A DNA stretch of 64,000 nucleotides. It comes from Actinomycetes bacterium (lineage in GTDB: Bacteria > Actinomycetota > Acidimicrobiia > Acidimicrobiales > Palsa-688). The first letter of the stretch is position 1, and every line of letters begins with the position of its first letter. The notes below the pieces were generated by a model. That model was not told the origin of the DNA. It saw only the letters and a list, made by a program, of their open reading frames with translations, and did no database searches. The stretch spans positions 124,001 through 188,000 of the forward strand of contig JAJZMF010000026.1 in NCBI GenBank assembly GCA_021850325.1, in the 5' to 3' direction. Both the position numbers and the translations under genes were made by a program. Of this stretch, positions 1-64,000 are shown in pieces.

Positions 1-93
1 CATGTCGAGATGCTCTCCTACTACTGGCACTTCGTCGACGTCGTCTGGGTAGCCCTCTACGCCATGATCTTCCTCCTGCCGGCCACCAAATGA
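1..93 (+). CDS. ctaE: Cytochrome c oxidase subunit III, C-terminal end (partial)
   Basis: Frame 1 is open from the window edge to TGA at 91-93 and encodes the last 30 residues of a membrane protein. The segment YWHFVDVVWVALY followed by a hydrophobic helix is the usual last transmembrane helix of haem-copper oxidase subunit III; the His and Trp residues belong to the conserved WHFVD signature. The next gene, qcrC, starts at ATG 90 and overlaps this stop by 4 nt, the standard actinobacterial ctaE-qcrCAB order. Subunit III is the non-catalytic membrane subunit of the aa3 oxidase that works in a supercomplex with the bc1 complex encoded next. The start lies outside the window. Confidence 0.9.
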   Translation, partial: HVEMLSYYWHFVDVVWVALYAMIFLLPATK

Positions 94-950
94 GCACCGC
101 CGTTCCTTCCTCGGAGAGGGGTTGGCGCCGACCGCTCGCGGCACTTCGGCGCAAGGCCATGGGCGGCCCCCTGGCGCTGGTCGGTGTGGCCGTGGCACTG
201 TTCGCCGTGCTGGCCTGGGCGGGGCCGGCGCAGGCGGGCCCACCGGTCCACTGGACCGTGCCCGTGTCGACCAAGCCGGCGGACATCCAAGCGGGCAACG
301 TCCTGTTCAACGAGCACTGCTCGGCGTGCCACGGTGTGGGCGCGGTGGGGGCGAGCGCCCCCTCACTGCTGAACGTCGGGCCGGCCGCCGTCGACTTCTT
401 CGTCGCCACCGGGCGCATGCCGCTGAACTCGCCCAAGGCGCAGCCGATGCGGAACAAGCCCTACTTCAGCCCCAAGCAGATAGCGGAAATCGTTGCCTAC
501 GTCAACGCCCTGGACGTTGCCCACGGTACGCCGGGGCCGGGCATCCCCAACGTGGTCGCCGCCTGCAAGACGCAGTCGGCCGAGTGCCCCACGTTGTCCG
601 AGGGCAACCAGCTGTTCCTGCTCAACTGCGCCCAGTGCCACGACGCCTCCGGCTCGGGCGGGATGCTCAGCCAGGGGTACGTGATACCGAGCCTGCGTGA
701 CGCCACCGCCACCCAGGTGGCCGAGGCCATCAGGGTCGGCCCCCGTCCCATGCCCAACTTCGGGCCCGGGCAGCTCACCGACCAGCAGGTCATGGCGGTC
801 GCCGACTACGTGACGTGGCTCAGCCACCGACCGGACCGGGGTGGCCTGGGGATCGCCCACTTCGGGCCGGTGCCCGAGGGCTTCGTCGCCATCATCTTCG
901 GCCTGGGCATCCTGCTCGTGATCTCCCGTCTGATCGGTAACCGAGGCTAG
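90..950 (+). CDS. qcrC: Diheme cytochrome c subunit of the bc1 complex (QcrC)
   Basis: 286 residues. A hydrophobic segment at about residues 26-45 anchors or exports the protein, and two CxxCH haem sites follow, CSACH at 77-81 and CAQCH at 180-184, each in a cytochrome c fold with Met-containing loops (for example RPMPNF). A second hydrophobic helix near 264-281 anchors the C-terminus. Two haem c groups on one membrane-bound subunit is the actinobacterial QcrC type, which passes electrons directly from the Rieske centre to the oxidase without a soluble cytochrome c. The ATG overlaps the ctaE stop (ATGA), suggesting translational coupling. qcrA follows after 4 nt. Confidence 0.96.
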   Translation: MSTAVPSSERGWRRPLAALRRKAMGGPLALVGVAVALFAVLAWAGPAQAGPPVHWTVPVSTKPADIQAGNVLFNEHCSACHGVGAVGASAPSLLNVGPAAVDFFVATGRMPLNSPKAQPMRNKPYFSPKQIAEIVAYVNALDVAHGTPGPGIPNVVAACKTQSAECPTLSEGNQLFLLNCAQCHDASGSGGMLSQGYVIPSLRDATATQVAEAIRVGPRPMPNFGPGQLTDQQVMAVADYVTWLSHRPDRGGLGIAHFGPVPEGFVAIIFGLGILLVISRLIGNRG

Positions 951-954
951 GTAA

Positions 955-1980
955 GTGACTGCCACCAAGTACCCGCGCATCGTCACCGGCACCCATGGCC
1001 CTGAGGAGGGCGCAGGTGCCGGGACCCCCTGGCCCGACGACGTACCCCCGGAGCAGGACGACACCTGGTACCCCCTGCGTGACGACCCCTGGAAGGCGCG
1101 TCGGATGGAGTACCTGATCGCTGCCTTCTGGGCCGTGACCGCCGTGTGCGGGATCGGCCTGATGGTCGTCTACTGGACGGGTGGCCAGACCCAGCTCGAG
1201 GGCGCCCTGTTCGCAGCCGGGGCCGGGTGCCTGGGGACGGGCCTCGTCCTGTGGGCCCGCTTCCTGCTGCCCGGCCATGAGGTGACCGGCAGCCGTGGGC
1301 ACCACGTCTCCAGCCCGGAGGAGCGAGCCGCGGTGGTCGAGTCCCTGTCCCGGGGCACCGATGCCATGATGTCTCGCCGCGGCTTCCTGGTGAAGAAGGT
1401 GCTGGCCCCGGTGGGAGGCATATTCGGCATCGCAGCCATTTGGCCGCTGGCGTCCCTCGGGCCCCGGCCCGGGCGTTACCTCTACCACACCAAGTGGTAC
1501 GCAGGAGCGCGCCTGGTCACCGAGGACAACCGGCCCGTCCACGTGAGCGACGTGATGGTGGACGGCCTGCTGACCGTCTTCCCCGAAGGCTACATAGGGG
1601 ACGCGTCCTCACCGGCCGTCCTGCTCAACGTCGGCACGGCGGCGGTGTCCGAGCCCTATGGGGAGAGCGGCTTCGAGGTGGTCTCAGGGGCCAACGGACT
1701 GGTCTGCTTCTCCAAGATCTGCACCCACGCCGGGTGCGCGGTGAGCCTGTTCAACGTGCTGTCGATGCAGCTCATCTGCCCGTGCCACCAGTCGACCTTC
1801 GATGTGCTCGACGGCTGCAAGCCCGTCTTCGGCCCCGCCCCGCGGGCCCTGCCGCAGCTTCCGTTGGGCGTGCGGGAGGACGGCTACCTGTACGCCAAGC
1901 ACGACTTCTACCAGCCCATCGGACCAGGCTTCTGGAACCGGGGCAGTGACAGGCAGTACTTCCCGAAGGTGAGCTCATGA
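955..1980 (+). CDS. qcrA: Rieske iron-sulfur subunit of the bc1 complex (QcrA)
   Basis: 341 residues from a GTG start 5 nt after qcrC. A long N-terminal part carries three hydrophobic stretches at about residues 50-70, 82-102 and 145-165, as in actinobacterial QcrA, which has three helices rather than one. The Rieske domain is C-terminal: CTHAGC near residue 256 and CPCHQS near 276 supply the two Cys and two His ligands of the 2Fe-2S cluster. Function by family: accepts electrons from quinol at QcrB and hands them to QcrC. The stop overlaps the qcrB ATG (ATGA at 1977-1980). Confidence 0.95.
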   Translation: MTATKYPRIVTGTHGPEEGAGAGTPWPDDVPPEQDDTWYPLRDDPWKARRMEYLIAAFWAVTAVCGIGLMVVYWTGGQTQLEGALFAAGAGCLGTGLVLWARFLLPGHEVTGSRGHHVSSPEERAAVVESLSRGTDAMMSRRGFLVKKVLAPVGGIFGIAAIWPLASLGPRPGRYLYHTKWYAGARLVTEDNRPVHVSDVMVDGLLTVFPEGYIGDASSPAVLLNVGTAAVSEPYGESGFEVVSGANGLVCFSKICTHAGCAVSLFNVLSMQLICPCHQSTFDVLDGCKPVFGPAPRALPQLPLGVREDGYLYAKHDFYQPIGPGFWNRGSDRQYFPKVSS

Positions 1981-3470
1981 GCACGGTAGAGGAGCGCTCG
2001 GCGTCCCGGAAGCGGGCACAGCGCCAGGGACAGGCGCTCGACTTCGTCGACGACCGTCTGGGTTCTTCCAAGTGGATCCGTTCCGCTCTGGACAAGATCT
2101 TCCCGGACCACTGGTCGTTCATGGTGGGCGAAGTGGCCATGTACTGCTTCGTGCTCCTCCTGGCCACCGGTATCTACCTGGCGCTCTTCTACAGCCCGTC
2201 CAGCGCCGTGGTCACCTACCACGGCTCGTACGCCCCCCTGGACGGCCAGAAGATGACCCAGGCCTACGAGTCGGTCATCAACCTCTCCTTCAACGTGCGC
2301 TTCGGCCTGCTCATGCGCCAGGCCCACCACTGGGCGGCGAACATCTTCCTGGCCGCCATCGCCTTCCACATGTGCCGGGTCTTCTTCACCGGTGCGTTCC
2401 GCCGGCCCCGCGAGGCCAACTGGATCATCGGCATAACCCTGCTCCTGATCTCCATGCTGGAGGGGTTCTCCGGCTACTCCCTCCCCGACGACCTCCTGTC
2501 GGGCTCCGGCCTCCGGGTCGTCTACTCGATCGTCCAGTCGATCCCGTTCGTGGGGCCGTGGCTCGCCTTCAACGTGTGGGGTGGGCCCTTCCCCGGGAGC
2601 AGCGCGTTCCTGCAACGGCTCTTCGTCATCCACGAGTTCCTGTTCCCGCTCCTGCTGGCCGGTCTGCTCGGGGCGCACCTGGCGGTCCTGTGGCACCAGA
2701 AGCACACCGACTTCGCCGGGCCGGGCAAGACCGAGAAGAACATCGTCGGCAGCCGCCTGTGGCCCCAGTACGCCATCAAGTCCCAGGCCCTGCTCATGTT
2801 CGTGGCCATGGTGGTCTTCGGCCTGGGTGGGCTGGTCCAGATCAACCCGATCTGGATCTACGGGCCGTTCGAGGCGGCCCGCTCCAGCGCCGGGACGCAG
2901 CCGGACTGGTACGTGGGCTGGCTGGACGGTGCGTTGCGCCTGTGGCCGCACTGGGAGTTCCGAAGCTTCGGCCACGAGATCGCCAACCCCTTCTTCCCGG
3001 GCATCCTCCTCCCCGGCATCGTCTTCACGGTGATCTACGCCTGGCCTTGGATCGACAAGCGGGTCTTCTCCGACTACGGGGAGCACAACCTGCTCGACCG
3101 GCCGCGGGACAAACCGCTGCGCACCGCTCTCGGTGTGGCGGCTCTGATCTTCTTCATCGACACCACCCTGGCGAGCGCCACCGACCTCATCGGGAACGGG
3201 TTGCAGGTGTCCTTCGAGCTGCTGATCGAGATACTGCAGTACGGCTCGTTCGTCGGACCGGTGATCGGAGGCGTGGTGGCCTACAGGACCTGCATCCTGC
3301 TGCAGCGGACCGGCGCGCACCCGGTCCAGCGTCCCGTGGGCGGCATCATCGTGCGGGACGCGCATGGTGCCTACCACACCCTGGGAGCGGAGCACGACGG
3401 GCATGAGGGCAACGGCCATGGTGGCCCAGAGGAGGTCGTGCTCGGAGCGCAGGCCCACCGGGAGGCCTGA
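1977..3470 (+). CDS. qcrB: Cytochrome b subunit of the bc1 complex (QcrB)
   Basis: 497 residues, fused cytochrome b/b6-subunit IV length typical of Actinobacteria. RQAHHWAANIFLAAIAFHM provides haem-ligand histidines, and a second His pair lies in the region with GAHLAVLWHQKH. The quinol-site motif appears as PDWY (in TQPDWYVGWLDG) instead of the PEWY of proteobacteria, as expected in this phylum. Many transmembrane helices are evident. The polar C-terminal tail (about 60 residues, His and Gly rich) resembles the extended tails of actinobacterial QcrB. Last gene of the ctaE-qcrCAB block; a hairpin follows the stop. Confidence 0.95.
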   Translation: MSTVEERSASRKRAQRQGQALDFVDDRLGSSKWIRSALDKIFPDHWSFMVGEVAMYCFVLLLATGIYLALFYSPSSAVVTYHGSYAPLDGQKMTQAYESVINLSFNVRFGLLMRQAHHWAANIFLAAIAFHMCRVFFTGAFRRPREANWIIGITLLLISMLEGFSGYSLPDDLLSGSGLRVVYSIVQSIPFVGPWLAFNVWGGPFPGSSAFLQRLFVIHEFLFPLLLAGLLGAHLAVLWHQKHTDFAGPGKTEKNIVGSRLWPQYAIKSQALLMFVAMVVFGLGGLVQINPIWIYGPFEAARSSAGTQPDWYVGWLDGALRLWPHWEFRSFGHEIANPFFPGILLPGIVFTVIYAWPWIDKRVFSDYGEHNLLDRPRDKPLRTALGVAALIFFIDTTLASATDLIGNGLQVSFELLIEILQYGSFVGPVIGGVVAYRTCILLQRTGAHPVQRPVGGIIVRDAHGAYHTLGAEHDGHEGNGHGGPEEVVLGAQAHREA

Positions 3471-3475
3471 GGCCT

Positions 3476-3498
3476 GAGGCCCAGGGCCAGGGCCTCAC
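3476..3498 (+). terminator. Hairpin after qcrB
   Basis: Perfect 8-bp stem TGAGGCCC / GGGCCTCA with a 7-nt loop, starting 6 nt after the qcrB stop. There is no T-run after it, so it is either a weak intrinsic terminator of the kind common in high-GC actinobacteria or an mRNA-stabilising hairpin. Confidence 0.5.
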
Positions 3499-3611
3499 GC
3501 CCGAGAGGGCCGGCCGGAGCTGCGAGAGGACGTCGGCCGAGGCGGCAGATTTTTGCCCCGTGGGCGGCGAACTTGCGGCGCGACGGGTCGCACGCCTGTA
3601 GCGTGACGGGC

Positions 3612-4838
3612 GTGGCCCGAGTTCTCTCGATCGTCCTGGCCGGAGGCGAGGGAAAGCGGCTGCTGCCGTTGACCCTCGACAGGGCCAAACCGGCGGTGCC
3701 CTTCGGCGGCCAGTACCGCCTGATCGACTTCGCCCTCTCGAACCTGGCGAACGCAGGTTTCCTCCGGGTGGTCGTGCTGACCCAGTACAAGAGCCACAGC
3801 TTGGACCTGCACGTGACCAGGACGTGGCGCCTGTCCACGCTGCTCGGCAACTATGTGACACCCGTGCCGGCTCAGATGCGCCGAGGGCCGTGGTGGTTCG
3901 CGGGCTCGGCGGATGCCATCTACCAGAACCTGAACATCATCGGTGACGAACGGCCGGAGTACATCCTGGTGTTCGGGGCCGACCACATATACCGGATGGA
4001 CCCGCGCCAGATGCTGGTGCAGCACATCGAGTCCGGCGCTGCGGCCACGGTGGCTGCTCTGCGCGTCCCGCCGGTTGAAGCCAAGGGTTTCGGGGTGCTC
4101 GAGCCCGGGGAAGGGACCCGGATCGCGCGGTTCGTCGAGAAGCCGGCCGATCCCGTGGCCCTGGCCAACGGCCGCGAGCACCTGTTCGCCTCCATGGGCA
4201 ACTACATCTTCACTGCCGATGCCCTGGTCGACGCACTGCGTGAGGATGCCGAGGACTCCAACAGCCGCCACGACATGGGCGGTGACATCGTGCCCCGTTT
4301 CGTCGAGCAGGGTGCCGCCCACTACTACGACTTCTTCGACAACCGGGTGCCCGGCGTGAACGAACTGGAGCAGGGTTACTGGCGCGATGTCGGGACCATC
4401 GACGCCTACTACGAGGCCAGCATGGACCTGGTCGCCGTGCAGCCGGCGTTCAACCTGTACAACCGGGAGTGGCCCATCTTCACCAGTCCCCCCCAGCTCC
4501 CGCCTGCCAAGTTCGTCTTCGAGGAGCACGGGCGGGCGGGGATGGCCTTCAACTCGGTCATTTCGGGCGGCACCATCATCTCCGGTGGCACGGTGCGCCG
4601 GTCGGTGGTCTCGCCGGGGGTCTTCGTCGACCAGGGTGCACTCGTGGAGAACTCTGTGATCATGGACAACGTGCGTATCGGCGAGGGGGCGGTGGTCCGC
4701 AACGCCATCATCGACAAGAACGTCGTGGTGGAGCCCGGTGCCCGCGTAGGTACTGATCCTGACCTGGACCCCTCCCAGTTCACGGTGTCCGCGAGCGGGA
4801 TCGTGGTGATAGGCAAGGGCGAGAAGGTACCCGGGTGA
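3612..4838 (+). CDS. glgC: Glucose-1-phosphate adenylyltransferase
   Basis: 408 residues from GTG 3612. Makes ADP-glucose from ATP and glucose-1-phosphate. The N-terminal [10 protein letters not shown] nucleotide-binding loop, the KPAVPFGG segment, the [10 protein letters not shown] metal/active-site motif, and the SFVEKP-like sugar-site segment (RFVEKPADP) are all present, followed by a left-handed beta-helix domain from about residue 290. The start is a choice: GTG 3603 would align with longer homologues, but TAGCGT at 3599-3604 followed by 7 nt and GTG 3612 fits the leaderless pattern seen elsewhere in this window. It overlaps glgM by 4 nt, so the two steps toward maltose-1-phosphate or glycogen are coupled. 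Confidence 0.95.
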
Positions 4839-6118
4839 GCGGGGCCGGCGGCCCGGCAGATGTGAGCGCCGGGGCGGGCCCCGCCGGCGCCCCGCCTGAG
4901 AGCGCCCGGCCTCGGGTCGCCATGCTCACCCGGGAGTACCCGCCCGAGATCTACGGCGGTGCCGGCGTGCACGCCGAGTACCTCGCCCGGGAGCTGTCCC
5001 ACCTGGTGGACCTCGAAGTGCTCTGTTTTGGGGGACAACGCCAGGACCCTCTGGTGGCCGGGGCCTACGGGGTCTGGGACGCCCTGGGCACGGACGGCAA
5101 AGGGGCAGCGCTGCGCTACCTGTCGGTCGACCTCCGCATGGCGGAGGCGGCGGAGGGTGCCGACCTGGTCCACAGCCACACCTGGTACGCCAACTTCGGC
5201 GGCCACCTGGCCCAGGTCCTCTACGACGTCCCCCATGTGATGACCTGTCACAGCCTCGAACCGTTGCGGCCCTGGAAGCAGGAGCAGCTCGCTGCGGGGT
5301 ACCGGTTGTCCTCGTGGGCGGAGAGGACGGCTGTGGAGAGCGCCGACGCCGTTATCGCCGTATCGGGTGCCATGGCGGAGGACGTCCTGCGCGTCTACCC
5401 GGCCGTACGCCCGGAGAAGGTGAGCGTCATCTACAACGGGATCGACCCGGAGGAGTTCTCCCCCGACCCGGAGGTGGACGCGTTGGCCCACTACGGGGTC
5501 GACCCTGCCGTCCCCTATGTGCTCTTCGTGGGACGGGTGACCCGTCAGAAGGGGATCACCCACCTCCTCGAAGCGGCCCGGTACTTCGACCCGGAGGTCC
5601 AAGTGGTCTTCTGCGCCGGGGCACCGGACACGCCCGAGATCGGGGAGGAGGCCAAGGCCCTCGTACAGGAGCTGGCCGTGGGCAGGCAGGGGGTCTACTG
5701 GCTGGAGGAGATGGTCCCCCGGCGGTCCCTGGTCCAGCTCATGAGCCATGCCGCGGTCTTCGTGTGCCCTTCCATCTATGAGCCGTTCGGCCTCATCAAC
5801 ATCGAGGCCATGTCGTGTGGGGCACCGGTGGTGGCCAGTGCTGTGGGCGGGATCCCTGAGATCGTGGTCGATGGGACCACCGGCTACCTCGTGCCCTTCC
5901 GTCGTAGCAGTGACGCCTTCGGGAGCCCGGCCGACCCTGCCCGCTACGCTCGTGACCTGGCCGAGCGGGTCAACCAGGTGCTCGCCTCGCCGGGTGACCG
6001 GAGCCGTATGGGCGAGGCCGGGCGCCAGCGTGTCCTGGAGCGTTTCACCTGGTCAGCAGTGGCGTCACAGACAGTGGACCTCTACCGGGAAGTCCTGTCC
6101 GGCTCGAAGAGCGTGTAA
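4835..6118 (+). CDS. glgM: GT4 glycosyltransferase, GlgM/GlgA-type glycogen pathway enzyme
   Basis: 427 residues. The start GTG 4835 overlaps the glgC TGA (GTGA) and has AAGG upstream. The N-terminus [17 protein letters not shown] carries the acceptor/donor-site glycine loop of GT4 enzymes, and [14 protein letters not shown] near residue 310 is the EX7E nucleotide-sugar motif. Actinobacterial members of this branch, first named GlgA, were shown in mycobacteria to make alpha-maltose-1-phosphate from ADP-glucose (GlgM). Position next to glgC supports that or a glycogen synthase role; the sequence alone does not separate the two. Confidence 0.88.
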
Positions 6119-6135
6119 GCACGGTTGCCCCGCAG

Positions 6136-6141
6136 TACACT
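6136..6141 (+). promoter_or_regulatory. Candidate -10 element for ftsEX
   Basis: TACACT lies 45-50 nt before the ftsE ATG and 6 nt before GTG 6148. There is no good -35. It matches the TAnnnT-6/7-start pattern of other promoters in the window and would start transcription close to GTG 6148. Confidence 0.45.
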
Positions 6142-6147
6142 CGGGTG

Positions 6148-6189
6148 GTGCCTGGCGTTCGCACGTACGGCAGGTGCCGCTCCGTATGA
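6148..6189 (+). CDS. Possible 13-aa leader peptide before ftsE
   Basis: GTG 6148 (or GTG 6145) opens a short frame encoding [13 protein letters not shown] and closing at TGA 6187-6189. The stop overlaps the ftsE ATG 6186 as ATGA. A TACACT hexamer sits 6 nt upstream, so the peptide could be made from a leaderless transcript and deliver ribosomes to ftsE, which has only a weak AGGTG upstream. This is inference from spacing; such a short frame could be chance. Confidence 0.3.
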
Positions 6190-6875
6190 TCCGTTTTGAC
6201 CGCGTCAGCAAGACCTACAAGGGCACGGTTGCAGCCCTACGGGATGTGACCGTGGACATCCGTCGCGGCGAGTTCGTGTTCATCGTCGGCCCGTCCGGCT
6301 CGGGCAAGACGACCTTCCTCCGCCTCATCACCAAGGAGGAGCGTGCCGACGAGGGCGAGATCTGGGTGGCAGGCAAGGAGGTGGGGGAGCTCCCCCCATG
6401 GAAGGTGCCCTACCTGCGGCGCAACATCGGCTGCGTGTTCCAGGACTACCGCCTCCTGCCGGACCGCTCGGTGTACGACAACGTGGCCTTTGCCCTCGAG
6501 GTGATAGGCCGTTCCCGCCACTTCGTCCGTTCCCAGGTCCCGCAGATCCTGGAGCTGGTGGGCCTGGGGGGCAAGATGGACCGTAAGCCCAATGAGCTGT
6601 CCGGCGGGGAGCAGCAGCGGGTTGCGGTGGCCAGGGCGTTCGTCAACCGGCCGCTCATCCTCCTTGCCGACGAGCCCACAGGCAACCTGGACCCGGCCAC
6701 CACGGCTGGCATCATGCGCCTCCTGGAGCGCATCAACCAGTACGGGACGACGGTGGTCATGGCTACCCACCAGCACGATGTCGTCGATGCCATGCGCAAG
6801 AGGGTGATCGAGCTGGACCATGGGACAGTGGTCCGGGACCAGGCCCGGGGCATCTATGGGATGGTGGACGCCTGA
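6186..6875 (+). CDS. ftsE: Cell division ATP-binding protein FtsE
   Basis: 229 residues, standard FtsE length. Walker [10 protein letters not shown] near residue 36, Q-loop [18 protein letters not shown], signature [14 protein letters not shown] and Walker [12 protein letters not shown] are all intact. With FtsX it forms the ABC-type complex that couples division to peptidoglycan hydrolase activation at the septum. ATG 6186 is chosen because [13 protein letters not shown] is the conserved N-terminus; the longer open frame upstream is the shadow of glgM. ftsX follows after 37 nt. Confidence 0.96.
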
Positions 6876-6912
6876 GGCCGCTGGCCCGGGTGTCCTGCGC
6901 AAGGAGCTGAGC

Positions 6913-7806
6913 TTGGCGATCCCCAGCCCCTACGTGCTCCGGGAGACCGGTAGCAACCTGGTCCGCAACATCGTGATGACGGTGGCGGCCGTGGTCACCA
7001 TGGCTGTGTCGCTCACTGCGCTGGGCGGTGTCCTCATAATGCGCCAGGCTGTCAACCAGGCCACGGTCCAGTACCAGCACGGTGTCGAGATGATCATCTT
7101 CATGCAGGCCACGGCCAGCCAGCAGGAGATCTCTGGCATGCACCAGGAGCTGGTGTCGATGGTGCCGTCGCAGATCAACCGCTGTTTCTATGTGGACAAG
7201 GCGCAGGCCTGGAGCGAGTTCAAGCAGATCTTCAGCGGCGAGCCGGACATGGTCAAGGTCATGGACGTGCAGAAGATGCCCCCGTCGTTCCGCTGTGTAC
7301 CGGCTCGGGCGCAGAGCGTCAGCGTCCTGGCCGCCAAGTTCCAGCAACAGGCCGGGGTCCTGGACGTGAAGTACCCGGGGCAGGCCATCAAGGAGGAGCT
7401 GGCCCGCTTTGCCACGCTGCGCAACGTGGCCCTGGTCGTGGCGGGTGGCGTGATGCTCGGGGCTATCGCCCTGGTCGTGAACACCATCCAGTTGGCCATA
7501 TTCGCCCGCCGGCGGGAAGTTGCTGTGATGAAGCTGGTCGGGGCGACCAACTGGTTCATACGGGTCCCTTTTATGCTCGAGGGCCTCACAGAGGGCCTGG
7601 TCGGAGCAGTGATCGCCTTCGCCGTGACCTACTTCGCCCGCAACACGTTGGCATCGTTCACGGGCAGCAACCCGTTCATCCCCAGTCTCCCCCTCTACGT
7701 GAGCCCGCACGCCGCTCTCTTGACCGGGGTGTTCGTGGTCGTCGTTGGCGCCCTCGTGGGTGCCCTGGGCAGCGGCTTCGCCGTGCGGCGTTTCCTCTCC
7801 GTCTGA
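6913..7806 (+). CDS. ftsX: Cell division protein FtsX
   Basis: 297 residues from a TTG start with AAGGAG 6 nt upstream (6901-6906); this site, rather than a longer frame reaching back into ftsE, decides the start. Four transmembrane helices are visible: one near residues 18-40 and three in the C-terminal half. The large segment between helix 1 and helix 2 (about 45-165) is the extracellular loop that in other bacteria contacts hydrolases or their activators; two Cys residues in it (RCFY and FRCV) could pair. Partner of FtsE. Confidence 0.93.
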   Translation: MAIPSPYVLRETGSNLVRNIVMTVAAVVTMAVSLTALGGVLIMRQAVNQATVQYQHGVEMIIFMQATASQQEISGMHQELVSMVPSQINRCFYVDKAQAWSEFKQIFSGEPDMVKVMDVQKMPPSFRCVPARAQSVSVLAAKFQQQAGVLDVKYPGQAIKEELARFATLRNVALVVAGGVMLGAIALVVNTIQLAIFARRREVAVMKLVGATNWFIRVPFMLEGLTEGLVGAVIAFAVTYFARNTLASFTGSNPFIPSLPLYVSPHAALLTGVFVVVVGALVGALGSGFAVRRFLSV

Positions 7807-7818
7807 GCCGGGGCCGCC

Positions 7819-7902
7819 GACCGGCCCCGCCCGGCAACCCGCGCCGCGTCGCGCGACCGGCCCCGCCCGGCAACCCGCGCCGCGTCGCGCGACCGGCCCC
7901 GC
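7819..7902. repeat. 36-bp tandem repeat, 2.3 copies
   Basis: Two identical 36-bp units (7819-7854 and 7855-7890) are followed by a 12-bp partial third copy (7891-7902). The unit starts GACCGGCCCCGCCCGGCAAC. It fills most of the gap between ftsX and the GH15 gene. No coding role is evident; GC-rich slippage or an ftsX transcript end are possible. Confidence 0.85.
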
Positions 7903-7953
7903 GCCGACGGGCTGCCGTCAGGTGTGGCTGGGCACGCCGTAGGCTTGGCGCGC

Positions 7954-9726
7954 GTGACCCAGCGCCTCGAGGACTACGCCCTGGTCGGTGACACCCATAC
8001 GGCGGCCCTGGTCGGCCGGGACGGGTCGGTGGACTGGCTGTGCGTGCCCCGCTTCGATTCGGCGGCCTGCTTCGCCGCTCTCCTCGGCACGGCCGACAAC
8101 GGCCGGTGGCTGCTGGCGCCCCAGGAGGGTGGGGCAGCGACCCGCCGCCACTACCAGGGGAGCGGCCTTGTGCTGGTGCAGGAATGGGACACCGCCGGTG
8201 GCTCTGTCCGGGTGACCGACTTCATGCCCCCCCGAGCGCACCGCCCCCGTCTGTACCGGCGAGTGGAGGGCCTGTCAGGGTCGGTCACGATGGCGACCGA
8301 GGTGACCATCCGGTTCGAGTACGGTTCCCAGATCCCCTGGGTGGTGCGGACGGAGCGGGGCCTGCGCGCCGTGGCCGGCCCGGACGCCGTGTCGATCGAG
8401 GGCGACGCCCCCCTCAAGGGAGAGCACATGCGCCACCGGGCGGTGTTCGAGGTCGCTGAGGGTGAGCAGGTGGACTTCGCCCTGCAGTGGGAGCCGTCGT
8501 TCGAGCAGAGCGCGCCCCCTCCCGACGCCGCCCGTGCCCTCTCCGACACGCTTGCGTACTGGCACAGCTGGTCCAAGCGCCTGGTGGAGGTCCACGGTGA
8601 ATGGGAGGCGCTGGTGCAGCGCTCCCTCGTCGTCCTGAAGGCGCTCACCTACGCACCCACCGGGGGGATGGTGGCCGCCCCCACGACCTCGTTGCCCGAG
8701 CAGCTGGGTGGTGCCCGCAACTGGGACTACCGCTACTGCTGGGTCCGGGACGCCACGCTCACCATCGACGGCCTCGTCCTCGCCGGCTGCCGGCAGGAGG
8801 CGGAGGCATGGCTGTGGTGGCTGGTCAGGGCGGCCGCCGGCAACCCGGCCCAGTTGCAGGTCATGTACGGCGTGGGCGGCGAGCGGCGCCTGCCCGAGAT
8901 CGAGCTCGACTGGCTCGCGGGTTACGAGGCGTCCAAGCCGGTACGGGTGGGCAACGCGGCCTCGTTGCAGTTCCAGCTGGACGTGTACGGCGAGCTCATG
9001 GAGGCCATCGACCTGGCCCGGGGCCACGGCATAGATGCAGACGGTGCCATATGGGACCTGCAGCGGGCGCTCCTGGAGTTCGTCGAGGAGCACTGGGACC
9101 AGCCTGACCAGGGTATCTGGGAGCTGCGGGGCTCACCTCAGGCCCTGGTGTACTCGCGGGTGATGGCGTGGGTGGCGATGGACCGGGGGATCCGGGCCGT
9201 CGAGGAGCACGGGCTCGAGGGCCCGGTGGAGCGCTGGCGCAAGGTGCGCGACGCCATCCACGAGCAGGTCTGCCGTTTGGGCTACGACCCCGACCTGGGG
9301 TCGTTCACCCAGGCCTACGGGTCCACCGAGCTGGACGCCAGCCTGCTGCTCATGCCCTTGGTGGGGTTCCTGCCCATCGATGACCCGCGCGTGGTCGGCA
9401 CGGTCGAGGCTGTCCAGCGCGAGCTGGTCCACGACGGCTTCGTGATGCGCTACCGCAACGCGTCGGGGGTGGACGGCCTGGTCGGTGACGAGGGCTCCTT
9501 CCTGCCCTGCAGCCTCTGGTTGGTGTCCTGCCTGGCGCTGCTCGGACGAGCCGGGCCTGCCCGCGAGCTGATGGACAGGGTCGTGGGCGCAGCCAACGAC
9601 CTCGGGCTGTTCTCGGAGGAGTACGACGCAGTGCAGGGGCGGATGGTGGGCAACTTCCCACAGGCCTTCACCCACGTGGCCTTCGTGAACGCCGCCCGCC
9701 ACCTGGCCGGCGCCCTGGCCGACTAG
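7954..9726 (+). CDS. GH15 family glycoside hydrolase (glucoamylase/trehalase-like)
   Basis: 590 residues, about the usual length of bacterial cytosolic GH15 enzymes. The N-terminal beta-sandwich begins with the conserved RLEDYALVGDTHTAALVG. NWDYRYCWVRDA leads into the (alpha/alpha)6 barrel; Glu390 in IWELRG is the likely general acid and Glu555 or Glu556 in FSEEYD the likely base. No signal peptide, so it probably acts in the cytoplasm on trehalose or glucans, which fits the nearby glgC-glgM. Start GTG 7954 is preferred because TAGGCT lies 8 nt upstream; GTG 7924 and TTG 7945 are in frame. Substrate cannot be fixed from sequence. Confidence 0.9.
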   Translation: MTQRLEDYALVGDTHTAALVGRDGSVDWLCVPRFDSAACFAALLGTADNGRWLLAPQEGGAATRRHYQGSGLVLVQEWDTAGGSVRVTDFMPPRAHRPRLYRRVEGLSGSVTMATEVTIRFEYGSQIPWVVRTERGLRAVAGPDAVSIEGDAPLKGEHMRHRAVFEVAEGEQVDFALQWEPSFEQSAPPPDAARALSDTLAYWHSWSKRLVEVHGEWEALVQRSLVVLKALTYAPTGGMVAAPTTSLPEQLGGARNWDYRYCWVRDATLTIDGLVLAGCRQEAEAWLWWLVRAAAGNPAQLQVMYGVGGERRLPEIELDWLAGYEASKPVRVGNAASLQFQLDVYGELMEAIDLARGHGIDADGAIWDLQRALLEFVEEHWDQPDQGIWELRGSPQALVYSRVMAWVAMDRGIRAVEEHGLEGPVERWRKVRDAIHEQVCRLGYDPDLGSFTQAYGSTELDASLLLMPLVGFLPIDDPRVVGTVEAVQRELVHDGFVMRYRNASGVDGLVGDEGSFLPCSLWLVSCLALLGRAGPARELMDRVVGAANDLGLFSEEYDAVQGRMVGNFPQAFTHVAFVNAARHLAGALAD

Positions 9727-10583
9727 ACGGCGGCGGCTGTCCCCGGGCAGATCTGGCGCGTCCAGTGAGCCACGGCGCCGGGGTGCATCTGGGGGAGCAG
9801 GTGCCCGGCCCCAACGACTGTCTCGAGCCGGGCAGCGGGGAGGCGAGCGGCCAGGCGTCGCGCGGTGGGGACCGGCACCACGCGGTCCAGGCTGCCCGTG
9901 AGCACCAGGAAGGGGCCGGCCGCTGCCCCCATGAGGGTGGCCATGACCGGTAGCTCGTGGACCAGGGCGCGCTGTTCCACGGCGAAGCTGGCCCAGGTGG
10001 CCGGCCGTCGCCAGGACCGGGCCAGTTCCTCGATCTGCTGGTGGGGCTGTGAACGCAGGCGCCAGCCCGCGAAGGCCCGGCCCGGGCCCCAGGAGAGCAG
10101 GCGGCCCACCGTGCTCAGGCTGGCAGCCACCAACGCCCTGCCGACCAGTGGTCGTGCCAGGAGGCGGTCCAGGTGCCCGGCCGGCTCGAAGGGCGAGACC
10201 GATGCCACGAGCACCACACCGCAGACGCGCTCCGGGTAGGCCAGGGCGAGCGCCAGTGCCACCCCGCCCCCCCAGCTGTGGCCGACGACCACGGCCGGGC
10301 CAAGGTCCAAGCGGTCCATGAGCTCCGCCACCTGCTCGGCATTGGCCAGGAAGCCCGCTGCCCGCCCCCCTGTCCGCCCGTAACCGGGGCGGTCAGGTGC
10401 CACGACGAGGTGGTCCTGCTCGAGCTCCCGGCTCACTGCGGCCCAGTCGCCCGCTGTCCCCGGCTGCCCGTGGAGGAGGACCACGGGGTGGCCCTGGCCG
10501 GATATGTCGGCCACCAGTGGCTTGGCCCGCCCCGGTTTCACCCCTCCAGCGTGGGCCCGCCACGTCGCCCTGGGACCGGCCAT
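9723..10583 (-). CDS. Alpha/beta hydrolase
   Basis: 286 residues. Oxyanion-hole segment VVLLHGQPGTAGDW, then nucleophile elbow GHSWGG (Ser) near residue 108, acid Asp in LTGSLDRVVP and His in VGAGHLLPQ near the C-terminus. Fold family is clear; substrate is not. The ATG lies 13 nt after the stop of the truncated globin gene, so the two are probably co-transcribed. The 3' end overlaps the GH15 stop by 4 nt on the opposite strand. Confidence 0.85.
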   Translation of the reverse strand: MAGPRATWRAHAGGVKPGRAKPLVADISGQGHPVVLLHGQPGTAGDWAAVSRELEQDHLVVAPDRPGYGRTGGRAAGFLANAEQVAELMDRLDLGPAVVVGHSWGGGVALALALAYPERVCGVVLVASVSPFEPAGHLDRLLARPLVGRALVAASLSTVGRLLSWGPGRAFAGWRLRSQPHQQIEELARSWRRPATWASFAVEQRALVHELPVMATLMGAAAGPFLVLTGSLDRVVPVPTARRLAARLPAARLETVVGAGHLLPQMHPGAVAHWTRQICPGTAAAV

Positions 10584-10596
10584 GGTCGTCGTCGCC

Positions 10597-10959
10597 TCAG
10601 GAGGCCGTGTTGACCATATGGGCCGCAGAGGCCCGGAAGTAGCCCATCAGCTGGGCGTTGTCCAGTGCGCTCAGGCCCGCCGCCTCGACAGCGGCGCTCA
10701 TGTGGGCAAGCCAGTGGTCCCGTTCCTCGGGCCCCACCCGGAAGGGCAGGTGGCGTGCCCGGAGCTGAGGGTGGCCCCGCTCGTCCTCGTAGGCGCGCGG
10801 GCCTCCCCAGAACTGGGCCAGGAACAGGCAGAGGTGCCTGCGGGAGGGGCCGAGGTCCTCGGGGTAAAGGGGCCGGAGCAGCGGGTCGGCCTCCACGCCG
10901 GCGTAGAAGCGTTCGGTCAACGCCTCGAAGAAGGCCATCCCGCCCAAGCGGTCGTACAT
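10597..10959 (-). CDS. glbO: Truncated haemoglobin, group II (GlbO-like)
   Basis: 120 residues from ATG 10959, which has GAGG about 7 nt upstream; a longer frame to 11160 exists but lacks globin features. YDRLGGMAFFEALTERFYAGV is the start of a 2-on-2 globin (exact match split here at 20 residues: YDRLGGMAFFEALTERFYAG). PLYPEDL, FLAQFWGG, and the haem-ligand His region HLPF follow, with a Trp (DHWLAHM) at the G8 position typical of group II. Likely binds O2 or NO, or acts in oxidant protection. Precedes an alpha/beta hydrolase in an apparent operon. Confidence 0.92.
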   Translation of the reverse strand: MYDRLGGMAFFEALTERFYAGVEADPLLRPLYPEDLGPSRRHLCLFLAQFWGGPRAYEDERGHPQLRARHLPFRVGPEERDHWLAHMSAAVEAAGLSALDNAQLMGYFRASAAHMVNTAS

Positions 10960-11084
10960 CGTCGTCCTCGTAGTTGGCAAACCAACCTCGTCCCCGCCGG
11001 TGACACGGTCCGCTCCCGGCGCCGGGGCCAACTTAACAAAACGGCCGCGCACCTCGTGAGCGGCCAGCGGAGGGGAGGCCCCGG

Positions 11085-11090
11085 TACGAT
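11085..11090 (+). promoter_or_regulatory. Leaderless-type -10 for the DUF732-like gene
   Basis: TACGAT stands 6 nt before GTG 11097, with no Shine-Dalgarno between them, matching the leaderless arrangement seen at several genes in the window. Confidence 0.45.
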
Positions 11091-11096
11091 CGGTGC

Positions 11097-11456
11097 GTGC
11101 CTGCCCCCTGCGTGCCGGCCAGAGCCCTCTGGCGTACCGGGCTGGTCGCTCTCGGTGCACTGAGCCTGGCCGCCTGTGGCGCCGGCCCCGCCCCCAGCGC
11201 CCGGCAGTCCCAGAGGTTCCTCGACTCGGTCTACAGCCGGGCTCCCGACATCGGCGGCTATCGTACGGGCAGCCAACTGGTGAGCCTGGGCGAGGCGGTC
11301 TGCGCGGACCTGCGGGCCGGTGCCACCGTGCAACAGCTGGCCGACCGTACCCGGCTGCTCGAGGGCAGCGTCGCCCTGCCCCCGGCCGACCTGGGAGTCG
11401 TCATTTCGGCCGCCGTCGCCGTGATGTGCCCCACGTTCAGCAAGCTGCTGGGCTGA
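11097..11456 (+). CDS. Small DUF732-like lipoprotein
   Basis: 119 residues. A signal peptide ends in the lipobox LAAC (Cys about residue 25), so the mature protein should be lipid-anchored on the outer face of the membrane. The mature part, with SQRFLDSVYSRAP, a Cys-containing helix LGEAVCADLRAG and a second Cys in AVMCPTFSKLL, resembles the DUF732 fold common in mycobacterial secreted proteins, where two Cys form a disulfide. Function unknown. It runs toward the FHA gene on the other strand with a 16-nt gap. Confidence 0.75.
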   Translation: MPAPCVPARALWRTGLVALGALSLAACGAGPAPSARQSQRFLDSVYSRAPDIGGYRTGSQLVSLGEAVCADLRAGATVQQLADRTRLLEGSVALPPADLGVVISAAVAVMCPTFSKLLG

Positions 11457-11472
11457 GCGCCATTGCCCCCGT

Positions 11473-12882
11473 TCATCCCGGCCAGGCGGCGAGGTACGTG
11501 AAGACCCGGCCACCGCACGACAGGTGGGAGCCTGTGGCCAGCTCGCGCTGTTCGTGGCGGGCCAGCAGGGCCCAGCCCGGGCCCCCCGGTGCCTGGACGC
11601 TGGTGCCCCCCTCCGCCCCCCGGTCCACGAGGTAGACGCCCCAGTCCCGTACCTGCACCTCGCAGTGCACAGGGGCCATCATGTGGTTGTTCCCCGCCAG
11701 CATGGTGATGGCCTGGGCGGTGCCTGAACGGGCCTCCGGGGAGCTGCCCGCCTCGCTGCCGATGAGGCAGGTGCGCTCCAGGGACCACACGGAGCCGTCG
11801 TCGGCCAACAGCACCCCCAGGGAGGGACGCGGCCCGCTGACCTGGGCCAGACCGGACAGGGAGCGGCCGCACAGGGCGCAAGTAGCAGAGCGGGGGTGGT
11901 TCATGTGGCCCTCTTCGCAGCGCAGGCCCACCACCTGGGGCCGGTCGGCGGCCGCGCCGGTGACGGCGCCGGCCTGGGAGAGAGGCCCTGTCCCGGCGGG
12001 GAGGACCGAGCGCAGGTCGACCAGGTTGGGGTTGCCCGCTGAGGGGGGCGCGGCCGGCAGCTCCGGCCCCGGTGGCGCGGAGGGCACCGGCCCGGGCGAC
12101 GTCGTCGGGCCGCCCCCCTGGCCCGGCCCGCCCCCCTGGCCCGGCCCGCCCCCCTGGCTCGGGAAGCCACCTTGGACGGGAGCCAACTGGCCGGTGGCAG
12201 CGCCCACCGGCCCGGCCTGAGGCCCCGCCGTGGCCTGGGGGGAGGGCGCGAGCACAGGGCTCGTCGGTGCGGGCCCCGGGGCCTGCGGGACGGGGGCCTG
12301 AGCGGTCGGCCCGGCCACGTAGCCGGGGCCTCCGTAGGCGGTTGTCGTGCCCTGCGCATGGTCCGCACCGGCAACAGCCGGCCCAACAGAGGCGGACGGT
12401 GCCGGGGTGGGCGGGGCGGCGGGGCGGAGCATCACGAAGCCGGCTCCGGGGACCGTTCCCGAACGCAGGTCGAACGGGTTCCCCGGGGGGCTCTGGGGCG
12501 GTGGCGGTGCTCCGTAGGGGAGGACGATGAGCGGCCACGGGCGCCCGATCGGGGCGACCATCCACCCCGGCACGGGTTGGGGTGCCAGCCAGCGCCCGCT
12601 GTCCCAGGCCTGGACCGGCCCGTGGAGGAACAAGGTGAGCCCGTTGGCTCCCGGGCCGACGACGGCAAAGGGCGCCTGTGGCTCGGGGTCGCCCCGCTGC
12701 AGGATGGAGATGAACGAGTTGGCCAGCTGGTCGCCGCACTGTGGCGAGCCGGCGAGCCTCTGGGCCTCCGTCACCAGGTGGGCCTGGAGGGCTGGGCTGG
12801 CCTGGGGCCCGGCCCACACCGCCAGGTCCCCGAAGCGGGCGACCAGCCCGGGCCCGGGGAGGACTTCGAGTTTGTCTGGCAC
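11473..12882 (-). CDS. FHA-domain protein with zinc ribbon and Gly/Pro-rich linker
   Basis: 469 residues from GTG 12882, with AGGAGG 7 nt upstream. Four parts: a folded N-terminal region of about 150 residues of unknown type; a low-complexity Pro/Gly/Gln linker with three 6-residue GQGGGP-type repeats (encoded by 18-bp repeats near 12111-12165); a zinc-ribbon-like element CEEGH ... CALC near residue 321-342; and a C-terminal FHA domain (LGVLLADDG, CLIGSE, VHCEVQVRDWG, VDRGAEGGT). FHA domains bind phosphothreonine. The same ribbon-plus-FHA layout occurs, from memory, in actinobacterial proteins near type VII secretion loci. The gene directly follows the pseudokinase. Confidence 0.75.
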   Translation of the reverse strand: MPDKLEVLPGPGLVARFGDLAVWAGPQASPALQAHLVTEAQRLAGSPQCGDQLANSFISILQRGDPEPQAPFAVVGPGANGLTLFLHGPVQAWDSGRWLAPQPVPGWMVAPIGRPWPLIVLPYGAPPPPQSPPGNPFDLRSGTVPGAGFVMLRPAAPPTPAPSASVGPAVAGADHAQGTTTAYGGPGYVAGPTAQAPVPQAPGPAPTSPVLAPSPQATAGPQAGPVGAATGQLAPVQGGFPSQGGGPGQGGGPGQGGGPTTSPGPVPSAPPGPELPAAPPSAGNPNLVDLRSVLPAGTGPLSQAGAVTGAAADRPQVVGLRCEEGHMNHPRSATCALCGRSLSGLAQVSGPRPSLGVLLADDGSVWSLERTCLIGSEAGSSPEARSGTAQAITMLAGNNHMMAPVHCEVQVRDWGVYLVDRGAEGGTSVQAPGGPGWALLARHEQRELATGSHLSCGGRVFTYLAAWPG

Positions 12883-12912
12883 CTTTTTACCTCCTGCGCG
12901 TCCGAGCTGCGG

Positions 12913-13716
12913 TCAGCCGAGCTCGGCGGCCTGGTCGAGACGGTCGGCTACCTCTGAAGCGGTGCGGGGCCTGGACGACGGGTCGGTGGCCAGGCACTGG
13001 CGAGCTAGTTCGGCTACGAGGGGCGGGGCCTCGGGCGGCACGGGTTGGGGGACGGCCAACAACTGGGCCAGAGCCTGGACGACGGGGACGTCGTCCTTGT
13101 CGGGGAACGGAGGCGAGCCCGAGGTTGCCGCCTGAAGGGTTGCCCCCAGTGCCCAGATGTCCGACCAGCGGCCGGCCTCGCCTCTCAGGAGATGGGGGTC
13201 GACGAAGCCGAGCGGCGGGTAGCCGACCTGCAGCAGTGGTTGGTGCCCGTCGGCCAGGGGCGGCGGTGCCAGTACGGCCTGGCCATCGGACGGCCCCGTG
13301 AGGCAGATGGCCTGAGGGCAGATGCCGCCATGGAGCACGCCCGCCTCGTGCAGGGCGTGCGCCCCCCGGGCAGCTGCGGCCAGGGCTCGCAGCTTGGCGG
13401 CCATCGTCATCCCCTGGGCACCGGCCAGCGTGCCCGTGACAACCGTGGTTGCGGAGGTGAAGACGACCGGCCGCCCCGCCCATTCACCCGCCCCGGCTTC
13501 CAGCCAATCGGGCAGATGGGGTGAGCGGACCGCAGCCACATGCTCGAGGCGCCGGCGCACGCTGGTCAGGGGGGCGCGGGCGAGAGGCCCGAGCACCCAG
13601 ACCGTGACCGTGCCCCCGCCCCCGAGACGGGCGGGCCGTCGGGCGCTCGAGCAGGGTAGGACACCGTCGTCGGCGACCGCGCCGATGACCTCGTAATCGG
13701 CTAGCTGGTTAGCCAC
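12913..13716 (-). CDS. Ser/Thr pseudokinase
   Basis: 267 residues from GTG 13716 (AAGGAGG 7 nt upstream). The C-lobe of a Hanks-type kinase can be traced: HALHEAGVLHGGICPQAI (123ff), WSDIWALG at 184-191 and the conserved Arg in DPSSRPR at 249. The catalytic residues are gone: the HRD Asp is Gly (HGG, 129-131), the VAIK Lys position reads VTVWV, no DFG is present and the glycine loop is absent. It should not phosphorylate and probably acts as a scaffold or phosphoprotein reader. It lies between a membrane protein and an FHA protein on the same strand. No transmembrane segment is seen. Confidence 0.78.
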   Translation of the reverse strand: MANQLADYEVIGAVADDGVLPCSSARRPARLGGGGTVTVWVLGPLARAPLTSVRRRLEHVAAVRSPHLPDWLEAGAGEWAGRPVVFTSATTVVTGTLAGAQGMTMAAKLRALAAAARGAHALHEAGVLHGGICPQAICLTGPSDGQAVLAPPPLADGHQPLLQVGYPPLGFVDPHLLRGEAGRWSDIWALGATLQAATSGSPPFPDKDDVPVVQALAQLLAVPQPVPPEAPPLVAELARQCLATDPSSRPRTASEVADRLDQAAELG

Positions 13717-13803
13717 TAGGTAGCCTCCTTGGACCTTTGCAGGAGGACGCTACCGGCTGCGCACCGGGGTGCGTCGGAAGGACCACGGCCCACGGCCCGG
13801 TCG

Positions 13804-14412
13804 CTAAGGGGCGAGGGCCAGCGTGGACAGGGAGCGCCGGCCGGTCGGTGAGGCGGGGACGGCTACCAGCCAGACCAGCGACTGGGTGCCCCGGGCCCAT
13901 GCCATGACGGCCTCGGCTGCACGTCCACCGCTCAGGGCGAAGTGGTACTCGAAGGCCCGGTCCGCGTTCTTCAGCCGGACCGGGATGTAGGACCGCCCGG
14001 TGTAGGGCCCCCCGAGGAAGGTCGTCACGATGGCGGGAGGGGGCGACGCCGGGGAAGGAGGCCGGGTGGCCTGGGTCACCGACTCGCCCACGCCACGGCC
14101 CCCGGCCCCGAAGAACACGTCCCCGGCGGGATCGCTCAGGCCCTGTTCCAGGGACCACGAGCGGGGCACCGAGAAGCTGGCGTATATCCCGGGCACTGCC
14201 TTCCAGCCCGTGGGCACCGGAGGCTTGACCGTGGGGTAGTTGCCGTTGAGGCCCACTGCGGCCCAGGCCACGATGCCCACACAAACCGGGGTGATGCCGA
14301 GGACTGCCAGCCATGTCCAGGTACGGCGCCGGTCCGCCCGGGTGGGCTGGTGCAGACGGGGGTCGTGCCGGGGCGGGCCGGTGGTGGCGCCCGGGCCGAG
14401 CGTGGCCGTCAA
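13804..14412 (-). CDS. Single-pass membrane protein of unknown function
   Basis: 202 residues if it starts at TTG 14412, which overlaps the stop of the Fur-family gene as TTGA; ATG 14484 is possible but would overlap that gene by 76 nt. A basic N-terminal tail is followed by a transmembrane helix (WLAVLGITPVCVGIVAWAAV) and an extracellular domain of about 150 residues with no family I recognise. The outside part includes SFSVPRSWSLEQGL, reminiscent of PsbP-like lipoprotein folds, but this is only an impression. Neighbours are Fur upstream and the pseudokinase 87 nt downstream. Confidence 0.6.
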   Translation of the reverse strand: MTATLGPGATTGPPRHDPRLHQPTRADRRRTWTWLAVLGITPVCVGIVAWAAVGLNGNYPTVKPPVPTGWKAVPGIYASFSVPRSWSLEQGLSDPAGDVFFGAGGRGVGESVTQATRPPSPASPPPAIVTTFLGGPYTGRSYIPVRLKNADRAFEYHFALSGGRAAEAVMAWARGTQSLVWLVAVPASPTGRRSLSTLALAP

Positions 14413-14942
14413 GGCCGGCCTGCCGGCTGGGGCGTGGCCCGGGGCAGGGCCTGGTCCCGGCGAGCGGAGCGTGCTCTGTTGCATGTGGCACAGGCACCCA
14501 GGACGTCCAGCCTGTGGTCGTCGCTGACGAACCCGCTGGAACCGGTCAGCGAGGCCAGGTAACTGTTCATGGCCTGTTCGAAAGCCGGTGTGGGCGTCAC
14601 GTCGAGCACCTGGCCGCAGTAGGTGCACACCAGGTGGTGGTGGTGCTCGGTGATGTCCTCGGCCAGCTCGAAGCGGAAGTACCCGTCGTTGGCCGCCACC
14701 CGCCGGACGACCCCGGCCTGCTGCAGGTCGACCAGGTGACGGTAGGCGGAGCTGCGAGGCATGCGGGGTGCCTGCTCGGCGATGTCCTCGATGCTGAGCG
14801 GGTGGCCGGCCTGAGCCAGAAGGTCGACCAGGGCACGCCGCCCGCTCGTGTAGCGCTGGGCCGCCTGCCGCAGCCGTTCCTCCACCAGGCCGTGCAGGCT
14901 GTCGCCGCCGGTCTTGTCTCCCGGGCCCCGGCTCACCGTCAC
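14409..14942 (-). CDS. Fur-family metalloregulator
   Basis: 177 residues. The winged helix includes YTSGRRALVDLLAQAGHPLS and SSAYRHLVDLQQAGVVRR; the dimer/metal part has EHHHHLVCTYCGQVLDV with three adjacent His and a CxxC, and a second CxxC (CATC) near the C-terminus, the structural zinc site of many Fur/Zur proteins. GTG 14942 overlaps the stop of the upstream permease (GTGA). As the last transport-linked gene of the metal-import operon it probably represses that operon at the palindrome near 18531. Zur is the first guess, but the binding-protein ligands leave manganese or iron possible. Confidence 0.88.
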   Translation of the reverse strand: MTVSRGPGDKTGGDSLHGLVEERLRQAAQRYTSGRRALVDLLAQAGHPLSIEDIAEQAPRMPRSSAYRHLVDLQQAGVVRRVAANDGYFRFELAEDITEHHHHLVCTYCGQVLDVTPTPAFEQAMNSYLASLTGSSGFVSDDHRLDVLGACATCNRARSARRDQALPRATPQPAGRP

Positions 14943-15766
14943 GACCTTACCGCCGCACGGGCACGCGCCCGCCGTCGGTGGGACGAGGCGGCGCGGCCCA
15001 CCAGGTACCACACGACCGCCGACGCACCCACGAACGCCCCCAGCGGCCAGTTGCTGGCGTAGGAGGCGACCATGGCCGTCCACACCGTTACCAGGGCCAG
15101 CCCGACGGACAGGGCGAGGGCGGCGCCGGGCCGGTCCGTGAGCGACCGGGACGCTGCGGGCGGGCCGATCATGAGGCTGAAGACGAGCAGGGCACCCACC
15201 ACGGGCAGGGCCAAGGTGGTGGCGGCTCCGACCGCCAACAGGAACCAGAAGTCGGCCCGTTCGGGCACCACGCCCCGCGCCCGGGCCAGCTCGGGTGCCG
15301 CTGCTGTGAGCAGCAGCCTCCGGTAGGAGGAGAGGACCAAACCGGTGCAGGCCACGCCCAGGCCCACCGTGGGCCAGAGGTAGCCGGCGCTGACCGCCAG
15401 CGGTTCGCCGAAGAGCAGGGAGAACGTCTGGTCGGCGTACTGGGACCCCAGGCTGAGGAAGAGGGCGCCTGTTGCCAGCATGCCCACCAGCACCAGGGCC
15501 GTGACCACGTCGTGCCGGCCCTTACGGCCCCAGCGGGCGATCGCAACCACTGCGGCCAGTGCCACCAGGCCCGAGCCGAGCAGAGTGCTCGTGCCCACCA
15601 GCGCCGCCCCGGCCGCACCCGTGAACGCGCCCTGGGGTATGGCGTGAGCAGCGAAGGTCGCCCCCCTCACCACGACGAAGAAGCCGACCACGCCGGCCAC
15701 GACAGCGACCACGCTGGTGGCCTCCCAGCTGTGGACCATGAAGGGGGAGAAGAGCCCGGAGAACAC
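14939..15766 (-). CDS. Metal ABC transporter permease, second copy (ABC-3 family)
   Basis: 275 residues, eight or nine hydrophobic helices, with the ABC-3 hallmark GATFAAHAIPQGAFTGAAGA after the first helices (cytoplasmic/core segment) and SLMIGPPAASRSL near the C-terminus. GTG 15766 is 3 nt after the stop of the first permease and has GAGGG 6 nt upstream. The longer open frame reaching 16696 is a shadow of the first permease. Two different permeases suggest a heterodimeric channel, as in TroCD or SitCD systems. Confidence 0.88.
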   Translation of the reverse strand: MFSGLFSPFMVHSWEATSVVAVVAGVVGFFVVVRGATFAAHAIPQGAFTGAAGAALVGTSTLLGSGLVALAAVVAIARWGRKGRHDVVTALVLVGMLATGALFLSLGSQYADQTFSLLFGEPLAVSAGYLWPTVGLGVACTGLVLSSYRRLLLTAAAPELARARGVVPERADFWFLLAVGAATTLALPVVGALLVFSLMIGPPAASRSLTDRPGAALALSVGLALVTVWTAMVASYASNWPLGAFVGASAVVWYLVGRAASSHRRRARARAAVRS

Positions 15767-15768
15767 GG

Positions 15769-16659
15769 CTAGCCCTCGCTCTGCTGCGATGCCCGGCCCC
15801 GCGCGTGCATGTGACCGCTGGCCACGCGGGAGGCCCCGTAGGCCAGGAGCACCAGCGCCACGACAAAGAAGCTCACCGGCCAGCCCTGGCCTCGGGGCGG
15901 CCAGTTGAAGCTGTCGTAGGACAGGACGATGCCCCCCCAGACGCTCAGCATGGCCACCAGGCCGGCCCATGCCATGGCCCTGCCCGGCCGGCGGACCACG
16001 CCCAGCGTGGCGGCTGCCGGTCCGACCACCAGCGCCGTGGACAGCACAGCGCCCACGGTCAGGGCGGAGAGGGACACCGCGGCGGCCAGGGCACCGAGGT
16101 AGGCGAGCCCGACCAGGCGCACAGGCACGCCCCTGGCCGCTGCCAGTTCGGGGCTGACCGAGCTGAGCAGCAGGGGGCGGTAGGCAAGGGCCACCAGGCC
16201 GACGGCCAGGCCGCCCAGCGCCACGACCCAGGGCCAGCTGGACGTGCTCACCGAGAAGATGGACCCGAACAGCACGGTCACGGCGGCACCGCTGGCGTTC
16301 CGGGTCGTGGCGCTCAGGTAGAGGAACAGAGCCGAGAGCCCCAGCGCCGCGCCGAGCACGGCACCGGTGACAAGGTCCCGGTCCCGCTCGCGGCGGGCGC
16401 TGAGGGCTTCCATGGACGCCGCTCCGGTGGCTGCAGCGGCGGCGAAGCCGACCACCGGGCTGATCCCGAGGAGCACCGCGGCAGACCCTCCGGTCGAGGT
16501 GATGTCGGCGAAAGCGTGGCCGGCGAAGGACTGGCGCCGCAGCACCGCCAGCACGCCCACGGGCGCGCAGACCAGTGCGACCATGGTCCCGGTCACCAGG
16601 GCTGCCTGTACGGGGCCGTTGGAGAAGAAGCCGGGGGCGAAGAGCCAGCTCACTGTCAC
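15769..16659 (-). CDS. Metal ABC transporter permease, first copy (ABC-3 family)
   Basis: 296 residues. GTG 16659 overlaps the stop of the ATPase gene (GTGA); GGGAGG just upstream would suit GTG 16653 better (9 nt), so the start is uncertain by two codons. SFAGHAFADITSTGGSAAVLLG is the conserved ABC-3 core (quoted part SFAGHAFADITSTGG), and ALVVGPAAATLGVVRRPGR matches the C-terminal signature. The protein ends in a short polar His-containing tail (GHMHARG), which might touch metal. Works with the second permease, the ATPase and the binding protein. Confidence 0.88.
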   Translation of the reverse strand: MTVSWLFAPGFFSNGPVQAALVTGTMVALVCAPVGVLAVLRRQSFAGHAFADITSTGGSAAVLLGISPVVGFAAAAATGAASMEALSARRERDRDLVTGAVLGAALGLSALFLYLSATTRNASGAAVTVLFGSIFSVSTSSWPWVVALGGLAVGLVALAYRPLLLSSVSPELAAARGVPVRLVGLAYLGALAAAVSLSALTVGAVLSTALVVGPAAATLGVVRRPGRAMAWAGLVAMLSVWGGIVLSYDSFNWPPRGQGWPVSFFVVALVLLAYGASRVASGHMHARGRASQQSEG

Positions 16660-17555
16660 CATCCTCCCGGCGCGGCACCTGGGGCGCCCAGCGCACCTGA
16701 AGGGGCGGTCAGGGGGTCGCAATCGTCGAGGGCCCCGTCGCAGCCGTCGTCGGCGTGCTCGAGGCCGCCGACCGACACGATCACGCGCCCGTGGGCACGG
16801 AGCACGTCCACATGGTGCCCGTACAGAGCGCTCAGGACGTCGCTGCGCACCACCTCGTCCGTGGTGCCGGTGGCAGCCCGCCCCGAGGCGAGGTACACGG
16901 CTCTGTCCATCACCCCGAGCATGGGGTTTATGTCATGAGTGGACATCAGGACGGCCACCCCTTGGGAGCGGGCGATCCGGCCCAGCAGCGCGACGGTGGC
17001 CTGGGCACTGCGCATGTCCAGGTTGGCCAGGGGCTCGTCCAGGAGCAGGAGCTGCGGGCGACCGGCCAGGGCATGGGCGATCAGTACCCGCTGCTGCTCG
17101 CCCCCTGAGAGCTCACCCACGCGGGCCTCGGCCAGGTGGCTTGCGCCCACGCTCTCGAGCAACCGGTCCGTCAGCCGCCTCTTGGTCTCCGAGGGCAGGG
17201 GCAGGCCCCAGCGGTGCCCGTCCTGGCCCAATTGCACGAGGTCCCTGGCGCGCACCGGCACATCGGCGTCCAACAGCACCTTTTGAGGGACGTAACCGAC
17301 ACCGGCGTGCCCCCCACGGCCGGCACGTTGCCCCGTCCCGAGCCTCACCTCCCCTCCGGCCAGTGGCACCAGGCCGAGCACCGCCCGCAGGAGCGTGGTC
17401 TTGCCCGCGCCGTTGCTACCGATCAACCCGGCGACCTCTCCCCGGGCCAGCTCGAAGGTGACGTCCGTCAGGACCGTACGTCCTCCGAGGCGGACGGTGA
17501 GGCCGTCGACGGACAGGACGGCGTGGGTGGGTGTTGCGGTCGGAGCGGTGGTCAT
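16656..17555 (-). CDS. Metal ABC transporter ATP-binding protein
   Basis: 299 residues. Walker A GSNGAGKTT, signature [15 protein letters not shown], Walker B LLLLDEPLANLD and switch His in STHD are intact, all typical of the ZnuC/TroB branch. The C-terminal tail beyond residue 250 is longer than usual and acidic with one Cys pair (DGCDGALDDCD), which could bind metal and sense load; this is an inference. ATG 17555 is 3 nt after the binding-protein stop. Energises metal import through the two permeases downstream. Confidence 0.9.
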   Translation of the reverse strand: MTTAPTATPTHAVLSVDGLTVRLGGRTVLTDVTFELARGEVAGLIGSNGAGKTTLLRAVLGLVPLAGGEVRLGTGQRAGRGGHAGVGYVPQKVLLDADVPVRARDLVQLGQDGHRWGLPLPSETKRRLTDRLLESVGASHLAEARVGELSGGEQQRVLIAHALAGRPQLLLLDEPLANLDMRSAQATVALLGRIARSQGVAVLMSTHDINPMLGVMDRAVYLASGRAATGTTDEVVRSDVLSALYGHHVDVLRAHGRVIVSVGGLEHADDGCDGALDDCDPLTAPSGALGAPGAAPGGW

Positions 17556-17558
17556 GTC

Positions 17559-18515
17559 TCAGAGCCTCGTTGTGCTGATGCCGCTGGCCACGGCGCGCGA
17601 CAGGGCGTGCACCTCCGCCAGCATCCAGGACTGGTAGTTGTAACCGGGTTGGGGCATGGTCTCGTAGACCGCCACCACCGGGATGCGCGCGGCGCGGGCT
17701 ACGGCGAGGAAGTGCGAGGTCACGGCGTCGGTGACCTGTTCGTTGTAGAGAAGGGCCCTGACCAGGTGACGCGACAGGAGCCGGTCCTGGAAGGCCACGT
17801 CCTGAGGGGAGGGGTCCGTGCCGTTCATCACCGCGGTCTGCAGGGACGCAGGGGTGAGCACACGGGCGCCGGCTGACTGGAGAAGGAAGTCGGCAACCGG
17901 TTCGGTCACAGCCACCGGCGTGCCGGGGTGACCGGCGGCGAACGCCGACACCGCCTGGTGCAGTGGGGCCAGCGACGAGACGAAGGCGTCCGCCCGGGCG
18001 GCGAAGTAGGCCCGGTGGGCGGGCTGCAGACGGGCGAGGTCGCGCGCCACTGCACGGGCAACGAGGGCCATCGTGCCCGGCTGGTACCACAGGTGCGGGT
18101 CGAACGTCCCCGGCCTGGGCCGGACGAGCTGTGCCGCCACGACCACGTACTGGCCCCGAGGGGAGACGGCGTTCTCCAGCTTGTCCATGAAGCCGTCATA
18201 ACCCAGCCCGTTCTGGACGACCAACTGGGCCTCGCTCAGCCGTGACGCCACTTTTGCGCTCGCCTCGAACTCGTGGGGGTCCGTGTTGGGGTTGCTCATG
18301 ACCGAGGTGACGTTCACGTAGCGGCCCCCGACCTGGCTGATCACGTCGGCGTACTGGCTCTCGGCCCCCACCGCCTGCACCTGTGCGCCACCCCCTGGCA
18401 CCGTGGTCGTCCCGCAGGCCGAGGCTCCGGTAGCCGCGGCGAGCAGGGTGAGGGCGGCAGGCACCCGGTGCCGTCGTCCTGGTGCGCTCAAATGCCGGGA
18501 GGACCGGAGGTTCAC
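17559..18515 (-). CDS. Metal-binding lipoprotein of ABC importer (cluster A-I)
   Basis: 318 residues from GTG 18515. Signal peptide with lipobox-like ASAC (Cys about 34). Metal ligands can be placed by family pattern: His in TDPHEFEAS, His in FDPHLWYQPG, Glu in VTEPVADF and probably Glu in VYETMPQPG. A Glu at the third position is the manganese/iron type (PsaA-like); zinc proteins usually have His there and a His-rich loop, which is missing here. So the transported metal is open: zinc, manganese or iron. First gene of the operon, probably translated from a leaderless mRNA (-10 TATACT 6 nt before GTG). Confidence 0.85.
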   Translation of the reverse strand: MNLRSSRHLSAPGRRHRVPAALTLLAAATGASACGTTTVPGGGAQVQAVGAESQYADVISQVGGRYVNVTSVMSNPNTDPHEFEASAKVASRLSEAQLVVQNGLGYDGFMDKLENAVSPRGQYVVVAAQLVRPRPGTFDPHLWYQPGTMALVARAVARDLARLQPAHRAYFAARADAFVSSLAPLHQAVSAFAAGHPGTPVAVTEPVADFLLQSAGARVLTPASLQTAVMNGTDPSPQDVAFQDRLLSRHLVRALLYNEQVTDAVTSHFLAVARAARIPVVAVYETMPQPGYNYQSWMLAEVHALSRAVASGISTTRL

Positions 18516-18521
18516 GGCACA

Positions 18522-18551
18522 AGTATACACTGAGAACAAGTCTCAATCCAA
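18522..18551 (-). promoter_or_regulatory. Promoter and Fur-type operator of the metal importer
   Basis: Reading the minus strand: TTGGAT (-35, 18551-18546), 18-nt spacer, TATACT (-10, 18527-18522), then 6 nt to GTG 18515. The spacer begins with a 15-bp palindrome TGAGA-N5-TCTCA (18531-18545), placed exactly where a repressor would block polymerase. The Fur-family gene in the same operon is the natural partner. The spacing implies a leaderless transcript. Confidence 0.7.
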
Positions 18552-18843
18552 CTCGGGGGCGCCGGTCCCGGTGCTCCTCCCGGGCCCGGCCCGGCCCCTG
18601 TAGTGGGCCTCGCCTGGCATACTCGGGGCGAAGTGCCGGCGAGCACCAAGCTGTGCCGGTGGGAAGTGCCCAGGGCAGTCCAGGACAGCCCAGGGCAGTC
18701 CAGGACAGTTGAGAGGTAGAGGTCTTGCCGCTGCAGCCACCTCCCGTCGACAGGCAGGCCGGGGGCCCCGTCCGGCAGGAGCGCCGGTCCGGCGGCGTGC
18801 CGGCACGCCATGGCGCCCCGGGGCGGATGGGAGCAGCGGAGGG
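18552..18843. other. Intergenic region between the metal operon and lipid kinase
   Basis: About 290 nt with the 20-bp tandem repeat described separately. On the plus strand CATACT at 18618-18623 could be a -10 for the kinase. A 28-residue open frame from GTG 18633 to TAG 18719 runs through the repeat; its coding status is doubtful. Nothing else is seen. Confidence 0.4.
18668..18707. repeat. 20-bp perfect tandem duplication
   Basis: GCCCAGGGCAGTCCAGGACA occurs twice without a gap (18668-18687 and 18688-18707) in the untranslated region before the lipid kinase. The segment also has internal CAGG-xxAG similarity. Function unknown. Confidence 0.85.
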
Positions 18844-19758
18844 TTGAGGCGGGCGCTCTTCGTCGTCAACCCGACCGGGGTGCGCCACCTGGGGGAGCTG
18901 CGCCGGCGGTGCGAGGAGGCAGCACGGGGGCACGGCTGGGAGGCCCTGCTCATGGTGACCCAGGCGGGTGATTCGAGCCTCACCCTGCACGCACAGGTGA
19001 GGGGGTACCTGGAGGAGGGAGGCGAGCGGCTGGTCTTCGCCGTGGGGGGCGACGGCACCGTACGTGCCTGTGCTCACGACCTGGCCGGCACGGGGGTCCC
19101 TCTGGCGGTGCTACCGCGCGGGACGGCCAATCTCTTCGCCCACGCGCTGGGGCTCCCGGCCGACGCCGCCCGGGCCCTGGAGGTCGGCTTCGGAGACGCC
19201 TCGCGCCAGGTGGACCTGCCCTTCGCCGACGGCATGCCCTTTGTCGCCATGGCGGGAATGGGCCTGGACGCAGCCGTCGTGGGCTCTACGCCGCCCTGGC
19301 TCAAGTCCGGGCTGGGCTGGGTCGGTTATGCCCTCGTGGGGGCCCCGCACGTGTTCATGCCCCCCCGTCCGGTACGCCTGTGCCTGGACGGGGGGCCGGT
19401 GCTCGAACGCCACGCCCATGCCGTCGTGGTGGGCAACGTCGGCGTGCTGCCGGGAGGGTTCCACCTGTTGCCCGGTGCCCTGGTCGACGACGGACTGGTG
19501 GACGTGGGCGTGCTCAGCCCCGGGGGCCTGGCAGGCTGGGCCCGCCTGGGCAGGCGGATGGTCAGCGGGCGCCCCCCACGCCCCGGGCGCCACCACCCCG
19601 ACCTGGAGCACCTGCGTGCCCGGGTGGTCGAGCTGAGCACCCCGGAGGTCTCCCCGCGTCAGCTGGACGGCGACATGGTGGAGCCCGGTGCGACCATGTC
19701 GGTGGTCGTGGAGGCCGGTGCGCTCGTGGTCAAGGCACCCCCACGGGCCGCGGAATAG
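18844..19758 (+). CDS. Diacylglycerol/lipid kinase family protein
   Basis: 304 residues from TTG 18844, just before the conserved FVVNPTGV; GGAGGG lies directly upstream but very close, so the start is approximate. The DAGK catalytic domain shows VVNP, VFAVGGDGTVRACA (the GGDGT nucleotide motif) and PRGTANLFAHALGLP. The C-terminal domain contains FVAMAGMGLDAAVV. Family members phosphorylate diacylglycerol, sphingoid bases or the phosphatidylinositol-like lipids of actinobacteria using ATP at the membrane face. Substrate unknown. Next gene, pirin, is 60 nt downstream on the same strand. Confidence 0.85.
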   Translation: MRRALFVVNPTGVRHLGELRRRCEEAARGHGWEALLMVTQAGDSSLTLHAQVRGYLEEGGERLVFAVGGDGTVRACAHDLAGTGVPLAVLPRGTANLFAHALGLPADAARALEVGFGDASRQVDLPFADGMPFVAMAGMGLDAAVVGSTPPWLKSGLGWVGYALVGAPHVFMPPRPVRLCLDGGPVLERHAHAVVVGNVGVLPGGFHLLPGALVDDGLVDVGVLSPGGLAGWARLGRRMVSGRPPRPGRHHPDLEHLRARVVELSTPEVSPRQLDGDMVEPGATMSVVVEAGALVVKAPPRAAE

Positions 19759-19818
19759 GGCCGTTCGCCGGGCTGTTGGCGTAGGGGCACAAGCCCGCGA
19801 AGGGCGAGGAGGTAAGCC

Positions 19819-20805
19819 ATGCCCGCCGTCACCGTTGAGGACATCCTCGTACTGCCCCGGACCTCCAGGCCGGTGGGGGCGGGAGGCTCCCGGCCCCTGC
19901 GTTCTGTCACCACTGCTCCCTCGGGTTACGAGGGCGAGGGCTTCCCGGTCCGCCGGGCGTTCGCCGGGGTGGCGATGTCGGACCTCGACCCCTTCGTGCA
20001 CATGGACCAGATGGGGGAGGTGGAGTACGCACCGGGCGAGCCCAAGGGCACGCCCTGGCACCCTCACCGGGGCTTCGAGACCGTCACCTACATGATCGAC
20101 GGGACCTTCGTCCACCAGGACTCCAACGGAGGGGGCGGACGGGTCAGCGACGGTGACACCCAGTGGATGACGGCGGGGTCGGGCATCCTGCACATAGAGG
20201 CCCCGCCCGAGTCCCTGGTGGCGAGCGGAGGCTTGTTCCACGGCGTCCAGCTGTGGGTCAACCTTCCCCGGGCCGACAAGTGGGCGCCCCCCCGCTACCA
20301 GGACATCCGAGGGCGAGAGGCGGTGCTGCTCTCCAGCCCGGACGGCAGCGCCCTGCTCAGGGTGGTGGCGGGCGAGGTGGACGGCCACATGGGGCCGGGC
20401 ACCACGTACACCCCCATCACGATGGTCCACGCAACTGTCTCGCCCGGAGGCCTCCTGGAGCTGCCTTGGCGGCCGGACTTCAACGCCCTGGTCTACGTCC
20501 TTGCCGGCCGGGGCTCGGCCGGGCCTGACCGGAGGCCCTTCGCCACCGGGCAGCTGGGGGTGTTCGGGGCCGGTGACTTCATCGAGGTCCGGGCTGACGC
20601 CCACCAGGAGAGCCGCTCCCCGGCGCTCGAACTGCTCGTGCTCGGGGGCCGGCCGATCCGCGAGCCGGTCGTCCACTACGGCCCGTTCGTGATGAACACC
20701 CGGGAGGAGATCCTCCAGGCCATGGCTGACTACCAGGCAGGGCGCCTGGGCCAGGTGCCGGCCGAGGCCCTGGTCCACCGCCACCCCGGAGACGTGGAGC
20801 TCTGA
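19819..20805 (+). CDS. Pirin family protein (cupin)
   Basis: 328 residues, with GGAGG 6 nt before the ATG. The pirin N-domain has its metal-ligand set: WHPHRGFETVTY supplies two His, followed by HQDSNGG, and SGILHIEAP supplies the His/Glu pair. The C-terminal cupin is complete (TMVHATVSPGG, VYVLAGRGS). Bacterial pirins bind Fe or another metal; some have quercetinase activity, others regulate enzymes by contact. No partner gene nearby points to one role. Confidence 0.9.
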   Translation: MPAVTVEDILVLPRTSRPVGAGGSRPLRSVTTAPSGYEGEGFPVRRAFAGVAMSDLDPFVHMDQMGEVEYAPGEPKGTPWHPHRGFETVTYMIDGTFVHQDSNGGGGRVSDGDTQWMTAGSGILHIEAPPESLVASGGLFHGVQLWVNLPRADKWAPPRYQDIRGREAVLLSSPDGSALLRVVAGEVDGHMGPGTTYTPITMVHATVSPGGLLELPWRPDFNALVYVLAGRGSAGPDRRPFATGQLGVFGAGDFIEVRADAHQESRSPALELLVLGGRPIREPVVHYGPFVMNTREEILQAMADYQAGRLGQVPAEALVHRHPGDVEL

Positions 20806-20891
20806 GGGCAGGCCCCTGGAGGCACCCGGCTCGAAGGTGGGCGGCACTCCCTGTTCGGCCACCTGTAATGGTGAGAGCCCCACTCTGAGTG

Positions 20892-20920
20892 TTGACAAGC
20901 GGCCCGCGGGGGCTTAGTTT
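20892..20920 (+). promoter_or_regulatory. Promoter of the ROK-family gene
   Basis: TTGACA (20892-20897), 17-nt spacer, TAGTTT (20915-20920). The spacer carries CCCGCGGG, an 8-bp palindrome. This is the best sigma70-type promoter in the window; transcription would begin about 45 nt before TTG 20973. Confidence 0.7.
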
Positions 20921-20972
20921 GGAGACCTTAGGAAGCTGCTCATGGGCGCGCGCCTGACGGAGGACCGGGTAG

Positions 20973-22274
20973 TTGTCTCGAGACCAGGAGCTGTCCAAGC
21001 ACGGCATCCGTCGCGGTGACCGCCGGCTCATGGCCGAGATGAACCGCAACCTGGTCTTCAACGTCCTGCGCACCGGAGCTCTGTCCCGGGCGGACGTGGT
21101 GCGCACCACGGGCCTGAGCCCTGCCACCGTGTCGGCCATCGTGGGCGAGCTGATCGAGCGGGGCCTGGTCAACGAGGTGGGCCATGGCCGGTCGCGGGGC
21201 GGCCGGCCACCGCTCGTGCTGCGGATCAACGACGAACGCAATTACGCCGTCGGAATGAAGCTGATGAAGAACGGCGCCTCTGTCGTCGTCACCGACATCA
21301 GGGCCGAGGTGCTGCACTCCGAAATGGTGGCGGTCGACTGGGCGCCGGTGAGCGGCGACAGTGCCCTGAACGCCAGAGCACGCGCCGGTGACCCGTCGTC
21401 CGTCCTGGACCGGATATGCCAGGCGGTCGAGGACGCCGTCGGCCGGGCGGGGGTCGGCATGGGCGATGTCGTCGGTGTGGGGATATGCCTGGCCGGGATA
21501 GTGGAGACGGCCACGGGGACATGCCGCTACTCGCCCACCTTCGACTGGCACGACGTCGCTGTGGCGGGACCGGTTGCGCGGCGTCTCGGCCTGCCGGTGC
21601 TGGTCGACAACGACGTCAACGCCCTGACGGTGGCCGAGCAGTGGTTCGGGCGGGGCCATGGCGTCGACGACTTCATAGTGGTGACGGTGGGCGAGGGCGT
21701 AGGTGCCGGGCTGGTGGTAGGTGGCAACATCTACCGTGGAGCCGAAGGTGCGGCCGGGGAGATCGGCCACCTTCGCGTGGCCGGCCAGACGGGGTCGTGC
21801 AGGTGCGGCCGGACGGGGTGCCTGGAGGCCGTGAGCAACGACGCGGCCATAACCGGTTACGTGAAGGACGCCCTCGGCAGGGGGAGGCTTTCGTTGTTGT
21901 CGGAGGCCCCTGCGGAGAGCCTGACCGTGGAGACCGTGCGCCGAGCGGCCGAGAGCGGCGACCAGGTGGCGGGCGAAGCGCTGGAGGCGGCGGGACGCAT
22001 GTTGGGGCTGGGCATTGCAGCACTGGTCAACCTGCTCAACCCGCGGCTCGTCATCGTCTCGGGCGAGGGGACCAGGGCGGGCCCGCTGCGTTGGGAGGCG
22101 GCGATCCTGGCGATGCGTGAAAGCGCCTTTGCCGGCCTGGACCGCAACGTCGACTTTTTTGTGGACTCGGTCGACGACGTGGCGTGGGCCAGGGGTGCGG
22201 CGTGCGTGGTGCTGGGTGAGCTGTTCAGTTCGCCGATGCACCGCAACGTTGCGTTGGAGCCGGTGCGCGCCTAG
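20973..22274 (+). CDS. ROK family transcriptional regulator
   Basis: 433 residues from TTG 20973, with GGAGG 9 nt upstream. N-terminal winged helix (LSRADVVRTTGLSPATVSAI) and a C-terminal sugar-kinase-like ROK domain with VLVDNDVNALTVAEQW, GEGVGAGLVVGG, GEIGHLRV and the zinc motif CRCGRTGCLE. Members (NagC, XylR, Mlc types) are repressors released by sugars or sugar phosphates. The kinase catalytic Asp position (DNDVNA) is kept, so ligand phosphorylation cannot be excluded. No sugar gene is adjacent; the next genes are two secreted paralogues. Confidence 0.9.
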   Translation: MSRDQELSKHGIRRGDRRLMAEMNRNLVFNVLRTGALSRADVVRTTGLSPATVSAIVGELIERGLVNEVGHGRSRGGRPPLVLRINDERNYAVGMKLMKNGASVVVTDIRAEVLHSEMVAVDWAPVSGDSALNARARAGDPSSVLDRICQAVEDAVGRAGVGMGDVVGVGICLAGIVETATGTCRYSPTFDWHDVAVAGPVARRLGLPVLVDNDVNALTVAEQWFGRGHGVDDFIVVTVGEGVGAGLVVGGNIYRGAEGAAGEIGHLRVAGQTGSCRCGRTGCLEAVSNDAAITGYVKDALGRGRLSLLSEAPAESLTVETVRRAAESGDQVAGEALEAAGRMLGLGIAALVNLLNPRLVIVSGEGTRAGPLRWEAAILAMRESAFAGLDRNVDFFVDSVDDVAWARGAACVVLGELFSSPMHRNVALEPVRA

Positions 22275-22315
22275 CTGTTCCCCCGGGTCGGCCGCCCCTG
22301 GGGATGAGAACACGT

Positions 22316-22344
22316 TTGACACCACCAGGTGCTGCCACCAAGAT
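22316..22344 (+). promoter_or_regulatory. Leaderless-type promoter of the first Thr-rich secreted protein
   Basis: TTGACA (22316-22321), 17-nt spacer, CAAGAT (22339-22344), 6 nt, ATG 22351. The element is duplicated with the same spacing before the paralogue at 23296. Confidence 0.6.
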
Positions 22345-22350
22345 TGGGCC

Positions 22351-23202
22351 ATGAAGAGCCGGGGAGCGGTCTTGGTGCACTTCGGGCCGGTCGCCGTGCT
22401 CACAGCCGGTCTGGTGGCGCAGACGATGTGGGTAGCGCCGTCTGGAGCGTCGGGCACGGCTACGACAACGACGACGACGACACCCCCAGTCGGTCCTTCG
22501 ACCACCACGACAGTTCCCCGGGGCCCGGCCACCACGACGACCGGTCCGGCCACGACCACGACGACCAGGGCGCCCGTACTGACCGCCTCCCAGGAACTGT
22601 CCGACTGCATGAACGCCTTCGTGGCCCAGCGCGCCGTGACCTGGACCGAGAGCTTCGAGTACTTCGGCACGAAGTCGGTCGACGTCACCCACGACGGCGT
22701 CAAGGACGGGACTTTCTCCGCCAGTTCCGACCTGGGCGGGACCGTGGCCCGGGCGGGCGCGGTCCTGCGTTCCAACGTGTACCTGACGGGCAATGCGGCC
22801 GGGTTCAGCCAGTTCTTCTCCTTTACCAAGACGGGTTCGGCCGCCGCCGCCGGCAAATGGGTCTCGGTGCCGCCCAGCTCCCGGTACTTCCGGTCACTGG
22901 CTTTCCGCCTCACCATGGCCACTGCCGTCCAGTACCTGGCCCTGGGGCGCTCGCCCGAGCTCCTGGCCCCGACGACGGTGCGCCACCAGGCGGTCGTCGC
23001 CATCCGGGAGACGGGCAAGGTGGGCAAGGTGAGCCTCGACGAAACGGTCTACATCAGGGCCCACGGCACCCCGTTGCCGGTGGAGGTGCTCCTCTCCGTC
23101 GGGGGTTACCCGGCGACGATCGTCTACAGCAACTGGGGGGTGCCCCCCAAGGCCGACGCGCCACACCGGGCGGTGCCCTTGCAGGCGAAGTGGGTGGGCT
23201 GA
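22351..23202 (+). CDS. Secreted Thr-rich protein, paralogue 1
   Basis: 283 residues. Signal peptide (residues 1-33, ending near APSGASG) is followed by a roughly 40-residue Thr/Pro linker with runs of 4-7 Thr, a likely site for O-mannosylation, and then a domain of about 200 residues ending in the motif VYSNWG. The domain resembles the next gene's product along its length (shared W, ET, GKW/GRW, LPVE and SNWG positions) and recalls the LppX/LprG/LolA lipid-carrier fold, though I cannot confirm that. No lipobox Cys near the signal end. One Cys (LSDCMNAF). Function unknown. Confidence 0.75.
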   Translation: MKSRGAVLVHFGPVAVLTAGLVAQTMWVAPSGASGTATTTTTTTPPVGPSTTTTVPRGPATTTTGPATTTTTRAPVLTASQELSDCMNAFVAQRAVTWTESFEYFGTKSVDVTHDGVKDGTFSASSDLGGTVARAGAVLRSNVYLTGNAAGFSQFFSFTKTGSAAAAGKWVSVPPSSRYFRSLAFRLTMATAVQYLALGRSPELLAPTTVRHQAVVAIRETGKVGKVSLDETVYIRAHGTPLPVEVLLSVGGYPATIVYSNWGVPPKADAPHRAVPLQAKWVG

Positions 23203-23260
23203 GCAACTGTGGGCCGGCGCCGTTGCCCCGGCAGACCCGGAGCGCGGCCGGGCAGGGGAC

Positions 23261-23289
23261 TTGACACCGGCGCCCACGTTCACCAGGAT
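23261..23289 (+). promoter_or_regulatory. Leaderless-type promoter of the second Thr-rich secreted protein
   Basis: TTGACA (23261-23266), 17-nt spacer, CAGGAT (23284-23289), 6 nt, ATG 23296. Nearly the same layout as the promoter at 22316, so the duplication kept its control region. Confidence 0.6.
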
Positions 23290-23295
23290 CGTCGC

Positions 23296-24147
23296 ATGAA
23301 GGCTAGGGCCTGGTCGGCTCGGCTCGTCGTGGCCATCTGCCTGCCGGTCCTGGTGGCCGGCGCTCCCGGGGCGCTCGCCGCGGCACAGGGCAGCGGTGCC
23401 CCGGGCCCGGGTGCGAGCACTACGACGTCCACCTCGTCCCCGCCGGGCGCCCCGACGAGCACCGGGCTGCCTTCGACCACCGGCCCGTCGTCGACCACGA
23501 CCACCACCGTCCTGCCCGGGGCCAGGGCCCAGGCCGTGCTCGCCTCCGCCATCAGCGCCGCCAACTCCGAACGGGGCCTCACCTGGAGGGCGACGGTAAA
23601 GGCGGGCGGCCTCTCCGAGACCTTCGTGGGCCAGTCCGGGCGGGAGTACGGCTCCCAGGAGATCACGGTGGGCCAGGGGACCGGGGGTATAAGGCTCCAG
23701 GTCGTGCTGGCCAAGACAAAGCTGTTCGTCAGCGGGGACGCGGCGGCGCTGCAGGGTGTGCTGAGCCTCAAGCCCTCTGTGGCGCAGAGGTTGGCAGGCC
23801 GGTGGATCCTCCTGTCGCCCGCAGCGGGCACCGTGTACCAGGCGTTGAGCGACGGCTTGACCGTGGCCAGCACCACGGTCGGCTTCAACATGGTCGGCTC
23901 GCTCCAGTTGCTGCCCGTGAGCATGGTGGGCGGCGTACCTGCCCTCGGTGTCAGGGGTACCAGGTCGTCCCAGGGCGTGACCGTGACCGAGACCCTCTAC
24001 GTGCGGGCCAGCGGCCGCCAACTGCCCGTTGAGCTGGTGACCTCGGCCGGCGGTGTCTCCGAGACGGTGCTGTTCAGCAACTGGGGGCGCAGGGCCCGGG
24101 TCACGGTCCCGTCCACCTGGTCCACCTGGTCCAAGTCCTGGCTCTGA
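23296..24147 (+). CDS. Secreted Thr-rich protein, paralogue 2
   Basis: 283 residues, the same length as its upstream neighbour. Signal peptide ending near ALAAAQG, a Ser/Thr/Pro linker of about 40 residues, then the shared domain with LTWRATVKAGG, KLFVSGDAAALQ, GRWILLSP, ETLYVRASG, LPVELV and LFSNWG. No Cys in the mature part. The pair appears to be a tandem duplication. A lipid- or glycan-binding cell-wall role is a guess. A small intergenic gap separates it from mscL. Confidence 0.75.
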   Translation: MKARAWSARLVVAICLPVLVAGAPGALAAAQGSGAPGPGASTTTSTSSPPGAPTSTGLPSTTGPSSTTTTTVLPGARAQAVLASAISAANSERGLTWRATVKAGGLSETFVGQSGREYGSQEITVGQGTGGIRLQVVLAKTKLFVSGDAAALQGVLSLKPSVAQRLAGRWILLSPAAGTVYQALSDGLTVASTTVGFNMVGSLQLLPVSMVGGVPALGVRGTRSSQGVTVTETLYVRASGRQLPVELVTSAGGVSETVLFSNWGRRARVTVPSTWSTWSKSWL

Positions 24148-24246
24148 GCGCGTTGTAGCCGCCCGGCGGGGCGGGCGCGCAATATCCTTGTGCCGGCGCC
24201 CAACGGGGCGTCGCCGTACAGTGCCCCAGGAAGGAGCAGCAGAGCC

Positions 24247-24663
24247 GTGCTGAAGGGATTCAAGACGTTCGTAATGAGAGGCAACGTCATTGACCTTGCC
24301 ATTGCGGTCGTGATCGGTGCCGCTTTCAACGCGGTGGTGACCGCCCTGGTCGCTGACATCTTCACCCCCATCATCGCCGCAATCGTCGGCAAACCGAACT
24401 TCGCCGACCTGGTGTTCACCGTCAACAAGAGCCAGTTCCACTACGGGCTTTTCATCAATGCCATCATCAGTTTCATCTCTGTCGCCGCCGCCATCTACTT
24501 CTTCGTCGTGTACCCTCTCAACAAATTGGCCGAGCGGCGTGCCCGGGGGCAGGAGCCGGCGCCTACCGTGGTCCCCGACGACATCGCGCTGCTGACCGAG
24601 ATCCGTGACCTGCTGTCACAGCAGGTCGGGCCGGCACAGGGCGGTGACGCCCAAGGGGCCTGA
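24247..24663 (+). CDS. mscL: Large-conductance mechanosensitive channel MscL
   Basis: 138 residues from GTG 24247, preceded by AAGGAG. MscL hallmarks are in place: FKTFVMRGNVIDLAIAVVIG (TM1 with the pore-lining Ala/Gly face), the periplasmic loop, TM2 (FINAIISFISVAAAIYFFVV) and the cytoplasmic helix LLTEIRDLLSQ. Opens under membrane tension to release solutes during osmotic downshock. Standard length. TATCCT near 24183 is a possible -10 with a leader of about 55 nt. Confidence 0.96.
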   Translation: MLKGFKTFVMRGNVIDLAIAVVIGAAFNAVVTALVADIFTPIIAAIVGKPNFADLVFTVNKSQFHYGLFINAIISFISVAAAIYFFVVYPLNKLAERRARGQEPAPTVVPDDIALLTEIRDLLSQQVGPAQGGDAQGA

Positions 24664-24698
24664 GAGGCCATGCCCGACGAGCGGGCCCGCTCCGAAGC

Positions 24699-26813
24699 TC
24701 AGCGGGCCGGGCCGGTGCTCCCGGAGGTACCCGGGGCCACAAGCTCGAACCAGACGGCCTTGCCGTGGTCCTCGGTCTGTACGCCCCAGGCATAGGAGAG
24801 CGCCTCCACCAGTTGCAGGCCCCAGCCCGAGGTACCGTCCTCGGCCCGTGCCGCCGCGTTGTAGGGGAGGCGGTGCGAGTCGTCGGCCACTGCGACCCGG
24901 AGACGTCCGTCGTGCAGGGAGACCTGGAGCTCCACTGTGCCGTCGCCGTGACGCGAGGCGTTGGAGACGAGCTCGGTGACCAGTAGGGCTGCAGTCTCCA
25001 CGGTGGTGCCGTCGAGCTCCCACTGGACCAGGAGGTCGCGCAGGAACAGGCGCGCCACAGGCGCCGAGGACGCAGCCGCCGGGAGCCGACGGGCAACGAC
25101 GTGGCCGGGGCTCTCCGGCCCCCCGTCGGGCAGGCGCAGGAGCACCAGTGCAACGTCGTCGTGGCGTTCGCCCTTGCCCGGCAGCCGCGAGAGCACGAGG
25201 TCGGCCAGCAGGTCGACATCGTCCTCGGCGTGGGCGGACAACAGCTCGGCCAGCCCGGCGACACCCTCGTCGAAGGCCTGTTCGGCCGTCTCCACCAGCC
25301 CGTCGGTGAACACAGCCAGGAGCGCCCCCGGAGGCAGGTGCAGCGTCTCCTCCTCCCAGTGCTCCCCGCTCCGCACCCCCAGCGGTAGGCCACCCCGGCC
25401 GCAGATGGCCCGGGCCCGGCGGTCCGGGCCCACCACCACGGCTGGCATGTGGCCGGCCCGGACCCAGGTCATCAGGTGCTCCCGAGGGTAGATCTGCATG
25501 TAGCTCATGGTGACCAGTTGCTCGGTGCCCGTCTCCAGGACGAAGCGGTTGGCCTCCTCCGCAATGCGCCCCGGTGGCAGCCCGAGGCGGGCGTGGGCAT
25601 GGACCACGGCCCTCACCTGGCCCATCAGGGCGGCAGCCTCGAGGTCGTGGCCCTCGACGTCACCTACCGCAACGGCGAAAGACCCGGCCTCCAGGGGCAC
25701 GGTGTCGTACCAGTCGCCCCCTACGGCCGTCCCGGCCCCGCCGGCCTCGTAGCGTGGTGCCATCTGGACCGGCCCGGGCGGCACTGCGGGGGGCGGGAGG
25801 AGGCTGCGCTGAAGCGTCAGGGCGGCTTGGCGTTGTTCGTTGTAGTCGCTGGCGTGGGCCAAGGCGACAGCTGCCCTCTCGGCGAACTGCTCGAGCAGGG
25901 ACCGGTCGGCCAGGCTGAAGGCTTTGCTGCCCTCGGCCCTGACCACGCACAGCGCCCCGAGGCGGCGCCTGCCCACCTGGACCGGGACGCACATGTACCA
26001 GCGAGGCTCTAGCCTCGCCATGATGGCCCGGTGCTCGGGGCTGGCGGCTGCGGCCAGGAGGGCGGGCGGCACCTCCCCGACCAGTGGCTGGCCGGTGCGG
26101 GCCACGCGGGTGGAGTAGGCCTCGGGTTCCCGGCCCGGCCGGCCCGAGATGCGCGGCAGCTCCTTCAGCCTGTCCAGGTCGCCTTGGAGCTCGGGGAGAT
26201 GGTGGGTGGCCGCCACCCGGGCCAGCGAACCGTCCGCCTGCCAGAGGTCGAGCAGGCCCCAGCCGGCGAAGGCCGAAGCCGCCAGGCGGGTTACGGCCTG
26301 GGTCACCTGGTCCACGTCGAGGGACCGGGACAGGTCCAGGCCGGCCTGGTTGATGGCCAGGGCCGTCCGGAGCCGCTCGTCGCCGTCCTCGTGGCCCGTG
26401 ACGTCGACGGCCTGGGCGAGGACGGCAGCGACGCCGCCCGCCTCGTCGCGAACGGGGAAGAACTGCGCATCAAGGACCAGCGTGCGCTCGGCGCTTGCCG
26501 CTGTGCCGGTGAGCGCGAACGGCGCCCGACGGAGCTGGACCGTCTCACCGTCCGACATGCAGCGCCCGAGCGCTGCCAGGTAGTTGGGGTTACCCGGGAA
26601 GACCTCTTCGACCGGCGCCCCCAGCCGGCGCGGCCCCAACGCGCGCTCTGCCTCCTGGCTCTGGAAGGCAAGACGGAGCTCAGGGCCGACGAGCACCACG
26701 CTGAGGTACGGCGCACCGTCGATGGCCGGGAGGAGCACCGCCCACAGCGGCGCGGGCAGGAGCCGGAGGCTGTGCACCAGCCGCTCCCCCGGAGGGGATC
26801 CATTGCTTGCCAA
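24699..26813 (-). CDS. PAS-GAF-SpoIIE phosphatase with HATPase_c domain
   Basis: 704 residues. N-terminal PAS-like domain (to about 140), GAF domain (about 150-320), PP2C/SpoIIE phosphatase (about 335-555; AGTAVGGDWYDTV, AVGDVEGHDLEAAALMGQ, FTDGLVETAE and the final Asp in GERHDDVAL) and an RsbW-type ATPase (LVTELVSNASRHG, GWGLQLVEALS). Such fusions control anti-sigma-factor antagonists by dephosphorylation and may also carry their own anti-sigma kinase. No STAS or sigma gene is in the window. The start is TTG 26813 without a clear ribosome site, so the N-terminus is uncertain by some tens of residues. Confidence 0.9.
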   Translation of the reverse strand: MASNGSPPGERLVHSLRLLPAPLWAVLLPAIDGAPYLSVVLVGPELRLAFQSQEAERALGPRRLGAPVEEVFPGNPNYLAALGRCMSDGETVQLRRAPFALTGTAASAERTLVLDAQFFPVRDEAGGVAAVLAQAVDVTGHEDGDERLRTALAINQAGLDLSRSLDVDQVTQAVTRLAASAFAGWGLLDLWQADGSLARVAATHHLPELQGDLDRLKELPRISGRPGREPEAYSTRVARTGQPLVGEVPPALLAAAASPEHRAIMARLEPRWYMCVPVQVGRRRLGALCVVRAEGSKAFSLADRSLLEQFAERAAVALAHASDYNEQRQAALTLQRSLLPPPAVPPGPVQMAPRYEAGGAGTAVGGDWYDTVPLEAGSFAVAVGDVEGHDLEAAALMGQVRAVVHAHARLGLPPGRIAEEANRFVLETGTEQLVTMSYMQIYPREHLMTWVRAGHMPAVVVGPDRRARAICGRGGLPLGVRSGEHWEEETLHLPPGALLAVFTDGLVETAEQAFDEGVAGLAELLSAHAEDDVDLLADLVLSRLPGKGERHDDVALVLLRLPDGGPESPGHVVARRLPAAASSAPVARLFLRDLLVQWELDGTTVETAALLVTELVSNASRHGDGTVELQVSLHDGRLRVAVADDSHRLPYNAAARAEDGTSGWGLQLVEALSYAWGVQTEDHGKAVWFELVAPGTSGSTGPAR

Positions 26814-26879
26814 TCGTCACCGACACTAGCCCTGATGGGCGGTCCGAGGCGGCAGCGGCCCGGCCCTGCCTGCTCAGCT

Positions 26880-28391
26880 CTAGGGTGTGGGCAAGGCGGC
26901 CGGGGGACAGGTGGCGTTGACCGGCCCCGGGCCGGTTGGCAGCGCGCCCGTGGCCAGGTAGCGGGCCACGTACCCGATGACGCAGAGGTTGGGGGGCGTG
27001 CTCACCAGCTGGCCGTGGTTGCCGTCGCCCTCCACCACGACCATGCGCGAGCTGGGCAGGTCCCGGTGGGCCTGCAACGCACCGGGGTAGGGCGTTGCGG
27101 CGTCCAGGCTGGCCTGCACCATCAGCACCCCGGGCAGGCCGGGTGCCCCCACCCGGAACGGCTTGGCCGGGCCGGTGACGGGCCAGAAGGCACATGCGGC
27201 ATTGAACCAGGTGTTGTCCCAGGTGACCAGGGGCGCACGGCTCAGCAGTCTCCGCGTGTCGGTGTCCCAGCGCTGCCAGTCCCGGGGCCAGCGGGCGTCG
27301 GAGCACTCGACAGCGTTGTACACGGCGAACTCGTTCTCGTTCGTGGCGCCGATGGTCGCGTACAGCGTCTCCAGGACGGCCGGTGAGCCCTGGTGCAGGT
27401 AGGCAGCGAGCGCCGCGGCGAGGCTGGGCCACACCGAGGTGCTGTAGAGACCGGCAACGAAGTCGTCGTCCAGCTCGTCCGGCCCCAGCTGGTGGGGAAC
27501 GGGCGAGGCCGCCAGGCGTGCCCTGGCCCGCAGGAAGGCAGCCTCCACGCCGGCCGCCGTGGTCCCCAGGTGGTAGGTCGAGGCGTACCGGGCCGTCCAG
27601 GCGAACAGGGCGTGCATCCGGGCCTGGGCTGCCACGTCCTGGGCGAGGTTGTCTGCGTACCAGACCCCCTGCGGGTCGACGGTGCTGTCGAGCACCATCC
27701 TGGCCACCCGGTGGGGGAAGAGGGTGGCGTAGACCTCGCCGATGTAGGTCCCGTAGGAGAAGCCCAGGTAGCTGATCCGGCTCACGCCCAGGGCGACGCG
27801 CAGCGAGCCCAGGTCCCTCGCCGTGTCCACCGTCGTCATGTAGGGGAGCAACCAGCCGTAGCGGCGCTCGCAGGCCTGCGCGTAGCCCCGGGCCTTGGCC
27901 TCCAGGGCAAGCTCGTCCGCCTGGGTTGCGGGGACGTAGTCAGGCTGCACGGGCTGCAGGTAGGTGGGGTCGCAGTGCATGGAGGGCACGGAGGCGCCCA
28001 CGCCGCGGGGGTCGAAGCCGATGATGTTGTAGCGCGAGGCCAGGGAGGCGGGGAGCACGGACTGCACCAGGGCAGCGAGGTACCGGCCGGGCACGCCCGG
28101 TCCGCCCGGGTTGACGACCAGGTCCCCCAGGCGTTGGCCCGGGCCTGCGGTGGCCGGGGCCTCGGAGAGGGCGAGGATGATGCGACGGCCCTGGGGGTGT
28201 GCGTAGTCGAGGGGTACCGAGAGGGAACTGCACACCAGGCCCCAGCTCACGGAGGGGCACGGTTGCCAGTGGAGGACCGCCGGGGCCCCCGGGACTGCCG
28301 GGGTGGTGTGCCTCGGAGCGGGAGGTGCGGCGGCTGGCGGGGCCAGAGCGACCAGGGCGGCCCCGATGGCCAGGGCTCTACGGTGCGGCAC
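26880..28391 (-). CDS. Secreted alpha/beta hydrolase, tripeptidyl-aminopeptidase type
   Basis: 503 residues. Signal peptide (residues 1-25, GAALVALAPPAAAPP), then an N-terminal segment VPLDYAHPQGRRI, oxyanion region VVNPGGPG, nucleophile GFSYGT (Ser), Asp in VQASLDAATPY and His in GDGNHGQL; this is the SlpD/TAP-like peptidase family (with a C-terminal TAP domain). Several Cys could pair outside the cell. Start GTG 28391. Likely releases N-terminal tri- or dipeptides from proteins, or cleaves esters. Single gene. Confidence 0.88.
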   Translation of the reverse strand: MPHRRALAIGAALVALAPPAAAPPAPRHTTPAVPGAPAVLHWQPCPSVSWGLVCSSLSVPLDYAHPQGRRIILALSEAPATAGPGQRLGDLVVNPGGPGVPGRYLAALVQSVLPASLASRYNIIGFDPRGVGASVPSMHCDPTYLQPVQPDYVPATQADELALEAKARGYAQACERRYGWLLPYMTTVDTARDLGSLRVALGVSRISYLGFSYGTYIGEVYATLFPHRVARMVLDSTVDPQGVWYADNLAQDVAAQARMHALFAWTARYASTYHLGTTAAGVEAAFLRARARLAASPVPHQLGPDELDDDFVAGLYSTSVWPSLAAALAAYLHQGSPAVLETLYATIGATNENEFAVYNAVECSDARWPRDWQRWDTDTRRLLSRAPLVTWDNTWFNAACAFWPVTGPAKPFRVGAPGLPGVLMVQASLDAATPYPGALQAHRDLPSSRMVVVEGDGNHGQLVSTPPNLCVIGYVARYLATGALPTGPGPVNATCPPAALPTP

Positions 28392-28519
28392 GTGCGCAAC
28401 CTACCCCCCGGGCCCCGCCCGGCTGGGCTCGCGCCGCCTGGGGCGCCGAGGCCGCTGGGGCCCGGAGCCCGTCGGGGGGCGGGTAGCTTGGTCCCGCCCC
28501 GAAAGAGGAGGATCAGACC

Positions 28520-29035
28520 ATGCAGACCTGGGACGCCATCCTGGCCCGGCGCAATGTGCGCAGTTTCAGCGACCGACCGGTGAGCGCGGAGGACCTCGAG
28601 CGCGTCCTGGAGGCTGGGCGCAGGGCACCGTCGGCCAACAACCGCCAGCACTGGGACTTCGTGGTCAGCACCGAGAGGGCCCAGCTGGAGGAGCTGGCGA
28701 CCGTCTGGGCGGCCGCCGGGCACGTGGCCACATCGGCGGCCACGGTGACCCTCGTACTGCCCGAGCCGGAGGACGACCGCCAGGCCCTGCTGGACGAGTA
28801 CGACCTCGGCCAGGTGACCATGGCGATGATGCTGGCGGCTGCTGACCTGGGCATAGGCAGTGGCCACGCTGCGGTCGGCGACCGCGAGGCCTGCCGGCGC
28901 ATCCTGGGGGTGCCTGCCGGTCACCGGCCCGCCTACCTGTTGGCCCTGGGCTACCCGGCCGACCGGCCCCTGGCACCCGTGCGCGACCCCAAGCGGCGGC
29001 CCTACGCCGAAGTGGTGCACTTCGGGCGCTGGTAG
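28520..29035 (+). CDS. Nitroreductase family protein
   Basis: 171 residues, with GAGGAGG upstream. The FMN-binding pattern RRNVRSFSDRPV at the start, RRAPSANNRQHWDFVV and GIGSGHAAVGD identify a short NfsB/NOX-type nitroreductase. Uses FMN and NAD(P)H to reduce nitro or quinone compounds, or in some members acts in flavin or halo-tyrosine chemistry. Physiological substrate unknown. Possible -10 TAGCTT about 35 nt upstream. Confidence 0.9.
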   Translation: MQTWDAILARRNVRSFSDRPVSAEDLERVLEAGRRAPSANNRQHWDFVVSTERAQLEELATVWAAAGHVATSAATVTLVLPEPEDDRQALLDEYDLGQVTMAMMLAAADLGIGSGHAAVGDREACRRILGVPAGHRPAYLLALGYPADRPLAPVRDPKRRPYAEVVHFGRW

Positions 29036-29049
29036 GCGGGCGCCCAAGA

Positions 29050-29104
29050 GTTCACCAGTGCGGTGGTTGGAGTTCCGGGTTAGTTAACCGGGCGTTCAAT
29101 CAGC
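29050..29104 (+). promoter_or_regulatory. PHO-box-like array before pstS
   Basis: Five consecutive 11-nt units: GTTCACCAGTG, CGGTGGTTGGA, GTTCCGGGTTA, GTTAACCGGGC, GTTCAATCAGC. Four begin with GTT, at 29050, 29072, 29083 and 29094, giving one repeat per helical turn. This is the arrangement of the direct-repeat PHO boxes that PhoP recognises in streptomycetes. TACGAC at 29127-29132 could serve as -10. Confidence 0.65.
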
Positions 29105-29223
29105 CGTGGCAAGTTGTTGCCGTCCGTACGACTGCAGCCGGCCATTGCGGGCGGGTGCCCGTCCCCAGGGGGCGTGGTGCCAGCCGACGTGCACATAGCC
29201 GACGTGTAGAGAGGAAGACTGCA

Positions 29224-30360
29224 ATGACCGCCAAGCAACCCCTGACCCTACGCCGCCGCGCCGCCCATGGCCTGCTTGCGGTGGCCGCCGGCCTGGCTGG
29301 CACTGTGGCCGCGGCCCCCGCTGCCCTGGCTGCCAAGCACGTGGCCGGCAACGAGACGCCCCCCAAGGCGAACGTGGCCATCTCCGAGACGGGCAGCACG
29401 CTGCTGTACCCCCTGTTCCAGATCTGGTCCACCGCCTACCACCACAAGTACCCGAACATCACCATCACCCCGCAGGGCACCGGGTCGGGCGCCGGTATCT
29501 CCAACGCAGCGGCAGGCACGGTGGACATCGGGGCCTCCGACGCCTACCTCCCCTCCAGTGAGGTCACCCAGCACCCGGGCCTCATGAACATCGCCCTGGC
29601 CATCTCGGCCCAGCAGGTGAACTACAACGTCAGTGGCCTCGGGCGCAATGTCCACCTCAGGCTGAACGGCCAGGTCCTGGCGGGCATGTACGAGGGCAAG
29701 ATCACCAACTGGGACGACCCCGCCATCAAGGCGCTCAACCCGATGGTCAAGCTCCCCAACGAGAAGATCGTCCCCCTGCACCGTTCCGATGCCAGCGGTG
29801 ACACCTTCCTCTTCAGCTCCTACCTGTCCGACCAGGACGCCAACGGTTGGGGCAAGTCCATCGGTTATGGGACCAGCATCTCCTTCCCGGCGGTGCCCAA
29901 CGCCTTGGCCGAGCAGGGTAACGGCGGCATGGTGAGCGGCTGCAAGGCCACCCCGGGTTGCGTGGCCTACATAGGCATCAGCTACCTGACCGAGACCCAG
30001 CAGGCCGGTCTGGGTGAGGCCTTCCTGCAGAACCGCTCGGGTAAGTTCGTCCAGCCGACGGGCAAGACGATCGTGGCCGAGGCGGCAGCCCTGGAGAGCA
30101 AGACGCCGCCGAACGAGACGTTGTCAATGATCGACGACTCGGCGCCCAACGGCTACCCGATCATCAACTACGAGTACGGCATCCTGCCGGCCCACGAGTC
30201 CAACGCCCGGGTGGCCGACGCTGTGAAGGCCTTCCTGTACTGGGCCGTCGACCCCAACGGTGGCTCGTCGCCCCGGTTCTTGAAGGTCGTCCGCTTCCAG
30301 CCCCTGCCCCCGGCGGTGGTCAAGCTGTCCCAGGCTCAGATCGCCAAGATCGGAGGCTGA
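29224..30360 (+). CDS. pstS: Phosphate ABC transporter substrate-binding protein PstS
   Basis: 378 residues. Signal peptide (residues 1-37, ending APAALAA) without a lipobox, so the mature protein may be free or held another way. Phosphate-site segments are visible: SETGSTLLYPLFQIW, TGSGAGISNAAAGTVDIGASDAYL, and RSDASGDTFLFSSYL. GAGGAAG precedes the ATG. No pstC, pstA, pstB or phoU adjoins, so this is an isolated pstS. The upstream PHO-box-like array implies induction under phosphate limitation. Confidence 0.92.
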   Translation: MTAKQPLTLRRRAAHGLLAVAAGLAGTVAAAPAALAAKHVAGNETPPKANVAISETGSTLLYPLFQIWSTAYHHKYPNITITPQGTGSGAGISNAAAGTVDIGASDAYLPSSEVTQHPGLMNIALAISAQQVNYNVSGLGRNVHLRLNGQVLAGMYEGKITNWDDPAIKALNPMVKLPNEKIVPLHRSDASGDTFLFSSYLSDQDANGWGKSIGYGTSISFPAVPNALAEQGNGGMVSGCKATPGCVAYIGISYLTETQQAGLGEAFLQNRSGKFVQPTGKTIVAEAAALESKTPPNETLSMIDDSAPNGYPIINYEYGILPAHESNARVADAVKAFLYWAVDPNGGSSPRFLKVVRFQPLPPAVVKLSQAQIAKIGG

Positions 30361-30373
30361 CGCCTCGGGGCCG

Positions 30374-30430
30374 GGTGGGCCCCCAGCGACGGGCCCACCG
30401 GCGGGACGGGCACAGCTCGTCCCGCCGGTG
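30374..30430. terminator. Bidirectional hairpins between pstS and the deacetylase gene
   Basis: A 13-bp perfect stem, CACCGGCGGGACG (30396-30408) with CGTCCCGCCGGTG (30418-30430) and a 9-nt loop, sits between two convergent genes. A second 9-bp stem, GGTGGGCCC (30374-30382) with GGGCCCACC (30391-30399), shares four bases with it, so only one can form fully. No T-run on either side. Confidence 0.7.
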
Positions 30431-30435
30431 GCGCG

Positions 30436-31158
30436 TCAGGCCGGCGCCACGCTCAGAGCGCCCGGTCGCCTCAGCCAGCGCAGGTGCTCCGTCGCACCCT
30501 GGAGCTCGAGACGTCGGCGCAGGACCGTGTTGCCGCCGAGTTGGCTGCGGTGGCATGAGATGGCCCGCTGCTGGGCCTCGCGGTCGACGGTGAGCTCGAT
30601 GTCGAGCTCCGAGGGCACACGGCCGACCATCTCGACCCCCGTCTCCGCACGCAGTGCGGCAGCCACCCCGGCGGCGAGGGCCCACCCGAGGACCGGGAGC
30701 CCGAGCTGTTCACCCGCCTGTAGCGCAGCTTCCGTGGCTCTCTGGTGGTCGGGATGGCCGGTGATGCCTCCAAGGTCGAACGTGAGCAGGGTGTCGGCGC
30801 CCACCTCGGTCGCCAGAGCTTCCACGTGGCCTGCCAGCACCTCTAGAGGTACCGTGCTCAGCCGGCTGTCGGGGTAGGCGAGCAAGTCCGTCCGCCGTGC
30901 CCCGAGCACCGACGCCGCCTGGTGCAGCTCCTCGGCCCGGATGGCGTCGAGGGGGCCGTCGCCCGCTCCCAGGGTCGACGCCTCCCCGTGGGTGAAGCTG
31001 AGCAGGCTCACCTCTGTGCCCTCTCGGCGTAGTGCCATGAGCACCCCGCCCAGACCGAACGACTCGTCGTCGGGGTGGGCGCACACCGCCACCGCCGAGC
31101 GCGCCGTCCAGGCCTCCGGCCGCTGCGCCTGGTCCGACAGGGGGCCCAGCGGGCTCAC
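30436..31158 (-). CDS. PIG-L family N-acetylglucosaminyl deacetylase (LmbE/MshB-like)
   Basis: 240 residues from GTG 31158, which overlaps the trxA stop (GTGA). Zinc motif AHPDDESFGLGG near residue 27 and the second metal/base motif ITGHPDH are intact. The family removes acetyl groups from GlcNAc-type conjugates; in actinobacteria it includes MshB (mycothiol synthesis) and Mca (mycothiol conjugate amidase), both larger (about 300 residues). Coupling to thioredoxin and to a persulfide-type regulator's operator suggests a thiol-cofactor role here, which is an inference. Confidence 0.85.
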   Translation of the reverse strand: MSPLGPLSDQAQRPEAWTARSAVAVCAHPDDESFGLGGVLMALRREGTEVSLLSFTHGEASTLGAGDGPLDAIRAEELHQAASVLGARRTDLLAYPDSRLSTVPLEVLAGHVEALATEVGADTLLTFDLGGITGHPDHQRATEAALQAGEQLGLPVLGWALAAGVAAALRAETGVEMVGRVPSELDIELTVDREAQQRAISCHRSQLGGNTVLRRRLELQGATEHLRWLRRPGALSVAPA

Positions 31159-31577
31159 CGGTCCGTCCCCCGCGCCGCCTCGGCTGTGCCCTGTGCCGTC
31201 TCGGGCCGTGCCGCCTCGGCCTGCTGGGCCACCTCCCGGCGCACCTCGTCCATGTCGAGAGCGCCGACAGCTTCGATCAACTGCTCGAGCGCCGGCTTGG
31301 GTACTGCACCCGGGCGGGCGTAGACGACGATCCCGTCTCGTACCACCATCAGCGTCGGTATCGACCTGACCCGGAACATCGCGGCAAGCTCCTGTTCGCT
31401 CTCGGTGTCGACCTTGGCGAACACCAGGTCCGGGTGGCGCTGGGCGGCGTCCTCGAACACGGGGGCGAACATGCGGCAGGGGCCGCACCAAGCGGCCCAG
31501 AAGTCCACAAGCACCGTCCCCGGGGCTTCGACCAGGGATGTGAAGTTGTCCCTGGTCGCTGTGACAGTGGCTGTCAT
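31155..31577 (-). CDS. trxA: Thioredoxin with acidic/Ala-rich C-terminal tail
   Basis: 140 residues from ATG 31577, with AAGGAG 5 nt upstream. The thioredoxin fold carries WCGPC (Cys31, Cys34), the cis-Pro in RSIPTLMVV, and FAKVDTESEQELA. Beyond residue 105 is an extra helix-prone, Ala/Glu/Arg-rich tail of about 35 residues that common thioredoxins lack. Reduces disulfides or persulfides. A TACCCC-N2-GGGGTA palindrome 50 nt upstream links it to the CsoR/CstR-like regulator. The stop overlaps the deacetylase start. Confidence 0.93.
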   Translation of the reverse strand: MTATVTATRDNFTSLVEAPGTVLVDFWAAWCGPCRMFAPVFEDAAQRHPDLVFAKVDTESEQELAAMFRVRSIPTLMVVRDGIVVYARPGAVPKPALEQLIEAVGALDMDEVRREVAQQAEAARPETAQGTAEAARGTDR

Positions 31578-31626
31578 ATCAGCTCCTTGTCCGTCGGTAC
31601 GCCGGCTTGGGCTACAGCCACCAACG

Positions 31627-31640
31627 TACCCCCTGGGGTA
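31627..31640 (-). promoter_or_regulatory. CsoR/CstR-type operator before trxA
   Basis: TACCCC-CT-GGGGTA, a 14-bp palindrome (6-bp arms). On the minus strand the last TA of the site begins a -10-like TACGTT, the same relation seen at the second copy before the regulator gene, so binding would block the promoter. Confidence 0.7.
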
Positions 31641-31720
31641 TATGGTAGACCGCCCCGGGCGCCAAGGGCGGCCAAACCCCGGGCCCGTGGCCGGAGTTGT
31701 CCCGACGGACGGGCGCGCAT

Positions 31721-31753
31721 GCACAGAGGGCCCCGGTCGGGGGCCCCCTGTGC
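31721..31753 (-). terminator. Hairpin after the CsoR/CstR-like gene
   Basis: GCACAG (31721-31726) pairs with CTGTGC (31748-31753), and GGGCCCC (31728-31734) with GGGGCCC (31740-31746), one mismatch between the two parts and a 5-nt loop. It lies in the 282-nt gap between the regulator's stop and the trxA start, in position to end the regulator's transcript before the trxA promoter. Confidence 0.6.
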
Positions 31754-31859
31754 TCAGTGGTCAGCGGCCGGTCACCTCGACGGCGCCCAACCCGGGACGG
31801 CGAAGGACCTCCGGGCCTCGGCGCCGCCAGGAGGGTGGGCGCGGGTAGTCACGCCAGCC

Positions 31860-32129
31860 TCAGGCCAGGCTCATGAACAGCTTCTCGATGGCCGGCATCG
31901 GGTAGCCGTCGGCATCGGCGCTCTCCGGGTGCTCTATGCAGTAACTGAGGCCGCTGGCGACGAGGCGGAAACCAGCCCGGTCGAGAGCCTTGGAGGCCGC
32001 GGCCAGTTGGGTGATCACGTCCCGGCACTCGCGGCCCTCAGCGAGCATCCGCTCGATACCCTCGACCTGCCCCGCGACCCGGCGTAGGCGCTTGCGTACG
32101 TCCTCGACTACTTCCTCAGGTAGATCCAC
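31860..32129 (-). CDS. CsoR/RcnR/CstR-family regulator, persulfide-sensor type
   Basis: 89 residues from GTG 32129. The all-helical DUF156 fold is clear. In copper-sensing CsoR the ligands are Cys-His-Cys; here Cys35 (EGRECRDVITQ) and Cys64 (GLSYC) are kept but the His, four residues before the second Cys, is Gly60. That pattern, and the string EGRECRDVITQ, match CstR, which senses per- and polysulfides through its two Cys and does not bind copper. It most likely represses itself and trxA from the two TACCCC-N2-GGGGTA sites. TACACT 6 nt before GTG suggests a leaderless mRNA; GGAGGG is too close to act as a ribosome site. Confidence 0.88.
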   Translation of the reverse strand: MDLPEEVVEDVRKRLRRVAGQVEGIERMLAEGRECRDVITQLAAASKALDRAGFRLVASGLSYCIEHPESADADGYPMPAIEKLFMSLA

Positions 32130-32135
32130 CCCTCC

Positions 32136-32153
32136 AGTGTACCCCCAGGGGTA
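32136..32153 (-). promoter_or_regulatory. CsoR/CstR-type operator and -10 of the regulator gene
   Basis: TACCCC-CA-GGGGTA at 32140-32153, a 14-bp palindrome differing from the trxA copy only in the centre. On the minus strand its last TA forms the start of the -10-like TACACT (32141-32136), followed by 6 nt and GTG 32129. Confidence 0.7.
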
Positions 32154-32356
32154 GCGCGAAGGGTACCGGGGCCGCGAGGTGGGTGCCGTGCACGGCGACC
32201 GACGGAGCCGGCCGCGAGCAGCCGTCGGCCCTGGGAAGGGCCGTTGTGCGGTGAGCCTGTAGTAGGGGCTTGTGAAGTGACATAAAACCTGCAACCGTTT
32301 GCTCTGCTTGCCGATCTACACAGCACAGGGCACGCGTCGGAGGGGAGGGCCCGGGA

Positions 32357-34216
32357 TTGCAGGCACGAGAGCCATGGGCGGCGCCCCTCAAGGTGCGCGC
32401 CTTCCGCCTCCTTCTGGCCAGTGGCATGACCTCGAACGTGGGCGTCTGGGTCGAATCGGTGATGGCCGGCTACGTCATGGCACAGCTGACCCACGTACCG
32501 TCCCTGGTGGCCGCACTGCCCATCGCCACCTCTCTCCCCGGCGTGCTGTTCGCGCTGCCCGCGGGCGCCGTCTCGGACGCTGCGGACCGACGGCTGGTGC
32601 TCCTGACGGCCAAGTCCCTGTTCTGCCTGGGCACCCTGGCACTGGCCTTCATGGCCGCCGTGGGGGGGCTCACGCCGTTCGCCCTCCTCGCGTTCTCGGC
32701 CCTGCTCGGCGGGGTGGGCACGTTCTCGGCGCCTGCCTGGTGGTCGACGCTGGGCGACCTGGTCCCGCCCCGCCTTTTGTCGCGGGCGCTCAGCCTCGAC
32801 GGCCTCCAGTGGAACGTGGGCCAGGTGGTGGGGCCGGTCCTCGGGGGCGCCCTGCTCGCGTCCATAGGCGCGGGGGGCATGTTCGCCTGCGCCGGCCTAC
32901 TGATGGTGGCGGTGGTCGCCTTCCTCGCAGTCTGGCGAGGCCGGTCGGGGGCCAGGCTGAAAACACCCGGCCAGAGCGCGCCGGAGAAGATGGCCGGGGC
33001 CATGGCGGCCGGGGCCCGCTACCTGCTCAACGCCCCCGCCCTGCAGGTCGCCTGCTGGCGTACCGTCCTCTTCGTGATGCCGGCCGGTGCGTTGGCGGCA
33101 CTGCTCCCGTTGCTCGCCTCCAGGGACTTCGGCACCGGTGCGTTCGGCTACGGGCTGCTGCTGGCATCGGTGGGCGGGGGCTCGGTGGTGGGCGCCCTCC
33201 TGCTGCCCCGCTTCCATGACCGTTACCACCTCGACGCCATGGTGGCAGTGTCGAGCGGGGTTTCGGCGTTGTGCGTGGTGGGCCTGGTCATGCTCCACGG
33301 TGGGGCCGAGATGCCTCTGGCCGCCCTCGCCCTGGCCGGCACCGGCGCCGCCTGGCTGGTGGCCGTGACCTCCCTCAACCTGGCCGCCCGCCAGGCGGTG
33401 CCCGATTGGGTGGTGTCGCGTGCCCTCGGCTCGTACCTCATGGTCTTCCAGGCCTCGATCGTGGTCGGGTCACTTCTGTGGGGGGCGGTCGCGGACGCCG
33501 TGGGCGTCAGGGTGACCCTCTTCGTGGCCGCTGTGATGTTCCTGCCCGGCCTGCTCCTGGTCCGGCACTTCAGCCTGCCCGTGGTGGACCGGGCCGACCT
33601 GCGTGTGGTGCCCCGGCCGGTGCCCGAGGTGGCGAGCGAGCCCGAGGCCGAGGACGGCCCGGTCATGGTCCAAGTGAGCTACTACGTGGGCCCCCTGAGC
33701 CGGGACCCCTTCATCGAGGCCATGGAGGAACTGCGCGTTGTGCGCCGCCGACTGGGCGCTGTGCGCTGGAGCGTGTTCGAGGACGCCACCGAGGCGGGCC
33801 ACTTCGTCGAGTCCTTCGTCATGCGCTCGTGGGGTGACTACCTGCTCCAGCGCAGCCGTTACACGAGCGCCGACCTGAGGGTCTACGACACCGCTCTGGC
33901 CCTGGGCTCGGGTGGCCAGGAGCCGCGGGCGCGCTACTTCCTGCACCCTGAGGCCGCCGCCAGCTACCGCCGCCAGGCCCGTTGGCAGCGCCTGCGCGGG
34001 GTCGACCGGGCCCTGGAGGGCCCCGGTCTGCCCCAGGACGAGCACGGCATGGTGCCCGGTGCACCCGTGCCCGAGGTCCCCGTGCCCGAGGTCCCCGCGC
34101 CTGAGGTGCCGGAGGCGGCCAGCGCACGCGGCCCTCTCGACCTCGGGCAGGGGCCGTGGCGCCCACCGGGCACCGCCGCACCGGCGGTAGGGCCGCCCAT
34201 GAGCTTGAGCGACTAG
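32357..34216 (+). CDS. MFS exporter (MFS_3/EntS-like) with C-terminal monooxygenase-like domain
   Basis: 619 residues from TTG 32357; GGAGGGGAGG lies 10-15 nt upstream. About twelve transmembrane helices fill residues 15-405 (FALPAGAVSDAADRR is the MFS loop 2-3 motif). After residue 435 comes a soluble domain, VQVSYYVGPLSRDPFIEAM ... GHFVESFVMRSWGDYLLQ, that resembles the antibiotic-biosynthesis-monooxygenase-like domain often fused to this MFS branch, and a final Pro/Glu/Val repeat tail (PEVPVPEVPAPEVPEA). Substrate unknown; siderophore or drug export are family possibilities. It is divergent from the CsoR/CstR-like gene (227-nt gap). Confidence 0.88.
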   Translation: MQAREPWAAPLKVRAFRLLLASGMTSNVGVWVESVMAGYVMAQLTHVPSLVAALPIATSLPGVLFALPAGAVSDAADRRLVLLTAKSLFCLGTLALAFMAAVGGLTPFALLAFSALLGGVGTFSAPAWWSTLGDLVPPRLLSRALSLDGLQWNVGQVVGPVLGGALLASIGAGGMFACAGLLMVAVVAFLAVWRGRSGARLKTPGQSAPEKMAGAMAAGARYLLNAPALQVACWRTVLFVMPAGALAALLPLLASRDFGTGAFGYGLLLASVGGGSVVGALLLPRFHDRYHLDAMVAVSSGVSALCVVGLVMLHGGAEMPLAALALAGTGAAWLVAVTSLNLAARQAVPDWVVSRALGSYLMVFQASIVVGSLLWGAVADAVGVRVTLFVAAVMFLPGLLLVRHFSLPVVDRADLRVVPRPVPEVASEPEAEDGPVMVQVSYYVGPLSRDPFIEAMEELRVVRRRLGAVRWSVFEDATEAGHFVESFVMRSWGDYLLQRSRYTSADLRVYDTALALGSGGQEPRARYFLHPEAAASYRRQARWQRLRGVDRALEGPGLPQDEHGMVPGAPVPEVPVPEVPAPEVPEAASARGPLDLGQGPWRPPGTAAPAVGPPMSLSD

Positions 34217-34217
34217 G

Positions 34218-34241
34218 CCCGGTCGGCCGGGGGCAACCGGG
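34218..34241. terminator. Hairpin between the MFS and Gfo/Idh genes
   Basis: CCCGGT (34218-34223) pairs with ACCGGG (34236-34241) across a 12-nt loop, in the short gap between two convergent genes. Weak, no T-run. Confidence 0.35.
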
Positions 34242-35276
34242 TCAGAGAGCTGTGTCGGTGCCTGTCCGGGCGGACTCGTAGGCGGCGAGGACCAGGCCCA
34301 GCGCGGCGAGGCCGTCCTCACCCCGCACCGCCGGGGCGTGGTCGTTGCGGATGGCGCTCACGACATCGGCGAGTTGGAGCCGGTGTGCTGTCTCCCCCAG
34401 GTGGCGGGAGCCGAGGGCCGCCGAAGCGAGCGTCGTCCCTGCGGTCTCGGGTGCCTTGCCCAGGGCGGCTTCGTCCTGGTCCCAGGTGCGCACCGAACCG
34501 GCTTCGAGGACGACGTTGGCCGACGTACCGGTAACAGCGACCGTTTCGGGGACACCCGGGAAGCTCGCCGTGGTGACGCTCAGCACGCCGAGAACGCCCG
34601 AGGCGAACGCCAGGTTGGCCACGAGCAGGTCCTCGGCCTCCATCCGGTGCGCCGCAGTGGTGGCCCGGGCGAACACGGACCGCACCGGGCCGAGCAGGTG
34701 CAGGAGGAGGTCGACGGTGTGGATGCCCTGGTTCATGAGGGCGCCCCCGTCCTGGGCGTAGGTCCCCCGCCAGGAGCCGGCGTCGTAGTAGCCCTGCGAG
34801 CGGTACCACCAAACCCTGCCCTCGGCGAGCAGCACCCTGCCGAGCCCACCTGCATCGAGCGTCGCCTTGAGGCGTTGCGTCCCAGGGTCGAAGCGGTGCT
34901 GCGAGATCACGCTCAGGACCACGCCGGCCTTGTGGCATGCCTCTACGAGGTCCCGGGCCGCCTGCATCGTGGTGTCGACCGGTTTCTCCACCACCACGTG
35001 GCGCCCGGCCCGGGCGGCCTGGGCCCCCAGTTCTCCGTGGGTGCCACTGGGGGTGCAGATGCTCACAAGGTCCACCCCGGGGGTGCCGAGCAGTTCGTCC
35101 ATGCTGGAGCACGCGGTCACGCCGTGCTCGGCGGCCAACTTCTCCGACCGCTCACGTCTCAGGTCGGCCACGGCGACCAGGCGGGCACCCTCGATCCCGG
35201 CTACCGCCCTCGCATGCAGTGGGCCGATGGTGCCACAGCCGACCAAGCCGATCCCGACGGTACGTGTGGTGCTCAT
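34242..35276 (-). CDS. Gfo/Idh/MocA family oxidoreductase (1)
   Basis: 344 residues from ATG 35276. Rossmann fold with GLVGCGTIGPLHA, and the catalytic motif EKPVDTT near residue 97, whose Lys serves in hydride transfer. The C-terminal domain has WWYRSQGYYDAGSWRGTYAQ and NQGIHTVDLLLHLLG with the His that usually contacts the substrate. NAD(P)-dependent oxidation of a sugar, sugar acid or inositol is the family role. It follows the second Gfo/Idh gene by 60 nt on the same strand, so the two are probably co-expressed from the divergent promoter near 36525. Confidence 0.87.
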   Translation of the reverse strand: MSTTRTVGIGLVGCGTIGPLHARAVAGIEGARLVAVADLRRERSEKLAAEHGVTACSSMDELLGTPGVDLVSICTPSGTHGELGAQAARAGRHVVVEKPVDTTMQAARDLVEACHKAGVVLSVISQHRFDPGTQRLKATLDAGGLGRVLLAEGRVWWYRSQGYYDAGSWRGTYAQDGGALMNQGIHTVDLLLHLLGPVRSVFARATTAAHRMEAEDLLVANLAFASGVLGVLSVTTASFPGVPETVAVTGTSANVVLEAGSVRTWDQDEAALGKAPETAGTTLASAALGSRHLGETAHRLQLADVVSAIRNDHAPAVRGEDGLAALGLVLAAYESARTGTDTAL

Positions 35277-35336
35277 CGTGCCATCTTCGCCGCGCCGGCC
35301 GGCGCCCCGCACGTCGGCGCCCCGTTGGGGCAGACC

Positions 35337-36488
35337 TCAGTAATTGCCCACCGTCGTTATGCGGTCGTCGCCGAAGCCGGCGACCGAGCTCGACTTCTCG
35401 TAGAAGTGGGGCGCTCTTTCCAGCAGGCCCCTCTGTGTTGCGAAGGGGTCGTCTGCTGCGAGCGGGAGACGGACGGTCCCATCGGTTATGGCCGCCTTGT
35501 AGATGGCGTTGATGAGCTCGATGGTCCGCCTGCCCTGTACGCCGTCCACGAGCGGTCCCGACCCTGTCTCCAGTGCGCGCAGCACGTCGTCCACCTGGCC
35601 GTCGTGGCCTTCGTGGGCCAGGGGGGGGACAGCCTCGTAGAGGGCGCCCAGCTCCGCCTCGTAGGCACTGTCACGCTCGGGGAACCCGTTCTCGAGCGAG
35701 CGGGAGGCGTAGCAGGTGAAAGGAGCCGAGATGCGGGCCCGCTCCCCCTGGAAGACCAGCTTCTGTTCCTGGCCGTGGTGCACCACGGAGCAGGTCAGCT
35801 GCCCGAGGGCGCCATTGGCGAAGCGCAGCAGCACGGCCGAGAGGTCCTCCACCTCGGAATTGTCGTGGGCGACATTGGCCATGACGGCCCGGACCTCGGC
35901 CGGGGCCCCCATCATCCAGAGCAGCAGGTCTATGTGGTGGACGGCGTGGTTGAGCGTCGGCCCGCCGCCCTCACTGGCCCAGGTGCCCCTCCACCACAGG
36001 TCGTAGTAGCTGTGGCCCCGCCACCACAGCGACTCGACCTGGGCATGGAGCACCTTGCCCGCAGCGCCCCGTTCCAGCAGCTCGTGCAGCCGCCACATCT
36101 CCGTACGGAAGCGGTTCTGAGCCACCACCGAGAGCAACTTGCCGCTCTCGGCCTGGGCGGCCAGCATGGCGTCGCACTCGTCCAGGCCCGGTGCCATGGG
36201 CTTCTCCACCAGCACGTTGCAGCCCGCCCGGAGGGCGTCGACCGTTATCTCTGCATGCGTCCCAGGCGGCGTGCACACCGATACCAGGTCCGCTCCGGCC
36301 TCTGCGAGCAGGGTGGCGTGGTCGGGGTAGCAGGGGACGTCCAAGCCGAAGCGCTCGGCGCCCTTGCGGGCTTTGCCGTCCACGATGTCGCACAGGGCGA
36401 CTACCTCTGCCCTCTCCGGGAACGCCAGGTAGGCGCCTATGTGGGCGGCGGAGATGTTGCCGATGCCGATAACCCCGACCCTGGTCAT
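35337..36488 (-). CDS. Gfo/Idh/MocA family oxidoreductase (2)
   Basis: 383 residues. GVIGIGNISAAHIGAYL is the dinucleotide loop, EKPMAPG the catalytic motif (Lys near 97), and WWRGTWASEGGGPTLNHAVH (substrate loop plus His) resembles oxidoreductase 1 and many sugar dehydrogenases of the family. GGGGGGACC stands upstream of the ATG. TATACT on this strand at 36529-36524 could be its -10. Divergent from uxuA; the shared 115-nt region contains a TAGTATACAA site. It might replace UxuB (fructuronate reductase), which is absent here; that is only a hypothesis. Confidence 0.87.
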   Translation of the reverse strand: MTRVGVIGIGNISAAHIGAYLAFPERAEVVALCDIVDGKARKGAERFGLDVPCYPDHATLLAEAGADLVSVCTPPGTHAEITVDALRAGCNVLVEKPMAPGLDECDAMLAAQAESGKLLSVVAQNRFRTEMWRLHELLERGAAGKVLHAQVESLWWRGHSYYDLWWRGTWASEGGGPTLNHAVHHIDLLLWMMGAPAEVRAVMANVAHDNSEVEDLSAVLLRFANGALGQLTCSVVHHGQEQKLVFQGERARISAPFTCYASRSLENGFPERDSAYEAELGALYEAVPPLAHEGHDGQVDDVLRALETGSGPLVDGVQGRRTIELINAIYKAAITDGTVRLPLAADDPFATQRGLLERAPHFYEKSSSVAGFGDDRITTVGNY

Positions 36489-36522
36489 GAGGTCCCCCCT
36501 GAGAGCCGCCGTACTGGCATGC

Positions 36523-36532
36523 TAGTATACAA
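36523..36532. promoter_or_regulatory. Candidate GntR-FCD operator between oxidoreductase 2 and uxuA
   Basis: TAGTATACAA fits the FadR-type pattern TnGT-N2-ACnA around a GTATAC centre. It lies in the divergent region and overlaps a -10-like TATACT for the leftward gene. The GntR-FCD gene at 37619-38542 is the obvious candidate regulator. Confidence 0.5.
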
Positions 36533-36603
36533 GCAGCGGCCCCCTGCGGGAGGCCTGTTCGGACCGGGCCCGGCCCAGCCGGGCACTGACGAGGAGGGGC
36601 GCC

Positions 36604-37662
36604 ATGTTGCGGGTTGCCGCCGGGCAGGCTGCCCGGCCAACGGAGGAGTACCTGCGCTTTGCCGCGCAGCTCGGCTTGAAGTCCGTCCAGTTCAACACAC
36701 CCGACCTGCCGGGCCGCCAGCGCTGGGAGGTCGCGGACCTGGTCGCCCTCCGTCAGCGCTGTGAGTCGTTCGGTCTCCAGCTGGAGGCGATAGAGAACAT
36801 CCCGGTCGAGTTCTACCTCCGGTGCATGCTGGGCCAGCCCGGGCGCGATGCCGAGATCGACAACGTCAGGGCCACCATCGCCAACATGGGCGAGGCTGGT
36901 ATCCCCGTGCTCGGCTACAACTTCATGCCGCAGTCCGTCTGGCGGACCTCGCTCAGCCCCACGGGGCGCGGGGGAGCGGTCGTCAGCGGCTTCGACGCGG
37001 CGGTGGCTGGCGACTCCTCCCGGCGGCACGAGGTGCTCGTGGCCCGGCGGGACCTCCGGGTCGAGGACGCCAAGGACTCCTGGACGGCAGGCTCCCACAT
37101 CGTCTCGGACCTGCGGGTCTCGGAGGAGGAGCTGTGGGCCAACTACAGCTACTTCATGGCCGGGGTCCTCCCGGCTGCCGAGCAGGCCGGTGTCCGCCTG
37201 GCATTGCACCCCGACGACCCGCCCGTGCCGGAACTGGACGGCGTCGGCCGTCTGTTCCGCAGCGTGGACGCGCTGCGGAGGGCGTCTGCCATCGCCTCGA
37301 GCCCGGCCTGGGGCCTCGAGCTGTGCCTGGGGACGGTGTCCGAGATGGGAGGGGAGGAGGCGGTCTTCGACGCCATCGACTGGTTCGGCCCCCGCGGCGA
37401 GATCGTCTACGTGCACCTGCGCGACGTCCGGGGCTACGGAGGCTCCTTCGTCGAGTGCTTCCTCGGCGAGGGCAACTACGACCCGGTCCGGGTCATAGAG
37501 AGGCTGTTGGCCGTCGGTTTCGACGGCTTCCTCCTCGACGACCACACCCCGATGCTGGTGAACGACTCACCCTACGGCCATCGGGGCAGGGCCCACGCCA
37601 TCGGCTACATGCAGGGTGTCATCGACGCCTTGGCCCATCGGGACGGGGCACCTGCCCGCTGA
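36604..37662 (+). CDS. uxuA: Mannonate dehydratase family protein (UxuA-like)
   Basis: 352 residues, with GGAGGG before the ATG. TIM-barrel sugar-isomerase-like fold with the UxuA signatures: GIPVLGYNFMP, LALHPDDPPVP near residue 202 (His and Asp at the metal site), VYVHLRDVRG and LLDDHTP near the end. UxuA removes water from D-mannonate to give 2-keto-3-deoxygluconate, a step of hexuronate breakdown. The 3' end overlaps the GntR gene on the other strand by 44 nt. No kdgK, kdgA or uxaC lies in the window. Confidence 0.88.
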   Translation: MLRVAAGQAARPTEEYLRFAAQLGLKSVQFNTPDLPGRQRWEVADLVALRQRCESFGLQLEAIENIPVEFYLRCMLGQPGRDAEIDNVRATIANMGEAGIPVLGYNFMPQSVWRTSLSPTGRGGAVVSGFDAAVAGDSSRRHEVLVARRDLRVEDAKDSWTAGSHIVSDLRVSEEELWANYSYFMAGVLPAAEQAGVRLALHPDDPPVPELDGVGRLFRSVDALRRASAIASSPAWGLELCLGTVSEMGGEEAVFDAIDWFGPRGEIVYVHLRDVRGYGGSFVECFLGEGNYDPVRVIERLLAVGFDGFLLDDHTPMLVNDSPYGHRGRAHAIGYMQGVIDALAHRDGAPAR

Positions 37663-38542
37663 GGTCGTCGGAGGTGCTCCCCGTGACCGCCGCCCGGCGG
37701 CCCCGGGGAGGGGGCGCTGCGTGCGCACCCGGCCCGTGCAGGGTGAGCTCCAGCGCCACCAGCTCGACCGTCTCACCCGGTCCCTGCTCGGGGACAAAAT
37801 AGCCCGGGAAGCGGGCCGACATCTGGGTAAGGACCACCAGCACGTTGCGCAGGTGGGACCGCATCACGGCGTCCGCCTCGGTTTGGTGACCGGCTTCGAC
37901 GTGCTCGAGCAGCCGCCGGTGCTCCAGCACCATCTGCTGCATGGTCTCGGGCTCGGGCAGGCTCAGCGCGCGCGCCCGGTCCAGGTGGGCGCGGGCGCTG
38001 GCGGCGATCCGGGCCAGGCCGTCGAAACCGCTCAGAGCCGTGAGCGCCCGGTGGAAGTGCTGGTCGGACGCGAAGAAGGCACCGAAGTCGTGCTCGTCTG
38101 CGGCTCGCTGCTGGCGCGCCAACTGGTCGTGCAGGGCGCCGAGCTCGAGAGGAGGCCGACGTTGGAAGGTGAGGGCCAGGGCGGACCGCTCGAGCAGTTC
38201 CCGCACGAACTGGGCCTCGCGCGCCCTGTGCACCGATATCCGCGAAGTCTCGGTCCCTTGCTGCGGGCGCACCACCACCAGGCCGTCGTCAGCCAGCCTC
38301 TGCAGCGCCTCCCGCACCGGGGTGCGGCTCACCCCCAGAGCGCCCGCCAGCTCGTTCTCCGACAGGGCCTGGCCGGGAGGGATGTAGCAGAGCACGATGG
38401 CACGTCGTAGACGACGGTAGGCCTGCCCGCCTGCGGAGCGGCCCCAGGCCTCCTCGGGCTCGCCCTCCCCGGCGAAAGCCAGTGCCGCGAAGTCGACCGG
38501 TCCCTGGGCGCCGGGCCGTGGCTGCGGCGTCCTGGTGGTCAC
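37619..38542 (-). CDS. GntR family regulator, FCD (FadR) type
   Basis: 307 residues. N-terminal winged helix (LSENELAGALGVSRTPVREA, LQRLADDGLVVV) after an unusually long 40-residue lead, then an all-helical FCD domain whose metal/ligand residues can be placed: Asp and His in DQHFHRAL, His in LEHRRLLEHV, His in MRSHLRNV. A Pro/Gly/Arg-rich tail of about 55 residues follows the domain and overlaps uxuA antisense. FCD regulators commonly respond to organic or sugar acids. Likely controls the surrounding sugar-acid genes. Confidence 0.87.
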   Translation of the reverse strand: MTTRTPQPRPGAQGPVDFAALAFAGEGEPEEAWGRSAGGQAYRRLRRAIVLCYIPPGQALSENELAGALGVSRTPVREALQRLADDGLVVVRPQQGTETSRISVHRAREAQFVRELLERSALALTFQRRPPLELGALHDQLARQQRAADEHDFGAFFASDQHFHRALTALSGFDGLARIAASARAHLDRARALSLPEPETMQQMVLEHRRLLEHVEAGHQTEADAVMRSHLRNVLVVLTQMSARFPGYFVPEQGPGETVELVALELTLHGPGAHAAPPPRGRRAAVTGSTSDDLSGQVPRPDGPRRR

Positions 38543-38626
38543 CGGCCCAAAACTAGTGCCATGAACGGTCGCCGGGCCGGGCCCCCGGGGTAGGAGAGAG
38601 GGGCCTCCTCCCCGGGGCCGCCGGGC

Positions 38627-39703
38627 TCATCCCTCGACGCGCACCGCCTCCATCTCGGCCCGCACGCACAGCTCGGCCGCCTTGAAGGCATGCTCCTGGG
38701 TCATGGCTGTCTCGGTACGGTCCAGGCAGTCCCGCACGAACTGGCCGAAGAACGGGTAGCCCACCTGCCCGTGCACCGAGAAGTGGTGCTCGCCCTGACG
38801 GTCGACGAGGTACACGTGGTCACCGGTTGCCTCGCGGGCGACGTCGACGTACTTGCGCAGCTCGATGTAGCCGTCGGTGCCCAGGAGCACCATGCGCCCG
38901 TCGCCCCAGGACGACAGCCCGTCCGGGGTGAACCAGTCGACGCGGAAGTAGCCGGTGGCGCCGTTGTCGCCCACCAGGCTGCAGTCGCCGAAGTCCTCCA
39001 GGCCGGGGTGGTCCTTGTGATGGTAGTTCGCGACCCGGCTGGCGGTTATGGTGGCGTCCTTTGCCCCGGTGAAGAACAGGAACTGTTCGATCTGGTGGCT
39101 GCCGATGTCGCAGAGGATGCCGCCATAGCGCTCCTTCTGGAAGAACCACTCCGGCCTGCTGGGAGCGTTGATCCGGTGCGGGCCGGTCCCGAGCACGTGC
39201 AGGACGCGCCCGATCGCCCCCCGCTCCACCAGTTGGCCGGCAAAGACAGCCGCCTCGACATGGAGGCGCTCGCTGTAGTAGACGCCGTACTTGCGGCCGG
39301 TGCGCGCCACCGCCTCCCGGGCGGCGGCCAGTTGCTCGAGCGTGGTGAGGGGCGGTTTGTCGACGAAGTAGTCCTTGCCGTGCTCGAGCGCCCGGATGCC
39401 CGTGCCGGCACGGTCGGCGGGCACGGCACCGCTGGCCACCAGGGCCACCTCGGGGTGATCGAGCACCTCCTGCTCGCTGCGGGCGGCGCGTGCCGCGGGG
39501 AAGCGGGCGAGCAGCGCGTCCACCTTGGCCGGGTCCGGGTCGTAGACCAGCGCCAGTTCGGCACCGGCTTCCACGAGGCCGTTGCACATGCCGTAGATGT
39601 GGCCGTGGTCGAGGCCTACAGCAGCGAAGCGGAACTCGCCCGGTTGGCAGACCGGGCTCGGTTTACCGCTCGGCGCGTAGTTCATACCTTCTGACGCAGG
39701 CAT
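38627..39703 (-). CDS. Gfo/Idh/MocA family oxidoreductase (3)
   Basis: 358 residues; GGGGAAGAG precedes the ATG. The nucleotide loop reads AAVGLDHGHIYGM, a variant with a His pair found in one branch of the family. The catalytic motif is DKPPLTT (Lys near 119). SRPEWFFQKERYGGILCDIG and GSHQIEQFLFF form the substrate region. This member is only distantly similar to oxidoreductases 1 and 2, suggesting another substrate. It lies between the GntR gene and oxidoreductase 4, all on the minus strand. Confidence 0.86.
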   Translation of the reverse strand: MPASEGMNYAPSGKPSPVCQPGEFRFAAVGLDHGHIYGMCNGLVEAGAELALVYDPDPAKVDALLARFPAARAARSEQEVLDHPEVALVASGAVPADRAGTGIRALEHGKDYFVDKPPLTTLEQLAAAREAVARTGRKYGVYYSERLHVEAAVFAGQLVERGAIGRVLHVLGTGPHRINAPSRPEWFFQKERYGGILCDIGSHQIEQFLFFTGAKDATITASRVANYHHKDHPGLEDFGDCSLVGDNGATGYFRVDWFTPDGLSSWGDGRMVLLGTDGYIELRKYVDVAREATGDHVYLVDRQGEHHFSVHGQVGYPFFGQFVRDCLDRTETAMTQEHAFKAAELCVRAEMEAVRVEG

Positions 39704-39835
39704 CGCTCTTCCCCCTTCTCGTGGCCCGCCCCCGACGTCGGTGCGACCGGCTGCGCGGGTGGCCTGGCTACAGGCAAACCTGACCCTACCGGGCCGGGAA
39801 CGCGACGGGGGACGATCGCTGCAATGTTCGCAGGA

Positions 39836-40921
39836 TCAGGCTGTCACCGTGAGCTGGTCTGCCCAGGGTTGGACATCGGTGCGCACTGTCTCACCGCTGG
39901 CTGCGGCCTGTTGGAGGCAGAGCCACAGGTAGTGGTCCTGGGCTGCCTCGGCCACGCCGTAGAAGCCGTCCGCCCCCTCGACGTGCGCGGCCATGCGCAC
40001 CAGGCACTCGGCCACCGCGATCTCGTCGTCCGCCAGACGCGCCCCCATGAACGGGTTGCGCCAGGCCCAGCCTTCTAGGCCGGTGATGCCCATCAGCTCG
40101 TGGCCGCTCAGGTCGCCGTCCTGGCCCGCCACGACCCGCTCGAGGTGCACGGTGCGCACCTCGTCCAGGCCGTGCACCACCCGGAGGCGGTCGTCGGAGA
40201 TCTCGCCGGTGGCCCCGCGCACGGCCACATGGGGGAGGCGGACGTAGGAGCGGTGCTGGTTCTGCTCGAAGTCGTAGAGGCCCAGGGCGTGGCCCCACTC
40301 CATGGTGGCCGTTATGCGCTCCTGGGGCACCGTCTCTGCCTGGTGCCGGGGCCCGGAACGGGTGTTGCCGTTCTCGCTCAGGGCCACCGCCCGCGCCGCC
40401 CGGACCACCACGGGCCCGCCGCCGGCTCGCAGGTGGCGGCGCATGACGGCAAAGGCGTGGTAGCCGTGGGAGAACGACACGGAGGCCATCGACACCGTGC
40501 CCAGGACGCCGGCATCGGTAAGGGCGATACGGGCTGCATGCAGGGGCTGCAGGGGGTACTGCTCGGCCACCTGGAGGAGCGCTCCCCCCCGGGCCAGGTC
40601 GCATACGGCACGGAGCCCGTCCAGGTCACCTGCCGGGGGTGTCTCGCACAGTGCGGGTACCCCTGCGGCCGCCAGGGACGCCAGGTGCCGGGCGGCGACG
40701 TCGGGAGGTACGGAGACCACGACGAAGGCGGGGCGTTCGGAGGCGAGGAGGCCGGCCAGGTCGGGGTAGGGGTGCACGCCCCAGTCCTCCCGTACGGAGC
40801 GGGCCCGCTCGGGGTCGGTCGTTACCACCCCTGCCAGCTGCAGGCGCTCGGGCAGGCCCGCAGCAGCCCGGGCGAAGAACTGTGCCCGCCAACCCCACCC
40901 AACCATACCGAAACGGACCAT
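39836..40921 (-). CDS. Gfo/Idh/MocA family protein (4) lacking the catalytic lysine
   Basis: 361 residues from ATG 40921. The fold is recognisable: MVRFGMVGWGWRAQFFARAA at the nucleotide loop and FSHGYHAFAVMRRHL in the C-terminal domain. The EKP motif is ETP (residues 93-95), so the lysine that helps hydride transfer in the family is missing; the Rossmann loop is GWGWRA rather than GxGxxG. It may be a non-redox lyase or hydrolase using bound NAD, a binding protein, or a divergent enzyme. Neighbours are oxidoreductase 3 and the GH3 gene. Confidence 0.8.
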   Translation of the reverse strand: MVRFGMVGWGWRAQFFARAAAGLPERLQLAGVVTTDPERARSVREDWGVHPYPDLAGLLASERPAFVVVSVPPDVAARHLASLAAAGVPALCETPPAGDLDGLRAVCDLARGGALLQVAEQYPLQPLHAARIALTDAGVLGTVSMASVSFSHGYHAFAVMRRHLRAGGGPVVVRAARAVALSENGNTRSGPRHQAETVPQERITATMEWGHALGLYDFEQNQHRSYVRLPHVAVRGATGEISDDRLRVVHGLDEVRTVHLERVVAGQDGDLSGHELMGITGLEGWAWRNPFMGARLADDEIAVAECLVRMAAHVEGADGFYGVAEAAQDHYLWLCLQQAAASGETVRTDVQPWADQLTVTA

Positions 40922-41031
40922 GGCCCCCGTCCTTGTCCTTGATCTCGCGGTCTGCCCCGCCCTGCCCCGGGGCCCCCGGCGGGCGGTGCCCGCCGGGCAC
41001 ATGTTAGGTGCTCGCGGCCTGGTTGGCGGAA

Positions 41032-41043
41032 CGGTTGCAACCG
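41032..41043. promoter_or_regulatory. Palindrome before oxidoreductase 4
   Basis: CGGTTGCAACCG, a perfect 12-bp palindrome about 110 nt before ATG 40921 and just after the GH3 stop. It could be a regulator site or part of a hairpin at the GH3 3' end. Confidence 0.4.
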
Positions 41044-41058
41044 CGGCTGCGGTGGCGC

Positions 41059-43440
41059 TCAGCCGTCGACGGTGACGGCGGTGGGCACGGTGCCCGTGAT
41101 GGGGTAGACGGTGACCGTGCCGCTCAGGGTGACGGTGGCGCTGGCCCGCAGGTCGCCCGACGAGGGCCCCACCGAGAACGTCAGCTCGCCCGGTTCGGTC
41201 ACCCGCTGCATCGCCTCGTTGTAGAAGGCGAGCCTGCTCGGGTGGACTTCGAACACGACCCGCCTGGTCTGGCCGGGAGCGAGGTCCACGCGGGCGAAGC
41301 CGACCAGCTGGCGCTCGGGCCGGACCACCGACGCCACCGGGTCGCTCACGTACAGCTGGGCCACCTCGGTGGCGAAGCACCCGCCGGTGTTGGTCACGGC
41401 GGTTGTGACCACGACCGGGGCGGCCGTGGTGGACGCCCTTGCGCCCAGGGCGTCGTAGGCGAAGCTGGTGTAGCTCAACCCGTGGCCGAACGGGTAGAGG
41501 GGGCTTGCCGGGCTGTCGACGTAATCCCCGTAGAACATCGACTTCGAGCCTCCGTAGCGGTGCCCGTAGTAGCGGGGCACCTGGCCCACGGCCCGGGGGA
41601 GGGTGACGGGCAGGCGCCCGGAAGGGGCCACGGTACCGTACAGGACCTCTGCCAGGGCATGCCCACCTTCCTCGCCCAGGGGGTAGGCCTGGACCAGGGC
41701 GGCAGCCAAGCGGTCGATGGGCGAGAGGTCGTGGACGCGCCCGGACATGACGACCACGACCGTGGGTGTGCCGGTGGCGGCGATGGCGTCCACCAGCTGC
41801 TCCTGGGGCCCGGTGAGCCCGAGCAGGGTGGCATCACGCGCTTCTCCCACCGTGCTGGAGGGGGCGAGGCCGGAGCGGCCTGCCACCACCACGACGGCCA
41901 CCTCGCTGTCGAGCGCCGCCCGGACGGCCTCGGGGAAACCCGAGGTGTCGTCGCCCAGGACGTCGCAGCCCTGGGCGTAGGTGACCTCGAGGCCCTGGGG
42001 CGCCTGCGCACGTAGGCCGGCCAGAGGCGTGACGTGCTCGGTGTAGTAGGCCCCGGGCCGCCACTCGCCGGCGCTAACCGGGAGCAGGTTCAGGTCGCTC
42101 CCACCGCTCCAGGTCTCCGCCAGGGTGCTGTCGTCCGCAGCATCGGTGACCACCTGCTGGTGGCCGGGGTAGTGGTAGTCGCCTTGGAGCAGGCGCCGGT
42201 CGTCGGCGCCCGGGCCGATGACGGCGAGCCTTTGCAGCCCGGGCCGGAGGGGCAGGACGCCGTCGTTCTTCAAAAGCACGAGCGATTCGACGGCGGCCCG
42301 CCGGGCGAGGGAGCGCTGGGACGGGGTCTCGAACGCCGCCGACGCCTTGGCTTCGTCGACGAAGGGCTGTTCGAACAGGCCGAGAGCGAACTTCACGCTC
42401 AGCACACGGCGAACGGCGGCATCAACGGTGCCCATTTCGACCTCTCCGGAGCGGACCGCGTCCAGCAGTGGCTCACCGAAGCAAGCGGTCTCGGGCAGTT
42501 CGATGTCCAGGCCGGCACGGAGCGCCTTCAGTCCTGCCTGGCGCTTGTCAGCTGCGACATGGTGGTGGGTGATGAGCAGCGAGACGGCGAAGTAGTCCGC
42601 CACGACGATCCCCTGGAACCCGAGCTCCCCCCGCAGGAGGTCCGTGAGCAGCTGGGCGGACCCGGCCGGGGCGAGGCCGTCGACCGAGCTGTACGAGTTC
42701 ATCACCGACGCCAGGCCGGCCTGGTTTATGGCAGCGGCGAACGGCTCGGCGTAGACCTCGCGCAGTTCCCTGGGGCCGAGCTGCACCGGGGCATGGTTGC
42801 GCCCGCCCTCGGGCAGCCCGTGGCCCAGGAAGTGCTTGCCCGTCGCCACGACTCCGTCGGCCAGGTTGTCGCTCTGCAGCCCCCGCACGTACGCCGTGCC
42901 GAGCACCGAGCACAGCACCGGGTCCTCGCCGAAGGTCTCCTCCACCCGTCCCCAGCGGGGGTCGCGGGCGACATCGAGGACGGGGGCCAGGCAGTGCCGG
43001 GCGCCGACGGCGCGCAGTTGGTCCCGTACCACCCCCGCCACCTCCTCGACCAGGCCGGGGTCGAAGCTGGCTGCCAGCCCGAGGGCCTGGGGGAAGACCG
43101 TGGCGTCCCGGGCCAGGAAGCCACTGAGCCCCTCCTCGTGGACCAGGGCGGGTATGCCGAGGCGGGTGTGACGGGTCATGTGGCGCTGCAGTTCGTTCAT
43201 GAGGGCGGCGCTCTCGTGCGGCCTCAGAGCGGTGGCGCCGGAGATCCGGGTCACTTCCCCGATCCCGTGGGGTGCCACTTCGGTCGCCCGGCGGGCGCTG
43301 AAGCCGTCGCGGTCCATGAAGGCCGAGATCCACGCGCAGCCCAGTTGGGCCAGCTTCTCCTCGAGGGTCATGCGGGCGAGCAGGTCCTCACAGCGCTCGT
43401 GCAGGTCCAGCGACGGGTCGAGGTAGCGGTCCAGCGCCAT
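41059..43440 (-). CDS. GH3 family glycoside hydrolase (1), beta-glucosidase/xylosidase-like
   Basis: 793 residues from ATG 43440, with AAAGGAG upstream. TIM-barrel domain with KHFLGHG and the catalytic nucleophile Asp282 in IVVADYFA; then the alpha/beta sandwich (VIGPGADDRRLLQGDYHYPG, ending at 20 residues) and a fibronectin III-like C-terminal domain (FGHGLSYTSF, ELTFSVGPSSGDLR). No signal peptide, so it acts on imported oligosaccharides. Cleaves beta-linked glucose, xylose or related sugars. Its product could feed the neighbouring sugar-acid genes. No transporter lies nearby. Confidence 0.9.
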   Translation of the reverse strand: MALDRYLDPSLDLHERCEDLLARMTLEEKLAQLGCAWISAFMDRDGFSARRATEVAPHGIGEVTRISGATALRPHESAALMNELQRHMTRHTRLGIPALVHEEGLSGFLARDATVFPQALGLAASFDPGLVEEVAGVVRDQLRAVGARHCLAPVLDVARDPRWGRVEETFGEDPVLCSVLGTAYVRGLQSDNLADGVVATGKHFLGHGLPEGGRNHAPVQLGPRELREVYAEPFAAAINQAGLASVMNSYSSVDGLAPAGSAQLLTDLLRGELGFQGIVVADYFAVSLLITHHHVAADKRQAGLKALRAGLDIELPETACFGEPLLDAVRSGEVEMGTVDAAVRRVLSVKFALGLFEQPFVDEAKASAAFETPSQRSLARRAAVESLVLLKNDGVLPLRPGLQRLAVIGPGADDRRLLQGDYHYPGHQQVVTDAADDSTLAETWSGGSDLNLLPVSAGEWRPGAYYTEHVTPLAGLRAQAPQGLEVTYAQGCDVLGDDTSGFPEAVRAALDSEVAVVVVAGRSGLAPSSTVGEARDATLLGLTGPQEQLVDAIAATGTPTVVVVMSGRVHDLSPIDRLAAALVQAYPLGEEGGHALAEVLYGTVAPSGRLPVTLPRAVGQVPRYYGHRYGGSKSMFYGDYVDSPASPLYPFGHGLSYTSFAYDALGARASTTAAPVVVTTAVTNTGGCFATEVAQLYVSDPVASVVRPERQLVGFARVDLAPGQTRRVVFEVHPSRLAFYNEAMQRVTEPGELTFSVGPSSGDLRASATVTLSGTVTVYPITGTVPTAVTVDG

Positions 43441-43547
43441 GCCGGCTCCTTTCGGTTGGGTGAGCACCATGTTGCCCCAGGGCTGCCGCGCCGGGGCGAA
43501 CCCTCCCTGGTAGGCGGCCCTGAACCTGCCCTCCGGCGGCCAGCTCT

Positions 43548-43570
43548 GCATATGTCGGTGTTAGCATATG
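43548..43570. repeat. GCATATG direct repeats, 16 bp apart
   Basis: GCATATG at 43548-43554 and again at 43564-43570, each containing a CATATG palindrome. They stand in the divergent region between the GH3 gene and the thioredoxin-like gene and overlap a TAGCAT hexamer; a regulator site is possible. Confidence 0.45.
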
Positions 43571-43624
43571 AGGAGTACGGTATATGAGACGGCCGTGGAC
43601 CGTCCCAGGAGAGGAGACCACGTC

Positions 43625-43975
43625 ATGTTGCAGACCGGCTTGGAGCACATCGAGTCCGAGGAGGCATTCCGCCAGGCGCTGGAGGAGAACGACAACGTAA
43701 TGATCTGCTGTGGTCGCATGGGCCCGATGTGCCTGCCCGTTTACGACATCATGGAGACGCTGACCCCCGAGTACCCGCACGTGGCGTTCCGGGACATGGC
43801 TTTTGACGAGCCCGTGGGCCGCGTGGTCCGGGACCTGCCCGAGACGGCGGGCTTCACGGGCTTGCCCTTCACGGTGTACTTCAGGGAGGGCAAGGTCGTT
43901 GCCGCTACGAGCAGCATCCAGACGATGGACCAGGTGACTGCGGTCCTGGACGCCAAGTTCGCACCGCAGGCCTGA
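43625..43975 (+). CDS. Thioredoxin-like protein with CCGRMGPMC motif
   Basis: 116 residues from ATG 43625, with GGAGA 8-12 nt upstream; an in-frame ATG at 43568 would add 19 residues without homologous look. The fold follows thioredoxin: beta strand NVMIC, helix, FRDMAFDEPV, cis-Pro in GFTGLPFTVYF and GKVVAATSS. The WCGPC site is replaced by CCGRMGPMC (Cys28, Cys29, Cys36), so the redox pair would be spaced unlike CxxC. It lies 11 nt before a thioredoxin-reductase-like gene and is presumably its partner. I recall similar proteins in anaerobes, unverified. Confidence 0.82.
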   Translation: MLQTGLEHIESEEAFRQALEENDNVMICCGRMGPMCLPVYDIMETLTPEYPHVAFRDMAFDEPVGRVVRDLPETAGFTGLPFTVYFREGKVVAATSSIQTMDQVTAVLDAKFAPQA

Positions 43976-43986
43976 GCGGCGGGACG

Positions 43987-44916
43987 ATGGGCACGGACTA
44001 CGACATCGTCGTACTGGGAGCGGGGCCGGCGGGCCTGACGGCCGGCATCTACGCGGCGCGGGCGCGCCGGTCGGTGCTCGTCCTGGACACCGGTACCGTG
44101 GGAGGGCAGACCGTCCTCAGCTACCAGGTGGCCAACTACCCGGGCGTCGCCGAGACCTCGGGGCGTGAGCTCTCCCGGGCCATGGCCGAACAGGCGCGGG
44201 CGTTCGGTTGCGACATCAAGGCCTTCGCCCGGGTGGCAGATGTCGAGCTGAGGGGCGAGGTCAAGGTGGTGACCATGAGGGACGGAGCCCGCTTCAGATC
44301 CAGGGCGGTGATCGTGGCGTCCGGAGGGGTGCCTCGCAAGCTCGGGGTCGAGGGTGAGGAGACCTTCGTCGGGCAGGGGATCTCCTACTGCGCGACCTGT
44401 GACGGTGACTTCTTCACCGGGCGCCCCATCGCCGTCATCGGCGGGGGCAACTCGGCTCTCGAGGAGTCCGTTGCCCTCAGCCGCTACGCTTCGCACATAA
44501 CCGTCATCCACGAGTTCGACCACTTCCAGGCCGAGCCCTGGGTGGTGGCAGAGGCGCAGTCCAACCCCAGGACGAGCTTCCTCATGAACCAACGGGTCCT
44601 GGGTTTCACGGGGGTAAAAGGCCTGGAAGAAGTGCGTTCTGTGGACAAAGCCACCGGGGTTGTCACCCGGACCACGGTCGACGGTTGCTTCGTGTTCATA
44701 GGCTATGTGCCCAACTCCGGTGCCTTCGAAGGGCAGATGGAGCTCAACGAGAGAGGCGAGGTGGTCACCGACGAGGCGTTGCGCACCAGCCTCCCGGGGG
44801 TCTTCGCTGCCGGCGACGTACGCCACAAGCGTGTGCGCCAGATAACCACGGCAGTAGCCGACGGTACGGTGGCGGCCCTTTCGGCCCTGGAGTACCTGAG
44901 CGGGGCCGCGGCTTGA
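43987..44916 (+). CDS. trxB: Thioredoxin-reductase-like flavoprotein with altered NADPH site
   Basis: 309 residues. FAD-binding GAGPAGLTAGIYAARARRS, redox CATC (Cys135, Cys138), the second nucleotide loop GGGNSALEESVALS and the C-terminal FAD motif GVFAAGDVRHK are intact. The segment that in NADPH enzymes reads HRRxxxR is HEFDHFQA (175-182), with both arginines that hold the 2'-phosphate gone. It should therefore prefer NADH or another donor. Its partner is probably the thioredoxin-like protein encoded just upstream. The stop overlaps the ArsR start (TTGA). Confidence 0.88.
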   Translation: MGTDYDIVVLGAGPAGLTAGIYAARARRSVLVLDTGTVGGQTVLSYQVANYPGVAETSGRELSRAMAEQARAFGCDIKAFARVADVELRGEVKVVTMRDGARFRSRAVIVASGGVPRKLGVEGEETFVGQGISYCATCDGDFFTGRPIAVIGGGNSALEESVALSRYASHITVIHEFDHFQAEPWVVAEAQSNPRTSFLMNQRVLGFTGVKGLEEVRSVDKATGVVTRTTVDGCFVFIGYVPNSGAFEGQMELNERGEVVTDEALRTSLPGVFAAGDVRHKRVRQITTAVADGTVAALSALEYLSGAAA

Positions 44917-45245
44917 GCGACTTCGTCAGCGAGGTGTGCAGGGCGCTCGCCCACCCGGCCCGGCGGGCGCTGCTGCACGCGCTGGTGCGCGACGAGTGCG
45001 ATGTCGGCAACCTCGGCTCCTGTTGTGGCCTGGACCAGCCCACGGTCTCCAAGCACCTGGCGGCGCTGCGCGGTGCGGGCCTGGTGCGGGTCAGGGTGGA
45101 CGGGCGGCGGCGCTGCTACTCGTTGGGCGACCGGGCAGCCGTGGAGCGCATCCTCGACCTCCTCGGCCAGCTGGAGGAAGCTGCGTCAGGCCCCCTCGAC
45201 GGGCGCCGTCAGGCCTCTGATCACAAAGGGCATGGTCAGGCGTAG
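44913..45245 (+). CDS. ArsR family regulator with Cys-rich recognition region
   Basis: 110 residues from TTG 44913, coupled to trxB. Winged helix: RALAHPARRALLHALV, DQPTVSKHLAALRGAGLVRV, GRRRCYSLGD. Three Cys (CDVGNLGSCCG) stand just before the recognition helix and a fourth in the wing; the spacing is not the ELCVCDL metal site of ArsR/SmtB. A redox or sulfur-species sensor of the thioredoxin pair is plausible. The last 60 nt overlap the TetR gene on the other strand. Confidence 0.82.
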   Translation: MSDFVSEVCRALAHPARRALLHALVRDECDVGNLGSCCGLDQPTVSKHLAALRGAGLVRVRVDGRRRCYSLGDRAAVERILDLLGQLEEAASGPLDGRRQASDHKGHGQA

Positions 45246-45914
45246 GAGCTCCTGGTAGCTCGGCCCGTCGGGGTCCTCGAAGCTCAGCGCCAGCGCACCG
45301 CCATGCACTGCGGCCAGTGCCGTGCTCAGGGCCCGGGGAGGGACGGTCGGGGCCAGGCCGGCCTGGTCGAGGGCGCTGACGATGAAGCGGTCGAGCTCGT
45401 CCTGGAGGCGCCTGCGCAGGGTGCCCAGCCGTTGGGCGAACTGCTGGTCACGGGCCGCTTGCAGGGTGTACTCGGACGTGAGCAGCCACCAGGAGCGGTC
45501 TTCGGGGGACATGGCCACCGATAGGAACTCCTCGACCGCCGCCCCGACGATGTCGTCTCCCCCTCCCGGCCCGCCCCTGTCGTGCCCGACCGCCGACACG
45601 GCCTCCCTGGCCCGGTCCAGGGTGGTGGTGGCCAGCTGCTCGTACAGGGCGAAGAACAGCTCCTCGGTGGTCCGGAAGTTGGAGTAGAAGGCCCCCCGGG
45701 TGTAGCCGGCGCGCTCGCAGATCTCCTCGATGGTGGCCGAGAGGCCACGCTCGGCGAACACCTCGAACCCGGCCTCCATGAGCCGCTCGCGCGTCTGCGC
45801 CCGCCGCCGCGTCACCCGCCTTGCCCCCCCGGGGCTGCCACCCGCCGGGACCGTCGTGGGGGCAACCGCGACGGGCTGGGCAGGAGCTGTCCGCACCGGC
45901 TTCGGCATGCTCAC
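45186..45914 (-). CDS. TetR family regulator
   Basis: 242 residues from GTG 45914, which overlaps the MMPL stop (GTGA). A Pro/Ala-rich lead of about 30 residues is followed by the TetR helix-turn-helix (FAERGLSATIEEICERAGYT, RGAFYSNFRTTEELFFAL) and a helical ligand domain with RSWWLLTSEYTLQAAR. Being co-transcribed behind an MMPL transporter, it probably represses that transporter from the CGTATC/GATACG cluster at 48244-48266. Confidence 0.87.
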   Translation of the reverse strand: MSMPKPVRTAPAQPVAVAPTTVPAGGSPGGARRVTRRRAQTRERLMEAGFEVFAERGLSATIEEICERAGYTRGAFYSNFRTTEELFFALYEQLATTTLDRAREAVSAVGHDRGGPGGGDDIVGAAVEEFLSVAMSPEDRSWWLLTSEYTLQAARDQQFAQRLGTLRRRLQDELDRFIVSALDQAGLAPTVPPRALSTALAAVHGGALALSFEDPDGPSYQELLRLTMPFVIRGLTAPVEGA

Positions 45915-48163
45915 CGGAGGTGGGGCCTCACCTGGTGGCGCGGGCGCCGGGTAGCCGGTGCCTTGTGCCTCCCGCCGCCACCCTCGGGTGTGCCCACCAG
46001 GGAGCGGCCTTCGATATCGGCGTGGGGGAGCACGCGGTCCAGCCAGCGGGGCAACCACCAGGCCCGGCCACCGAGGAGCGCCAGGACGGCCGGCACCAGG
46101 GTCATGCGGACCACGAAGGCGTCGACCAGCACCCCTACGGCTGACGCCACGGCTATGGGTTTCACAATGGCATCATCGGTGGCCCCGAAGCTCGCGAACA
46201 CCGCGAACATGACCAGCGCCGCCGCCACCACCACCCGGTAGGCGTGGTGGGCACCGGTGAGCACGGAGAGCCGGGCATCGGAGCTGCCGACCATGTAGTC
46301 CTCCCGCACTCTCGACACCAGGAACACTTCGTAGTCCATGGCCAGACCGAACAGTACCGCGAGAAGGACAATGGGCAGGAAGCTGACCACGGGCCCGACG
46401 GCCGGCACGGCGAAGAGGCCGCTCAGCCAGCCCCACTGGAAGACCGCCGTCACCGCGCCCAACGCCGCCCCCACCGAGAGCAGGAACCCCAGCGCCGCCT
46501 TTAGCGGGACCAGGACCGAGCGGAACACCACGAGCAGGATGATGAGGGCGAGGCCCACCACGAGAGCTGCGAACGGGGCCAGGGCACCGGCCAGGCGGTC
46601 CGAGACGTCGATGCCGACCGCGGTCATCCCGGTCACCCGGACGACGGTGCCCGTGGCGGCCAGCAGGGCGGGCTCCTGCGCCCGGAGCGAGGTGACGAGG
46701 TCCTTGGTGGCGTTGGCGGCCGGCCCGGTGCGGGGCACGACGTCGATGACCGCCAGGTCCCCGGCGTGGTCCAGCTGGGGGGCCGACGCTGCCAGGACGT
46801 CGGGGAGCCGGAGCGCCTCGGACCTGACCTGTGCCGCCGCGGCGAGCAGGCCGGGGACCTGGCGGGAGGAGCCGGGACGGGGCTGGACCAGGAGCACTAG
46901 GGGGCCGTTGAGGCCGGGACCGAAATAGCGCGACACCAGGTCGTAGGCCACGCGCTCGCTCGAGGCCCGGGGGGCACTGCCGTTGTCGGGCATGGCCAGG
47001 TTGAGGCCGCGGGCCGGCACGGCCAGCGCGAGCAGGCCGAGCACGACCACGGCGATCGTCAGCGCCGGCCTGGCCACCACTGCCCGTGCCCACGACCACC
47101 GGCCGGTGCCCGGTGCCTCCGCTCGGGCTGCGGAGCGGGCGGCGGCGGAGCCGGTCCTCGGCCGCAACCTCTCGCCCAGGAGACCGAGCAGTGCAGGCAA
47201 CAGGGTCAGGGCAATGGCCACGGCGACCAGGACGGTGAAGGACGCGGCCAGGCCCATCACGGTCAGGAAGGGGATGCCGACCACCGACAGGCCGGCCATG
47301 GCAATGACCACCGTGGAGCCGGCCACGGCAACTGCTGTCCCGGACCTGCCTATGGCGAGACCGATGGAGCCCGCCACGGTCATGCCCGAGGCCAGCTGGG
47401 CCCGGTGCCGGGAGACGATGAACAGGGTGTAGTCCATGCCCACGGCCAAGCCGATCATCAACGCCAGGGTGGGGGCGGTGGAGGAGATCGCCACCACCCT
47501 GGTGAGCGAGAGCAGGACCGCCAGCCCCGTCCCCACCCCGAGCAGGGCGGCGAGGACCGTCATCCCCGCTGCCAGGGCGGACCCCAGGGCGACCAGCAGC
47601 ACCACCAGGGCTATGAGCACCCCTACGGCTTCCCCTGCGCCCACCTGGACACCCGTGGCGCCGAAGGCGTTACCGCCGAGCACCACCTGCAACCGGCCAT
47701 CGCCGGCAGCGTTTTGCACACGCCGCTGGAGCTCGGCCGTGGTCCCGGCGCGCAGGTCCATGCGCGACACCGGGTAGAGGACCTGGCCCACTGCCACCCG
47801 CCCATCGGCCGAGACCAGGTGGGCGCTGAAAGGGCTCACCACCCCGACCACTTGCGGTGCCCCGGCCGCTGCCCGCAGGGCCCGGCCGATCTCGGCCCTG
47901 GCTGCTGCCGACGTGACGAGCTGGCCGGCCGGGGCCACGAACACCATCTGGGCGGAGCTGCCCACGGCGGCGGGGAACGACCTGCTGAGCAGGTCGAGGG
48001 CCTGCTGGGACTCTGTGCCCGGGATGCTGAACTGGTTGTTGGTCCGGGCGCCGGAGGCGGCGACGCCGCCCACGGCCCCCGCCAGCAGGACCAGCCAGAC
48101 GGCGACGACAACCTTGGCGTGGCGCGCACAGGCCTGCCCCGTTCTGTAGAGCCACTTCGCCAC
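45911..48163 (-). CDS. MMPL/RND family transporter
   Basis: 750 residues, with GGAGGA before GTG 48163. Two halves of the RND fold, each with one helix, an extracellular domain and five helices; the GxxxDYxxF/L motifs are seen as VGMDYTLFIVSRHRAQL and LAMDYEVFLVSRVREDY, with the Asp-Tyr pair that carries protons. MMPL proteins export lipids, glycolipids or drugs across the membrane using the proton gradient. Substrate unknown. TetR follows with a 4-nt overlap. Confidence 0.92.
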   Translation of the reverse strand: MAKWLYRTGQACARHAKVVVAVWLVLLAGAVGGVAASGARTNNQFSIPGTESQQALDLLSRSFPAAVGSSAQMVFVAPAGQLVTSAAARAEIGRALRAAAGAPQVVGVVSPFSAHLVSADGRVAVGQVLYPVSRMDLRAGTTAELQRRVQNAAGDGRLQVVLGGNAFGATGVQVGAGEAVGVLIALVVLLVALGSALAAGMTVLAALLGVGTGLAVLLSLTRVVAISSTAPTLALMIGLAVGMDYTLFIVSRHRAQLASGMTVAGSIGLAIGRSGTAVAVAGSTVVIAMAGLSVVGIPFLTVMGLAASFTVLVAVAIALTLLPALLGLLGERLRPRTGSAAARSAARAEAPGTGRWSWARAVVARPALTIAVVVLGLLALAVPARGLNLAMPDNGSAPRASSERVAYDLVSRYFGPGLNGPLVLLVQPRPGSSRQVPGLLAAAAQVRSEALRLPDVLAASAPQLDHAGDLAVIDVVPRTGPAANATKDLVTSLRAQEPALLAATGTVVRVTGMTAVGIDVSDRLAGALAPFAALVVGLALIILLVVFRSVLVPLKAALGFLLSVGAALGAVTAVFQWGWLSGLFAVPAVGPVVSFLPIVLLAVLFGLAMDYEVFLVSRVREDYMVGSSDARLSVLTGAHHAYRVVVAAALVMFAVFASFGATDDAIVKPIAVASAVGVLVDAFVVRMTLVPAVLALLGGRAWWLPRWLDRVLPHADIEGRSLVGTPEGGGGRHKAPATRRPRHQVRPHLR

Positions 48164-48243
48164 AGGGGTTCCTCCTCGTCCCCGCCCGGCCCGGGCCCCA
48201 CCGGCCCCTTACCGTAGGCGGCGGGAGCCAATGGGTACACAGC

Positions 48244-48266
48244 CGTATCCGATACGTGTACGTATC
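48244..48266. promoter_or_regulatory. Triple half-site cluster before the MMPL gene
   Basis: CGTATC (48244-48249), GATACG (48251-48256) and CGTATC (48261-48266). The first two form a 13-bp palindrome around one base; the last two form the 16-bp palindrome GATACG-TGTA-CGTATC. Located about 80-100 nt before GTG 48163, it is a good operator for the TetR protein. Confidence 0.65.
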
Positions 48267-48406
48267 CACTTGGCCGTAAAGAGGCGGCCTCGGTGTAGGG
48301 CCCAAGGTCACAAGCCGACCGGTCCCCTTTCCGTGCCCCCGCCTGACCAGGGTGGCCCGCGGGCGGCTCAGCGGGCAGACTCTTGCCAGGACCCTCAGGA
48401 GGAGAG

Positions 48407-50671
48407 ATGGCGAACATGGGGACCACGGCCGGGCAGAGCGAGCTCAGCGCCCGGGCCGAGGAGCTGCTCGCGAGCATGACCCTGGCGGAGAAGGCGGGAC
48501 AGCTGACCCAGTACTTCTACTTCGGCATGCTCGAGGGGGTGGAGGGACCGGTCGGGGACCAGCCCCGGGAGGTGCAGGCGGCCCTGAGCCGTGGCGGTGC
48601 CGGTTCGCTCTTGTTCGTGAGCGACCCGGCCCAGGCCAACCGCCTGCAGCGTATGACCATCGAAGGCAACCGGCTGGGCATCCCGGCCCTGTTCGGTTTC
48701 GATGTCGTCCACGGCTTGCGGACCGTGTTCCCGGTGCCCATCGCCATGGCCGCCTCCTGGGACCCCACCATGGTCGAGCGGGCGCAGGCGGTCGCCGCCC
48801 GGGAGGCCAGGGCGGTGGGCATCCACTGGACCTTCGCCCCCATGGTCGACATCGCCCGCGACCCACGCTGGGGCCGCATCGTGGAAGGCGCCGGTGAGGA
48901 CCCCTACCTGGGGGCGGCGATGGCTGCCGCGCAGGTACGCGGCTTCCAGGGTGGCGGCCTGGGTGAGCCGGAACGGGTGATCGCCGGGCCCAAGCACTTC
49001 GCGGGTTACGGTGCTGCGGCCGGTGGCCGGGACTACGACGAGGCCAACATCTCGACCTCGGAGCTGTGGAACGTCTACCTGCCGCCGTTCAGGGCGGCCG
49101 TCGAGGCCGGTGCCGGCAACGTCATGACCGCCTACATGGACCTGAACGGCATCCCGGCCACGGGGAACGCGTGGTTGCTGGGCGACGTCCTGCGCGCTCG
49201 GTTCGGGTTCAAGGGCTTCCTGGTCAGCGACGCCAATGCGGTGCGCAGCCTGGCCACGCACGGCTTTGCGGCGGACCTGACCGACGCTGCGGCCCGGGCG
49301 GTCAATGCCGGGGTGGACCTGGAGATGGCCATCAGCGACCCCGCCTACGCCCACCTGGAGGAGGCGGTCGCTGCCGGGGCTGTGAGCGTCGAGGCCATCG
49401 ACGCCTGCGTCCGGCGGGCCCTGGAGGCCAAGCTGGCCCTGGGCCTGTTCGAGCAACCCTATGTGGACGAGGAGCGCGCCCGCGTGGTCCTGGCGGACCC
49501 TGCCCACAGGGAGGTCGCCAGGGTGGCGGCGCAGCGCTCGGCCGTGCTGTTGCGCAACGAGGGTGGCCTGTTGCCCTTGAGCACCGAGCGCCTTCGCTCT
49601 GTCGCGGTCATCGGGCACCTGGCTGCCTCCAAGAGGGACACCCTCGGGCCCTGGGCGTTCGATTTCGACCTGGAGGAGACGGTGACCGTCCTGGAGGGGG
49701 TGCGTGCCCGCCTGGGTGGTGTGGCCGAGGTGCACTATGCCCCCGGCGTCCGCCCGGCGCAACGCATGTTCCCCTCGATCTTCGACATGTTCCCCGGCAA
49801 TGTCCCCGCTGTGCCCGAAGGGTTCGACGACGAGGCGGAGCTGGCCCGGGCCGTCGAGGTGGCCAGGTCCGCCGACGTGGCGCTGGTGGTGCTGGGGGAG
49901 TGGCAGAACCTGGTGGGCGAACAGGCGTCCCGTTCCTCGCTCGAGCTGCCGGGCCGGCAGCTCGAACTGCTCCGGGCCGTCGTGGCCACCGGGGCCCCCG
50001 TGGTGCTCCTCGTCATGTCCGGCCGGCCCGTCGACCTGCGTTGGGCAGCCGAGCACGTGCCGGCCATCCTCGCCATCTGGTACCCGGGCACCCAGGGTGG
50101 TGCCGCCGTGGCCGACCTGGTCTTCGGGGACGTCGCTCCCGGCGGCAAGCTCCCGTTCTCCTGGCCGCGCAGCGTGGGCCAGATCCCGGTCACCTATTCG
50201 CACACGACGTCACACGACCCGGGCGCGCAGGGAGAGCGGTACTGGGACGAGCCGAGCACGCCGCTCTACCGCTTCGGTACCGGCCTCAGCTACACGACTT
50301 TCTCCTACTCCGACCTGTCTGTGGACCGGGACCAACTGCCCGTTGGCGAGACGCTCACCGTCTCGGTAGCGGTGGCCAACACCGGTGAGCGCGCCGGCGA
50401 CGAGGTGGCCCAGCTCTACGTGCACCAGCGGTACGGGACCGCGTCCCGCCCGGTCCGCGAGCTGAAGGGCTTCCGGCGCCTCCACCTCGAGGCGGGGGAG
50501 CGTACGACCCTCCGGTTCACATTGGGCCCCGACGAGCTGAGCTACTGGAACGCGGCGGCCGGCGACTACGTGCTCGACACGGCGACGTTCGACCTCTGGG
50601 TAGGCGGCAGTTCCGGTGCCGAGCTGGGGACCACTTTTGCCACCACGCCGGCAGTGGCCCAGGCGCACTAA
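48407..50671 (+). CDS. GH3 family glycoside hydrolase (2), BglX-like
   Basis: 754 residues from ATG 48407, with AGGAGG upstream. BglX-type start (LLASMTLAEKAGQLTQY), KHFAGYGAAAGGRDYDEANI (20 residues), nucleophile Asp275 in FLVSDANAV (the usual SDW/SDH is SDA here), alpha/beta sandwich and fibronectin III-like end (FGTGLSYTTFSY, AGDEVAQLYVH). About the length of E. coli BglX, but with no signal peptide, so cytoplasmic. Beta-glucosidase or exo-glycosidase on oligosaccharides. Divergent from the MMPL gene, with 243 nt between. Confidence 0.92.
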   Translation: MANMGTTAGQSELSARAEELLASMTLAEKAGQLTQYFYFGMLEGVEGPVGDQPREVQAALSRGGAGSLLFVSDPAQANRLQRMTIEGNRLGIPALFGFDVVHGLRTVFPVPIAMAASWDPTMVERAQAVAAREARAVGIHWTFAPMVDIARDPRWGRIVEGAGEDPYLGAAMAAAQVRGFQGGGLGEPERVIAGPKHFAGYGAAAGGRDYDEANISTSELWNVYLPPFRAAVEAGAGNVMTAYMDLNGIPATGNAWLLGDVLRARFGFKGFLVSDANAVRSLATHGFAADLTDAAARAVNAGVDLEMAISDPAYAHLEEAVAAGAVSVEAIDACVRRALEAKLALGLFEQPYVDEERARVVLADPAHREVARVAAQRSAVLLRNEGGLLPLSTERLRSVAVIGHLAASKRDTLGPWAFDFDLEETVTVLEGVRARLGGVAEVHYAPGVRPAQRMFPSIFDMFPGNVPAVPEGFDDEAELARAVEVARSADVALVVLGEWQNLVGEQASRSSLELPGRQLELLRAVVATGAPVVLLVMSGRPVDLRWAAEHVPAILAIWYPGTQGGAAVADLVFGDVAPGGKLPFSWPRSVGQIPVTYSHTTSHDPGAQGERYWDEPSTPLYRFGTGLSYTTFSYSDLSVDRDQLPVGETLTVSVAVANTGERAGDEVAQLYVHQRYGTASRPVRELKGFRRLHLEAGERTTLRFTLGPDELSYWNAAAGDYVLDTATFDLWVGGSSGAELGTTFATTPAVAQAH

Positions 50672-50673
50672 GG

Positions 50674-50687
50674 GCCCCAAGCGGGGC
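50674..50687 (+). terminator. Small hairpin after GH3 (2)
   Basis: GCCCC-AAGC-GGGGC followed by AAA, 3 nt after the stop. Short stem and no T-run, so weak support. Confidence 0.35.
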
Positions 50688-50770
50688 AAAGGCGTAGAAG
50701 GCCGCACAAGGCCCCTTAGGCGCCGGTGCGGGCTTCTCGTCCGGTGGCGGCGCAACCTCCTACCCGCGGG

Positions 50771-51292
50771 TCAGTGCTCCCGGGCCAGGGCAGCGCCCCA
50801 TTCGCGCGCCGCCTGCTCCTCTCCATCGCGGAGTGGGCCGCGGGCGCCCCTGACGACGAACCCGTGAGGGCGTGCGGCGATCTTGTAGCCGTGGCGCCGC
50901 ATGCCCTTGGCGATGGCGCGCGCCGCACCTCCGGAAGGAGGGAAGGCAAGCCGGGTGTCGAACGCGGCGGCGCGGGCCCCGTTGCTTGCGTCCGGCATGG
51001 TGCCCAGCCATTCCCGGATCCCCATGTCCGAGCCACCGGGCCCCTGGGCGTGGCCTGCGGCAGGGACGTCCGGCGCGTTGCGACGTGACTGGGCCGTGCT
51101 CATGCGCAGGGCATGGGTGGGGCCTCCGGCTACTACGAGCTGGCCACCGCTCAGGTCGTGCGGGGTCACCTCGTCCACGCGCAGGACCCGCACCAGCGCA
51201 CCAGGGTCGGTGCTGCTGATGCCGGCGGCAATGGCCTCGGCCACCTTGCGGGTGTTGCCGTAGAGGCTCTCGTAAACCACCAGTGCTTCCAT
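50771..51292 (-). CDS. Flavodoxin-like protein
   Basis: 173 residues, with AAGGAGG upstream. VVYESLYGNTRKVAEAIA is the FMN phosphate loop (T/S-x-T/S-G-N-T form as SLYGNTR), and VVAGGPTHALRMS is the second FMN loop. The C-terminal part, with DTRLAFPPSGGAARAIAKGM and the GYKI strand, matches single-domain flavodoxin-like proteins of actinobacteria (flavodoxin_1/5 type), not WrbA. Likely an electron carrier or reductase of unknown partner. Confidence 0.88.
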   Translation of the reverse strand: MEALVVYESLYGNTRKVAEAIAAGISSTDPGALVRVLRVDEVTPHDLSGGQLVVAGGPTHALRMSTAQSRRNAPDVPAAGHAQGPGGSDMGIREWLGTMPDASNGARAAAFDTRLAFPPSGGAARAIAKGMRRHGYKIAARPHGFVVRGARGPLRDGEEQAAREWGAALAREH

Positions 51293-51329
51293 CTGACAGG
51301 GACCTCCTTCTTCACTCCTGTCTTCTTCA

Positions 51330-53885
51330 CTACTCCTGTGCTACGGCTGCCAGGACGTCCAGGCGGGCGGCACGTTGGCTCGGCCGGCGGCTGGCGAGCA
51401 CGCCGGCCAGGGTGGCCACGGCCGTCACGACGAGCAGTTGTGCCACCGGCACCGAGACGAGGTCGAGCCCGGACGAGGCCAGGGCCGCCACAAGGGCCCA
51501 GCCCAGGGCAAGGCCGAGCACCAAGCCCTCGGCGGCACCGAAGAGCGAGATCAACAGCGCCTCCAGGTTGACCATGGACCGGACCTGGGCCCTGGTCATC
51601 CCGACCGAACGGAGCATGCCGAGCTCCCTGGTCCTTTGGTGCACGGAGAGGGAGAGGGTGTTGGCGATCCCCATGAGGGCGATCAGCAGGGCCAGGGCCA
51701 GGAGGGCGTAGACGAGGTTCAGCAACTGTCCCACCTGTCTCGACTGTTCGGCCTTGAACTGGGCCTGGTCCATCAGCGTGGAGTTCGGGTAGGCGGCCAG
51801 CACCCTCTCCACCGCGGCTCGGCCGACGGCCGGGGGGACGCCGGGTGCCAAGCCGACGTAGACGAGCGCGTCCAAGCTGCCCGGCAGGAGGGCACGTGCG
51901 GCCGAGGTGCTGATCACGTAGTCACCGGCCGCGGCCCGGGCCCGGTATATGGCCTCGACCGTAAGGGCCCTTGTCCCTACGGCCGTGAAGGTGACAGGCA
52001 ATCTGCTGCCGATGCCCACCTTCGCTTCGGCGGCGGCTCGGGCGGACACCGCTATGCCCGTGGGGGACAGCGCCGCCAGGCTTCCCGCGGACACGTCGAG
52101 GTCGACCAGTCGCGAGGCCGGCAACGGGCTCAGCGCAACCACTCCGACGGTCGCCCCGTCGACCCGGGCCGTGCCCAGCTTGGCACCCGTGACATCCGAG
52201 ACCTCGCGCAGCCGGGACAGCGAACTGGCCAGCGCAGGGCTGAAGCCGCTGTTGACGGTGGCTCCACCGGCCGTGACCACGTAGTCAGCCCTCATGGTCG
52301 AGGCGATGGCGTGGTCGGCGGAGGCCCTGGTCGACGAGGCCACGATGGTCATTGAAGTGACCAGGGCGACGCCGACCATGAGCGCTGCGGCGGTCGCCGA
52401 CGTGCGGGCGGGGTTGCCGACGGTGTTCTCGCGGGCCAGGGCGCCTGGTACGCCGGCATGCGCCAGGGGCGCCCCTGCAACCCGGGCGAACGGCCGCGCC
52501 AGTAGGGGGCCCAGGGCGGCGACCCCGACGAAAAGTGCCGCTGCGCCGGCCCCTGCCCAGAGCAAGGGGCCAGGCACCGGGGCGGCCAGGCCCATGCCGA
52601 TGCTTGCCGCGCCTGCCATGGTCATGGCGGCCCCGGCAAGGGCCCTGCGCCGGGGCGGCTGGCGCGCCTCGCTCGCCGCGCCCTGCATGACCGCCAGTGG
52701 CGGCACCATGGAGGCCCGCCATGCCGGCAGGAGGGCAGAGGCCACGGTCACCACTACGCCTGTCCCGATGGCGGCAACCACTGTGGTCCCGGTGAGCACC
52801 AGGCCGTTCGAGGGGATATCGGTCCCCAGCGCGGCCAGGCCGGCTCGTAGGCCGACCGCAAGGCCCGTCCCTGCGGCCAGGCCGGCCGCCGAGGCCACGG
52901 TACCGATGAGAACCGATTCACCCAGTACCGTGCCGAGCACCTGGGGGCGGCTGGCCCCCAGGGCACGCAGGAGCGCCAGTTCTCTCTGCCTCTGGGCCAC
53001 GACCATCGAGAAGGTGTTGAAGATGAGGAAGGAACCGACGAACAACGAGATGAGGGCGAAGACGAGCAGGGCGACATTGAAGAAGCCCAGTGCCCGGTGG
53101 ACGGCGTCCTGCCCCTCCCTGGTCACCGCCTGCCCCGTCACCACCTCCAGGCCCGGGGCCGCCAACGCGGCTCGGACCCGTTGGACGAGCTCAGCCCGGT
53201 TGGTGCCGGGTAGGGCCTGGACGTTGACCTGGTCCACCTTGCCCGGGGTGCCAAGCACCCGGGCGGCCGCGGCCGGGGTGAACACCGTGATGCTGGCCCC
53301 CAGGGGGCTGTCCTGGCCTGCCCAGGTCACGATGCCGCTGACCGTGTAGGTGGCGGGGGCCAGCTTTGTGAGCACTGTCACCCTGTCGCCGACGGCCAGC
53401 CGGCCCACCGTGGCCGAGTGCTTGTCGATGGCCACCTCGTTGTCGGCGCTGGGCGGGTGCCCCCCGGGCAGGATGCGCAACGGGCTGAGCGAGGCCACGT
53501 CGCCCCACGACTCGCCCAGTGCCGGGGGGCCGGCAGCGGGGTTGCCCACAGGCTTGCCGTCACGGCCGACCAGCTGTGCGTACCCTTCGATGGTGCTGCT
53601 GACCGCAGCGACGCCGGGTACGGCACGTACGGTACGGGCGACGGAGGCGTCGATCTGTGCCCGCTTGCCGGTGTAGCTCAGTCCCGCCTCGAAGGGCTGG
53701 CTGGCCCGGACCACGACGTCCGTCGACGCGTACACCTGGTTGTAGAGGTTGTCGAACGTCCGTCCGATGGTGCCCGTGAGCACCAGTGCCCCGGCGATGA
53801 AGGCGACGCCCATCATGACCGCCAACGCCGTCATCGCGTAGCGCAACCGGTGGCCCGCCGCACCTTTGAGGCTGAGCCGCCACAT
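51330..53885 (-). CDS. ABC transporter permease, FtsX/MacB type with two FtsX domains
   Basis: 851 residues. N-terminal helix, extracellular MacB-like domain (to about 260), three helices including FNVALLVFALISLFVGSFLI, a long middle region, a second extracellular domain and three more helices near the end (SMVNLEALLISLFGAAEGLV). This ten-helix form is common in Gram-positive exporters of peptides or lipoproteins. ATG 53885 is 10 nt after the stop of its ATPase gene. Substrate unknown. Confidence 0.9.
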   Translation of the reverse strand: MWRLSLKGAAGHRLRYAMTALAVMMGVAFIAGALVLTGTIGRTFDNLYNQVYASTDVVVRASQPFEAGLSYTGKRAQIDASVARTVRAVPGVAAVSSTIEGYAQLVGRDGKPVGNPAAGPPALGESWGDVASLSPLRILPGGHPPSADNEVAIDKHSATVGRLAVGDRVTVLTKLAPATYTVSGIVTWAGQDSPLGASITVFTPAAAARVLGTPGKVDQVNVQALPGTNRAELVQRVRAALAAPGLEVVTGQAVTREGQDAVHRALGFFNVALLVFALISLFVGSFLIFNTFSMVVAQRQRELALLRALGASRPQVLGTVLGESVLIGTVASAAGLAAGTGLAVGLRAGLAALGTDIPSNGLVLTGTTVVAAIGTGVVVTVASALLPAWRASMVPPLAVMQGAASEARQPPRRRALAGAAMTMAGAASIGMGLAAPVPGPLLWAGAGAAALFVGVAALGPLLARPFARVAGAPLAHAGVPGALARENTVGNPARTSATAAALMVGVALVTSMTIVASSTRASADHAIASTMRADYVVTAGGATVNSGFSPALASSLSRLREVSDVTGAKLGTARVDGATVGVVALSPLPASRLVDLDVSAGSLAALSPTGIAVSARAAAEAKVGIGSRLPVTFTAVGTRALTVEAIYRARAAAGDYVISTSAARALLPGSLDALVYVGLAPGVPPAVGRAAVERVLAAYPNSTLMDQAQFKAEQSRQVGQLLNLVYALLALALLIALMGIANTLSLSVHQRTRELGMLRSVGMTRAQVRSMVNLEALLISLFGAAEGLVLGLALGWALVAALASSGLDLVSVPVAQLLVVTAVATLAGVLASRRPSQRAARLDVLAAVAQE

Positions 53886-53894
53886 GCCGGGACC

Positions 53895-54698
53895 TCAGCG
53901 CGCGTGGCGGGGACGGGGACGGCTCAAGCCGGCCAGGAGGTCGAGGACAGCTTCACTGGTGGGCTCGTTCATCGTGTACGCCACTTGGCCGTCAGCCAGG
54001 AACAGTGCCCGGTCGGCGTACTCGGCGACCCGTGGGTCGTGGGTCACGACCACGACGCTCTGATGGAAGTCGTCCACCGCGGCCCTCAACTGGCCCAGGA
54101 GCCGCGTGGCGGAGGAGGAGTCCAGGTTGCCGGTGGGCTCGTCGGCGAAGACGAGCCGGGGGCGCGTGACCAGTGCTCGCGCCGTGGCGACGCGTTGCTG
54201 CTGGCCTCCGGAGAGCTCGGACGGGCGGTGGCCCAGCCGGTCGGCTATGCCGAGCAGTGCGGCCAGGGCCTGCACCCACTCCCGGTCGGGCTTGCGCCGG
54301 GCGAGCCTGAGAGGCAGCACGATGTTCTCCTCGGCGCTGAGGGTCGGCACGAGGTTGTAGGCCTGGAAGATGAAGCCCACCTGCTCGCGCCGGAGCAGGG
54401 TCATGGACCTGTCGTCGAGGGAGCCGAGGTCGGTACCGGCCAGCAGGGCCCGGCCCGAGGTCAGCCGGTCCAGCCCGGCGAGGCAGTGCAGGAGAGTGGA
54501 CTTGCCGGACCCGGACGGGCCCATCACCGCAGTGAGCTGGCCGGCGAAGAAGCGGGCTGTGACGCCGTCCAGCGCCCTGACGGTGGTGACGCCCCGGCCG
54601 TAGACCTTCACTCCGTCGAGCATCTCGGCGGCTACGGCCTGGGCCGGCCAGGGCGTGACAGCTGCGTGGGACGCGGGCCCCTCCCAGGGGACTGCCAT
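53895..54698 (-). CDS. ABC transporter ATP-binding protein, MacB/LolD type
   Basis: 267 residues from ATG 54698, with AGGAGG 8 nt upstream. Walker [11 protein letters not shown]-loop [18 protein letters not shown], signature [15 protein letters not shown], Walker [12 protein letters not shown] and switch His THD are intact. About 25 extra residues precede the domain. Powers the adjacent FtsX-type permease. Confidence 0.92.
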
Positions 54699-54873
54699 AT
54701 GTCGTACCTCCTGTCGGCACCGGCCGCGCACGGCATGGCGCCCGCTGCCACGGCCAAGCCGGCGAGCCGCGCGTCCGACGCAGGCACACCCAAGCCGGCC
54801 GGGGTGCAGCCTCGGCCCAGGCGTGGTGCAGGCATGGTGTGAAAGCTGGGAGGTGAAGGCGCGCTTGCCAGGC

Positions 54874-56043
54874 TCAGCGCTGCCAGGCACGTCCGTTCCG
54901 TACGGCCACGAGCGTGCTCGCGCTGACCGCGCACCAGAACGCGGCCAGGACGACGAGCAGGGCGATGGCCCCCAGCTCGAGCGGACGGGCCCCCCAGCTG
55001 CGGGCGAGCTCGAGCGTGGCGACGGTGTAGGCACCGAGGGGGAAGGTGAAGGCCCACAGCCCCACGCCGGAGCCAAGAGGGCCTCGGCGCAGGTACCGGG
55101 CCAGCAGGGCGGCCGCCGTGGCAAGCCACCACAGGCCGAAGCCCCACAGGGCCGTCGCCGCGATGACGGACAGGGTCTGCACGGCGCCCGCCGCCTCACC
55201 CCAGTAGGGTGCCCCTCCGGCTGCGAGGCGCACCAGGGCCAGGCTCCCGACCCCTATCGGCCCGAGCCCTATCCACAGCGACGGGGCGAGCGCAGGTGGG
55301 GGAAGGGGGTGGTGCACGAGCCGGCTGAAGAGGGCGGCAGCTACCAGGACGAAGAGCAGTAGCCCGGTGCCGAGCCCGGCGTAGCCGGCGAGCAGCAACA
55401 GGCGTGCCGACGGCACGCTGACGTGAGGCAGGAGAGTGAGCAGGGGGAGGGGGACGATGATGTTGGCTACCGGTGGTATGAACCATCCCCCGTTGACGGC
55501 GTCGGCGGACAACCCGTCGTCGGTGAAAAGCACATAGGTGAAGACCACACTGCCCACAAAGGTGACGAGCGTCCCTGCAGCGGCGAGCACGGCGACGGCC
55601 AGCGCCACAGTGCCGGCCGGCAGCAGCGAGCCGCCGACGGTGGCGGTTGCGGTGGCGAGGACCAGGACGGCGGCAGGCAGGGTGGCGTAGAGGGGGCCGG
55701 CCACGGGGTGGTGCAGATCGGCCAGCGCGGCATCCGGGTGCCGGGAGAAGCGGGCAAGGTAGGGGACGGCTATGACGAGCGCCAGGGCCCAGGCGAGCAG
55801 GACGAAGCTCAGGCCGACCCCATGGGCGGTGTGGGTGAGGCTGGCATAGGAGCCCGGGTTCAGGTAGGCGGCCACCCCCACGATGGCCGTGCCCATGACG
55901 GCGCCGAACCAGCCCGGGTGGAAGCCACGCAGGTACCCGACCGGAGGGCCCCCTTGGGGCGGCACGGGCCTGGGTGCGGTCTCGGGCCCGGGCCCGGCTG
56001 CCACCCGTTGCCTGCGAGTGGGCTTGGTGGCCAGGTTGCTCAT
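54874..56043 (-). CDS. TDT family carrier (TehA/SLAC1/Mae1 fold)
   Basis: 389 residues with about ten transmembrane helices after a basic cytoplasmic lead. FHPGWFGAVMGTAIVGVAAY at the first helix and NGGWFIPPVANIIVPLPLL are the hallmark segments of the tellurite-resistance/dicarboxylate transporter family, whose members move malate, sulfite or anions. Specificity cannot be told. The start overlaps the stop of the decarboxylase-family gene by 4 nt, so the two work together or share expression. Confidence 0.85.
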   Translation of the reverse strand: MSNLATKPTRRQRVAAGPGPETAPRPVPPQGGPPVGYLRGFHPGWFGAVMGTAIVGVAAYLNPGSYASLTHTAHGVGLSFVLLAWALALVIAVPYLARFSRHPDAALADLHHPVAGPLYATLPAAVLVLATATATVGGSLLPAGTVALAVAVLAAAGTLVTFVGSVVFTYVLFTDDGLSADAVNGGWFIPPVANIIVPLPLLTLLPHVSVPSARLLLLAGYAGLGTGLLLFVLVAAALFSRLVHHPLPPPALAPSLWIGLGPIGVGSLALVRLAAGGAPYWGEAAGAVQTLSVIAATALWGFGLWWLATAAALLARYLRRGPLGSGVGLWAFTFPLGAYTVATLELARSWGARPLELGAIALLVVLAAFWCAVSASTLVAVRNGRAWQR

Positions 56044-56432
56044 AGCTCGCCGCCTCCGTCCGCCCTCCCGTTCACGAGGTCGAACAGGGGCTCAGCGTTG
56101 CCGAGCACCGCAGTGGCCCGAGCCAGCCGGGCGATGTGGAACGCCTCGAGCAGCTTGGCCGAAGAGGTCCCCTCCGAGCGGGCCTTGGCCACCATCGCCT
56201 TCACGCAGGTGTGGTCCGAGGTGGCCAGGGCAACGGCCATGTACACGAGGGTGCGCGTCTCTTCGTCGAGGGCACCGCCCTGGGGGGGCATGGCGTACTG
56301 CTTCGAGCGGGCGTGCTCGACGACCACCGTGGGGTCGGCGTCGAGCGCCTTCTCCATGACGGCGGGTGCTGCGCCCAGGGTGTCGCGCATCTGGACAAGG
56401 ATCTGCTCTGCGCTGGGGGCCAAGCCCGGCAT
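56040..56432 (-). CDS. Carboxymuconolactone decarboxylase (AhpD-like) family protein
   Basis: 130 residues from ATG 56432, chosen because GGAGGAG lies 6-12 nt upstream; ATG 56447 is in frame. The helical CMD core shows GGALDEETRTLVYMAVALA, DHTCVKAMVAKARSEG and LLEAFHIARL. In AhpD the active site is CxxC near a His; here only one Cys is seen (DHTC), so classical alkylhydroperoxidase action is unlikely. Coupled to the TDT carrier gene. Function unknown. Confidence 0.82.
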   Translation of the reverse strand: MPGLAPSAEQILVQMRDTLGAAPAVMEKALDADPTVVVEHARSKQYAMPPQGGALDEETRTLVYMAVALATSDHTCVKAMVAKARSEGTSSAKLLEAFHIARLARATAVLGNAEPLFDLVNGRADGGGEL

Positions 56433-56607
56433 GTCGTTCTCCTCCATTGTGGGAGCGGTCTACGTACCCCATGTTCACCCTGGCCGAGGACGGCCTCGTC
56501 ACCGCTAGTGCCCGAAGTGCCCCCCGGCTCGCATGACATCGGCACCTACTGCTGACCGGTAGTGAGAGCGGGCCCGAAGACCCCAGCGCGCAGGGGCGGT
56601 AGGCACG

Positions 56608-56613
56608 TACAGT
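56608..56613 (+). promoter_or_regulatory. Leaderless-type -10 for the NarL regulator
   Basis: TACAGT stands 7 nt before GTG 56621 with no Shine-Dalgarno, in keeping with the pattern elsewhere in the window. Confidence 0.45.
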
Positions 56614-56620
56614 CGTTGCG

Positions 56621-57358
56621 GTGCGAGAACTTGGCGGGCGCCCGGTTCCCGTGCCCGGGGAGGCCGGCACTGCTGCGGTCCCTGGCCGGGCCCGGGTGGT
56701 GCTGGCCGACGACGACGTCCTCCTGCGGGAGGGCCTGGCGAGCCTGTTCCAACGCTCCGGCTACGACGTCGTCGGGCAGTGCGGCGAGGCGACCACCCTC
56801 GTCAACCTGGTCTCCGAGCACCGGCCCGACCTCGCCGTCATCGACATCCGGATGCCGCCCAAGCACGGTACCGAGGGCTTGGACGCGGCCAAGTACATCC
56901 GGGACAGGTTCCCTGCGACGGCCGTCCTCCTGCTCTCCGCCTACATCGAGGTGGAGGAGGCCATGGACCTGCTGGCTGCCCGTGGGGGCACCGGTTACCT
57001 GCTGAAGAGCCGGGTCACCGATGTGGCCCAGTTCCTCGACACGGTCGAGAGAGTACTGAAGGGCGGATCGGTGGTCGACCCCGCACTGGTACGTGAGCTC
57101 GTCGCCGCCCGGCACGTCCACGACCCCTTGGACGAGCTCACCGACCGGGAACGCGAAGTGCTTTCGCTCATGGCCGAAGGGCGCTCGAACGCGGGGATCG
57201 CCCACCGCCTCTACGTCTCGGAGGGCACCGTCGAGAAGCACGTGCACAGCATCCTGAGCAAGCTCCTCGTCCCCGAAACAGACGACGACCACCGCCGGGT
57301 ACTGGCGGTGCTCACCTTCCTCGGCCCCCGCCGACCGGGCCGGGAGCCCGCCCGCTAA
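56621..57358 (+). CDS. NarL/LuxR family response regulator
   Basis: 245 residues. After about 22 extra residues the receiver begins (RVVLADDDVLLREGLAS), phospho-acceptor Asp in VIDIRMPP near residue 76, Lys in GYLLKSRV, and a LuxR helix-turn-helix near the C-terminus (LTDREREVLSLMAEGRSN, LYVSEGTVEKHVHSI). The divergent arrangement with a carrier gene and the convergent histidine kinase (4-nt overlap at 57355-57358) suggest pairing with that kinase. Confidence 0.92.
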   Translation: MRELGGRPVPVPGEAGTAAVPGRARVVLADDDVLLREGLASLFQRSGYDVVGQCGEATTLVNLVSEHRPDLAVIDIRMPPKHGTEGLDAAKYIRDRFPATAVLLLSAYIEVEEAMDLLAARGGTGYLLKSRVTDVAQFLDTVERVLKGGSVVDPALVRELVAARHVHDPLDELTDREREVLSLMAEGRSNAGIAHRLYVSEGTVEKHVHSILSKLLVPETDDDHRRVLAVLTFLGPRRPGREPAR

Positions 57359-58527
57359 CTCCCGGGCAGAGGCATGAGGGCTTCCAGCGAGGTGCCGCCG
57401 CCGGGCAGGCTGTGCAGCTCGAGCGAGCCCCCGACCGCCTCCACCCGGTCGCGCAGGCCGACAAGGCCCGACCCCGCCTGCAGGCGGGCCCCACCGACCC
57501 CGTCGTCGGCCACGATCACGTGCAGCGCCCTGTCGTGCACCGCCACTTCCACCCGTACGAAGGAGGCATTTGCGTGCTTGGCGACATTGGTGAGCGCCTC
57601 TGACACGACGTAGTACACGCTGACTTCGAGCTGCTCGGGGTAACGCCCGGACGCGACATCGAGCTGCACCGGTACGGGCGACCGGCGGCCCAGCGCCCTC
57701 AGGGCGGGGCCGAGCCCGCCCGTGTCGAGCACCGCCGGGTGGACTCCCCGGGCAATGCTGCGAAGCTCGTCGAGCAGCTCTGTGAGGCCGTCAGCGACCG
57801 CCGAAAGCTCCGAGCGGAGCTCGGCGTCCTCGGCGGGCACCTTCGCCTCAGCCGCACGCAGTGCCAGGGCGAGAGAGACGAGCCGCTGCTGCGCCCCGTC
57901 GTGCAGGTCCCGCTCGATCCGCCTTCGGGCCTCGTCGGAGGCAGCCACGATCCGGGCCCGGGATGCAGCAAGTGCCGCCCGGCTCCCGGCATTGGCGATG
58001 ATCGTCGCCATGAGGGAGGCGAACTCGCGCAGGCGCTCATCTGCATCGACGGGAAGTGCCGCGTCAGCCGACCAGATCGCCATCGCTCCCCAGGGGCGGC
58101 CCTCCACCTCGATGGGCACCTGGACGGTGGCAGGAGGACCGGGCGAGGCGGGCTCCGCACCGGCGCCGGGGGCCGGACGGCCGGGGCCCTGCCCCCCGGG
58201 CCGCGCCGTTACCGGGGCCATGGCTGCGTCGGTGCCTGAGCTGTCCCCTTCGTGGCTCCAGGTCCCCACCGGGTGGAGCTTGCCGTCCTCCCCGTAACGG
58301 CTCATGGCCACCACTCCGCGTGGTAGCAGCTCGCCGAGCTCCCCGGCAAAGGCCTGGAAAAGCTCGGCGGGAGGGGCACCCTCGGCGACCAGGGAGGCCA
58401 GGCGTCGGTAGGTGGCCTGCGCCTCGACCAAGCGGCGTAGTGCGTCGCCGGCACGGGCCTCGTCACCCACGTTGAGCGCCCCCCGGAGGCGGGCCGGCCA
58501 CCCGGTGCCTGAAGGGCCCCTTGCCAT
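57355..58527 (-). CDS. GAF-type sensor histidine kinase (HisKA_3)
   Basis: 390 residues from ATG 58527 (GTG 58533 possible). N-terminal GAF-like domain split by a Gly/Pro/Ala-rich stretch near 115-140, then HisKA_3 with the phospho-His in RRRIERDLHDGAQQRLVSL and an HATPase domain (VVSEALTNVAKHA, VIVADDGVGGA, GSGLVGLRDRVEAVGG). No transmembrane helix, so a cytoplasmic sensor. Such kinases pair with NarL regulators; one lies convergent next door. The lone receiver gene lies 36 nt upstream on the same strand. Confidence 0.92.
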   Translation of the reverse strand: MARGPSGTGWPARLRGALNVGDEARAGDALRRLVEAQATYRRLASLVAEGAPPAELFQAFAGELGELLPRGVVAMSRYGEDGKLHPVGTWSHEGDSSGTDAAMAPVTARPGGQGPGRPAPGAGAEPASPGPPATVQVPIEVEGRPWGAMAIWSADAALPVDADERLREFASLMATIIANAGSRAALAASRARIVAASDEARRRIERDLHDGAQQRLVSLALALRAAEAKVPAEDAELRSELSAVADGLTELLDELRSIARGVHPAVLDTGGLGPALRALGRRSPVPVQLDVASGRYPEQLEVSVYYVVSEALTNVAKHANASFVRVEVAVHDRALHVIVADDGVGGARLQAGSGLVGLRDRVEAVGGSLELHSLPGGGTSLEALMPLPGS

Positions 58528-58563
58528 GCCCACCCGTGCGGGCTGCCGCCGGCAGTAGTGCCT

Positions 58564-58977
58564 TCACGGCTCGCGGTGGCCGAACAGGCTCAGCACCGAG
58601 CGGGCGGAAAGCTCCGCCTTGGGCAGGAAGCCGACCGCAGGGCTCGCTTGGACGAGCTCGGCGAGGTCGTCCTCGGAACGGGTGGAGATGAGCACCACCG
58701 TAGTGCCTGCCGTCGTCGCGTCAGTGGCCAGCCGCTGCGCCAGGTCGAACCCGCTGTCGGTACCCAGCGCGATGTCCACCAGGACCACGTCGGGACTCCG
58801 TGAACGGGCCAGTCGGTAACCCTCTTCGGCCGTGCCCGCTGCGCCCACGACGCGCAGGCCCTGCCTTTCCAGTAACGTGCGCGCCGCTGTCAGGAACACG
58901 GGGCTGTCGTCTACGAGGAGGCACGTGAGAGGCGCGCCCGCCCGGGGCTGTGCCGCTCTGTCGGGGGTGCCCGTCAT
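58564..58977 (-). CDS. Single-domain response regulator
   Basis: 137 residues from ATG 58977, with GGGGGCGAG upstream (ATG 59007 is in frame). Receiver only: TCLLVDDSPVFLTAART (acidic pair), phospho-Asp in VVLVDIALGTDSG, Thr/Ser in LISTRS and Lys in GFLPKAEL. No output domain. Upstream of and probably co-transcribed with the histidine kinase, so it could be a phosphate sink or alternative target for it. Confidence 0.9.
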   Translation of the reverse strand: MTGTPDRAAQPRAGAPLTCLLVDDSPVFLTAARTLLERQGLRVVGAAGTAEEGYRLARSRSPDVVLVDIALGTDSGFDLAQRLATDATTAGTTVVLISTRSEDDLAELVQASPAVGFLPKAELSARSVLSLFGHREP

Positions 58978-59093
58978 CTCGCCCCCAGGTTGCCCGGTGC
59001 CCGGCATGGCACCGACGCTGCCAGCACCAAACCCGTACCCCGGCTAGCGGTAGTGCCCCGGGCCCCGCTGGTGGCACCCGGGAGTGCACGGTC

Positions 59094-59501
59094 TTATGGC
59101 CCGATGGCTGTCCTCAGGGCGGCGAAACGGTCCCGGTCGAGGGAGTACCACACCCACTTGCCCCGGCGTTCGCCGCGCACGAGGCCCGCTTCGCCCAGGA
59201 TCTTCAGGTGGTGGGAGACCGTGCCCTGGGACCTGCTGAGGGGGCCGACGAAGTTGCACACACAGACCTCGCCCGAGGGTGCCGCGGCCAGCATGGAGAT
59301 AAGTCGCAGCCGGACAGGGTCGGCCAGTGCGCTGAAGGCCCGGGCCAGCTCAGCGGCGTCATCGGCCCCGAGCGGTGCGGACAGCACCGAGGGGCAGCAC
59401 TCGACGGCCTCAGCCTCTGTCCCGGGTGCGAGCGAGCTCGTCCCCCTCACCCCCCCTATTGACGTTGGTGATTGCATTGACATTGGTGATTGCATTGACA
59501 T
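59094..59501 (-). CDS. arsR: Arsenic-responsive ArsR repressor
   Basis: Up to 135 residues. The winged helix has EVCVCNFVGPL and SQGTVSHHLKILGEAGLVRG. An N-terminal Cys pair (VECCPSVLSAPLG) plus the Cys in the recognition region matches corynebacterial ArsR, where Cys15, Cys16 and Cys55 bind As(III). The start is uncertain: several in-frame ATGs (59501, 59495, 59483, 59477) and a GTG (59450) lie inside or beside an 18-bp triple repeat, so the N-terminus could begin with repeated MSMQSP. Divergent from acr3-arsC. Confidence 0.88.
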   Translation of the reverse strand: MSMQSPMSMQSPTSIGGVRGTSSLAPGTEAEAVECCPSVLSAPLGADDAAELARAFSALADPVRLRLISMLAAAPSGEVCVCNFVGPLSRSQGTVSHHLKILGEAGLVRGERRGKWVWYSLDRDRFAALRTAIGP

Positions 59502-59511
59502 TGGTGATTGC
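59458..59511. repeat. 18-bp tandem repeat, three copies, arsR/acr3 region
   Basis: ATTGACATTGGTGATTGC three times (59458-59475 with one G change, 59476-59493, 59494-59511). Each copy contains TTGAC(A/G), a possible -35 for acr3 on the plus strand, and on the minus strand ATG codons for arsR. The 18-bp period equals six codons, so copy changes would keep the arsR frame. The adjoining ATCGAAGCATTGAT and CATCGATAC at 59522-59547 could be ArsR sites. Confidence 0.8.
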
Positions 59512-59640
59512 AGCGACCATCATCGAAGCATTGATACCCATCGATACTACCAGGAGGGCCGGGGCGCTCCGGGCGCAGCGGGCCCTCAGGGTGGCCGGCC
59601 TCGGTACCCCCGCACCGGCCCGCCCGAACAGAGCCGCCGG

Positions 59641-60780
59641 GTGGCAACGGCGAGCAGCGTCGCAGGCACCGAACCGGCCATGGGCGCCGTCGTAGAGGCG
59701 CCGGTCGTTGCCCGGTTGTCGTTCGTGGACCGGTTCCTGCCCGTCTGGATCGTCCTCGCCATGGCCGCCGGCATCGGGTTGGGCCGGGCTGTCCCCAGCC
59801 TCAACCGGCACCTCGACGCCGTCCAGGTCACGTCCGGGACCTCGCTGCCCATCTTCATCGGCCTCCTGGTCATGATGTACCCGGTGCTGGCCAAGGTCCG
59901 CTACGGGCAGGTCGGGCCCGTGGTCCGCGACAAGGCGATGCTGGTGTCCTCGCTGGTGCTGAACTGGCTGGTGGGCCCGGCCGTCATGTTCGCCCTGGCC
60001 TGGCTGTTGCTCCCCGACCAGCCCACTTACCGCACGGGCCTCGTGATCGTGGGCCTGGCCCGCTGCATTGCCATGGTCCTCATCTGGAACGACCTGTCCT
60101 GCGGCGACAGGGAGGCTGCTGCGGTCCTGGTCGCGCTCAACTCGTTGTTCCAGGTCCTCATGTTCGCGGTGCTCGGCTACTTCTACCTCGAGGTCCTTCC
60201 CGGTTGGCTCGGCCTTTCCACCGTGGGCCTGCACCTCTCCATGGGCCGCATCGCCGAGACGGTGGGCGTGTTCCTGGGCGTGCCCCTGGTCGCCGGCGCC
60301 CTCACCCGCCTGATCGGGGAACGGGCCAAGGGGAGGCGCTGGTACGAGGAAGTGCTGCTGCCGCGCCTGGGGCCTTTCGCCCTCTACGGCCTCCTCTACA
60401 CCATCGTCATCCTCTTCGCCCTCCAGGGTTACACCATCACCGGTCATCCCGGCGACGTGGCGCGCATCGCACTTCCCCTGCTCGCCTACTTCGCCATCAT
60501 GTGGACCGGTGCGTTCGCGCTGGGCCGGCGCATCGGCCTGCCCTACGAGCGGACGGCAACGCTGGCCTTCACGGCTGCGGGCAACAACTTCGAGCTGGCC
60601 ATCGCCGTGGCCATCGGGGTGTTCGGCGTGACCAGTGGCCAGGCGCTGGCCGGGGTGGTCGGCCCGCTCATCGAGGTGCCCGTCCTGGTGGGCCTGGTCT
60701 ACGTGGCGTTGTGGGCCCGCAAGCGCTACTACCCGCCGCCCGCCGGTCCCGGCGCCCGTGCCGGGGCGGGAGGGTTGTGA
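59641..60780 (+). CDS. acr3: Arsenite efflux permease, ACR3 family
   Basis: 379 residues if GTG 59641 is used (ATG 59680 is also possible). Ten transmembrane helices; LSFVDRFLPVWIVLAMAAG is the standard first helix, and the conserved Cys in IWNDLSCGDREAAAVLVALN and FTAAGNNFELAIAVAI are the signature segments of ACR3. Expels arsenite made by ArsC. The stop overlaps the arsC start (GTGA). Promoter probably within the repeat region shared with arsR. Confidence 0.94.
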   Translation: MATASSVAGTEPAMGAVVEAPVVARLSFVDRFLPVWIVLAMAAGIGLGRAVPSLNRHLDAVQVTSGTSLPIFIGLLVMMYPVLAKVRYGQVGPVVRDKAMLVSSLVLNWLVGPAVMFALAWLLLPDQPTYRTGLVIVGLARCIAMVLIWNDLSCGDREAAAVLVALNSLFQVLMFAVLGYFYLEVLPGWLGLSTVGLHLSMGRIAETVGVFLGVPLVAGALTRLIGERAKGRRWYEEVLLPRLGPFALYGLLYTIVILFALQGYTITGHPGDVARIALPLLAYFAIMWTGAFALGRRIGLPYERTATLAFTAAGNNFELAIAVAIGVFGVTSGQALAGVVGPLIEVPVLVGLVYVALWARKRYYPPPAGPGARAGAGGL

Positions 60781-61193
60781 GCACCAAGCCCGTGGTGCTG
60801 TTCCTCTGTGTCCACAACTCCGGGCGCAGCCTGGCCGCCAAGGTGCTCCTGGACCACTATGCCCTGGGACGGGTCGAGGTCCGTTCCGCCGGTTCCGAGC
60901 CCGGTGAGGACCTCAACCCTTCCGTGGTCGCAGTCCTGGAGGAACGGGGCCTGAGCACCTCGCGGGAGTTCCCCAAGCCCCTCACCGACGAGGACGCCCG
61001 GGCCGCCGACGTGGTCGTCACCATGGGCTGCGGGGACACCTGCCCGTACTACCCGGGCAAGCGGTACGTCGACTGGGAGCTCACGGACCCGGCGGGGCTA
61101 CCAGTCGAACAGGTGCGGCCCATCGTGGACGAGATCGACCGGAGGGTACGGGGGCTCCTGGCCGAGCTCACCGGTGAGGAGCCAGCGGGCTGA
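60777..61193 (+). CDS. arsC: Arsenate reductase, low-molecular-weight phosphatase type
   Basis: 138 residues from GTG 60777. P-loop CVHNSGRS (Cys11, Arg17, CX5R), Asp in DWELTDPAG (about 104) as acid, and two more Cys, Cys85 and Cys89 (MGCGDTCP), forming the disulfide relay. It reduces arsenate to arsenite using thioredoxin or mycothiol/mycoredoxin; with three Cys present the thioredoxin route is more likely. Second gene of the acr3-arsC operon. Confidence 0.95.
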   Translation: MSTKPVVLFLCVHNSGRSLAAKVLLDHYALGRVEVRSAGSEPGEDLNPSVVAVLEERGLSTSREFPKPLTDEDARAADVVVTMGCGDTCPYYPGKRYVDWELTDPAGLPVEQVRPIVDEIDRRVRGLLAELTGEEPAG

Positions 61194-61364
61194 CCGGTAC
61201 CACCGGGACCGGGGCAGAGGCGGTCGGAGCTCTTCGCCGACTTCCCGCTCGGACCAAGGTCACAGTGGGTGAGCTTGACCACCGACGGACCGGGCCGATC
61301 AGCTTGGGTAGTAGGGCACGGCGCACACGGACGGCGCTTGCAGGCCGAGGAAGGCGACTGGGGA

Positions 61365-63143
61365 ATGAAGGCCATCGAGCCGCGCGAGCGCCTGGTCTGG
61401 CACCTGAGAGAGGCCTTCGCCGACCGTCGTCCCCCGGTGGTCGCAACGGCCCACGCCATGGGGACCACCGGTGGCCTTTTTTATCTGTCCGGGGCCCTTG
61501 CCGCGCTGTTCGTGACGGCACAGTTCCCGGCCCGGGGCGTGTACCTCGCCGCCGAGCTGGTCGTGGTGTCCGCAGCCGCCGTGAGCGGAGGGGCCGTCTT
61601 CTTCTTCGGGCACCGCTTCCCCAGGGGCGCCTACCAGCTCATGAACCTGGCCGGGACGCTCATGGTCACCCTCCTGGTCGTGCTCGCCCCGTCGACCGAG
61701 CCGGCAAGCCTGCTTGCGGTCGCCTACCTTTATGTGCCGCTGTACAGCTTCTTCTTCCTACCTCTACGCCAAGGGCTGGCTTACGAGGTACTGGGTGACC
61801 TGGGCATAGCTGCGACGGCTGCGGCGGGCGCCGTGCCCTGGGCGGAGGCCGGGGTCCTGGTGCTCGTCAACCTCGTCATTGCAGCGGTCGTCACCTGGCT
61901 CGTGCGCGCCGCCAACATGGCTGAGGTGGACCGGCTCACGGGCCTGCTCAACCGGGCCGGGCTGCAGCGGGCAGTGAGGTCGACCATCGAGTCCGCCCGG
62001 CGCTCGGGGCACCCGCTGGCACTGGCGCTGTTCGACATAGACCACTTCGATGCCTACAACCGCGACCATGGTCAGGTCGCCGGGGACAGGCTCCTCCAGT
62101 ACTTCGGTGCCGAGCTGGCTTCCCGGGCGCCCAAGGGCGCACACGTGGCCCGCAACAACTCCGATGGGTTCGCCGTCCTGCTCCCCGGCCTCGACGCCGC
62201 ACGAGCCGGGGCCATGGCGCGCTCCTGGTGGTCCCACCTGTCCGGTGCCCGGGCCTGCTCCCTCGGGGTGTGCCAGCTCGACCCGGGCGACACCTTCGCC
62301 ATGTTCGCCGACCGGGCCCGCAGTGCGGTGTACGAGGCCAAGGAGGCAGGGCGGGCGACCATGGTGGTGCGCGAGAGCCACGCGGCCCAAGCCGCCGAAC
62401 TGGCCGACGGCCTCGCTGCGGGCCAGTTCGTCGTCTACTACCAGCCGATCGTCGGTCTCCCCGGCCGCGAGCTGATCGGTGCGGAGGCTCTGGCCCGTTG
62501 GGAGCACCCTGACCGGGGCATCGTCGGACCGGACCAGTTCATACCTCTGGCCGAGGAGTGCGGCCTCATCGTCCAGCTCGGCCAGGTTGTGCTGGCGCAG
62601 GCCATGGCCGAAGCCGCGACCTGGCCCGAGCCGATGACGGTGAGCGTCAACGCGTCGGTGCGCGAGCTCGACCGTGACGACTACGCGGCGAAGGTGTCCT
62701 CGCTGCTCGAGGAGACCGGTCTCGCTCCGTCCCGGCTCGTCATCGAGGTGACCGAGTCCCTGCTGGCCGAGGGCCAGTGCGTGCTCGCCAACATCCGGGG
62801 CCTCCACGAGCTCGGTGTGAAGGTCGCCTTGGACGACTTCGGCACCCAGTACTCCTCGCTGCGACAGTTCTCGTCCTTGCCGGTCGACTATGTCAAGATC
62901 GACCGCTCCTTCGTTGCCGAGATCCATGCCGGTTCCAGCAGCGCCCCGGTCGTGGCTGCCATCTGCACCCTTGCCAAGGAGACCGGGAGGGCCATCGTGG
63001 CCGAAGGCATCGAGGACGAGCACCAGGCGGCAGTGCTGACGGCTCACGGGTGTGACAACGCCCAAGGCTTCCTCTACGGCCGTCCTGTCCCGGCGCGCGA
63101 GCTGTTCCTCCGCTCCGGCGTCCTCGTCGCCCCCGGTCCCTGA
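61365..63143 (+). CDS. Membrane GGDEF-EAL protein with degenerate GGDEF
   Basis: 592 residues from ATG 61365 (AGGAAGG upstream). Six hydrophobic segments at about 25-185 form a membrane sensor region, then DRLTGLLNRAGLQRAV begins the GGDEF fold; its active-site motif reads NNSDGF near residue 264, so no diguanylate cyclase activity is expected. The EAL domain keeps EALARW, SVNASVREL, EVTES, ALDDFGTQYSSL, YVKIDRSF and EGIED, the residues for Mg and c-di-GMP, so phosphodiesterase activity is likely. The cyclase-like half may bind GTP or act as a regulator. Upstream gap 61194-61364 holds nothing clear. Confidence 0.9.
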   Translation: MKAIEPRERLVWHLREAFADRRPPVVATAHAMGTTGGLFYLSGALAALFVTAQFPARGVYLAAELVVVSAAAVSGGAVFFFGHRFPRGAYQLMNLAGTLMVTLLVVLAPSTEPASLLAVAYLYVPLYSFFFLPLRQGLAYEVLGDLGIAATAAAGAVPWAEAGVLVLVNLVIAAVVTWLVRAANMAEVDRLTGLLNRAGLQRAVRSTIESARRSGHPLALALFDIDHFDAYNRDHGQVAGDRLLQYFGAELASRAPKGAHVARNNSDGFAVLLPGLDAARAGAMARSWWSHLSGARACSLGVCQLDPGDTFAMFADRARSAVYEAKEAGRATMVVRESHAAQAAELADGLAAGQFVVYYQPIVGLPGRELIGAEALARWEHPDRGIVGPDQFIPLAEECGLIVQLGQVVLAQAMAEAATWPEPMTVSVNASVRELDRDDYAAKVSSLLEETGLAPSRLVIEVTESLLAEGQCVLANIRGLHELGVKVALDDFGTQYSSLRQFSSLPVDYVKIDRSFVAEIHAGSSSAPVVAAICTLAKETGRAIVAEGIEDEHQAAVLTAHGCDNAQGFLYGRPVPARELFLRSGVLVAPGP

Positions 63144-63186
63144 ACCCCGCAGGACCAGGGCCTCGCACGTCCTCCGGGGACGGAGG

Positions 63187-63486
63187 CTACATGGAGACGT
63201 CCAGGTTGGCCCCGAGCTTCGGGCCGCTCGCAGCTGCCCTGGGCGCCAGGGCGGCCAGGTTGCCCACATAGCCCGGCGGAGGGTTGGTAGCGAGCTCGGA
63301 GGAGGTCTGGGCCGCAGCCGTGTTGGCCGCTGCAACCGTGGCCGCGCCGGCGGCGGTGCTGGTCGTCGGCGCCACCTGCAAAGGCACGGGGCGCCGGTTG
63401 ACGGCGTCGACCTGGTTCACGCCTGGCGCGCTCACGCGGTACAGGTCGGCCGCAGGGTAACCGGGGACGGATGAGATGCTGGTCAT
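63187..63486 (-). CDS. Small protein of unknown function
   Basis: 99 residues, with GGAGA 5 nt before the ATG. Ser/Pro-rich N-terminal half with TSISSVPGYPAADLYRVSAP, then an Ala/Thr helix and the ending GPKLGANLDVSM. No signal peptide, membrane helix or family I recognise. It is downstream of a CHAP-domain gene on the same strand, separated by 74 nt, and ends 44 nt from the EAL gene. Probably real because of the ribosome site. Confidence 0.55.
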   Translation of the reverse strand: MTSISSVPGYPAADLYRVSAPGVNQVDAVNRRPVPLQVAPTTSTAAGAATVAAANTAAAQTSSELATNPPPGYVGNLAALAPRAAASGPKLGANLDVSM

Positions 63487-63560
63487 AGGGGTCTCCTGTG
63501 TAGTTATCGGCAGCCCATGGCCCGAGCTTCAGTCCCCGTTGGCCGGTCGTGGCCCGTACC

Positions 63561-64000
63561 TCAAGGTGCGAGGATGTACCGCACGGTGGAGGCGGGCGTC
63601 AGTGTGCGGACGTCCAGGTGACCTGCGCCGTAGGTGAAGTTCTCCTCGCTGACCGTTATCTGGCCGTTGGACACGCCGGTCACCCAGGCGACGTGGCCGT
63701 CAGCGCCGGCACCATTGGTCCAGGCCGGGAAGACGGCTACCGACCACGGTTCGGGCACCGCGCTCACGGTCCAGCCCTTGGCTGCGGCATTGCCTGCCCA
63801 GTACATGGCATTGCCGTTGTTGGGCCCGGTGAAGTCGGGCCACAGGCCGCTGTAGGCGTGGAACTCGTAGTCCGCCCACCAGGTGCACTGGCCCAGGTCG
63901 CCCTGGTCGCCGGCGGTGGTTGCACCGACCGTAGGGGCACCGGGGGCGGGAGGCGGCGTGGCCGGGCACTGCGGCAGCCCGGGGGTGAACCGGGCGAAGA
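63561..64000 (-). CDS. CHAP-domain amidase/peptidase, C-terminal part (partial)
   Basis: The frame is open from the stop at 63561 to the window edge, giving at least 146 residues; an internal ATG at 63806 is not the start. A Pro/Ala-rich linker is followed by GQCTWWADYEFHAY (the nucleophile Cys of CHAP) and GADGHVAWVTGV (catalytic His). CHAP enzymes cleave peptidoglycan amide or peptide bonds. The N-terminal part, including any signal or binding domain, lies outside the window. Confidence 0.85.
   Translation of the reverse strand, partial: FARFTPGLPQCPATPPPAPGAPTVGATTAGDQGDLGQCTWWADYEFHAYSGLWPDFTGPNNGNAMYWAGNAAAKGWTVSAVPEPWSVAVFPAWTNGAGADGHVAWVTGVSNGQITVSEENFTYGAGHLDVRTLTPASTVRYILAP

Follow-up and report, generated by a model that had tools for sequence, protein, structure and literature searches.

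To our knowledge, pseudokinases and FHA domains that no longer bind their ligand have mostly been studied singly. Two described systems bring a pseudokinase and an FHA protein together. In the type VIIb secretion systems of Bacillota, the pseudokinase EssB/YukC is paired with EssC/YukB, in which the FHA domains of EssC lack the phosphothreonine site (PMC11217815) and the FHA region of YukB and the pseudokinase domain of YukC copurify in E. coli independently of phosphorylation (PMC9600267). In EssB the kinase part shares one polypeptide with a membrane and an extracellular part; in EssC the FHA part is joined to an FtsK-type ATPase. In the Mycobacteriales, FhaA binds the phosphorylated pseudokinase domain of MviN (MurJ), which is fused to the flippase, and the pair is tied to cell-wall growth (PMC11898655).

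The locus described here likewise combines a pseudokinase with an FHA domain lacking its phosphothreonine site, but as separate genes, with a third gene for a single-pass membrane protein (TM). It was found in a window of 64,000 nucleotides (the whole stretch of DNA that was analysed), where the order of transcription on the minus strand is znuA, the ABC ATPase, two ABC-3 permeases, fur, TM, pseudokinase and the FHA/zinc-ribbon gene. The initial annotation had placed the reading frames of the three module proteins correctly in both coordinates and strand; it also proposed that they continue on from the znu-fur operon through a TTGA overlap of fur and TM at 14409-14412, and both the overlap and the gene order are real. 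The features of the locus are as follows.

18531-18545, unstranded: Fur/Zur-type 7-1-7 palindrome TGAGAACAAGTCTCA, in front of znuA
17559-18539, minus strand: ZnuA-type metal-binding protein (PF01297, E 3e-44); the start of znuA is probably a GTG just inside this reading frame
16656-17555, minus strand: ABC ATPase of the importer (PF00005, E 2e-28)
15769-16663, minus strand: ABC-3 permease 1 (PF00950, E 2e-34)
14939-15769, minus strand: ABC-3 permease 2 (PF00950, E 8e-31)
14409-14945, minus strand: Fur/Zur-family repressor, fur (PF01475, E 5e-15)
13804-14412, minus strand: single-pass membrane protein, TM (hydrophobic stretch at residues 35-53)
12913-13716, minus strand: pseudokinase, complete kinase fold without catalytic residues (Pfam, motif table, AlphaFold2)
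11473-12882, minus strand: FHA/zinc-ribbon protein, whole gene (reading frame, alignment, predicted fold)
12418-12882, minus strand: N-terminal domain of the FHA protein, residues 1-155 (confident in the model)
11848-11937, minus strand: zinc ribbon C322-x3-H326-x8-C335-x2-C338 (ligands nearly invariant)
11479-11829, minus strand: FHA domain, phosphothreonine site lost (fold Z about 15; motif table)
11097-11456, plus strand: DUF732 lipoprotein, convergent neighbour kept across the family (PF05305, E 3e-9; synteny)
10597-11010, minus strand: truncated haemoglobin (TrHb), conserved neighbour (PF01152, E 6e-31; synteny)

The pseudokinase (267 aa) ends with the kinase fold and carries no TM-like stretch. 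It matches Pfam Pkinase and PK_Tyr_Ser-Thr, and its AlphaFold2 model is a full two-lobed kinase (pLDDT 89.5, pTM 0.90) that aligns with M. tuberculosis PknB over 250 residues at Z 23.9, which places it within the protein kinase superfamily. The motif table bears out the earlier claim that the catalytic Asp, the ATP Lys, the DFG and the glycine loop have all been lost: ADDGVL stands at the position of the glycine loop, W40 at the VAIK Lys and H129-G130-G131 at the HRD, the HRD Asn is replaced by A136, and the DFG is absent, so that the protein lacks what defines an active Ser/Thr protein kinase. The same erosion extends across the family, with the VAIK Lys missing in 27 of the 27 kinases at the locus and the HRD Asp in 24, while a D near the DFG is retained in some. 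The other three (G012, G015 and G031) read HGD and so retain this Asp; activity may persist in these members. A literature search found no paper on acidimicrobial pseudokinases. The nearest named C-lobe profiles are those of the defence kinases MAD6 and PD-T4-6 (padloc mad6 E 2e-17, PD-T4-6 E 3e-13; NCBIfam MAD6 E 5e-14), which would make this an anti-phage or other defence kinase module. However, the MAD6 score was 51.7 against a cut-off of 460 and the synteny with housekeeping genes is stable family-wide, unlike that of defence islands; as the matches reflect only a generic kinase C-lobe, this candidate was rejected as highly improbable.

The model of the FHA protein has four parts, namely an N-terminal domain (residues 1-155), a disordered Pro/Gly-rich linker, the zinc ribbon and the FHA fold. 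Residues 352-468 form the beta-sandwich of an FHA domain, with structural matches to those of DgcB, OdhI and GarA (Z about 15) and of FhaA (3oun, Z 13.6). The Pfam FHA match reaches only E 0.32, under the Pfam cut-off, and this low score fits with the loss of the signature residues: GS replaces GR, APVH replaces SRxH and GG replaces NG, so that the first motif has lost its Arg, the second its Ser and Arg and the third its Asn. This degeneracy had gone unrecorded in the initial annotation, which called the module a 'phospho-reader'; that description is not borne out, since the residues that bind phosphothreonine are gone and the fold alone is retained. Across the family, both arginines are lost at 23 of 24 loci, the lone exception (G029) keeping both arginines but not the Ser and the His. 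The FHA protein does carry the zinc ribbon of its own that had been ascribed to it, with ligands C322, H326, C335 and C338 nearly invariant in 25 orthologues and paralogues.

The motifs missing from the window protein are intact in a paralogue in the same genome and in outgroups. The paralogue, a second FHA gene that the initial annotation had also missed (L043:8835-9932; G000:C32, about 20 kb), encodes the same N-terminal domain and C-terminal FHA, matches Pfam FHA at E 1e-7 and keeps GR, SRxH and NG; no kinase was found adjacent to it. An NlpC/P60 gene (L043:7279-7929) lies about 900 bases from this paralogue.

Active-looking kinase and FHA pairs occur in several sister families of the same order (G058, G107, G142, G308, G235 and G287). 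They are the same gene pair as in the window, with the two genes next to each other and with the same N-terminal domain and C-terminal FHA, but unlike it have kept both the kinase and the FHA motifs. Their kinases, and that of G048, where the kinase alone was seen at the locus, retain the glycine loop, VAVKVL or VVVKVL, HRDIKPxN and DLG, and the kinase-paired outgroup FHAs are intact in 10 of 10 cases. No TM homologue was found beside the active-looking outgroup pairs. In four further genomes (G033, G216, G258 and G130) the HRD Asp is lost while the FHA is intact, which suggests that kinase catalysis was lost first and the reader later. The outgroup orthologues in which HRA or HRR stands for the HRD beside an intact FHA (L063, L113, L118 and L107) are a sign that catalytic loss in this kinase family may have happened more than once. 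Within the window's own family, the pseudokinases form one clade (support 100/97) apart from ordinary kinases, indicating that the co-loss was in essence a single event on the stem, after which decay went on, and not many independent ones. These motifs and the tree show that the kinase and the FHA protein go back to a working kinase-reader pair and decayed together.

This decay did not release the genes from selection. Between close relatives, the kinase gene has a dN/dS of 0.09-0.10, the FHA gene one of 0.10-0.18 and TM one of about 0.25, values low enough in all three genes to mean that they are kept by purifying selection. Loss of the catalytic and ligand residues could also be expected of passenger genes, a decaying, functionless relic carried along by ftsEX and other core genes nearby, but dN/dS of 0.09-0.25, reading frames intact in nearly all genomes and the retained folds already disfavour that account, making it very improbable. 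A linked kinase and its reader have lost their function jointly while purifying selection still preserves them. The active form survives in close relatives, among which are several with the catalytic Asp alone lost. The order of events and a move from signalling to scaffolding are thereby directly testable by comparing the window's family with its relatives.

The explanation we favour, with the chances for it about even, is that a former Ser/Thr kinase-FHA pair has been turned into a phosphorylation-independent envelope scaffold, similar to EssB/EssC but without a secretion system. The ancestor was an active Ser/Thr kinase-FHA pair, and in the window's family both partners have lost the chemistry of phospho-signalling and kept their folds and their genetic linkage. 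From the linkage, the co-loss and the co-variation described below, we infer a constitutive binding between the pseudokinase and the degenerate FHA protein that requires no phosphorylation, as in EssB-EssC. The single-pass membrane protein would serve as the anchor, and the three proteins together would make up a scaffold at the envelope by which cell-wall remodelling is positioned or restrained. TM has one strong hydrophobic stretch (residues 35-53) and an extracytoplasmic domain of some 140 aa; it has 20 orthologues and gave no Pfam or PDB match. If correct, this would be a second case beside EssB/EssC and a secretion-independent one. The resemblance to proteins near type VII secretion loci suggested at first holds for the pairing of a dead FHA with a pseudokinase, as in EssC/EssB, but not for membership of such a system. 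The window pseudokinase gave no YukC Pfam match and is not an EssB/YukC protein, and a part in type VII secretion was ruled out as no WXG100 protein (PF06013) was found in the window genome (95% complete, 49 contigs).

The other described pairing offers a phospho-dependent alternative, in which a second, active kinase places a phosphate on the pseudokinase or TM for the FHA protein to read, as in MviN-FhaA. That pairing too is actinobacterial and gives the alternative a precedent (PMC11898655), and the window's genome has a further kinase locus and PP2C phosphatases. In the window, however, the FHA side of such a complex is degenerate, having lost the G-R Arg, the S-R-x-H Ser-Arg and the N-G Asn that the same-genome paralogue retains; we consider this alternative distinctly unlikely. 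Unlike that of MviN, the window kinase is not part of a flippase.

The envelope role assigned to the proposed scaffold draws on the gene neighbourhood. The named relatives recovered by a scan of GTDB species genomes are uncultivated MAGs, labelled Acidimicrobiales, Acidimicrobiaceae, 'Actinomycetes' or 'Actinobacteria'. A 4-bp overlap joins the kinase gene to the FHA gene in 13 genomes of the family, as it does in the outgroup G033. Outside the window's sub-clade, a peptidoglycan hydrolase (SLT/NlpC-P60 or CHAP) lies between TM and the kinase, or adjoins the kinase, at 15 of 15 informative loci. These hydrolases are transcribed opposite to the module and are absent from it in the window's own sub-clade, so that their adjacency may not mean a shared function. 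In most loci a truncated haemoglobin, a lipoprotein, an alpha/beta hydrolase and ftsX-ftsE then follow, placing ftsEX a few genes from the module. After removal of the FtsX signal, the correlations among the kinase, FHA and TM distances are 0.41-0.53, against 0.02 for the kinase with TrHb, 0.08 with the alpha/beta hydrolase and -0.23 with the lipoprotein. This amounts to weak evidence of co-variation; TM and TrHb likewise correlate at 0.44. The DUF732 lipoprotein and truncated haemoglobin (window 10597-11456) adjoin the module in almost the whole family. A ParA-type ATPase was seen within the TM-hydrolase-kinase cluster in three genomes from three genera (L042, L056 and L064).

Of 298 genomes in the order, 36 carry homologues of the N-terminal domain of the FHA protein; the domain has no Pfam or PDB sequence match. 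Inspection by eye found PP2C-like motifs and a suggestive strand-helix-helix-strand order. Alignment by hhalign with 26 local PP2C-type domains gave no match, and the fold-search matches of the whole-protein model were taken up by the FHA domain, leaving none for the N-terminal domain. It is conceivable, though quite unlikely, that an entire kinase-phosphatase-FHA circuit has turned to scaffolding, with the pseudokinase, the degenerate FHA and an N-terminal domain that may be a stripped PP2C joined in one complex, free of phosphorylation, that keeps the cell-wall hydrolases or FtsEX in place. Were this true, the stripped circuit would span an entire uncultivated actinobacterial family, with sister families keeping the active form for comparison.

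The link to metal import is local, being confined to two genera. Adjacency of fur and TM is limited to the window's genus g1 (G000, G001 and G002) and to g3 (G004, G026 and, as judged by contig ends, G018), with the 4-bp stop/start overlap shared by G000, G002, G004 and G026, whereas in G001 a short gap separates the two genes. The fur orthologues of sister genera g9, g16, g12 and g4 are located elsewhere, synteny showed no znu-fur linkage in g9, g16 or any other genus examined, and most of the family has TM-kinase-FHA without znu-fur. The palindrome in front of znuA is probably the metal operator of the import operon; it has counterparts before znuA in G001 (TGAGACTGGTTCTCA) and G004 (TGAGACTAAGTCTCA), and a search at ≤2 mismatches returned this single match in its own genome (control 0). 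No Fur/Zur-type palindrome was found near 13.7-14.4 kb, the promoter scan returned no sigma-70-like site, and terminator-like sites were little above chance.

In g1 and g3 the module lies directly downstream of znu-fur and is probably co-transcribed with it, so that its amount may follow zinc or iron supply. The earlier proposal that the module is regulated with metal supply may hold for these two genera, where the fur-TM junction is conserved behind one operator, but does not carry over to the unlinked remainder of the family. A stronger form of this proposal would count the module of g1 and g3 as a working component of the zinc/iron operon, with the FHA zinc ribbon sensing or buffering the metal. 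The shared overlap, the sole operator upstream of znuA and the conserved ribbon are consistent with such a metal-responsive output. However, the ribbon is equally conserved in genomes where the module stands far from znu-fur, g9, g16 and the other genera examined are unlinked, and no operator lies near the module itself, rendering the stronger form unlikely. Upstream of the operon, two near-perfect direct repeats of about 20 bases (ccagggcagtccaggacag) occupy window positions 18669-18708, between znuA and a divergent DAGK-like gene.
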